Virus record (IMG/VR): IMGVR_UViG_3300037202_000009
Coordinates: 1-31,546 of that record
DNA from: a virus
Direction: 5' to 3' (one strand)
Length of the DNA stretch: 31,546 bases
Made by a program: the position numbers and the translations under genes. Position 1 is the first letter of the stretch, and each line of letters starts with the position of its first letter. Shown here piece by piece: positions 1 to 31,546 of the stretch. The notes beneath the pieces were generated by a model. That model saw only the letters and a program-made list of their open reading frames with translations. It was not told the DNA's origin and did no database searches.

Positions 1-26
1 CAATTCCGAAAGAAACCTACAGGGAA

Positions 27-263
27 ATGGGGCGAAAGGGCGGAAAAATCCGAAAGGAGCGCATCGGCGCTAAGCGCTGCTCCAAGTCCGCCAGACACGC
101 CGCGTTGATCCGTCACAGCGGCGGGCCGGCGTCGATCCGCAGCTACAACGCGCGCGCCGCCGCGATGGCGCGCTGGGCGAAGTACAGGGGGAAACGCGAT
201 GGATCGGCTGATCATCTCGAAACATGCGCGCCAGCGCCTGACGGAACGCCTAGGCAGCCCTGA
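27..263 (+). CDS. small basic hypothetical protein (78 aa)
   Basis: This is a short Lys/Arg-rich protein I cannot assign to a named family. Its central part, ending ARAAAMARWAKYRGK around residues 43-55, resembles the alanine-rich helical 'ARAA..ARW' segment of many small phage and bacterial proteins with a suggested nucleic-acid role; this is resemblance only. An AGGG-like ribosome site lies just before the ATG. The 3' part overlaps the next gene by 65 bases in another frame, so the last ~20 residues may be non-functional. It may be the last member of an operon that begins left of the window. Confidence 0.5.
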   Translation: MGRKGGKIRKERIGAKRCSKSARHAALIRHSGGPASIRSYNARAAAMARWAKYRGKRDGSADHLETCAPAPDGTPRQP

Positions 264-474
264 GATCGAGCCGCGGCTGATGGACAAGCTGCGCGAGGCG
301 AGCGACGCCGGCGCCTGCGGGGTCATCTCGGGACGCTGGCTCTACGTCATCAAGTCGAATGTGCTTGTGACCGTGAGACCAAAACCGAAGGGCGGAAGGC
401 CCGCGATGGAGCCGGCGACCCGGAATCGCGGATTGAAACGTGGTAGCCTAGAAAGGCAGTTTCAGCCCGGCTGA
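199..474 (+). CDS. small hypothetical protein, 'KHARQRLTERLG' type (91 aa)
   Basis: The ATG follows a strong AGGGGG ribosome site at about 187-192. The N-terminus has the 'I(S)KHARQRLxER' pattern seen in small proteins of phages and toxin-like DUF4258-type families, followed by a predicted beta segment (GRWLYVIKSNVLVTV, residues ~49-63). That suggests a compact alpha-beta fold. Function is unknown; the toxin-like resemblance is weak and is inference only. The C-terminal ~25 residues are basic and probably disordered. The stop lies inside the 3' end of the convergent leftward gene, giving a 27-base tail-to-tail overlap. Confidence 0.6.
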   Translation: MDRLIISKHARQRLTERLGSPEIEPRLMDKLREASDAGACGVISGRWLYVIKSNVLVTVRPKPKGGRPAMEPATRNRGLKRGSLERQFQPG

Positions 475-1257
475 CAGGGCCGCGCAGGCCAGGCCATAGC
501 GCAGCCAGGCAGCGTCCGAAATCACGGCTTCCTCCGCTTTCTTTTTGCCGCGCCGCGCGCCTTCCTCATAGTCCTGGATTTGCGAAGCGCTAAAGCCGAT
601 CCATCGCGCCAGCTTCGCCCGTGACAGACCTTGCGACTCGCGCCAGGCCCGTGCTGCTATGTGAGGGAAGACGGGAAGGGCGATCGGTTCGGGCGCCAGC
701 GCGGGCGTCTCGATTGTCTCGGCGGGCGCGGTTTCTAGCGCGGGGCGCTCGGATTCCGCCCGATAGATCGCCAGCGCGGCGCGCTCAAGCGCATCATCGT
801 ATTCGAGAGATGGATCGTCGAGCGCGATCTGCGCGGCCGCCGCCATCCATTCATGATCGTCTGGATTGGCAAAGCCGGTCTGCGCGGCGAAAGCTTCGAT
901 CGCGGCGATCTCATCGTTGATCGCGTCGACAAACGCCTGGCCGGCGCCCTGATCCTGCCATGCGGCCAGCCGGTCGACGTCGCGCGTCCGATAATGGGGA
1001 TGCGAATCGAGCGCGTCGAGAAAGTCAGAGACGGTCGAATTGGACATGGCGTCGGCGATCGGCTCGCCGAGGAAGCCGGACTCGGCGGCAGCCTCTCGCG
1101 CATAATCGAGCGAAAGGCCACGCTTGTTGTTCACGAGGCCCGGCCAGACGCGCCGCGCATCCCGCGCCCGCAATTCCGAACAATCCTGCAATCCGCCGAT
1201 CGATTTCAGGAAACCGACAAGCGTTTGTGGCTGCGAGGCAAGAACGTGGCGCGTCAT
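448..1257 (-). CDS. XRE-type helix-turn-helix protein with N-terminal phage domain (269 aa)
   Basis: The C-terminal 72 residues (198-269) contain a clear XRE/Cro-like helix-turn-helix (WRESQGLSRAKLARWIGFS, then SQIQDYEEGARRGKK), so DNA binding is well supported. Residues 1-~90 (FLKSIGGL.., then GLSLDYAREAAAESGFLGE, then STVSDFLDALDSHP) resemble an N-terminal segment that recurs in phage and plasmid proteins, including large polyvalent proteins; its role is not known to me. The start at 1257 is chosen over an upstream in-frame start at 1326 because AAGGG sits 7-8 bases before it and the upstream gene stops at 1268. It is the last gene of the leftward operon. It is probably a phage regulator; whether it acts at the 2557-2583 palindrome is untested. 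Confidence 0.7.
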   Translation of the reverse strand: MTRHVLASQPQTLVGFLKSIGGLQDCSELRARDARRVWPGLVNNKRGLSLDYAREAAAESGFLGEPIADAMSNSTVSDFLDALDSHPHYRTRDVDRLAAWQDQGAGQAFVDAINDEIAAIEAFAAQTGFANPDDHEWMAAAAQIALDDPSLEYDDALERAALAIYRAESERPALETAPAETIETPALAPEPIALPVFPHIAARAWRESQGLSRAKLARWIGFSASQIQDYEEGARRGKKKAEEAVISDAAWLRYGLACAALSAGLKLPF

Positions 1258-1267
1258 GGCCGGACCC

Positions 1268-1492
1268 TTAGAAAAGCTCTTTTTGCTTGTGAGCGTCGCC
1301 GAACAGGGGAAGCGGCGACAAGTCAAAGGTCTGCGGTTTGTCCGCTATCCCGTTGACGCGGCGATAGCGGTCCCGCAGGGCCGCGGCGTTCAAACTCGCC
1401 AAGTTTTGAGCATGGACGGCCGCGAGAATTTCCCGCGCGTCGGACGAATAGACGCCAGACGCGCAAGGGCAGTCTTTATCGCGATAGGACAT
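1268..1492 (-). CDS. small hypothetical protein (74 aa)
   Basis: I do not recognise the family beyond small accessory proteins of alphaproteobacterial phages. The N-terminus has a Cys pair (DCPCASGVYSS), the middle is helical, and the C-terminus is a Pro/Leu-rich tail (SPLPLFGDAHKQKELF). The ATG at 1492 is preferred over an in-frame TTG at 1549 because a GAGG lies about 10 bases upstream. The stop is 10 bases before the HTH gene start, so the two are cotranscribed and probably coupled. Confidence 0.6.
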   Translation of the reverse strand: MSYRDKDCPCASGVYSSDAREILAAVHAQNLASLNAAALRDRYRRVNGIADKPQTFDLSPLPLFGDAHKQKELF

Positions 1493-1571
1493 GGTCAAGC
1501 GGCCTCTGCAATCGGCTCGGCGATCGCCAAGCCGCGTTTTCCAGATCAATCTTGATAATCAGGCGTGCCAT
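1476..1571 (-). CDS. tiny ORF beginning MARLIIKIDLENAA (31 aa)
   Basis: A very strong AAAGGGG ribosome site lies 7 bases before the ATG. The first 14 residues look like a genuine conserved beta-strand start. After residue ~13 the frame turns into low-quality sequence (WRSPSRLQRPLDHVLSR) and overlaps the next gene by 17 bases. In the -1 frame the same bases read GLAIAEPIAEAA and stop 2 bases before the next ATG, a more natural ending. It may therefore be a frameshifted or slippage-dependent small protein. Function unknown. Confidence 0.5.
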   Translation of the reverse strand: MARLIIKIDLENAAWRSPSRLQRPLDHVLSR

Positions 1572-1583
1572 CTCAATTCCCCT

Positions 1584-1691
1584 TTAGGCCAGGACGTACA
1601 AGGCGACGATCAGGACGCAGACCGCGAACTCGGCCAGCATGGCGATCGAGATCGCGACGTTGAAATAGCTGTGAGCGTTGAGCGTGGTCAT
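1584..1691 (-). CDS. small single-span membrane protein (35 aa)
   Basis: The start at 1691 is preceded by GGGG at a suitable distance. Residues ~11-35 are a continuous hydrophobic helix (NVAISIAMLAEFAVCVLIVA), so this is a one-span membrane protein with a short N-terminal tail. No lysis or signalling motif is visible. It sits 1 base from the stop of its upstream neighbour, within the leftward operon of tiny genes. A holin-like or host-membrane role is possible but unsupported. Confidence 0.55.
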   Translation of the reverse strand: MTTLNAHSYFNVAISIAMLAEFAVCVLIVALYVLA

Positions 1692-1692
1692 C

Positions 1693-1866
1693 TCAGTACC
1701 CCGCCCATTCACGGAGAAGACGAAAATTATTGAAATAGAGAATCTGGCGACGCTCGGTACGCATCTCACGATCCCATGAGCGATCCCATACTGAGACAAA
1801 CCCGTCATAGGACTCACAGAACCAATCGTGGTCCGCCGCCCATGCGATCTGTTTGGCTGTAAGCAT
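1693..1866 (-). CDS. small conserved phage hypothetical, 'AWAxxHDWF..LREWAGY' type (57 aa)
   Basis: The protein starts MLTAKQIAWAADHDWF and ends FRLLREWAGY. This 'WA..HDWF ... nf..LREWAGY' layout is one I associate with small phage proteins of unknown role, possibly a small nucleic-acid-associated or beta-sheet fold. The ATG at 1866 is preferred to the ATG at 1872 because AAGGGG lies 7 bases before it but almost touches the other. It shares an 18-base leader, including this ribosome site, with the 28-residue gene upstream. Confidence 0.65.
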   Translation of the reverse strand: MLTAKQIAWAADHDWFCESYDGFVSVWDRSWDREMRTERRQILYFNNFRLLREWAGY

Positions 1867-1871
1867 TTTCA

Positions 1872-2035
1872 TTCCCCTTGTTCGATCCAGAAAGAGGGAG
1901 AGGCCGAAGCCCCTCCCGTTGATTGTCACCCGCCAATCGGGAAGCGATGGAAGAAAGAGCAACCCGTTGCGGCGATCCAGAGGCCGACTGCGATTGCGAT
2001 GAATGTGGTCATTTTGGTTCCCCTTGTTCGATCCA
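1872..2035. repeat. 18-bp direct repeat carrying the ribosome site of two adjacent tiny genes
   Basis: The sequence ttccccttgttcgatcca occurs at 1872-1889 and again at 2018-2035. Read on the minus strand each copy ends in AAGGGGAA, the ribosome site of the gene that follows (starts 1866 and 2012). The leader seems to have been duplicated together with, or independently of, its gene. Confidence 0.75.
1926..2012 (-). CDS. tiny membrane protein (28 aa)
   Basis: This very short ORF starts MTTFIAIAVGLWIAATGCSF and ends FHRFPIGG. Residues 3-20 form one hydrophobic helix followed by a short basic tail. An AAGGGG ribosome site lies 7 bases before the ATG inside the duplicated 18-base leader, and a promoter candidate (2044-2072) lies directly upstream. 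That makes it the first gene of the transcript from that promoter. No family recognised. Confidence 0.5.
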   Translation of the reverse strand: MTTFIAIAVGLWIAATGCSFFHRFPIGG

Positions 2036-2043
2036 ACACAGCA

Positions 2044-2072
2044 AACTTAAGCGAACTGCGCTAAGAAGTCAA
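2044..2072 (-). promoter_or_regulatory. sigma70-like promoter for leftward operon
   Basis: On the minus strand TTGACT (2072-2067) and TAAGTT (2049-2044) are separated by exactly 17 bases, with transcription expected to begin near 2037. The spacer and -10 region also form an imperfect palindrome (CTTAGCG..CGCTTAAG), a plausible repressor contact. It would drive the genes from 2012 down to 448. Confidence 0.5.
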
Positions 2073-2100
2073 CCGGAGATTGACGGACAGATTGTCGCAG

Positions 2101-2298
2101 CTAGTCGCAAGCGAACAGACTCGCATGGTCGATTGCAAGTCGGGTTTGCTCATGCTGCAAGCCAAGGCGATCGGCCATCATCTTCGCCGCAGCCACTGCC
2201 TCACGCCATGCCCAATAGGCCTCGGACCCGCGTTCAGCCGGCGTAATCGGTATCCCCAACACGGTCGCAATCTCGCGAATCTCGTTGTCGCTCATCAT
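2101..2298 (-). CDS. small hypothetical protein (65 aa)
   Basis: The ATG at 2298 (or the adjacent one at 2295) follows an AGGAAGG ribosome site about 9 bases upstream. The protein is short and helical: EIREIATVLGIPITPAERG, then EAYWAWREAVAAAKMMADRL. It is soluble, with no recognised family. The first 65 bases overlap the end of the upstream ORF in another frame. The promoter at 2044-2072 lies after its stop, so it belongs to an earlier transcript. Confidence 0.55.
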   Translation of the reverse strand: MMSDNEIREIATVLGIPITPAERGSEAYWAWREAVAAAKMMADRLGLQHEQTRLAIDHASLFACD

Positions 2299-2533
2299 CG
2301 GCTTGTTCCTTCCTCGCCTTGCCCAACGCCCGCGCGAGCAAGCCCGCGACGCGCCGCTCATGCTTCACTTGCCAGGAGAACCACGAAGGCGCCGAGCGCT
2401 CAACCGCACGGGCGTCAATGCCAATCGCTGACGCCGCTTCTGCCGCTGTCAACGCCGCTGACAGATACAGCCGTATGACCGCCTCACGATCGCGGCCACG
2501 AAGGACATGAGGATTGTGCGCGCGTCTGCCCAA
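2234..2533 (-). CDS. putative HTH-containing small protein (99 aa)
   Basis: Residues ~15-50 (REAVIRLYLSAALTAAEAAS, then IGIDARAVERSAPSW) look like a transposase/small-terminase-style helix-turn-helix. It is followed by a basic helical stretch. The only nearby start is a TTG at 2533 without a clear ribosome site, so the start is uncertain. It lies immediately downstream of the palindromic promoter/operator region at 2556-2584 and would be the first leftward gene from it. The last ~20 residues overlap the next gene and may be unimportant. Confidence 0.45.
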   Translation of the reverse strand: MGRRAHNPHVLRGRDREAVIRLYLSAALTAAEAASAIGIDARAVERSAPSWFSWQVKHERRVAGLLARALGKARKEQADDERQRDSRDCDRVGDTDYAG

Positions 2534-2556
2534 ATCAAAACCCGAATTCAGGTCAA

Positions 2557-2583
2557 TTATAAACCCGAATGGACGGTTTATAA
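2557..2583. promoter_or_regulatory. perfect 9-bp inverted repeat, operator/promoter
   Basis: TTATAAACC (2557-2565) and GGTTTATAA (2575-2583) are exact reverse complements around a 9-base spacer. Read leftward the site contains a TATAAT -10 (2561-2556) with TTTATA (2584-2579) 17 bases upstream as a -35, so the palindrome covers a whole promoter. A direct repeat aaacccgaat (2538-2547 and 2561-2570) adds to the regulatory look. It lies between the leftward gene starting at 2533 and the rightward gene starting at 2701. Confidence 0.55.
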
Positions 2584-2658
2584 AGTTCCAAATTCGCCAA
2601 TGATTTCTTCGCGCGCGCGTATACTCCCGTGTTCAAACGACCCAACCTCGCTCAACGA

Positions 2659-2668
2659 GATCATTGCA
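2659..2668 (+). promoter_or_regulatory. GATCATTGC motif, copy 1
   Basis: GATCATTGCA lies in the leader of the gene starting at 2701, 38 bases before its ATG (counted from the ATT). It is one of five copies in the window, all on the + strand. Confidence 0.35.
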
Positions 2669-2700
2669 CAGGCCACAGCCAGACGACCAAATCCACCCCC

Positions 2701-3171
2701 ATGAAAGAGATCGCTCCGCCCTTCCCAGAGCCCCTTCGCAAGCCCCGCACGGCAGTCATCCCAAGCAGGATCGCCCACGCGCTTAAGCTCATGGTCGACG
2801 AAGGCAAGCCTATCCACCTAGCAGCCCAGGCGTCAGGCGTCTCAACCCACATCGTTCGTGAAGCCTTCGCAAAGCCGCATGTGCTCGAATACGTCCGCAA
2901 GCGAAGGCAGATGCTCCTTGCGAGCGTCAACGCGCGCAACATTCAGCGCCTGGCGGAGATACGCGACGCAGCCGACAACATGCCAGCGGTCAACTCAGTG
3001 CTGGCGCTTGAGCGCATGGCAGGCGATGCATCGAGCACGGGAGGAACAGGCGTAAGTCATTCACCTGGCGTGACAATCGTCATCAACTCAGGTCAGTCTG
3101 ACGAACGTCAGCCTGTCAAGACGACCATCGATCTGACCGCGAACCCTCCAAACCTGGACGATCCCGCCTGA
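2701..3171 (+). CDS. HTH DNA-binding phage protein, candidate small terminase (156 aa)
   Basis: Residues ~20-75 hold a helix-turn-helix (IAHALKLMVDEGKPIHLAAQ, then ASGVSTHIVREAFAKP). They are followed by a long helical segment (LEYVRKRRQMLLASVNARNI) and a tail with a short beta motif (PGVTIVINSG). That arrangement of HTH, oligomerising helices and short C-terminal beta segment fits phage small terminase subunits, but no decisive motif is present and the large subunit is 4.4 kb away. ATG 2701 is the only in-frame ATG before the HTH; there is no clear ribosome site, and the in-frame GTG at 2629 is also unsupported. A GATCATTGC motif sits in its leader. Confidence 0.55.
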   Translation: MKEIAPPFPEPLRKPRTAVIPSRIAHALKLMVDEGKPIHLAAQASGVSTHIVREAFAKPHVLEYVRKRRQMLLASVNARNIQRLAEIRDAADNMPAVNSVLALERMAGDASSTGGTGVSHSPGVTIVINSGQSDERQPVKTTIDLTANPPNLDDPA

Positions 3172-3215
3172 GTGAGGCCGGGGGAAAAGTTTCGTCGTTT
3201 CGCCGTGCTCGAAGC

Positions 3216-3890
3216 TTGCAAGAGCATAAAACCTGTGGGATTTGTTGGGGTGTTCGAATTTTTGGGGCTCTGAAAATATTGGGACGCTCACCAATTCAAG
3301 AAGCATCTCGGTACGCGGCCAAGCGCGCGGCGTGGGATGCTGACCCTGCGGCTTTGGCAGAACAGCGGCGAAAGTGGCGAGAGGCTTTCCGCCGGCGCAT
3401 GGGTCTTCCTGCTGACGGTTTGCCCAACGCAGAGTTTCGGGCGGGCCAGAAGGCTGCCAGGGATGCTAAGGCGGCTGAGCGGGCAGCGGAGAAGATTGAG
3501 AGCGACGCCGCGCGCGAGGTTGACCGTCTGACGCGCCCGACGCCGCGCGAGCGCAACAGGGCGTGGCGCACGGCGAACCCGGCTCGGGCGCGAGGATTGG
3601 TCCGCTCGTGGAAATTGGCTCACCCTGACGAGGTCCGGGCTGCGAAGCGTGGCCGGCACATCGCGAAGCGCGCGGCGACGATCGAGATTCTGTCCAAGGC
3701 TCAGCGCGGCCGGTGCGCGATCTGCCATTGCCGGCTGGGCGACGAGGTCCACATCGACCACATCATGCCGAAGGCGCTGGGCGGGTCGAACCGGCGGTCG
3801 AACCTTCAGTTGACCTGCGCGCCGTGCAATATGGCGAAAGGTCCGCGCCATCCGCTCGACCACGCGCGATCGCTGGGCTTGCTCCTATAG
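3216..3890 (+). CDS. HNH endonuclease (up to 224 aa)
   Basis: The C-terminal ~60 residues are a textbook HNH nuclease. They show a CAIC zinc knuckle (C167, C170), HIDHIMPKALGG with catalytic-type H182, and SNLQLTCAPCNMAKG with C201, C204 and N205. Residues ~20-160 are a long Arg/Ala/Lys-rich helical region, common in phage HNH proteins and likely DNA-binding. The frame opens with TTG 3216 and another TTG at 3279 is possible; neither has a convincing ribosome site, so the true N-terminus is unsettled. Such enzymes often lie near packaging genes and can assist terminal cutting or act as selfish homing enzymes; which applies here is unknown. It is unrelated in sequence to the HNH inside the terminase. 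Confidence 0.85.
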   Translation: MQEHKTCGICWGVRIFGALKILGRSPIQEASRYAAKRAAWDADPAALAEQRRKWREAFRRRMGLPADGLPNAEFRAGQKAARDAKAAERAAEKIESDAAREVDRLTRPTPRERNRAWRTANPARARGLVRSWKLAHPDEVRAAKRGRHIAKRAATIEILSKAQRGRCAICHCRLGDEVHIDHIMPKALGGSNRRSNLQLTCAPCNMAKGPRHPLDHARSLGLLL

Positions 3891-3899
3891 GGGTTTGTG

Positions 3900-4157
3900 A
3901 TGGCTGAGGTTGTGGTTGGGTTTCGGAAGGACGTGGCTGTCGCCGGCGAGGCGGCGGCGAACGTGGTCGACTATTGCGAGGAGCTTCTTGCGATGGCTAA
4001 ATCCGGGAAGATTCGCTCGCTCGGCGTGGTGTACGTCGACACGCAGGCTTACGTCGGGACGGGGTACGTGACGAGCGGGTTTCCCCACGCGCCGCACCTT
4101 CTGGCCGGCTGCATAGCTTTGCAGCGCCGATGCGAACAGAACTGGATGGACGCATGA
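3900..4157 (+). CDS. conserved phage hypothetical (85 aa)
   Basis: An AGGGG ribosome site lies 7 bases before ATG 3900. The protein starts MAEVVVGFRKDVAV, has a helix (VVDYCEELLAMAKSGKIRSL), then a beta segment (GVVYVDTQAYVGTGYV) and a C-terminal helix (LLAGCIALQRRCEQNW). The 'IRSLGVVYVD ... vGTGY ... LLAGc..L..R' layout looks like a conserved small phage protein of unknown function. Its stop overlaps the start of the next gene (ATGA). Confidence 0.65.
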   Translation: MAEVVVGFRKDVAVAGEAAANVVDYCEELLAMAKSGKIRSLGVVYVDTQAYVGTGYVTSGFPHAPHLLAGCIALQRRCEQNWMDA

Positions 4158-4354
4158 AGCCGATTCGCATTGTTTCGGCGGCGCAGCGTTTGATGCTGGA
4201 GCGGGTTGTTGCTGACCCTGCTGAGGCTCGGCGGCGCGGGTTATCCGCTGAGCAGGCTCGGGCAGCTTTGGCTGCGTACGGTGGCGGTCGGTTGCCTGAG
4301 CGGGTTGGGCCTGTCAGGGCAAATCGCCACGGTCCTGCTGGGCGGCGTCGGTGA
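4154..4354 (+). CDS. small hypothetical protein (66 aa)
   Basis: It is translationally coupled to the preceding gene through an ATGA overlap. It is helical and basic, with a recognisable RRGLSAEQARAALAAYGGGR segment in the middle; no function can be assigned. The 3' end runs 41 bases into the convergent leftward gene, so this junction separates the rightward and leftward blocks. Confidence 0.55.
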   Translation: MKPIRIVSAAQRLMLERVVADPAEARRRGLSAEQARAALAAYGGGRLPERVGPVRANRHGPAGRRR

Positions 4355-4562
4355 AAAGGGCCAACTGCTCGCCGAGCTTCGGATAGTTGATGGTTCCAGG
4401 GTAAGGTCCGCCGGGCCAGAGGGGCGCGCCGCGCAGCATCCACGCAATCATCGGTGGCATGACAGGGCCGACGAACGCGGGCGATGGCCGCCACTGCGCA
4501 TCGAGATAGGCGTCGAGGTCAGCGCCCGTCAGAAGGTGCGGAGGGACGCGGCGCGGTTTCAT
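4314..4562 (-). CDS. small hypothetical protein coupled to recombinase (82 aa)
   Basis: ATG 4562 overlaps the stop of the serine recombinase gene (ATGA), so it is the last member of a coupled leftward trio. The protein is rich in Pro, aromatic and Ala residues ([20 protein letters not shown], then [20 protein letters not shown]). It has no transmembrane segment and no family I recognise. The coupling suggests, but does not prove, that it is co-regulated with the recombinase. Confidence 0.55.
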
Positions 4563-5227
4563 GTCCGGCTCATCGCCGCGATCCGGTCGCGGACGCGGAT
4601 GACGGTGCGGGCGGACCACGGCGCGCCTGTCGGGGTCGCAATGCCGATCTGGTTGAGCTTGTTGGCGGCGGTGTGGGATGCGAGGTCTTTGAGACGGGCG
4701 AAGACGGGGGCGAGTTCTTTCGCTCGAGCGTTGGCCTCTTGTTTGCGGCGCTCGCCGACTTCGGTGGTCTGGCCGAGCTTGCGGCCTGATTTGGTGCCGA
4801 TGATCTTGGCGCGGGCGAGGGCGGCCTTGGTGCGCTGCGAGATGAGGGCGCGTTCCTTTTCGGCGACCGCGGCGTAGATGTGGAGCATGAAGGGGTCGAC
4901 GTTGGGGCCGAGTTCGGCGACGATGAAGGGGATTTTGTGCAGCATCAGACCGGAGATGAAGTGGACGTCGCGGGAGAGGCGGTCGAGCTTGGCGACGACG
5001 ACCGGGCCTGGCAGGCGAGACGCGAGGTCGATGGCGGCCTTGAGTTCCGGGCGTTGCTCGAGCGCGTCGGCGCCCTTGCCGGTTTCGACCTCGACGAACT
5101 CCTGGACGATGCGCATGTCGTTGTTGGCGGCAAACTGCTCGACGGCGGCGCGCTGGGCGTCCATGCCGAGGCCCGAGAAGCCCTGCTTTTGCGTTGAGAC
5201 GCGGAGGTAGGAGACGATGGGGGTCAT
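4559..5227 (-). CDS. small serine recombinase, resolvase/invertase family (222 aa)
   Basis: The N-terminal catalytic domain (~1-140) has the family signature. YLRVS carries nucleophile S11 and R9, KLDRLSRD carries R83 and R86, and the [15 protein letters not shown] helix follows. The C-terminal part (~150-222) contains an HTH-like segment with the typical 'LN..GI.TP.G..W....V' layout ([20 protein letters not shown]). The length is that of a resolvase/invertase, not of a large serine integrase. It could resolve multimers or invert a segment, but no paired inverted crossover sites were found by eye. Start 5227 is chosen because it overlaps the previous stop (ATGA) and begins just before the catalytic motif. 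Confidence 0.9.
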
Positions 5228-5472
5228 TTGCGGGCCTCGTCGATCATGGCCTGCCAGCATCCAGACGCCTGATCGTTGCCGACGCCCATACCATTCTTGG
5301 CAATTGACCAATCGCGTGCTGCGTTGAGCATTCCGTCTGTCGGCTCCCGCATGGCCTCTATCGCGGCGCGGGCGGCGCGGGCCGCGCGCTCCAATGTTAA
5401 ATCCTCCGCCTCTTGGACATCTCCGAGGGCCTTCATAAATGCCACCGCGGCTCTTTCGACCATCTTGCTCAT
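5224..5472 (-). CDS. conserved phage hypothetical (82 aa)
   Basis: ATG 5472 follows a GAGGG ribosome site 5 bases upstream. The protein has an Ala/Arg/Glu-rich helix ([20 protein letters not shown]), then [20 protein letters not shown], and ends in [13 protein letters not shown] associate this 'REPTdgML.Aa.DWS ... W.aMIDeA' pattern with small hypothetical proteins of alphaproteobacterial phages; no function is known to me. It is the first gene of the leftward trio. The 64-base gap upstream (5473-5536) separates it from the divergent rightward operon and holds the exact palindrome gtcatgac (5503-5510), but no clear promoter pair. Confidence 0.65.
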
Positions 5473-5536
5473 TTTTCCCTCTTGCATTCCGCGATAGTTG
5501 GTGTCATGACTCGGGCGGATAGTCAAGGGGGATGCG

Positions 5537-5704
5537 ATGGGCGAGCGGTTCGAGTGGGCGCACAAGTTCGCTGACATCCTGATTGACACGTTCAACCGCG
5601 TCTCGGCGGACACCGACGCGCTCAAGCACGCCCGCCGGTCGCGCGCGGCCCGCAAGGGCTGGCGGACCCGCAAGGCGATGGCGAAGGCGAGGGAAAAGCC
5701 ATGA
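5537..5704 (+). CDS. small basic protein (55 aa)
   Basis: An AAGGGGG ribosome site lies 6 bases before ATG 5537. The protein begins MGERFEWAHKFADILIDTFN and ends in a strongly basic tail (RRSRAARKGWRTRKAMAKAR). That suggests nucleic-acid contact but gives no family. Its stop overlaps the start of the next gene (CCATGA), so it opens the rightward coupled chain that leads to the terminase. Confidence 0.6.
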   Translation: MGERFEWAHKFADILIDTFNRVSADTDALKHARRSRAARKGWRTRKAMAKAREKP

Positions 5705-5925
5705 TCGAGACGGACCCGATGTCATTTCTGAAAGCCAAGGGCGCATTCCAGGAACTGCGCGTCGAGCGAGACATTTCCGGCGGCGTGAGGGTGATCCTCG
5801 GCGCCGCCGGCTGCGTGTTGTCGCCGGAGGACGCGATCAAGCTCGGCTCGGCGATTCTCAAGGCAGCCGGCTGCAATGTGGACTATCAGGGCGATCCCCT
5901 CACCAAGAGGTCATTGAGGCTATGA
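5701..5925 (+). CDS. small hypothetical protein (74 aa)
   Basis: It is coupled to both neighbours by ATGA overlaps. The sequence suggests a compact alpha-beta fold: ELRVERDISGGVRVILGAAG, then a helix SPEDAIKLGSAILKAAG. No transmembrane segment and no family I can name. Its place in a run of five overlapping genes upstream of the terminase makes it a real gene, probably expressed with the packaging genes. Confidence 0.6.
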   Translation: MIETDPMSFLKAKGAFQELRVERDISGGVRVILGAAGCVLSPEDAIKLGSAILKAAGCNVDYQGDPLTKRSLRL

Positions 5926-6707
5926 GCATCACGATCCAGCGGCCGATCAACGACAATCGCCCCGGCGTCGCGGCGGAGTTCCTGCGCATCCCCGAGGCGT
6001 TTTTGAAGGTCTATTCGCAGGAGCTGCTTGATTGGGCGTCGGCCCTGGAGACGAAGGGGCAGTTCCTGGAGGTCATGCTGTGGAACCCGCCGGGCGCCAC
6101 TTCGGTCCTCGCCGCCGGGCATCAGGGCAAGGTCACGCTGCGCTGCGACGTCACGGTCAACCCCGCCAACAAGGCGGTGCGGCTGGTCATCCAGCCCGAC
6201 GACGAGGCGGACGCGGCGCGCGTCGCCAAGCACTGCGAAGACCTGCCGGGGATCATGCGGGCGCACCGGGCGGCGGCGGAGGCCAATCGCGACAAGCCGC
6301 GCGGCGCGGTGTCGGCCGTGTTCAGCCTGCCCGAATACTTCGTTCAGCGCTACGGCTTTGAATTGCGCGAATGGGGCCGCAACCTCAAGAAGATCGGCCT
6401 CGTCAAGACGATTGTCCTGCGCGAGGGGACCTTGAGCGACCTGTCGCCAGACCCCGAGATTGGCGCCGTGCTGCTCGGCGTGAAGCTCAAGGCCAAGATC
6501 GAGCGGATGGACAACGGCGTCGACCTCCGGCTGATCATCGCGCCAGCCACGGAAAAGGACGAGCGTACCATCGCCAAGCACTGTGAGAAGATGACCCGCG
6601 TGGGAATCCCCGCCGTCGCCAACCTCGTCGAACCGCCGCGGCCCGGTATGCCGGCGTTCCCCAACATCATCGGCGCGCCGCCGCCGCCGGCCGACGGAGG
6701 GGTGTGA
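5922..6707 (+). CDS. hypothetical protein with internal tandem duplication (261 aa)
   Basis: The protein consists of two related halves. Residues ~21-108 run LRIPEAFLKVY ... ELLDWASAL ... RLVIQPDDEADAARVAKHCED. Residues ~134-224 run FSLPEYFVQRY ... ELREWGRNL ... RLIIAPATEKDERTIAKHCEK. The repeat length is about 113-116 residues. It ends in a Pro-rich tail (GAPPPPADGGV). No catalytic motif is obvious; a duplicated small alpha-beta domain that acts as a pseudo-dimer is the natural reading. Start 5922 is fixed by the ATGA overlap with the preceding gene; a longer upstream extension of the same frame is rejected. The family is unknown to me. Confidence 0.7.
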   Translation: MSITIQRPINDNRPGVAAEFLRIPEAFLKVYSQELLDWASALETKGQFLEVMLWNPPGATSVLAAGHQGKVTLRCDVTVNPANKAVRLVIQPDDEADAARVAKHCEDLPGIMRAHRAAAEANRDKPRGAVSAVFSLPEYFVQRYGFELREWGRNLKKIGLVKTIVLREGTLSDLSPDPEIGAVLLGVKLKAKIERMDNGVDLRLIIAPATEKDERTIAKHCEKMTRVGIPAVANLVEPPRPGMPAFPNIIGAPPPPADGGV

Positions 6708-7291
6708 TGTCCAGCGGCGACAAACCCTCCGAAGCCGCGCCAGTCAGCGCCATCGTCTCGCTGTTCCAGAAATACCCCGGCTTGCAGAACTTCCACCCCT
6801 GGCCGTGCATCGTCTCGCGGCAGTTCCTCGTCCCCTATCTCGCCGGCCGCTCGACCGACGGGATTGTGACCTACATCGACGAGGGAGTGCCGGCCCGGCT
6901 CAAGATGGGCGTCGAGCCCGACAAGTACCTCTGCTGCCACGAGGGGCTTGAATGGTGGATGATGACGCGGCTCGACAAGGCGTATTGGGAAGGGCCGGGC
7001 GCCAAGTCGGCGCACTGGTGGGCGACCGGCTTCGAGCACATGAACCTCAAGCTAGACGGCTGGTCTGACGACGACATCGGGACCTATGAAAAAGAACTCA
7101 CGACCTATGTCTCGGAAACCGAGAGCGAGAGAATTTCGGCTGAAACCGTCCCCCCCGATCTCTACCAAGGCCCCTATGAGCCCGCTGGCGATAGCGACAA
7201 GGCCGAAGACGACGATGACGCCCTCATCCTGCCGATCCTGCGCGCCGCCCGCGCGCGGCTGATGCAGGTCCAGGAAGCGAGAATGCCATGA
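6707..7291 (+). CDS. conserved phage protein with HExxE-like motif (194 aa)
   Basis: Residues 74-83 read KYLCCHEGLE (H78, E79, E82), followed by SAHWWATGFEH (H103, H111). The layout 'vdkyL..HE..E ... Y...AH..A...E' recurs in phage hypothetical proteins and looks like a degenerate zincin-type metal site, so a metalloprotease-like or structural metal-binding fold is possible; activity is not shown. The preceding YLAGRSTDGIVTYIDEGVPA segment matches the same layout. GGAGGGG sits 5 bases before ATG 6707, which overlaps the previous stop (TGATG). The C-terminal third is acidic and probably disordered before a final helix. Confidence 0.6.
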   Translation: MSSGDKPSEAAPVSAIVSLFQKYPGLQNFHPWPCIVSRQFLVPYLAGRSTDGIVTYIDEGVPARLKMGVEPDKYLCCHEGLEWWMMTRLDKAYWEGPGAKSAHWWATGFEHMNLKLDGWSDDDIGTYEKELTTYVSETESERISAETVPPDLYQGPYEPAGDSDKAEDDDDALILPILRAARARLMQVQEARMP

Positions 7292-7560
7292 CCAGGATGC
7301 TGGCGACGTTCAAGGACGGATCAAAATGGCTGATGGAATTTGTCGACCTAGGCCTGATCGCAGAAGATCGCTATGTGGCCTATGTTGGATCGTCGACCCG
7401 CCGCCCGAGGATTGACCATCTGATCGTCGTCGAAAAGGCTGTCGTCGATTTAAGGGGCGCGCGGGGACGCGACGAGGAAGAAAGAGCAGGTTTGGCGGAA
7501 ATCGGTATCGTCGATTTTGATATTCTCCCGCCGGACCCAGACGAGGATACTGGAGCGTGA
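7288..7560 (+). CDS. small hypothetical protein (90 aa)
   Basis: It starts with an ATGA overlap with the previous gene, and its stop overlaps the GTG start of the terminase (GTGA). It is predicted to be alpha-beta with an acidic end (LPPDPDEDTGA). No recognisable motif. Position directly before the large terminase is where a small terminase is often found, but no helix-turn-helix is visible and the protein is short, so I do not call it one. Confidence 0.6.
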   Translation: MTRMLATFKDGSKWLMEFVDLGLIAEDRYVAYVGSSTRRPRIDHLIVVEKAVVDLRGARGRDEEERAGLAEIGIVDFDILPPDPDEDTGA

Positions 7561-10034
7561 GTTCCGTCTTCAACTTCATCGGGGGCACCAAGGCGGCAGA
7601 TTTCATCCTCGCCAATAACCCGGTAGATTATATCGGCGGCCCGATCGGCAGCGGCAAGACTAAAGCCATGTGTCTGCGCGTCGGCCGCCACGCCCAAGAA
7701 CAGAGGCCAAGCCCAAAAGACGGCGTTAGATATACGCGCTTCGCGATGGTCCGCAACACGATGCCGGACCTGAAACGCTCGACTATCCGCACCTGGCTAG
7801 AGACCTACCCGGAAGACACATACGGTCGATTTACCTATGGCGCGACGATGGGCCACAAGCTGCGCTATCCCTTCAAGGATGGCCCGGTCCATTGCGAGGT
7901 CGATTTCATCTCGCTCGACAAGACCGACGACGTCAAGAAGCTGCGCTCGACCGAGTATACCGGCGTATGCTTCAACGAACTGCCCTTCATCGAGAAGGAA
8001 TTGTTCGACGAGGCCGACTCGCGCTTGCGCTACCCGCCGCAGGAACATGGCGGCCCGACGTGGCGCGGCGTGCTCGGCGACGGCAACGCGCCCGACGAGG
8101 ACCACTGGCTCGCCACGATGGCCTATGGGCTCGACCCGCCGGTTGGTCTGGCTGAGGCCGATCGCGCGCTGTACGAATGGCCGGACTCGTGGGGCCTGTA
8201 CATGCAGCCCGCCGCGCTGATCGAGGAGTTCGACGCGCGCGGCCAGATCACCGGCTACCACATCAACCCCGAGGCCGAAAACCTAAAGAACCTGCCGGCC
8301 GACTATTACGATCGCCAACTGCGCGGCAAGACGAAGGCATGGATCGACTCGCGCCTGATGAACCGCGTCGCGCTGGTCGCCGAGGGTCAGCCGGTCTGGC
8401 CGATGTTCAGGCGCGAGTTTCACGTGTCGCGCGAGGCGCTGCGGCCGTTCCCCCATTACGACGTACAGGTCGGCCTCGACTTCGGCCGCGTCTATCCCGC
8501 CGCCGTGTTCGCCCAGGAGGTCGGCGGCCGCGTCTACATCCAATACGAAATGCTTGGGTTCAACGAGGGGCCGTCGGTCTTCGCGCCGAAGGTGCAGAAG
8601 TTCCTGACCCAGCACTACCCCGGCCAGAAGGTCCGCTTTGTCGGCGATCCGAAAGGCCGCGACAAGCACGACGAGCAATCGGCCTACGAAATTTGGGCCG
8701 CGCACGGGATGCCTGTGATCCCGGCGCCAGTGAAGATGAACGACATCGAGCAGCGCGTCGAGGCGGTCGCCTTTGCGCTGAACGACAATCCGGCCGGCGT
8801 CAACCGCGTCGTCATCTCGCCGGTCTGCCGGACGCTGGTCGTCGGCATGTCCGGCCGCTACCATTTGGAACGAGAAGAAAAAGGGGCGCTAACCCCTTCA
8901 AAAGACAAGTATTCGAATCTCTGTTTCGCCGCGGGGACGAAGGTGTCAAGGCGGCGGTACAGCCACGGCTCATTAGTCTCCAATATCGAGAGTCTTCTCG
9001 TCGGCGACCAGGTGTCCACGCCATTTGGGCCAAAACGCATAATTGCCACTGGACACAGAGAATCAGATACTGTAGAGCTTCTGTTGTCAAATGGCGTCAA
9101 GATCAGATGCACGCCTGACCATCCGTTTTGGACAGACCGCGGGTGGGTCGAAGCGCAGCACCTAGGTTCTGAACGCCTGATAATGGAAGGCGAAACAGGA
9201 TGCTTGCTGCCGTCAAATTCTGGACACGCTTCGGAAATCTCGCCTACGAGTTCCGAGGCCTCAGATTCTACGCGCGCCCGGACGGATATTTTCACAGCAA
9301 AAATCCTGGCGGCGTCCTCCTCCATCGAGAAATTTGGTCGGCAAACCATGGAGAAATCCCGGACGGCTATGACGTCCATCATGCCGACGATGACAAATCA
9401 AACAACGATCCAGGCAATTTTGAATGCCTGCCGAAGCCGGATCACTGCCGGCACCACATGCGGAGCCCCGAGCGCCTCGCCAAGTCTGCCAAATCGATCA
9501 AGATTGCGATCGAACGAGCGGCCGAAAAGCGCAGGGCAAACCCGCAATGGTCCCGAGAAATCTCATCTATCGCTCGCGTTGCCTCCATCGAAGCAAGGCT
9601 TAACGAACCCCTACAGACATTCCAGTGCGCCCACTGCGGACGGGACTACGAAGTCAAGCCCTCTTCTCGCAAGCGCGGCTTCTGCTCTATGTCGTGCCAG
9701 GGGATGGCTCGCAAGGCATCTGGCATCGACGACGAAGACCGCATCTGCGCCGAGTGCGGAGTCGCCTTTCGCGCGAACCGATACATTAGGAAGGATTGCT
9801 GTTCGCGTCGTTGCTCGGGGGTCGTCGCGGCGAGAAAGCGTCTACAACATCACGGTTGAGGACGTTCACTGCTACTACGCCGAAGGCGCGCTCGTGAGCA
9901 ATTGCGACGCGCTGCAATACCTCGTTCTTGGTCTCGGCGACGGCCGCCGCATGATCGGCCTCAGCCCGATCGGCCTGGTCATGCCGGCCAAGATTGGCCG
10001 TATGCGCCGGACGATGCGCAGGATTGCCGGCTGA
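7557..10034 (+). CDS. terminase large subunit interrupted by an intein (825 aa precursor; 498 aa after splicing)
   Basis: This is the ATP-driven DNA packaging motor and headful/site nuclease. The N-terminal ATPase has Walker A GPIGSGKT (28-35) and a Walker B-like GVCFNE ending in E141. The C-terminal RNase H-like nuclease has GLDFG with D308, GDPKG with D364, and the third acidic motif CDALQY with D784. A Hint intein fills residues 456-782, inserted just before CDALQY. Removal would join YSNL to CDALQY and give a normal 498-residue terminase. GTG 7557 overlaps the upstream stop and has GAGG about 9 bases before it. Base composition falls noticeably from about 8870 to 9850, over the intein, indicating transfer. 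Unspliced protein should lack a complete nuclease site. Confidence 0.9.
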   Translation: MSSVFNFIGGTKAADFILANNPVDYIGGPIGSGKTKAMCLRVGRHAQEQRPSPKDGVRYTRFAMVRNTMPDLKRSTIRTWLETYPEDTYGRFTYGATMGHKLRYPFKDGPVHCEVDFISLDKTDDVKKLRSTEYTGVCFNELPFIEKELFDEADSRLRYPPQEHGGPTWRGVLGDGNAPDEDHWLATMAYGLDPPVGLAEADRALYEWPDSWGLYMQPAALIEEFDARGQITGYHINPEAENLKNLPADYYDRQLRGKTKAWIDSRLMNRVALVAEGQPVWPMFRREFHVSREALRPFPHYDVQVGLDFGRVYPAAVFAQEVGGRVYIQYEMLGFNEGPSVFAPKVQKFLTQHYPGQKVRFVGDPKGRDKHDEQSAYEIWAAHGMPVIPAPVKMNDIEQRVEAVAFALNDNPAGVNRVVISPVCRTLVVGMSGRYHLEREEKGALTPSKDKYSNLCFAAGTKVSRRRYSHGSLVSNIESLLVGDQVSTPFGPKRIIATGHRESDTVELLLSNGVKIRCTPDHPFWTDRGWVEAQHLGSERLIMEGETGCLLPSNSGHASEISPTSSEASDSTRARTDIFTAKILAASSSIEKFGRQTMEKSRTAMTSIMPTMTNQTTIQAILNACRSRITAGTTCGAPSASPSLPNRSRLRSNERPKSAGQTRNGPEKSHLSLALPPSKQGLTNPYRHSSAPTADGTTKSSPLLASAASALCRARGWLARHLASTTKTASAPSAESPFARTDTLGRIAVRVVARGSSRRESVYNITVEDVHCYYAEGALVSNCDALQYLVLGLGDGRRMIGLSPIGLVMPAKIGRMRRTMRRIAG
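8922..9902 (+). mobile_element. Hint intein in terminase large subunit (327 aa)
   Basis: Block A is CFAAGTKV with nucleophile C456. Block B is CTPDHPFW with T519 and H522, the TxxH signature. Block F is SVYNITVEDVHCYYAEG, and block G is ALVSN followed by C783 as the +1 nucleophile. The last residue is Asn (N782), but the residue before it is Ser rather than the usual His. Between the Hint halves (about residues 549-740) the intein frame is Ser/Thr/Arg/Ala-rich with no domain character. The same bases encode an HNH endonuclease in another frame. Intein edges are set by the extein motif DALQY and the Cys/Asn splice residues. Confidence 0.88.
9200..9859 (+). CDS. HNH homing endonuclease nested out of frame inside the intein (219 aa)
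   Basis: The ORF lies wholly inside the intein but in a different frame (+2 relative to the terminase). It has its own ATG at 9200 and a GGAAGG ribosome site 9 bases upstream; an in-frame stop at 9170-9172 blocks fusion to the Hint N-part. Residues ~13-86 are an HNH_3-type nuclease: YEFRGLRFYARPDGYF, LLHREIWSANHGEIPDGYDV, then HHADDDKSNNDPGNFECL (H42, H60, H61, N68/N69, N73). Residues ~140-210 carry two Cys4 zinc-finger-like modules (C143/C146/C162/C166; C183/C186/C200 or C201/C205), presumably for DNA recognition. It should cut intein-less terminase genes and spread the intein. The stop lies within the coding sequence of the intein's block F. Confidence 0.85.
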   Translation: MLAAVKFWTRFGNLAYEFRGLRFYARPDGYFHSKNPGGVLLHREIWSANHGEIPDGYDVHHADDDKSNNDPGNFECLPKPDHCRHHMRSPERLAKSAKSIKIAIERAAEKRRANPQWSREISSIARVASIEARLNEPLQTFQCAHCGRDYEVKPSSRKRGFCSMSCQGMARKASGIDDEDRICAECGVAFRANRYIRKDCCSRRCSGVVAARKRLQHHG

Positions 10035-10516
10035 TGGACCCGATCGAGCCGGTCGGCGCGGCCGAGCCCGCCGAATGGTTCGTCGTCTTCCACCCCGATG
10101 CGTCGTCGCGCTGGCTGTCCGCGCTGGCGATGGGCCACTTCAAGCACGTCTCGGCCTTCACCTATGTCCCGGTCGGCGACTGCTGGCTGTTCCTCGACGC
10201 CGAGTGGACTGGCCTGCGCATCGTCCACGCGAAGCATGAGATCGCCCGCCAGCAGATCGCGCGCTACGCCGCGCGCTGCGTCATCATCAAGTTCAAGCGC
10301 GCCGACGCCCCGATGAAATGGCGCGGCCGCGCCGGCTTCACCTGCGTCTCGGCGGTCAAGCATTTGCTCCGCGTCAGGACCGGATCATTGCGGCCTGACG
10401 CGCTCTATCGCCATCTGCTCGCCAACGGAGGCGAGTTGTTCGATGGGCGAACCGAAGATTCCTGTCGATCCGATGTTGGCGCAGGAGCAACAGCAGGCGC
10501 AGACCAGCCTCGCTAA
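10034..10516 (+). CDS. phage hypothetical, candidate permuted papain-like fold (160 aa)
   Basis: ATG 10034 overlaps the terminase stop (TGATG). The protein reads EWFVVFHP, then GHFKHVSAFTYV (H35, H38), VGDCWLFLDAEWTGL, GFTCVSAVKHLL (C104) and a C-terminal ALYRHLLANGG. A His early and a Cys starting a helix later ('tCv..vK.lLg') is the order found in circularly permuted papain-like enzymes, and small phage proteins at this position often have this layout. This is inference from motif order, not a proven activity. The last ~25 residues overlap the next gene by 74 bases and look like non-functional tail. Confidence 0.6.
   Translation: MDPIEPVGAAEPAEWFVVFHPDASSRWLSALAMGHFKHVSAFTYVPVGDCWLFLDAEWTGLRIVHAKHEIARQQIARYAARCVIIKFKRADAPMKWRGRAGFTCVSAVKHLLRVRTGSLRPDALYRHLLANGGELFDGRTEDSCRSDVGAGATAGADQPR
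10371..10401 (+). other. hairpin enclosing GATCATTG, copy 2 of the motif
   Basis: GCGTCAGG-A-CCG and CGGCCTGACGC are complementary over 11 pairs with one bulged A, and the loop is GATCATTG (10383-10390). It lies inside the end of the papain-like gene, 42 bases before the ATG at 10443, so it could affect translation or transcription of the next gene, or be incidental. There is no T-run, so it is not an intrinsic terminator. Confidence 0.4.
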
Positions 10517-10655
10517 CCAACTCCAGACGCAGACGCAGGGCGACATGGCGTCGCTGATGGCGCGCTACGGCACGCAACTCGCGGTAGCCGGCGGCACAAC
10601 TTCCCCGCTCGTCTCGACCCGCACTGGCGCGCTCGCGCCCGGCAAGGCCGCCTGA
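10443..10655 (+). CDS. small virion-module protein upstream of portal (70 aa)
   Basis: GGAGG lies about 11 bases before ATG 10443. The protein is Gln/Ala/Thr-rich (LAQEQQQAQTSLANQLQTQT), followed by a short segment around MARYGTQLAVAGGTTSPLVS. Small Pro/Gln-rich proteins ending in 'fG....la...SPL' directly before the portal gene are common in T7-morphology phages; their role is unknown, possibly a minor head component. It overlaps the previous gene by 74 bases and ends 3 bases before the portal gene. Confidence 0.65.
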   Translation: MGEPKIPVDPMLAQEQQQAQTSLANQLQTQTQGDMASLMARYGTQLAVAGGTTSPLVSTRTGALAPGKAA

Positions 10656-10658
10656 CCT

Positions 10659-12296
10659 ATGGCAGAAATCCCCTCGACGACCAATTCCGTTCAGAGTGAA
10701 GCCGCCTCGACCGGAGAGACCAAGGACCTGCAACAGCAGGCGGTCGCCAAACTAGCCGCGGCGCGCACCTGGAAATCGTACATCGAACTCGACGTGAAGG
10801 AGTGCTACTTTCTCGCGGCTCCGAATCGCCAGCGCCAGATTTCCTCGATGACGTCGCCGAGCCAGGCGCGCATGTTGGACGCGCCCGAACTCAACACCGA
10901 CGAAACCTTTATCATTGTTGAGGACTTCGTCACGGCGGTCGTTGGCGCGTTCATGCCGGAAGCCGAGCCGTGGTGCGAGCGCGGACCGGGCATGGACCTG
11001 CCGGGCGGCGCCGAAGGGCCGGTTTGGCGCAAGGTCCGCGACCAGATCAAGAAGGACGACCAGGCGATCTTCGCCGCCATGAAGGCGTCGAACCTTTATC
11101 CTGAAATCCCGAAAGCATTCAACCCGGACCTCGCGATCGGCACGGCCGCCGTGTGGATCGAGCGCCCGCACCCGGCCGCGGCCGTCACCGTCTCTGCGAT
11201 TCCTTTCCGGGAACTCGAAATCGACCTTGGGCCTTATGGCGAGGTCGACTATCGCGCCGCCGTGCGTTTCACGAGGAACCACTACGTCCGCGAACTCATT
11301 GGCGAGGAAGTGTGGAAGAAGGTTCCCCCTGAGGTCAAGAAAAAGCACGAGGACAAGCCGTCCGACCGGACGCAGGTGATTTGGGCCTTCTGGCGCGATT
11401 GGGAGGACAAGTCGGACGAGGTCTGGCAGCACGTCATCATGATCGACAACCAGGTCATCCACGACGCGAGGTGCATCGGCGAGGGCTCTTGTCCGTTGTT
11501 GGTCATGCGCTTCGGCGCGACGGCCGACTGGCCGCACGGCGTCGGCCCGCTGATCAAGGGCCTGCCGAGCTTCCGCCAGATCGACGAACTCGAATACATG
11601 CGGACGGTTCACGCCGCGCGCTCGATCATGCCGCCGATCACGTACCCCGACGATTCATTCGCCGCCGTCGAGAATGGCGTCGAGGAAGACATGGCCTACC
11701 CGATCCGGCCGGGCTCTGAGGGCGCCGTCAAACCGATCTTCACGGTCCCGCCACCCGAGGTCGCCAACTACGCCTATCAGGAAAAGATCAAGAAGCTGCG
11801 CAAGCTGTTCTTCGTCGACTACCCCGAGCAAACAGGCGACACGCCGCCGACGCTCGGCCAGTGGCTAGACGAGATGGCGCGCGCGCAGCGCCGCCTCGGG
11901 ACGCCCGGCCTGCCGTTCTGGCGCGAGGGCCCGGCGCAGATTTTCCTCCGCTTCAAGTGGCTGCTTGAGAAGGCTGGAGCGATTCAGCCGATCCGCGTTG
12001 ACGGGCGCGCTGTCGCGACCATGCCGCGCAACCCGGCGCAGGCCGCCGCCGAACAGCAGGAAGTCGGGATGGCGATCAAGGCGCTGCAAATCATCGCGCC
12101 AACCTTCCCCGAGGAATTCAAGATGTACTGCGACGGCGCCGGAACGATGAAGGCGATCGTCGACAAGATGCGCGTCGGCCTGATCAAGTGGCGCAATCCC
12201 GACCAGGTCAAACAGGCAACCGCGGCGATCGCCCAACTGGCCGGCGCGCGCCATGCTGGAGCGCCGCCCAACGAGACGCCGGGATCGGCCGCATGA
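10659..12296 (+). CDS. portal protein (podovirus head-to-tail connector) (545 aa)
   Basis: Length and pattern match the T7-type head-to-tail connecting family. An N-terminal helix precedes the conserved start of the body (ARTWKSYIELDVKECYFLAA, then NTDETFIIVEDFVTAVVGAF). Next come PEAEPW, a beta-rich wing with IPFRELEIDLGPYGEVDYRA, and the long C-terminal helices around YPEQTGDTPPTLGQWLDEMA. It forms the dodecameric ring at one vertex through which the terminase pumps DNA and to which the tail is attached. Its position right after the terminase block supports the call. Its stop overlaps the next start (ATGA). Confidence 0.88.
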   Translation: MAEIPSTTNSVQSEAASTGETKDLQQQAVAKLAAARTWKSYIELDVKECYFLAAPNRQRQISSMTSPSQARMLDAPELNTDETFIIVEDFVTAVVGAFMPEAEPWCERGPGMDLPGGAEGPVWRKVRDQIKKDDQAIFAAMKASNLYPEIPKAFNPDLAIGTAAVWIERPHPAAAVTVSAIPFRELEIDLGPYGEVDYRAAVRFTRNHYVRELIGEEVWKKVPPEVKKKHEDKPSDRTQVIWAFWRDWEDKSDEVWQHVIMIDNQVIHDARCIGEGSCPLLVMRFGATADWPHGVGPLIKGLPSFRQIDELEYMRTVHAARSIMPPITYPDDSFAAVENGVEEDMAYPIRPGSEGAVKPIFTVPPPEVANYAYQEKIKKLRKLFFVDYPEQTGDTPPTLGQWLDEMARAQRRLGTPGLPFWREGPAQIFLRFKWLLEKAGAIQPIRVDGRAVATMPRNPAQAAAEQQEVGMAIKALQIIAPTFPEEFKMYCDGAGTMKAIVDKMRVGLIKWRNPDQVKQATAAIAQLAGARHAGAPPNETPGSAA

Positions 12297-12667
12297 GCGA
12301 AGTTTCCGACGACGATCTCAAACTGGCGATTGACCGCATTGCGCGCACGCCAGACGGCGTGACCCTCTACCTCTATTTGCAGAAGGCGCTCTGCGGCGTC
12401 ATCAGCGATGGATCGGACAGATCATTGCAATCCGACCACGGTCGCCGCAGTTTCGCGCGTGATCTAATGGCTCTGATGGCCGAGGGAATTGCTCTAAGTG
12501 ACCGAAGTCGCCCCGTCACCTTCCGCCTCGCCAGCGCCGACCCCCGCCACGCCCGTCGCGTCCCCGGCGCCCGTCTCGTCAGCCGCGACGCCTACGTCCC
12601 CGGCTTCTCCGACCCCGACCGCGACCCCGACGCCGACCCCCGCCCCGACTCCGGCCGCTCAGAGTAA
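12293..12667 (+). CDS. Bbp19-like phage protein with extended C-terminus (124 aa)
   Basis: Residues ~8-65 (LAIDRIARTPDGVTLYLYLQ ... DHGRRSFARDLMALMAEGI) match the layout of the Bbp19 family, a small protein encoded just after the portal in BPP-1-like phages, with unknown role. After residue ~70 the sequence becomes Arg/Asp/Pro-rich and overlaps the scaffold gene by 170 bases in another frame; relatives usually end earlier, so this tail may be a lost-stop extension. ATG 12293 is fixed by overlap with the portal stop. Confidence 0.65.
   Translation: MSEVSDDDLKLAIDRIARTPDGVTLYLYLQKALCGVISDGSDRSLQSDHGRRSFARDLMALMAEGIALSDRSRPVTFRLASADPRHARRVPGARLVSRDAYVPGFSDPDRDPDADPRPDSGRSE
12420..12429 (+). promoter_or_regulatory. 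GATCATTGC motif, copy 3
   Basis: GATCATTGCA lies within the Bbp19-like coding sequence, 74 bases (from the ATT) before the GTG of the scaffold gene. It is flanked by a short complementary pair, TCGGA (12413-12417) and TCCGA (12431-12435), so again it sits in a possible hairpin loop. Confidence 0.3.
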
Positions 12668-13328
12668 CGAGCGGCCGGCTTATATCCCCGAGGCGTATTG
12701 GGACGCGAGCGCCGGCAAGGTCAAGGACGCTGAGTTCGCCGCTCACTTCAACGAGCTTCAAACCCGCGTCGCCGCCGACGAATCGCGCCGGCTGACGCTC
12801 CCGGCCAAGCCGGAAGACTACAAGATCGAACTGCCGAAGGATTTCACGCTGCCGCAAGGCGTCGAGTTCAAGATCGACGTCGACAATCCGTTGTGGGCGC
12901 AAGGCCAGCAATGGGCGCAGAAGAACGGCCTGACCCAGGAAGCCTTCCAGGAAGCCATTGCGCTTGTCGCCGGCGACCGCGTCGGCACCGCCGCGCAGAT
13001 CGACCAGGCGCGCAAAGCCGAGATCGGCAAGCTGGGCGCCAACGGCCAGGCGCGCGTCACCGCGATCCAGACATGGGCGCAGGGCCTGCTCGGCCAGGAG
13101 TCCGGCGGCCGCTTCGTCTCGCGCCTGTTCACCGCGGCCGACGTCCAGATGGCGGAATCGCTGATCGCCAAGTTCACCGGCTCCGGCACCTTCAAGAGCG
13201 GCGGCCGCGAGCCGCCGGAAGCGCCGGGCAAGCTGTCAGACGCCGACTACAACAAACTCTCGATGCCGGATCGTCTCGACTACGCCCGCCGCATGACCGC
13301 GGCGGCGCAGGGCAAGAAGGTCGCCTGA
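12498..13328 (+). CDS. capsid scaffolding protein (276 aa)
   Basis: A ~55-residue Ala/Pro/Thr/Ser-rich disordered head is followed by ERPAYIPEAYWDASAGKVKD, a helical mid-part and a charged C-terminus (DADYNKLSMPDRLDYARRMT). This layout and the position between portal and capsid genes are typical of podovirus scaffold/assembly proteins, which shape the procapsid and leave before DNA filling. GTG 12498 has GAGGG about 9 bases upstream; there is no in-frame ATG before the Pro-rich head ends. The Pro/Thr head is encoded by near-repetitive ccgaccccgac DNA (about 12598-12655) that could slip. Confidence 0.8.
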   Translation: MTEVAPSPSASPAPTPATPVASPAPVSSAATPTSPASPTPTATPTPTPAPTPAAQSNERPAYIPEAYWDASAGKVKDAEFAAHFNELQTRVAADESRRLTLPAKPEDYKIELPKDFTLPQGVEFKIDVDNPLWAQGQQWAQKNGLTQEAFQEAIALVAGDRVGTAAQIDQARKAEIGKLGANGQARVTAIQTWAQGLLGQESGGRFVSRLFTAADVQMAESLIAKFTGSGTFKSGGREPPEAPGKLSDADYNKLSMPDRLDYARRMTAAAQGKKVA

Positions 13329-13329
13329 C

Positions 13330-13548
13330 ATGACCGTTTTCGTCGCCACCTTCGTCGACCAGACCTTCGACAAGAAGTCGGCTGAGGTCGCCTATATCTC
13401 CAAGATGTTGCGCAAGATGGCCGACGACGTCCAGCGAAGCCAGGGGACGGTCAGCGCGGCGACCTACGTCAAGGACGTCAATCAGGCTGGCGTGGCGAAC
13501 ACCAACGTTGCGCAATGGACCTACACGGCAAGCGCCAGCAATCCGTGA
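13330..13548 (+). CDS. small virion-module hypothetical (72 aa)
   Basis: A GAAGG lies about 10 bases before the ATG, one base after the scaffold stop. The protein is short and soluble: TVFVATFVDQTFDKKSAEVA, then a helix YISKMLRKMADDVQRSQG and a beta-like end. Function is unknown. Position between scaffold and capsid genes suggests a role in head assembly; nothing in the sequence shows it. Confidence 0.6.
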   Translation: MTVFVATFVDQTFDKKSAEVAYISKMLRKMADDVQRSQGTVSAATYVKDVNQAGVANTNVAQWTYTASASNP

Positions 13549-13565
13549 TCTGAAAGGGAATTCCG

Positions 13566-14519
13566 ATGGCCGTCTCGAACCTCATGACCCTCACGGAATA
13601 CGCCAAGGGAATGGCGCCGGAGGACGTTCGCCGCCCCGTGATCGAGATGTTCACGCAGTACAGCGACGTTTTCGAGGTCATGCCCTTTGAAGGGCTCAAG
13701 GGATCGAAGTACGTCGGCTACCGCGAAGCCTCGCTGGCTACGCCGGTGTTCCGCGCCGTCAACGAGGCGTCTTCGTCCGGGCATGGCGTGATCTCGCCGT
13801 TCGACGAGGCGACCTACATCATCGACCACGACATCGACATCGACCGTGCGATCCAGGATCGCTTCGGCCCCGAGCGGCGCAATTACGAAGAGCGAATGGG
13901 TATCACCGCCTTCGCCCGCCTGTGGATCGACACCTTCGTCAAGGGCGATCAGTCGGTCAACGCGCGCGTCTTCAACGGCCTCCAGGTCCGCGCGCAGAAG
14001 TTCGGCCGGCTCTACTACAACTCGACGGCCTCCGGCGGCGCGGCCCTGTCGCTCGCCAACCTCGACACGATGCTCAACAACCTGTCGGGCAAGTCCGGCA
14101 CGCGCTACCTGTTCGTCCCGTTCCTGTCGCTGCCCCTGTGGATTCAGGCGGCGCGCAACCAGTCGCTGACCGGCTACGTCATGCAGACCTGGGACGAGAT
14201 TGGCCGGCCGAAGCTGACCTACGCCGGCATCCGGCTGCTCTACGGCTACCCGAAGGACGACCAGGTTCCCGTCCTCCAGTTCAACGAAGTCGCCTACGGC
14301 ACCGGCTCGGCGGTTACGTCGTCGATTTACGGCATGACCCTCGGCGAAGGGATGCTGCGCGGCATCTACGTCCGCAACCTGACGCCCGAAGACGTCGGCC
14401 TGTTGGAAGACCGCAAGACCTACCGCACCCACATCTCTTGGGACGTCGGCCTGGTCGACGAGTTCAAGTATTGCCTGACCCGCATGACCTCGTGGACCAA
14501 CGCGCCAATCGTCGCGTGA
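13566..14519 (+). CDS. major capsid protein (317 aa)
   Basis: AAAGGG sits 7 bases before the ATG. The protein has the N-terminal helix and arm of this capsid group (MTLTEYAKGMAPEDVRRPVI, then EMFTQYSDVFEVMPFEGL), a central spine (AFARLWIDTFVKGDQSVNAR) and a compact beta-rich C-terminus (RTHISWDVGLVDEFKYCLTR). Length and location after the scaffold gene support a single-domain HK97-like capsid subunit; the fold is inferred. No protease gene is visible, so the scaffold is probably released rather than cleaved, unless the HExxE or papain-like candidates act here. Confidence 0.85.
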   Translation: MAVSNLMTLTEYAKGMAPEDVRRPVIEMFTQYSDVFEVMPFEGLKGSKYVGYREASLATPVFRAVNEASSSGHGVISPFDEATYIIDHDIDIDRAIQDRFGPERRNYEERMGITAFARLWIDTFVKGDQSVNARVFNGLQVRAQKFGRLYYNSTASGGAALSLANLDTMLNNLSGKSGTRYLFVPFLSLPLWIQAARNQSLTGYVMQTWDEIGRPKLTYAGIRLLYGYPKDDQVPVLQFNEVAYGTGSAVTSSIYGMTLGEGMLRGIYVRNLTPEDVGLLEDRKTYRTHISWDVGLVDEFKYCLTRMTSWTNAPIVA

Positions 14520-14548
14520 TCGTGGGGCTGAATTAACAGGAGGCCCAG

Positions 14549-15076
14549 ATGGGCGACCGCACTTACGGATTTGACGCCAACCTCGCTCTCGCCGACGGCG
14601 CCACCGCACAGACTGCATCCGGCTACGCGCAGTATGGCGGCGCGGACGGCATCATCGATTGTGGCGGCAACCAGAACATCACGGTTACGCTGCCCTCGAT
14701 CGCCGCTTCCTCAACGATCACGCCGCAGCAACAGCGCATCGATGCCGCAGTGGTCATCGACGTCACCGCCATCGTCGTCACGTCGGGCTGCTACTACAAG
14801 CTGATGGTGCTGGTCTCGAACGACCCGGCCTTCGGCGCCACGAACGTCATGCTGGCCGGCGCGCTCCAGCTTGCCATCGCCGGCACCGGCGACGTCCCCA
14901 ACAACTTCACCCCGCCGGCGGTCCCCGCGATCGGCGGCAACCGCTACGAGATTCTGTTCTCCAACGAGCAGAACAACGTCAAGTACGAGTACGTCAAGCT
15001 GTACGTCGTCCTTGGCGGCTCGAACGCCTCCATCACCTTCAAGGCCTTTATGGCCATCCTCCCGCAGATGTGCTGA
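14549..15076 (+). CDS. capsid cement protein, Bbp16-like (175 aa)
   Basis: AGGAGG lies 5-6 bases before the ATG. The sequence has the Bbp16-like order: an N-terminal DANLALADGATAQTAS, an IDCGGNQNITVTL strand, then QRIDAAVVIDVTAI and YKLMVLVSNDPAFGATNVML. It ends with YEYVKLYVVLGGSNASITFK. This is an all-beta protein that binds the outside of the capsid shell and stabilises it, as known for the BPP-1 cement protein. Relationship is by pattern only. It directly follows the capsid gene, as expected. Confidence 0.7.
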   Translation: MGDRTYGFDANLALADGATAQTASGYAQYGGADGIIDCGGNQNITVTLPSIAASSTITPQQQRIDAAVVIDVTAIVVTSGCYYKLMVLVSNDPAFGATNVMLAGALQLAIAGTGDVPNNFTPPAVPAIGGNRYEILFSNEQNNVKYEYVKLYVVLGGSNASITFKAFMAILPQMC

Positions 15077-15077
15077 C

Positions 15078-15638
15078 ATGGTCGAAGCGATCCAACTCAA
15101 CGAGTACGTCAAGCTCTCGAACGTCGGGCCGGGGCTGGCTGCGATGGCCGACCGCGAGCGTTCGATGGTCTATCTGTGGGACTGCGGTCCGACCGCGCCG
15201 AGCGCTCCCAAGCGCCCGGTTGCCCCGCGCGGCAAGGAAGGCGATCCCGAGTTCGATCTCGCGATGGTCGACTTCCGTCAAGCGATTATCGAGTACGAGG
15301 CCGACCTGCGAACCTACGGCGCCCGCAAGGACGAGTTTGCCAAGTGGCAGACGCAGAACGGCGGCCCCTTCGAGATCAAGATGTGGTCGGTCGACGCGCG
15401 CGATGCACTCGAGATCGAGGAGCGGGCGGTCAAGGAAGGGCTCGTCCCGGCGAAGCGGTACTTCGTTTCGTCGCGCACGCGCGGCTTCGAGTCGCTTCCC
15501 AACCAGGGCTTGCCTGGCGCGATGAAGCCCGGCAAGGGCCATTTCGAGAATCTGCGCCGTGAGCGCGAGGGCGAGGCCGACCTTGACGAGGCGCGCCGCT
15601 CCGACCCGGTATTTGGCTCCAGGGAGATGCGAGCATGA
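15078..15638 (+). CDS. virion-module hypothetical (186 aa)
   Basis: ATG 15078 follows the cement gene stop by one base. The middle is rich in charged and helical residues (DFRQAIIEYEADLRTYGARK, then EFAKWQTQNGGPFEIKMWSV), and the second half is basic with a probable beta segment (RYFVSSRTRGFESLPNQGLP). No transmembrane or signal segment. I recognise no family; by position it could be a minor head or completion protein. Its stop overlaps the next start (GCATGA). Confidence 0.6.
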   Translation: MVEAIQLNEYVKLSNVGPGLAAMADRERSMVYLWDCGPTAPSAPKRPVAPRGKEGDPEFDLAMVDFRQAIIEYEADLRTYGARKDEFAKWQTQNGGPFEIKMWSVDARDALEIEERAVKEGLVPAKRYFVSSRTRGFESLPNQGLPGAMKPGKGHFENLRREREGEADLDEARRSDPVFGSREMRA

Positions 15639-16258
15639 ACACGAAACACTGGCTCATTGGGTCGCTCGCCGCTGCGGCGCTCGCCCTCAGCCTTTCCGCC
15701 CCGGCTTCTGCCGGCTCGATCATGTGCGAGCCTCCCAGCGCCGCGACGGGTTCTCAGGCCGGCGTGATCGGCGGCACTGGCTCGGCCGTTCCGTCTCAGA
15801 CGCTCTATGTCCAGAACTCCGAAGGCTGCTTTGCCGCGGCGGCGGCCGACGTTGGCTACTTCCGCTCGCAGGGCTTCTATCCCGGCCCGAACCTGTTCTC
15901 CGTGACGACGACCGGCATTGCGGCTCAGTCCACTGCCGCCAACTCGCCGGTCCTGCCGGCGGGCGCCTTCATCACGGGCATCGTCATCAAGGAGACGGCG
16001 GGCCAGGCTGTGACCGGCGGCCTTGACATCGGCATCGCGGGTTCGTCCGATCAGACCATCGTGGCGGCCTTCGCTGTGCCGGCCAACGCGACTATCGCCG
16101 TGACCCCGTCGTCAATCCTGCGGTTTACCTTCGGCGCGGCCGGTGCGGCCTCCGGCGCCCCCTCCGCGCAGGCGATCTACTTCAACGCGCACACCAACTG
16201 GTCGGACGCCGCGTCGGTCAACGTGACGATCTTCTACTCGCTCTATATGCCCTACTGA
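15635..16258 (+). CDS. signal-peptide-bearing structural-like protein (207 aa)
   Basis: Residues 1-26 form a classic Sec signal: a basic start (MNTKHW), a hydrophobic core (LIGSLAAAALALSLSA) and a cleavage site ASA|G at 24-27. The mature part is beta-rich and Gly/Ala/Thr-rich (VLPAGAFITGIVIKETAGQA, AFAVPANATIAVTPSSILRF), like phage decoration or fibre proteins. A signal peptide on a protein encoded in the head module is unexpected for a virion component assembled in the cytoplasm. GGGAG precedes the ATG, which overlaps the previous stop. Function unknown. Confidence 0.7.
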   Translation: MNTKHWLIGSLAAAALALSLSAPASAGSIMCEPPSAATGSQAGVIGGTGSAVPSQTLYVQNSEGCFAAAAADVGYFRSQGFYPGPNLFSVTTTGIAAQSTAANSPVLPAGAFITGIVIKETAGQAVTGGLDIGIAGSSDQTIVAAFAVPANATIAVTPSSILRFTFGAAGAASGAPSAQAIYFNAHTNWSDAASVNVTIFYSLYMPY

Positions 16259-16267
16259 GACATTCCG

Positions 16268-16807
16268 ATGGCGACTGTCTCGCTCCAGAAGATCGACGCC
16301 AACGTTGCCATGGGGCAGCAGCAGTCGATCTTTGGGCCGGTGACGGGTGCGATCTACATCGTTGACTCGCTCGGGCGCGTCGTTGTCTCAACCCTCGACT
16401 CGCCGACGCTCATTGCGCAAGGCTGGGCGTACACCCGCCTCGACGATCTGCCGTCGTCGCCGACCTCTGGGATCACAACCGTCAACTTTGGCGTCTTCCC
16501 CGGCGCACAGTCGGCGCAGACGACGATCGCCGCCGTCGACATCGACGATCCCGGCGCCGTCCCCGACTGTTGGGTTGTCCCCCAGGCGACTGCCGACCAT
16601 TCGGCCGACGAGCACTCCGCCGATCCGCCGCTGGTGACTGCGCAAGTGGTAGGCGGCAATCTCGTCATCAACGCCTTTGCCAGCGGCCGGGATTGGCCGA
16701 CGCCTCCCGGCACGCCGTTCGGCAACGCCAACAGCCAAATGCCGACTTCCTGCCAGCAACCGCAGCCCTACGGAGCATGGACCGTTGGCTGGGCCTTTTC
16801 CGCATAG
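16268..16807 (+). CDS. virion-module hypothetical, beta-rich (179 aa)
   Basis: The protein begins with MATVSLQKIDANVAMGQQQS and continues as short beta strands (GAIYIVDSLGRVVVSTLDSP, then ITTVNFGVFPGAQSAQTTIA). The last third is Pro/Asn/Gln-rich (PTPPGTPFGNANSQMP). It has no signal peptide, unlike the genes on either side of its block. It probably belongs to the same beta-rich accessory structural set; the family is unknown to me. Confidence 0.6.
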   Translation: MATVSLQKIDANVAMGQQQSIFGPVTGAIYIVDSLGRVVVSTLDSPTLIAQGWAYTRLDDLPSSPTSGITTVNFGVFPGAQSAQTTIAAVDIDDPGAVPDCWVVPQATADHSADEHSADPPLVTAQVVGGNLVINAFASGRDWPTPPGTPFGNANSQMPTSCQQPQPYGAWTVGWAFSA

Positions 16808-16816
16808 GAGCTAACG

Positions 16817-17476
16817 ATGCTCGCCATCCAGGGTTATTCGACCGGCAACGGCATGGAAGTCGCCGCCAACACGTACGCGGGGCGCGTTTCCGAGCGGCCG
16901 ATGAATGTCGGCGCTTACGGCTCCTATTCGGCGGGATCGGGCAGCGGCATCATGGCGGCCGGTCTCGGCGCCGCAGCTCCAATCTTCACCTTCCGCTCTG
17001 CCGCTGCGGCCGGCCCGAACATCGTGGTTCGGCGACTGACCTTTGAGGCCGGCGTCCTTGGCACGGCGTTCACCGCCGGCCAGTGCCTGTTCTCGCTCCT
17101 CGTCTGCCGCGCCTTCACCGCTTCCGACACCGGGGGCGGCGCGCTGACGGCGACGACCAACAACATGAAGCGCCGCACGGCGTTTGGCACGACTGCCGCC
17201 CAGGACATTCGCTGCTCGGCGACCGCGGCTTTGACGGCGGGCACGCGCACGCCCGACTCATCGCCCATCTCGACGGTCGTCGTCCCCTTCCCGGCCACGA
17301 CCGTCAGCACGATCCTCGTCCCGATCCGCGACCTTTTGCGTTATGGCCCCGAGGCGTGGCCGCTCGTGCTGGCGCCGAATGAGGGCTTCACCATCCAGGC
17401 GACGGTTCCTGCAACCGGCACTTGGTGCTTCGCCGTCAACGTTGATTGGGACGAAATTCCGACGACCGAACTCTGA
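16817..17476 (+). CDS. virion-module protein, beta-rich (219 aa)
   Basis: AGGAG lies 6 bases before the ATG. Recognisable stretches are VVRRLTFEAGVLGTAFTAGQ, ATAALTAGTRTPDSSPI and PLVLAPNEGFTIQATVPATG, ending WCFAVNVDWDEIP. This order resembles uncharacterised beta-sandwich proteins of phage structural modules, where 'L.p.eGf.i' precedes a final 'v.v.W.E' strand. I infer a minor capsid-surface or decoration role. It is the last gene before an intrinsic terminator. Confidence 0.6.
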   Translation: MLAIQGYSTGNGMEVAANTYAGRVSERPMNVGAYGSYSAGSGSGIMAAGLGAAAPIFTFRSAAAAGPNIVVRRLTFEAGVLGTAFTAGQCLFSLLVCRAFTASDTGGGALTATTNNMKRRTAFGTTAAQDIRCSATAALTAGTRTPDSSPISTVVVPFPATTVSTILVPIRDLLRYGPEAWPLVLAPNEGFTIQATVPATGTWCFAVNVDWDEIPTTEL

Positions 17477-17499
17477 GGTCTGTCGAGGAACAACGCGAG

Positions 17500-17532
17500 A
17501 GGCGGCCGCGCGAAATCGCCGCCGCCTTTTTT
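17500..17532 (+). terminator. intrinsic terminator
   Basis: AGGCGGC (17500-17506) pairs with GCCGCCT (17521-17527), the loop can close further through GCG/CGC, and a run of six T follows (17527-17532). It lies between the head genes and the signal-peptide gene starting at 17546, whose ribosome site directly follows the T-run. Some readthrough or a promoter inside the previous gene must supply the tail genes. Confidence 0.75.
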
Positions 17533-17545
17533 GTTGGAGTGGATG

Positions 17546-18484
17546 ATGAAAAGACTGCTCACCACGCTCACCGCCTGGCTGCTCTCGGCCTCGCTCGCCT
17601 GCGCTCAGGTTTGGTTCCCGACGCCCAACCCCAGCGTGAACGCGCAGGGCTCTGTGCAGATGTGCCTCAACGCGGCCGGGACCGCGTATATCGCGTGCGG
17701 CGTGGCGGCGCCGAACCTCGTCGCCAATTCGCAGATCATCTACACGCAGTCGACCGGCAACTCGTCGGTTGCGCAGTTGGCGGGAAGCGCGACGTTCACC
17801 GGCACGACGGACGCAATTATCAACGAGCAAATCATCTCGGTGAACATGACGAACGATCAGCCAATCACGCTGATCATACATCAGTGCATATATGCAACTT
17901 GTACTGCCGATGCTTTGCCGACGTTTACGAGGACTGTGGCCGCCAACCAGGGGCTTAACGAAGCTTGGGCGATCAACGGCAACTACGTCTATGTTACGGC
18001 GCAGAACACCAGCGGCACACTGACGACGACGTTCAATCTCAACGTCTATTACGGCCCGTCGCAACTGCCGTACACGCCGTCCGGCAATGCCGCCGTCGGC
18101 GTGATGGAGCAGTCCGCCCCGATCTACATGCCCGGCCAGACCTTCGTTTCAGCGGCTTCCGGCAACCAGGCCAACGCGACCGCAACCGCGACGTGCGCCG
18201 CGGTGCCCGCCAAGGCGAACTACCTCACGGGCTATGACATTGAGGCGGCCGGCGCGACTGCCGCGGCCGTGGTCAACCCTACCATTACCGGCATTCTTGG
18301 CGGCACGCGCACGATGACGTTTGCCGCTCCGTTGGGCGCCGTTGTCGCCGCCCAGCCGCTGATGCAGACCTTCAACCCGCCTCTCCAGGGCTCCGCCGTC
18401 AACACGGCTATCTCCGTGTCGATGCCCGCTCTCGGCACTGGCGCTACGAACGCGACCGTCAACGCGCAGTGCTTCTACCAGTAG
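17546..18484 (+). CDS. signal-peptide-bearing structural-like protein (312 aa)
   Basis: GGAG lies 6 bases before the ATG at 17546; an ATG at 17543 is too close. Residues 1-20 are a Sec signal (MKRLLTTLTAWLLSASLACA) with cleavage after ACA; the Cys is not in a proper lipobox. The mature chain is all-beta and Ala/Thr/Asn-rich, with two domains by eye: ~21-190 and ~195-312 (APIYMPGQTFVSAASGNQAN ... NATVNAQCFYQ). The latter is similar in style to the 15635-16258 product. It may be a decoration or appendage protein; an exported host-surface role is equally possible. Confidence 0.7.
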   Translation: MKRLLTTLTAWLLSASLACAQVWFPTPNPSVNAQGSVQMCLNAAGTAYIACGVAAPNLVANSQIIYTQSTGNSSVAQLAGSATFTGTTDAIINEQIISVNMTNDQPITLIIHQCIYATCTADALPTFTRTVAANQGLNEAWAINGNYVYVTAQNTSGTLTTTFNLNVYYGPSQLPYTPSGNAAVGVMEQSAPIYMPGQTFVSAASGNQANATATATCAAVPAKANYLTGYDIEAAGATAAAVVNPTITGILGGTRTMTFAAPLGAVVAAQPLMQTFNPPLQGSAVNTAISVSMPALGTGATNATVNAQCFYQ

Positions 18485-18493
18485 ATCATTGCG
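18484..18493 (+). promoter_or_regulatory. GATCATTGC motif, copy 4
   Basis: GATCATTGCG begins on the last base of the preceding TAG stop and its ATT lies 36 bases before the ATG of the tail-tube adaptor gene (18524). Copy 5 at 30415 has exactly the same distance to its gene. Confidence 0.4.
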
Positions 18494-18523
18494 TGATACC
18501 TGCCGTGCGGAGAAAGGTGCGGC

Positions 18524-19246
18524 ATGTACCAATTCCCGCTCGACGAACTTTCGCTCGTCAACCGAGCCTTGTCAGCTACCGGAGACAACGTTTGCGCCTC
18601 TGCGGATGATGGCAGCGACGAGTGGAACACCTGCGATCCCGCCTATCAGGCGGGTCTCGGGTATGCGGCGGAAAGCCATAGCTGGGGATTTGCCAAGCAA
18701 GTCTTGACGCTGACCGCCAGCCCGACGGCTCCGCAAGACGTGACGTGGGACACGGCCTACCCAATCCCGAGCGATTGCGTCCACATCATTTGGATCAAGA
18801 TCAACCAGGACGCACCGACGGTCAACACGCCGACGCTGACGCTGTACGACATTATGGGGACGCCGAGCGGCCCTGTCATCGTCTGCAACGCCCAAGGCGG
18901 GCCGCCGCCGCCCGCCGCGCCGCAGGTCCCTGCGACCGTCACGCTCTGCTACATCTCGAACTCAGGGGCGCTGTGCGATTCGACGAACGGCACGCCGACG
19001 CTCCTGCTCGCGCTGCAATCCTTCGTCATGTCCGGCATCTACCGCGGGCTCCACGAGGACCCTGGCGAGGCCGACAAGATGTGGATGGCCGGCGAAAAGA
19101 TGCTCCAGATGGCGCGCACGCGCTACGACCAGCAGAAACCGAAGCGGCAGTTTTTCAATTCGCGCATGGCCGCCGCGCGCCGCGTCCGCCGCCCGTGGCC
19201 GCCTAACGGCCTGAACAATTGGGGTGGATCGGGCGGCCCCGGCTGA
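18524..19246 (+). CDS. tail tubular protein A / adaptor, T7 gp11-like (240 aa)
   Basis: AAAGG lies 6-7 bases before the ATG. The N-terminus matches the gp11 family layout: LSLVNRALSATGDNVCA, then CDPAYQAGLGYAAESHSWGF and WDTAYPIPSDCVHIIWI. A C-terminal helix (WMAGEKMLQMARTRYDQQKP) is followed by a basic, Gly-rich tail. It forms the ring that joins the portal to the tail nozzle. The mid-part contains a Pro-rich loop (GGPPPPAAPQVPATV) longer than I would expect. Position just before the nozzle gene fits. Confidence 0.78.
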   Translation: MYQFPLDELSLVNRALSATGDNVCASADDGSDEWNTCDPAYQAGLGYAAESHSWGFAKQVLTLTASPTAPQDVTWDTAYPIPSDCVHIIWIKINQDAPTVNTPTLTLYDIMGTPSGPVIVCNAQGGPPPPAAPQVPATVTLCYISNSGALCDSTNGTPTLLLALQSFVMSGIYRGLHEDPGEADKMWMAGEKMLQMARTRYDQQKPKRQFFNSRMAAARRVRRPWPPNGLNNWGGSGGPG

Positions 19247-19260
19247 GAAGGATCGCCTAA

Positions 19261-19902
19261 ATGTCGCTGACGCGCGCTCAACTCCAATCCGAGGCGAACA
19301 CCAACCTCGCCGACAACACGACGGGCGCGATCACGCCAGCGTTGCTGCGCACGCTGATAAACGACATCCTGTCGAACATCGCGACGCTGGCCGACTCAGA
19401 CACGATCGCCGGCTTGAAGACGATGACGCCGCCGATCTTCTCCGGTCTTTCCGGGGTGCTATTGGGTAATGGATTGAGCGCGGTGACCGCGCTCACCAAC
19501 GCTCAACTCGCCGCGCTGGTTCCCCAGGGAAAGATCACCATTACGGCGGCGGCGGTCAACCTCAACGCGACCGGCGACACGGCGTTTGCCATCGCACTGC
19601 CAAGCGGCTTCACGCGCTACAAGGTTTCAGAACTCCACGTATCGCACGCCAGCCTTTCACTGACGACGGCGCAGATTGGGCTCTATACCGGCACGCTCCA
19701 GGGCGGCGTCAACATCGTGGCACAGACCCTCACTGGCATCACGCAGACGGCGACCGACACCAATCTAAACGCCTACAGCGCGACGATCGTCGACTCCGGC
19801 ACGCGCTCGTACAATGACGCCAACCTCTATCTGAACGTCGGGACAGTCCAGGGCGCGGCGGCAACCGCCGACTTCACGCTCATCATCACGCCCCTGCCGT
19901 AG
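19261..19902 (+). CDS. tail-associated protein, fibre-like (213 aa)
   Basis: AAGGA lies 9 bases before the ATG. The first ~40 residues (LTRAQLQSEANTNLADNTTG, then ALLRTLINDILSNIA) look like the helical start found in phage appendage proteins. The rest is beta-rich with Thr/Ala repeats (ITITAAAVNLNATGDTAFAI, then LHVSHASLSLTTAQIGLYTG). It lies between the adaptor and nozzle genes, so it may be a tail accessory or small fibre. No catalytic motif. Confidence 0.6.
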   Translation: MSLTRAQLQSEANTNLADNTTGAITPALLRTLINDILSNIATLADSDTIAGLKTMTPPIFSGLSGVLLGNGLSAVTALTNAQLAALVPQGKITITAAAVNLNATGDTAFAIALPSGFTRYKVSELHVSHASLSLTTAQIGLYTGTLQGGVNIVAQTLTGITQTATDTNLNAYSATIVDSGTRSYNDANLYLNVGTVQGAAATADFTLIITPLP

Positions 19903-19906
19903 CCCC

Positions 19907-22501
19907 ATGGCAATCCCGAAGATCATCGGCGCGCAGCGCGACTTCTCGGCGGGGGAACTCGACGTCGCGATGAAGCGCGCCGATGAAAACCCGATGATGA
20001 AGATCGGCGCGCGGCAGGCGCTGAACTGGCGCATCCTCAATTCCGGCGCCGCGTCGAACCGTCCTGGGCGCCGCATTCTGTTCCTGGAGACGGGCCGCGT
20101 CGAAAAGGTCCTGATGTCGCCGGGGAACACGTTCTTCCTCGTCTTCGGCGCGGGCTATCTGCGCGTCTACAACGCCGCTGGCGCGAACGTCTTTTCCTCG
20201 ACCGTTAAGGGCGACGGCGCGTCGGCAATCCCGTGGACCTCGGCAACGGCCGGCTCGGTCACGTTTGCCGTGGCGGCAGGATCGCAGCTTTCGATCTACA
20301 TCGCCTACGCCGATGGCGCCCCGAACAATGTCCCACAGGTGCTCACTTGGGATGGTGTTTCGCAGACGTCGACATGGACCCTTTCCACGTTTAAGGAGAC
20401 CATCGTCGGTATCGGCAAAAAGCGAACAATTTTTGCTCGCATTTCTCCGCAGAATGTTTCCATGCTGCCGAGTAACGTCACGGGCTATATCTCAATTATG
20501 TTCTCTCAGAACATTCTCGTTGCCGGAATGGTCGGCACGCGGATGGCCTATTGTGGTCGGCAAATTCTAATTACTGGTGTTTCAGACGGGATGCACGGAT
20601 CGGCTCTTGTTATAGAGCCGCTTCCGCCCAGCCAATACTTGACCGAGGCGTCGACATCAGGAATCTTTAACCTTGGTGACGAAATTAAAGGGGCATCAAC
20701 CGGCGCGACCGGGATAGTTATTTCGACCCCGAGCCAGCAAGTCCTTGATTTTGACTCGGTTGCCAATTTCCTCGTCGGCGACCTGATAAGAGGGGCGTCT
20801 TCTGGAGCCACAGGAACATTTATAACCGTCGACTCTTTTGGGGGGGGCGGCACTGTTAACCTGGCGACGAACACGCTTTTCGTTGCCGGCGAGTCTGTGT
20901 CTGGAGTAAATGGGACCGCCACTATTGCTTATGCCACAGGGGGTACTCTTGGAGTACAAGTTATCCCATCTAGTTCCGGGGACGCAATCCAGTTTGGAGC
21001 CACAGAGACCGTTGCTGGCCCATCGGGGTCGGCGGTGCTTTCTTCTGTTTCGACGGGCCTACCTGGGCCTGTATCGATATGGGATGACGAGGTAATGAAC
21101 GGATACCGAGGCTATCCCGCCTCGGTTTTCTTTGATCAGAATCGCCTTGGACTTTGCAATTTTCCGCAGCAACCGGCCGGCATTAGCTGGTCAGCTATCG
21201 GGTTGCCAACCGATCTCTATGTCGAGGGAGTTGGTGCAGCGGTCACTTCATCCAGCGCAATTTACGAATTTGCGCCAGGAAAATCGCAGGTTCTTTTTGT
21301 CGAGCCTGGGATGGAATCCAGCGAATTTATTTTTTGCGACAATGCGATCTATTATTTGCCGATCACTGTGCAAAACCCGCTCCAGCCCGGATCGGTTGCG
21401 TTTACCCTTCTCAGTGCTCAAGGCTGCTCTGCAAATGTGCGGCCACAGCCTGCGCAGCAGTCCATTCTTTTTGTCAAAGCAGGCGGGGTCGAGATAGGAG
21501 CGGTGCAGGCGCCTGGCGCCTACTATCGCCCCTACGTCGTCGACAACGTCTCGGAATTTCACTCGCACCTTTTCACCGGCTCGCCGCCCGTCGCGCTCGC
21601 GGTCCCGCCGGCCCCGAGCCAATTCGAGGAAAATTACGCCTACGTCTTGCTCGCCGACGGCTCCATGGTCGTCGGGAAATACGCCATCCGACAGGGCTTG
21701 CTCGACGTGGGGCCGGACGGGAAGCCGAAGATCGGCTGGTTGCCATGGACCGGCGATGGTGAGGTCGAATGGATTTCCGCTTTGGGCGGCGATCTTATCC
21801 TGACGACGAACTATCCGGCGAGCGGCGGATCGGGCTTCTCGAACGGCTACTCCAGCGGCTTCGGCGGCGGCGGGCTCGTCAGCGTCGTCGAAACGCTTGA
21901 CGCCATGCAGCCGCTCGACTGCGCGCTCGCCGTGAACGCCCTGCCGACTGCACTGGCCGCTTCCGGCGGCAAGGGGCCGCTGTGGTGGCTCCCCAGCGCC
22001 AGCGTGACGCTGTTCGACGGCGCGCGGCCGATGGGGACGTACCAGACCGACGCCAACGGCTTCATCGTGCCGCAGTTCAACGGCGGCGAGAACCTTGCGA
22101 GCGCGACGCTCATCGCCGGCCAGCCGTGGACCTCCGTGCTCGAACCGTTCGTCCCTGACGCGCCGCCCGGCCAAAGCCAGCATCAGCGCATGTTCAAGCG
22201 GCGTGTCTCGCGCATGGCCGTCTACGTGTCGAGTTCGACCGGCTTCCTCATGGCGCGGCTGTTCAGCGGGCCGATCACGCCGGCGACCGCCGCCGCGAGC
22301 CTCGCGCTCGGGACCGTCATGAACACGTTCCGCGTCACGACGTGGAACATCGGCGACAATGTCGAGGCCGCGCCGCCGCTGCGCGAGGAGGCATACCGCT
22401 GGCGCCCGCTCGGCCGCTCCTACGATCCGCGCATGGCCGTGATCAAGGACACGCCGGGACCTTTGATCATTCACGAAATTGGCTTGGAGGCGAGTCTCTG
22501 A
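19907..22501 (+). CDS. tail tubular protein B / nozzle, T7 gp12-like (864 aa)
   Basis: Start and length fit the nozzle family: IGAQRDFSAGELDVAMKRAD, then LNWRILNSGAASNRPGRRIL, and mid-protein YPASVFFDQNRLGLCNFPQQ with DNAIYYLP. The C-terminal part has the usual RMFKRRVSRMAVYVSSSTG. It makes the end of the short tail that contacts the cell. Residues ~168-528 are encoded by visibly lower-GC DNA. They include four ~35-residue beta repeats of the type 'F.vGd.i.GaSsGAtG.v' (near residues 255, 289, 325 and 363). These look like an inserted domain, possibly receptor-binding. No ribosome site is clear before the ATG. Confidence 0.78.
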   Translation: MAIPKIIGAQRDFSAGELDVAMKRADENPMMKIGARQALNWRILNSGAASNRPGRRILFLETGRVEKVLMSPGNTFFLVFGAGYLRVYNAAGANVFSSTVKGDGASAIPWTSATAGSVTFAVAAGSQLSIYIAYADGAPNNVPQVLTWDGVSQTSTWTLSTFKETIVGIGKKRTIFARISPQNVSMLPSNVTGYISIMFSQNILVAGMVGTRMAYCGRQILITGVSDGMHGSALVIEPLPPSQYLTEASTSGIFNLGDEIKGASTGATGIVISTPSQQVLDFDSVANFLVGDLIRGASSGATGTFITVDSFGGGGTVNLATNTLFVAGESVSGVNGTATIAYATGGTLGVQVIPSSSGDAIQFGATETVAGPSGSAVLSSVSTGLPGPVSIWDDEVMNGYRGYPASVFFDQNRLGLCNFPQQPAGISWSAIGLPTDLYVEGVGAAVTSSSAIYEFAPGKSQVLFVEPGMESSEFIFCDNAIYYLPITVQNPLQPGSVAFTLLSAQGCSANVRPQPAQQSILFVKAGGVEIGAVQAPGAYYRPYVVDNVSEFHSHLFTGSPPVALAVPPAPSQFEENYAYVLLADGSMVVGKYAIRQGLLDVGPDGKPKIGWLPWTGDGEVEWISALGGDLILTTNYPASGGSGFSNGYSSGFGGGGLVSVVETLDAMQPLDCALAVNALPTALAASGGKGPLWWLPSASVTLFDGARPMGTYQTDANGFIVPQFNGGENLASATLIAGQPWTSVLEPFVPDAPPGQSQHQRMFKRRVSRMAVYVSSSTGFLMARLFSGPITPATAAASLALGTVMNTFRVTTWNIGDNVEAAPPLREEAYRWRPLGRSYDPRMAVIKDTPGPLIIHEIGLEASL

Positions 22502-22950
22502 TGGGCCAAGCAGCATCCGCAGGCGCCAGCATCTTTCAGGCCGCAGGCCCGATAGTTCAGGGCATCGGCACGTCAAACGCCGACAAGTACCAGGCCGCCG
22601 AACAGGAACAAGCTGCGCAATACGGCGACCTCAAAGCGACGCAGACCAACGCGGCGCTGACGCGCAACCTCAACCAGACGCTCGGCAACATCGACGCCGT
22701 CCGCGCGGCGGCGCGCACCGATCCGACCTCGCCGACGGGCGCGGCCGTGCGCAACACGGTCGAGGCGACCGGCACCGAGAACAAGAACATTCAGGTCGAT
22801 AGCATCATGGCGCAGGCGGAACAGGATCGGGCGAGCGCCGCCTATCTGCGCAGCGCGTCAAGCATGGCGCTGCTCAGCGGCGGGATCAGCGCGGCTGGCG
22901 ATCTGATGAAGGGCTTCTCCGGTATGCCCGGCTTGTCGAGCGGGAGCTAA
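22501..22950 (+). CDS. internal virion (ejection) protein, gp14-like (149 aa)
   Basis: ATG 22501 overlaps the nozzle stop (TGATG). A short Ala/Gly-rich hydrophobic start (AASAGASIFQAAGPIVQGIG) is followed by a long helix (NADKYQAAEQEQAAQYGDLK ...) and a typical SPTGAAVRNTVEATGTEN stretch. It ends in a small hydrophobic segment (ASSMALLSGGISAAGDLMKG). This is the layout of gp14-like ejection proteins, which enter the outer membrane during infection. Call rests on layout and on position between nozzle and large ejection proteins. Confidence 0.7.
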   Translation: MGQAASAGASIFQAAGPIVQGIGTSNADKYQAAEQEQAAQYGDLKATQTNAALTRNLNQTLGNIDAVRAAARTDPTSPTGAAVRNTVEATGTENKNIQVDSIMAQAEQDRASAAYLRSASSMALLSGGISAAGDLMKGFSGMPGLSSGS

Positions 22951-22956
22951 ACGCAC

Positions 22957-25900
22957 ATGCCCGAACTTCTCGACCTCGTCCCGAAGGAAGTCGTCACTAG
23001 CCAGCAGCCGCGGGGCCTGAGCCCCGGACAGGTCGCGCAGCCGTATCAGGAACTCGGCGCCGCGCTCGACAAGATGGGCGCAGGGCTGGAGGACGTGGCG
23101 ACGCCGCTGGCCGAACGGCAAGGCGCGAAAGACGCACAGTCGATCACGCGGGACGCGCAGGGCAACCTCGTCGTCGCGCCGCCGCCGGCGATCTTCGGAC
23201 CGGCAGGAACCGCCTATGTGCGAGCGCTGCACGTTGGCGCGCTGGCGCAGGCGGACGGCGACGCCAAGCGGGCAGACCTGCAATTGCGTCAGCAGTTCCG
23301 CGACAATCCCGGAGCTTATGACCAATACGGGCAGCCGACGGGCGGCTATCTCTCTGCCGCCGACGCCTACAAGAAGAAGACCGTTGAGCAATATTCAGAC
23401 GCGCTTGGACCGGCGGTCGGCAACGCGGTCGGCCAAACGATCGACGCGACGACGACGCAGACCTACCGCGGACTCTTGAACGAAAAGGAACGCCTCGATC
23501 TGGAGCGCGCCGATTCGTCCATGACCGCGCGCATGACCTCGGCGCGCGACGATGCGATGGCGCTCGCCCGCCAAGGCGTTGGGACAGACAACCCAGCGAT
23601 GGTGCAGGCGCTTGACGCCTACAGCGGCGTCCTTGACGAACGCGCCAACAATCCGCGCCTCGCCTATTCCAAGGATCAGCGCACCCTAGATCTGCAAACG
23701 TTTCAAGGCGACCTCGCCGCAAACCGTTTCCTCTATCACACCAACGAGGCTTACAAGAGCGGCGGCGCGCAGGCGGCGGAACAGAGCGCGCAAGACATCC
23801 TTTCCAATCCAGACTACAAACTGACGCCCGCCGAGCGCGACCGCTACTATCACGAGGCGATCGGCGAGGTCCGCGCCAACGAGGCGATCCGCCATCAGAG
23901 CGTTGGCGAGGCGCGCGCCGCGTGGTCTGAGATCAAGATGTCGAGCCTGTACGGCCAGCCGATCGATCCCGAGGCGGTCGACTCAGCGATCAACGCCTTC
24001 AAGGCGGCGGGCGACTATGCGGGCGCGGCGGCGGCCGGCGCCTACGCCACGCACATGAAGCTCAACGATCAGTTTGGGCTCCAGCCGCTCGGCGATCAGG
24101 TGACGCAATTGAAGGGGCTCGTCGGCGGGACAAACGCCGCCAGCTACAACCAAGCGCTTGGGAAGGGCGACGTTCAAGGCGCGCTGCGGGCGACCGAAGG
24201 ACTGCGCACCAATGCCTATTGGGACGTCAACCACTGGCGAACCGGCTACGGCTCCGACACGGTAACGCGCGCTGATGGCTCGGTCGAGCCTGTCACGGCG
24301 ATGACGCAGATCACGCCGGCCGATGCCGAGCGTGACTTGATCCGCAGGACCGGGCTCGCGGCAGACCAGGCGCAGAAGCAGATCGGCGGCGCATGGGACC
24401 AGATGTCGGCGGCGACCCGCGCCGCGTTGACGAGCGTCGTCTACAACTACGGCCATCTACCGAATGATGTCGCCGCAGCAGCAGCGAGCGGAAGTCCAGA
24501 GGCGCTGGCTGGAGCGATTGCGTCGCACGCGGCGGACAACGCCGGCGCCAACGCCGCGCGCCGCCAGGCGGAAGCCGCTGCCGTGACGGGGAAGTTTGGA
24601 TTGACCGGCGTCGAGGGACAGGCGCCGACGCCAGCCTCGTCCGCGTGGCTCCAGCGCAATCGCGAACTGACGCTCAACAAGGACCTTTGGGACGGCTGGA
24701 AATCCGTCATGAAGGACTACGACGAGAAGCAAACTCAACCGGCGAACGATGTCGTCGACACGATCATGACCGGCGCACGGCAGGCCGGCAACGGCGCGCT
24801 GCTCGCGCAAATCTCACATGACATGAGCCGCATCGGCTACGCACAGACCGAAGCCGCCAAGCCGCTCGGCCAGCAGTCGGCCGACATCACGAAGATGGAT
24901 GCGATGGCGCAGGCGGGCAAACTCCAGCCCGGCCAAGCCGATCTCTTGAAGGACTTGCAGGCGCGCTACAACTCAATCTCGACCGGCCTCGAAGACAACC
25001 CTGTGAAGACGGCCGTCACGAACTTCGCCGATAAACTCCCGACGCCCGGCCCGCTCGACCTGTCCAATCCGCAGAACCTCGTCGCAGGATTGAAGGCGCG
25101 CGCGAGCATTGTCCAGGTCGCGGCGAACAATTGGGGCACTGGCCCGCTCGCCGCGCTCGACAAGCAGGACTTGATCCAAGTCAAATCGGCGCTCGCCAAT
25201 CCCGATCCGGCGGTCAAGGCCGGCATCTATGGCGCAATCGCCACGCTGCCCGAGGACGTGCGCAACGCCACGCTCAAGAAGATCGGCGGCGGCGAGCCGG
25301 CCGGCATGGCGGAGGCCGCAGCGGGCTCGATGATGGCGGACGCACCGGCCATTGGCATGTCGATTTTCCGCGGCCAGGCGGCAATGAAGGCCGACAAGCG
25401 CTACGATCCCGAGACGGAGAACGAAGGGAAGGCGAACTATTTGTCCGATCTTGACAAGGCGTTGCCGGCGACGGCGTTCTCGCTCCAAGGGCGGACCGAT
25501 CCCGGCGGCCCTTACTCGACTATCGCGACGATGGTAAAGGGCCGCTATGCCGATCTCGCCGCCCAAGCAGGCCAGACGACTTACGCGCCGGCCATGCTGA
25601 AACAGGCCGTGACCGATGTCACCGGCGGTATTCTGTCACACAATGGCGCGCCTCTTATCGCGCCGGTGCGCGGGATGGATCAGCAGACGTTTGACGGCGT
25701 GCTGCGCGGCGTGACTGACAACGACATGGGCGGCGCAGTGACGCTCGGCGGCCAGCGCATCACGGCCGATTATCTGCGCTCCAACGGCCAACTCGAAAGC
25801 GCAGGCGATGGCCGCTACTTCGTGCGCCTCGGCCGCGAACCGATGAAGCCGATCTATGCCTACACCCCGGCGCAGGCGCCGCCGCAGGGGAACGGCCAGT

Positions 25901-25992
25901 GGAGCAAGTTCACGCTCGATCTGCGCAACCGCGCGCCAATGCCGCGCGAACCCGTTGATGAAAGCCGACCTGACTGGATGACCGGACAGTGA
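22957..25992 (+). CDS. large ejection protein with GH24 muramidase domain (1011 aa)
   Basis: GGGAG lies ~10 bases before the ATG. The chain is mostly Ala/Gln-rich helix, as in internal virion proteins. At residues ~405-560 a phage-lysozyme domain is visible: RATEGLRTNAYWDVNHWRTG with E414, D423 and T429 in the exact E-x8-D-x5-T spacing of T4-type (GH24) muramidases. It is followed by GAWDQMSAATRAALTSVVYN and YGHLPNDVAAAAASGSPEAL. This would cut peptidoglycan locally during DNA entry. In T7 the enzyme of this type is a transglycosylase at the N-terminus of gp16, so family and position differ. The domain is intact. Confidence 0.82.
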   Translation: MPELLDLVPKEVVTSQQPRGLSPGQVAQPYQELGAALDKMGAGLEDVATPLAERQGAKDAQSITRDAQGNLVVAPPPAIFGPAGTAYVRALHVGALAQADGDAKRADLQLRQQFRDNPGAYDQYGQPTGGYLSAADAYKKKTVEQYSDALGPAVGNAVGQTIDATTTQTYRGLLNEKERLDLERADSSMTARMTSARDDAMALARQGVGTDNPAMVQALDAYSGVLDERANNPRLAYSKDQRTLDLQTFQGDLAANRFLYHTNEAYKSGGAQAAEQSAQDILSNPDYKLTPAERDRYYHEAIGEVRANEAIRHQSVGEARAAWSEIKMSSLYGQPIDPEAVDSAINAFKAAGDYAGAAAAGAYATHMKLNDQFGLQPLGDQVTQLKGLVGGTNAASYNQALGKGDVQGALRATEGLRTNAYWDVNHWRTGYGSDTVTRADGSVEPVTAMTQITPADAERDLIRRTGLAADQAQKQIGGAWDQMSAATRAALTSVVYNYGHLPNDVAAAAASGSPEALAGAIASHAADNAGANAARRQAEAAAVTGKFGLTGVEGQAPTPASSAWLQRNRELTLNKDLWDGWKSVMKDYDEKQTQPANDVVDTIMTGARQAGNGALLAQISHDMSRIGYAQTEAAKPLGQQSADITKMDAMAQAGKLQPGQADLLKDLQARYNSISTGLEDNPVKTAVTNFADKLPTPGPLDLSNPQNLVAGLKARASIVQVAANNWGTGPLAALDKQDLIQVKSALANPDPAVKAGIYGAIATLPEDVRNATLKKIGGGEPAGMAEAAAGSMMADAPAIGMSIFRGQAAMKADKRYDPETENEGKANYLSDLDKALPATAFSLQGRTDPGGPYSTIATMVKGRYADLAAQAGQTTYAPAMLKQAVTDVTGGILSHNGAPLIAPVRGMDQQTFDGVLRGVTDNDMGGAVTLGGQRITADYLRSNGQLESAGDGRYFVRLGREPMKPIYAYTPAQAPPQGNGQWSKFTLDLRNRAPMPREPVDESRPDWMTGQ

Positions 25993-27917
25993 TGCTTGAC
26001 CTCTGGCAGAACGATCAGTCCGCCGCGGCGCGCCCGTCTCCGCAGGAAGGGACCGACTTGCCAGCGACCGCCGCCGACACGTTCGACGCCGCGTGGTCAG
26101 AGTCGCGGCTGTTCAGCCAATCGCTCGCCGGGACCAACTCGCGTATGCAGGCGATGGAGGAATATGCGCAGAAGATCAGGGACGCGGGCGGCAACCTGAT
26201 CGGCGGCCTGTACGGGCCGAACGCGCTCGACCTCGCCAACAACACCCTTGCCGGCTTGAAAGCCAAGAACCCGGCGCTGACGCTCCAGCCGATGACCGAG
26301 GATGATGTCGCGCGCCGCGGCGTCGAACTTCGTCAGGGCGCGGTTGCGAACGCCGCCGACGTGGCGCAGCGCGAACAGAGCTTCGCCGGCCGGCTCGGCG
26401 GGATAGCTGGCGGCGTGGCCGGCGCGGCGGCCGACCCGGTCAACATCGTCGCCGCGGCGGCGGCGCCAGAAGCCAAGCTCGGCTTGCTCGGCACGACCCT
26501 CCTGTGGGGAGGCTTGGGCGGCGGTTCGCAATTGATCAACGAAGCCCTGCAAGGGAAAGAGCGCGAGCAAGTCCAGCCCGGCTACGAGACGAGCGGCGCG
26601 CCGGAGCAAAACGTCGCCGGGGCGGCCGTAGGCGGCGCGGCGCTCGGCGCAACGTTCAAGGCGCTCGGTGGCCTGTGGACGCGCGTCAAGACCGGCTCGT
26701 GGCCGACCTCCGTCCGCGACGCCGGCAACGTCGTCGAGAGCGAAGCTAATATCCAGGGCTCGAACATCCTGCCAGGCGTCGAGGGCGAGGCAGCGCATCG
26801 CGAGGCGCTAGGGCGCTCGATCGACCAAATCCTCAACAACCAGCCGGTCGACGCGCAAGTCGGAACAGCTTCGCGCGCGCTGATGGCGCGGCTGGAGAGC
26901 GAGCGGCGGTTCGCCGTCCCCGTCGTCGACATGAACGCGGTCCGGCTCACGTCCGAAGAAGCCGCGCTGCGCGAACAGCATGGGACGCTCCAGGCGACGA
27001 TCGACGCCCTGCCACCCGGCGATCAGACCGCGGCCGACCGGCTCAACCGATTGCAGGCCGTCGAGACCCAACTAGCAGAGGCGACCAACGCTACGGACCG
27101 CCGCGCGCTGAGTGAGCGCCGCGACCAGATCCTCGTCGACACGACGCCGGAAGCCTTGAAAGAAGCGGCCGCCCCAATCGAACAGCGGCGCGTCGCCGCG
27201 GCGCAACAAGCAGCGATCGAAGCGCGGCTCAATGACATCGCCGCCGAGCGCGGCAAGCTGACGCCGGCCGAACCGACGACGCCCGTCAATCTCGGTCAAA
27301 CCTCGCAAGTCCCGCCGACCCTGTTCGACCTGCACGAACAGCGCATCGACAACATGATGGAGATGCGGACGCAGGCGGCGAGCGCCGAAGCAGAGATGCG
27401 CCCGACGTGGCGCAATGGCCTCGAAGGCAGTGTGCGGCGGCTCGCCAACGTGGGCGGCTACGACATGCCCCGCGATGAAGCGGCGCGGCTCACCGACAGG
27501 CTCATGGACGCGCGGTCCGACGATGAGGCGCGCGCCATCATGAACGAACTCACAGCGCGCCCACGCACGCTACTGGATACCCTGCCGAGCGCGGCGGAGA
27601 TCGCGCGGGCCGAGCGCGCCAATGTCCTGCCCGAGCCGCTTGGCCGCTCCGCCGTCGAGGCGACAACGCCAGAGGCTATCGCTCAAACCGTCGGCTCGGC
27701 GCAGCATGACGTAGCACTGCAAAGCGCGGTCGAACGCGCGATCGACGACGCGGCGAAGGTCGGCAAGAAGGCGATGATCCCGATCGGAGTCGACGCGCAG
27801 GGCGAGCCAATCTATGGATCGCTGGCTTCGGCGCTCGACGACATCGGCAGAGATCGCAACGCCGCCGACCAACTGGAGTCGTGCATCAACCTTTCCGCCA
27901 ACACGGGTGAAAAATGA
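25992..27917 (+). CDS. internal virion (ejection) protein (641 aa)
   Basis: ATG 25992 overlaps the previous stop (TGATG). The first ~60 residues (TFDAAWSESRLFSQSLAGTN, then MQAMEEYAQKIRDAGG) are in the style of ejection-protein starts. A Gly/Ala hydrophobic stretch at ~130-190 (GGIAGGVAGAAADPVNIVAA ... LLGTTLLWGGLGGGSQLINE) could insert in a membrane. The remainder is long charged helix. No enzyme motif seen. It overlaps the next gene by ATGA. A role in the DNA-translocation tunnel is inferred from position and composition. Confidence 0.68.
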   Translation: MLDLWQNDQSAAARPSPQEGTDLPATAADTFDAAWSESRLFSQSLAGTNSRMQAMEEYAQKIRDAGGNLIGGLYGPNALDLANNTLAGLKAKNPALTLQPMTEDDVARRGVELRQGAVANAADVAQREQSFAGRLGGIAGGVAGAAADPVNIVAAAAAPEAKLGLLGTTLLWGGLGGGSQLINEALQGKEREQVQPGYETSGAPEQNVAGAAVGGAALGATFKALGGLWTRVKTGSWPTSVRDAGNVVESEANIQGSNILPGVEGEAAHREALGRSIDQILNNQPVDAQVGTASRALMARLESERRFAVPVVDMNAVRLTSEEAALREQHGTLQATIDALPPGDQTAADRLNRLQAVETQLAEATNATDRRALSERRDQILVDTTPEALKEAAAPIEQRRVAAAQQAAIEARLNDIAAERGKLTPAEPTTPVNLGQTSQVPPTLFDLHEQRIDNMMEMRTQAASAEAEMRPTWRNGLEGSVRRLANVGGYDMPRDEAARLTDRLMDARSDDEARAIMNELTARPRTLLDTLPSAAEIARAERANVLPEPLGRSAVEATTPEAIAQTVGSAQHDVALQSAVERAIDDAAKVGKKAMIPIGVDAQGEPIYGSLASALDDIGRDRNAADQLESCINLSANTGEK

Positions 27918-30409
27918 GCATCGCGGATTGCGTCCTGAAACTCGTTGACGCCGGCACAATCGACCGCAAGACGGCCGACCAGGCGCTCGACATGCACAAG
28001 CGCATGAAGGGCGAGTTCACCCGCGAACTGCCGCCGGCGAGCGCCGCGGCCGCGGCGGCGCTGGCTACCGCCAAAGCGCTCCGGGACGGCGCCGCGCAGA
28101 AGCTACGCAACGTCGCCGCGATGGCCGAGACGTTTCAGCAGGGCGAGACGCGGCTCGCTGAGCATCCGATGGGCCGCATGGCCGGACTCGCCGGCATGAT
28201 CACTCGCGACCTCTGGCGCGACGCGCCGGCGTTCCGCGACCTGCCGGCCGAATCGCTGGTCAAGCAAGGGGCAAACGTCGAAGGCAAATACAAGGCCGTC
28301 GTCGGCCAACTCTACGAGAAATTCGCCCTCGCCATGAAGGAGTTCCGGCCCGGCTTCACCGGCGCGAACTCGGCGCAAATGACCGGCGTCGACAATTTGA
28401 TCCGCGAGAACTTCGGTCAGGCGACCGGCGACTCGGTGGCGAAGGATGCTTCGACCGGGTGGACGGCCGCTGCAAAATATGCGGAGGAACGCGCCAAGCA
28501 GGGCGGCAAGATTTTCAGCCCAATCGATGATTGGCGCCAGCCGCAGTTCTGGCGCGGGACGCGCGTCAAATCGATCGGCCAAGATCAATTCACCAAAGAC
28601 ATCGGCGAATGGGAACAAAAGGGCGGCTTCACGATTTGGGACCGCGACACCGGAAGGCCTGTCGCCGCGAAGGATCGCGACTTCGTCGTCAAGCGCGCCT
28701 ACGAAGACATGACGCAGGCCGGCGGCGCGAGCGCGCCATTCTCCAAGGAACAGCGCACATTCCAATTTGCGCAGGGGAAGGCCGGAGCCGACGCCTACCT
28801 AGCGCTGATGAAAAAGTACGGGCCGGGCACAAACATCATGCAAATGCTGGTCGGCCATCTCGACCGCATGTCGCGCGAGATCGCCTTGACCGAGACGTTT
28901 GGGCCGAACTACGAGGCAAACTTCCGCGCCCTGTTCAAACAGGCGCGGGCGAACCCGACAATCCCCACTGTCGCCGGCGCCGAGAAATGGAACCCCGCGC
29001 GGCTGCTGACGAAGCTGCTGGAGAGCAAGGGCGCAGTCGAGGGCGCATGGAAGGTGGCGACCGGCGCGGCTCACCCGACACACGACGACTTCATGACCGG
29101 GATGCTCGGCGCGATGCGCAACATGAACGTCGCGTCATCGCTTCGCCAGGCCGTTTTCTCGGTCCTGCCGACCGACAGCGTGACGCAATTGCTGGCGTCC
29201 AACCATCTCGGTATGGACGGCATCGGGCACATGGCGCGCGTGTTCGGCGGCGGCGTCTCCAAGGATGACGCAGCGCACCTAAATATTGCAGCGCACAACG
29301 TTATGGACTATGTCAACGGCATCCGAGACTACGACGACCATGTCTCGCTGATGCAGACGACCGGGAAATTTGCCGCAGGCACGGTCAAAGCGACTATGCT
29401 GGAGACGTGGGGCAACGTCGGTAAGCGGACTTGGGCGGGCGATATGCTCAACCTATTCGCCAAGCAGAGCGACACGGAGTTCGGCAAACTAGAACCTGCG
29501 TTCAAGAATTTTCTCGACAGCTACGGGTTTACCGAAGGCGACTGGAACAAGCTACGGGCGGCCGATAAGATAGACCTACGCGGCGCGCGCTACCTCAACC
29601 CGAATGCGCTCCAGACCGCCGACCGGACGCTTTACGAGCGCGTGATGAACGCCATCCAGGAACAGGGCGCGTTCGCCATGCACCAGCCTGACTTCCGACT
29701 GCGCGGGATCGAGACGGGCGCGGCCTATGGCGCCGGACCCGGCAAGGCGATGGAACTTTGGCGTTCGTTTTTCCAGTTCAAGACGTTCGCTTTGTCGCGC
29801 ATGTCGACGCAGATGATGCGCGTCCTGACCGACGGGCCGATCGAAAACCGGATCATGCGCGGTCTGGCGTTCGTCTCGCTGGCGACGGCGGCAGGCGCGG
29901 CGTCGAACCAGGCGCTCCAGATCATCAACGGCAAGGACCCGGCGAGGATGGACACGGCCGCCTTTTGGGCCAAGGCCGTCGGCAAGGGCGGCGCAGCGGG
30001 CTACTACGCCGATCTTCTCGACGCCGCGATGCGAGGCGGCGGGAGCGCGGGCGACGTCCTGGGCGCGCTCGGCGGCCCGGTCGTCGGCATGATGTCGGAC
30101 GCAACCAAGCTCGCGACCTCGCCGATCCGCGAAGAATTCAACCAGGACCAAAAGTACCATCAGAGCACGCTTGGGCGCTCAGTCATCTCGGTCGCCAAGA
30201 GGAACACCCCAAATACGTGGTACACCCGCCTCGCCGTCGATCGGCTGCTTTGGGACAAGCTGCAAACGCTCGTCGATCCCGACTATCGCAAGTCGTGGTC
30301 GCGGACCGACCGCAACATGCAGAAAGACCAGGGCAACGCATTCTTTTGGCCGCAGGGCGAGAGCGCGCCGACGCGCGGGCCGAACTTCGGGACGGCGTTA
30401 GGGCAGTAG
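27914..30409 (+). CDS. large internal virion (ejection) protein (831 aa)
   Basis: The start is fixed by the ATGA overlap. It is helical throughout, with a predicted membrane-active part near the C-terminus (~640-720: WRSFFQFKTFALSRMSTQMM, then GLAFVSLATAAGAASNQALQ). It ends in an aromatic, basic tail (RNTPNTWYTRLAVDRLLWDK). The 'FFQFK.F....' and 'NTWYTR.A.dR' elements occur in ejection proteins of other podoviruses. It would be delivered into the cell with the DNA. No catalytic motif. Stop TAG is followed by the copy-5 GATCATTGC motif. Confidence 0.7.
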   Translation: MSIADCVLKLVDAGTIDRKTADQALDMHKRMKGEFTRELPPASAAAAAALATAKALRDGAAQKLRNVAAMAETFQQGETRLAEHPMGRMAGLAGMITRDLWRDAPAFRDLPAESLVKQGANVEGKYKAVVGQLYEKFALAMKEFRPGFTGANSAQMTGVDNLIRENFGQATGDSVAKDASTGWTAAAKYAEERAKQGGKIFSPIDDWRQPQFWRGTRVKSIGQDQFTKDIGEWEQKGGFTIWDRDTGRPVAAKDRDFVVKRAYEDMTQAGGASAPFSKEQRTFQFAQGKAGADAYLALMKKYGPGTNIMQMLVGHLDRMSREIALTETFGPNYEANFRALFKQARANPTIPTVAGAEKWNPARLLTKLLESKGAVEGAWKVATGAAHPTHDDFMTGMLGAMRNMNVASSLRQAVFSVLPTDSVTQLLASNHLGMDGIGHMARVFGGGVSKDDAAHLNIAAHNVMDYVNGIRDYDDHVSLMQTTGKFAAGTVKATMLETWGNVGKRTWAGDMLNLFAKQSDTEFGKLEPAFKNFLDSYGFTEGDWNKLRAADKIDLRGARYLNPNALQTADRTLYERVMNAIQEQGAFAMHQPDFRLRGIETGAAYGAGPGKAMELWRSFFQFKTFALSRMSTQMMRVLTDGPIENRIMRGLAFVSLATAAGAASNQALQIINGKDPARMDTAAFWAKAVGKGGAAGYYADLLDAAMRGGGSAGDVLGALGGPVVGMMSDATKLATSPIREEFNQDQKYHQSTLGRSVISVAKRNTPNTWYTRLAVDRLLWDKLQTLVDPDYRKSWSRTDRNMQKDQGNAFFWPQGESAPTRGPNFGTALGQ

Positions 30410-30414
30410 CCAAA

Positions 30415-30424
30415 GATCATTGCG
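30415..30424 (+). promoter_or_regulatory. GATCATTGC motif, copy 5
   Basis: GATCATTGCG lies just after the TAG stop of the last ejection gene. Its ATT is 36 bases before the fibre ATG, the same spacing as for the tail adaptor gene. The fibre gene has no good ribosome site, so this leader element may matter for its expression. Confidence 0.4.
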
Positions 30425-30454
30425 AGGGGCCGCCCGCGCGCGCAAACGGTCATC

Positions 30455-31546
30455 ATGAAGACCTTGCGCCGCCTGTCCATCGCCGCGCTGTTTGCGCTTG
30501 GCCTCTCGAACGCGGTCGCTCAAGCGCCGCCGGTCGTTCCCGCTCTGCCCGACACGCCGCGCCTGACGAGCTACACGATCGCGGGCACGACCTGCGCCTG
30601 CGCGGTCAACTTCGCGCTTTACGGCAACGCCAACCTCGCCGACTATCAGGATTGGGTCGAAGTCTTCCTCAACGGCGTCCAGGTCGCCTACAACGACCCA
30701 ACCTACGGCTGGACGATCACGTCGCCGACAGGGGCACTGGCCTCGATCGCGCGCCCTGTCACTGACGCGGTTCTGACCTTCAACGGCGTCCAAACCGGCA
30801 CGGTCGAGATCGTCGGCGCATCGCGCCCGGCGCGCCTGTCGCAATGGTCGGAAAACCAAGGCGTCTCGGCGCGCAACCTCAACGTCGCCTTCACCGGCAT
30901 TGTCGCGCAGCTTCGCGAGATATGGGACAAAGTCAACGACGTTTCAGGCCGGGACCTCAAATCTCAGCCTGGCAACACCGTCGGCCTACTGCCGGCGCCG
31001 GCCGCTTGCTCGAACGCTTTCCTCGGCTTCGATTCGACTGGCCTCAATCCGCTTTGTCGAGTTGGGACCGGAACGGGCAATGTCGTCGGCCCAGCGACTT
31101 CGACCGTAAATCATCTCGCCGCTTTCGGAAACGTCAACGGCTCTGCGCTGCTAGACATCGCGCTCGGAACGCACCTGTCGATCAGCTCCAGCACGCTCTC
31201 GACCGACGCTACGGGGACTGGCGGTCTCGCGACGAAGGGCGACATCCCGACATCACTCCCGCCGACCGGCTCTGCCGGCGGCGATCTCTGCAACACCTAT
31301 CCCGCGCCGACCGTCTGCAAGGTCCAGGGCCTCGCGTACAAGTCCGGCGCGACCTACACGGTCGGTCAGGTCCCGACATGGAACGCGACCAACAGTGATT
31401 TTGAACCGGGTAGCGGTTCAGCTGCGTCATACGACCCGACGATTTCGACTAGCTCTGGCGGGTTGACCGGCGTCACTTCGGTTCGCACGATGGGCGCGCT
31501 CGGGAATTCCAACGGCACGCACTGGAACGGCCACGACGACACCGCG
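30455..31546 (+). CDS. T7-type tail fibre protein with N-terminal signal peptide (partial, 364 codons)
   Basis: The frame is open to the window edge, so the C-terminus is missing. Residues 1-22 are a Sec-type signal (MKTLRRLSIAALFALGLSNA, then VA) with cleavage at AVA|Q. Residues ~30-165 look like the T7 gp17 tail-attachment domain: NFALYGNANLADYQDWVEVF, LNGVQVAYNDPTYGWTITSP, then SQWSENQGVSARNLNVAFTG and QLREIWDKVNDVSGR. The rest is Ser/Thr/Gly-rich fibre shaft sequence. The signal peptide is unexpected on a cytoplasmically assembled tail part. No strong ribosome site precedes ATG 30455. It is the receptor-binding candidate of the phage. Confidence 0.78.
   Translation, partial: MKTLRRLSIAALFALGLSNAVAQAPPVVPALPDTPRLTSYTIAGTTCACAVNFALYGNANLADYQDWVEVFLNGVQVAYNDPTYGWTITSPTGALASIARPVTDAVLTFNGVQTGTVEIVGASRPARLSQWSENQGVSARNLNVAFTGIVAQLREIWDKVNDVSGRDLKSQPGNTVGLLPAPAACSNAFLGFDSTGLNPLCRVGTGTGNVVGPATSTVNHLAAFGNVNGSALLDIALGTHLSISSSTLSTDATGTGGLATKGDIPTSLPPTGSAGGDLCNTYPAPTVCKVQGLAYKSGATYTVGQVPTWNATNSDFEPGSGSAASYDPTISTSSGGLTGVTSVRTMGALGNSNGTHWNGHDDTA

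Follow-up and report, generated by a model that had tools for sequence, protein, structure and literature searches.

We identified, in a viral gene for the large terminase subunit (TerL), a mobile intein whose two functions would be encoded by two overlapping reading frames, a reading to which we assign a probability of roughly 0.88. The DNA comes from an IMG/VR virus record, and the window is the whole stretch of 31,546 nucleotides that was analysed. The observations that carry this reading are the anatomy of the element, its conservation, selection in both frames, a signal at the internal start site, the empty insertion site and a footprint of co-conversion. The features of the locus are as follows.

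7557..10034, + strand: TerL open reading frame, read through the intein; 825 aa, GTG start; match to phrog_2 terminase large subunit, E = 1.1e-19
7557..8921, + strand: TerL N-extein; relatives run on uninterrupted past residue 455
8922..9902, + strand: class 1 intein, 327 aa, Cys1 to Asn327; exact ends confirmed by empty alleles
8922..9191, + strand: N-terminal Hint half with blocks A and B; modelled as ordered, pLDDT 90-98 except one 10-residue block at 72
9185..9190, + strand: Shine-Dalgarno-like GGAAGG, 9 nt before the HNH ATG; duplex -5.5 kcal/mol
9192..9791, + strand: intein-frame linker, the HNH region read in the intein frame; predicted disordered, pLDDT about 46, kept only stop-free
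9200..9859, + strand: gene for the out-of-frame HNH homing endonuclease (219 aa), with its own start (ATG) and stop (TGA); HNH_3, PHROG 15471, pLDDT 94.8
9317..9445, + strand: HNH_3 nuclease core; H60/H61, N69, N73 and H82 conserved
9626..9697, + strand: first Cys4 zinc-finger module of the HNH protein, C143/C146/C162/C166
9746..9814, + strand: second Cys4 zinc-finger module of the HNH protein, C183/C186/C201/C205
9792..9902, + strand: C-terminal Hint half (blocks F and G), ending in LVSN; pLDDT 91-95
9903..10034, + strand: TerL C-extein, starting with Cys+1 (CDALQY, terminase nuclease motif)

An earlier note, made from the sequence alone, had described a terminase/intein frame open throughout, a 327-residue intein and, in another frame of the same strand, a full 219-residue HNH protein with two Cys4 modules, its own ATG, a GGAAGG ribosome site and its own stop. 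Each of these points was borne out: the TerL frame has no internal stop, both ends of the intein are confirmed by the empty allele, and the HNH gene, its start signals and both cysteine quartets are in place. The element satisfies the criteria for a class 1 intein, namely N- and C-terminal Hint blocks, a position-1 nucleophile (Cys1 at 8922), a C-terminal Asn (9900-9902, ending VSN) and Cys+1 at 9903. Pfam Intein_splicing matches the terL frame at E = 4.1e-7, which is below the curated cut-off. The nested gene satisfies the criterion for an HNH homing endonuclease, a nuclease core with DNA-binding modules, since Pfam HNH_3 matches residues 40-82 (E = 1.1e-13) and PHROG 15471 matches the protein (E = 1.3e-30). 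Its catalytic and zinc-binding residues are invariant or nearly so across 41 sequences. Because the HNH stop codon falls within the C-terminal Hint half, the last part of the HNH gene shares its DNA with the coding sequence of the VYNITVEDV block. The criterion for a canonical in-frame endonuclease is not met at the window, as the HNH does not share one frame with the Hint halves, nor is that for a split intein with IntN and IntC on separate open reading frames, as the window holds a single open frame. A group I or group II intron carrying an open reading frame was rejected, with no Rfam match in the window.

Structure prediction was in line with this division. In the AlphaFold models, the intein is predicted to form a Hint fold in two ordered parts (residues 1-90 and 291-327, mostly pLDDT 90-98) joined by a disordered linker (about 46), and the HNH protein as a separately ordered fold (mean pLDDT 94.8). 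The intein model matched the gp41-1 intein 6qaz (E = 1.1e-5) and many other inteins. The best PDB neighbour of the HNH model was I-HmuI (E = 0.023), which was also matched in a separate profile search (E = 0.0077).

We searched for relatives with the HNH protein and found five nearly identical loci (97-100%) and a further seven at 38-42% identity. The HNH of all twelve lies inside a TerL intein with the same out-of-frame relation as in the window. In GenBank, the layout recurs in Tetrasphaera phage TJE1, Acinetobacter phage Highwayman and Rhodobacteraceae phage LS06-2018-MD07, as well as on a scaffold from a gut phage. Further scans covered viral contigs and bacterial and archaeal genomes, and loci were classified with IntN, IntC and HNH profiles. 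The HNH was nested out of frame in an intein at 88 distinct loci, all with the intein frame at HNH frame +1. Of the remaining distinct loci, one was nested in the other frame, 23 were split, no intein was detected at 56, and 4 were partial. No HNH in frame with the Hint halves was found among the classified distinct loci (88 nested, 23 split), and these HNH-seeded scans would detect in-frame cases equally well. Nested loci were also found in metagenome-assembled genomes of other phyla and on contigs assigned to Piscinibacter sakaiensis, Glycomyces amatae, Rhizobium lusitanum and Beijerinckia mobilis, the latter four presumably being prophages. Insertions in TerL seem to occupy at least three sites, as named from motif reading and not from structure: the nuclease motif before DALRY (the window), the Walker B region (L074, L148, L167) and a nuclease-motif-I-like site (L098). 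The single locus nested in the other frame (L119, 1288-4641) has a host open reading frame with NCRCRW after the intein, which resembles a minor head (MuF-like) protein. Two further loci (L172, L181) have open reading frames that apparently carry two inteins, one with an in-frame LAGLIDADG and one with an out-of-frame HNH.

In the 23 split loci (L015, L016, L045 and L157 among them), IntN and IntC stand on separate open reading frames with the same HNH family between them, and Vibrio phages 1.238/1.245.O show this state as well. The IntC open reading frame of split TerL inteins often has its own start. Natural split inteins might have arisen from loci of this type. Outside inteins, homologues of the HNH stand alone as complete genes adjoining terminase genes, and we infer that the HNH originated from a gene of this kind. 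In the weakly resolved HNH tree, the nested, split and free states required 22 parsimony changes, against a mean of 49.9 after shuffling.

We then examined how strictly each frame is maintained. Over the HNH region of 83 dereplicated nested loci, the intein frame contained 0 stops in 16,115 codons, compared with 141 expected from synonymous shuffling, and the third frame contained 1,185 compared with 1,297 expected. The nested class is defined by its open intein frame, so that the zero is partly by construction; the free-standing and split loci therefore serve as comparison classes. The corresponding frame carried 168 stops in 26 free-standing HNH relatives (172 expected) and 104 in split loci (98 expected). 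A frame left open by chance was rejected by the free-standing comparison and synonymous shuffling, the mean open-frame probability of the free-standing relatives being about 0.001. The other alternative frame of the free-standing genes contained 556 stops as against 168 in the +1 frame, from which we infer that the +1 relation dominates because this frame is easier to keep open.

Substitution patterns differed between the middle and the ends of the element. In nested pairs, the most variable codon position was position 3 of the HNH frame within the HNH and position 3 of the intein frame within the Hint halves (L126/L127: 0.113/0.102/0.355 and 0.060/0.043/0.308, respectively). The earlier note had proposed that substitution rates be compared in both frames. 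In three pairs (L126/L127, L071/L101, L021/L076), dN/dS was about 0.1 for the HNH and for the Hint halves, each in its own frame, and 1.0-1.9 for the linker in the intein frame, a value inflated because the silent sites of the linker are HNH first positions. Leu, Val, Met and Ile, whose codons produce stops in the intein frame, were rarer in nested HNHs (13.0 vs 15.0% at GC < 0.5, P = 4e-5). Taken together, position-3 variability, dN/dS and this depletion indicate that the middle is selected as an HNH, the ends as Hint and the linker only to remain stop-free. As judged from these alignments, purifying selection acts on the HNH and on both Hint ends, each in its own frame.

The insertion site was found empty in 59 of 64 classified TerL relatives. 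The closest of these uninterrupted alleles, at 96-98% TerL identity, read RYSDL/CDALQY without an insert (the slash marks the site), and the criterion of insertion in a conserved host gene was thus met. In the 100 nt flanking the insertion, the window differed from one empty allele (L294) by 21 mismatches, compared with 5.2 expected from the TerL average (P = 1.7e-7). Such an excess is the footprint expected from co-conversion during homing; on this sequence comparison it supports mobility, with cleavage itself inferred. Only a single insertion site and a single group of closely related empty alleles underlie this signal. The same comparison between Acinetobacter phages BP10 and Highwayman failed, as their TerL sequences were too divergent to align well. 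Elsewhere, window positions 7292-7555 and 5229-5648 do not align with the otherwise close relative L294 (nor the first stretch with L289), and the alignments suggest that these are replaced genes next to terL.

These observations can be assembled into a mechanism, in which splicing, internal translation and DNA cleavage are inferred, there being no experimental data on any of these steps. The two terminal Hint halves, encoded in the terL frame, would fold together and splice the terminase, and the about 200 residues between them would be disordered filler. The complete HNH with its two Cys4 fingers would be translated as a protein of its own from an internal start in the other frame. It would cut intein-less terL alleles at the intein site, and repair would copy the whole element. 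Selection against stops would keep the terL frame open, since a stop would block terminase synthesis. Where stops have accumulated, the locus would persist in a split state, with the HNH gene lying between the two intein halves.

The route to HNH expression was assessed from the start sites. The mean Shine-Dalgarno energy at HNH starts was -5.18 kcal/mol, compared with -2.87 +/- 0.29 for matched nearby out-of-frame starts, and control draws were as low in 0 of 2000 simulations. Energies of -5 kcal/mol were reached by 57% of HNH starts and 17% of control starts. About 43% of the nested loci have only a weak site, and at two (L026, L027) no evident start lies close to the conserved core. These weak sites, and the fact that ribosomes slipping by -1 in the intein frame would enter the HNH frame, would fit programmed ribosomal frameshifting from the terL/intein frame in place of internal initiation. 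However, in-phase slippery heptamers were present in the shift window of 11 of the 88 loci, against 13.9 expected, and there is none at the locus in the window analysed here; a second class of nested nuclease, described below, has the opposite frame relation; and start codons and Shine-Dalgarno sites are present at the HNH genes. Because Shine-Dalgarno sites are enriched and slippery heptamers are not, internal initiation is preferred, and frameshifting seems improbable.

Two other explanations were weighed. The HNH could be a decaying, untranslated passenger, junk between the halves of a fixed splicing intein, as truncated HNH matches in some relatives (L208, L254, L267) and related inteins without an endonuclease (L217 and others) might suggest. 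The HNH dN/dS, the near-invariant catalytic and zinc residues and the high-confidence predicted fold make this very improbable. Alternatively, as the earlier note had allowed, an ordinary in-frame intein could have undergone two compensating frameshifts, or the sequence could be in error. In-frame HNH inteins do exist, such as the CL131 dCTP deaminase intein (CDS start 757, HNH match 1501, difference 744), but no in-frame member of this family occurs among the 88 nested and 23 split loci. Moreover, the HNH has its own start and stop with an enriched Shine-Dalgarno signal, and its homologues outside inteins are complete genes beside terminase genes. Sequencing error is excluded by independent contigs with the same relative frame at 100% down to about 25% identity. 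This origin is thus extremely improbable. The same survey answers the question of whether the HNH is out of frame in relatives, and it supports the note's proposal of a splicing element with an overlapping, separate homing gene, of which splicing and translation remain inferred.

Intein homing endonucleases are described as domains nested in frame. Like canonical mobile inteins (CL131 dCTP deaminase, PI-SceI), the element in the window has a Hint domain, an endonuclease between its halves and a conserved target site in a host gene, whereas the endonuclease is a domain of the intein polypeptide in those inteins and a separate protein from another frame here. The CL131 intein has been reported to splice in E. 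coli (PMC6293099). Free-standing phage HNHs (Pseudomonas phage PAE1 Orf3, Lactobacillus phage CL2 gp3) belong to the same family with two Cys4 modules and lie beside terL, but they are not in inteins and their corresponding frame is interrupted by stops. For ShiLan, a 2025 paper described HNH genes concealed in another frame of a phage methylase insertion that has no splicing domain, the ShiLan HNH having two zinc fingers; the authors report no ribosome site, infer homing and cite a 2025 preprint (doi 10.1101/2025.01.02.630785) for overlapping frames (PMC11855218). Pacc40-type out-of-frame HNH insertions in phage methylases (PMC11855218) and Applejack gp54/gp55 (PMC12613952) are further cases. 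As in these, the insertion in the window leaves the host frame open with an HNH in another frame, and two zinc fingers are common to the ShiLan and window proteins. Unlike these, the window HNH is surrounded by a full intein, so that the criterion of no splicing domain is not met, and Shine-Dalgarno sites are enriched in the nested class. IntN and IntC profiles found no match in Applejack gp54, and the Applejack HNH belongs to another family (best match PHROG 589).

Dassa et al. reportedly described, in 2009, fractured genes in which a homing endonuclease gene lies between the parts of a split intein. AceL-NrdHF is an example (PMC7891396). They share the order IntN, endonuclease gene, IntC in phage genes, but the nested class has an unbroken intein frame that fully overlaps the endonuclease gene, so that cis-splicing of one precursor would be expected. 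The claim that no established class has this design therefore needs qualification: ShiLan-type insertions and fractured split inteins are known, and the literature searched contained no account of a Hint intein with an endonuclease encoded out of frame within it. The 2025 preprint cited by the ShiLan authors (Gosselin et al.), which is said to report actinobacteriophage inteins with "non-canonical architecture", may describe related architectures and may overlap with this finding.

If separate overlapping genes are widespread, intein annotation would change, as the entry for the host protein does not reveal the nuclease. The layout also offers a path by which a free-standing endonuclease could become intein-borne while the Hint fold stays intact, and an origin for split inteins that can be tested. 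It further supplies many natural examples of same-strand genes that overlap completely, some of them in isolated phages, in which dual-frame selection can be measured.

When the N-terminal Hint half was used as the query, the scan yielded 18 nested TerL inteins, 9 endonuclease-free inteins and 27 inteins with an out-of-frame nuclease in the middle. The 27 lie mostly in helicase genes, and all four representatives tested encode a DUF559 nuclease. A further intein of this kind is L257; loci of this second class include L209, L212, L261, L279 and L282-L285. Related Hint inteins with less than 150 nt between the halves and no endonuclease found were also observed (L217, L223, L276 and others). The DUF559 nuclease, which we take to have a Vsr/EDxHD-like fold, gave a weak PDB match to Vsr (E = 0.08). 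Its frame is the intein frame +1, opposite to the TerL HNH class. Across 25 dereplicated loci, the intein frame contained 0 stops in 4,662 codons, compared with 137 expected, and the other frame 222, compared with 223 expected. We incline slightly to the view that nesting a nuclease out of frame is a general design of mobile inteins that had gone unrecognised and arose at least twice, with unrelated nucleases and in opposite frames, separating splicing from endonuclease, and that natural split inteins and fractured genes result when the open frame is lost. The DUF559 layout is also present in the isolated phages CP-T1, MR14, 159E43-1b and 1.088.O, in genes annotated as helicase or P-loop genes.
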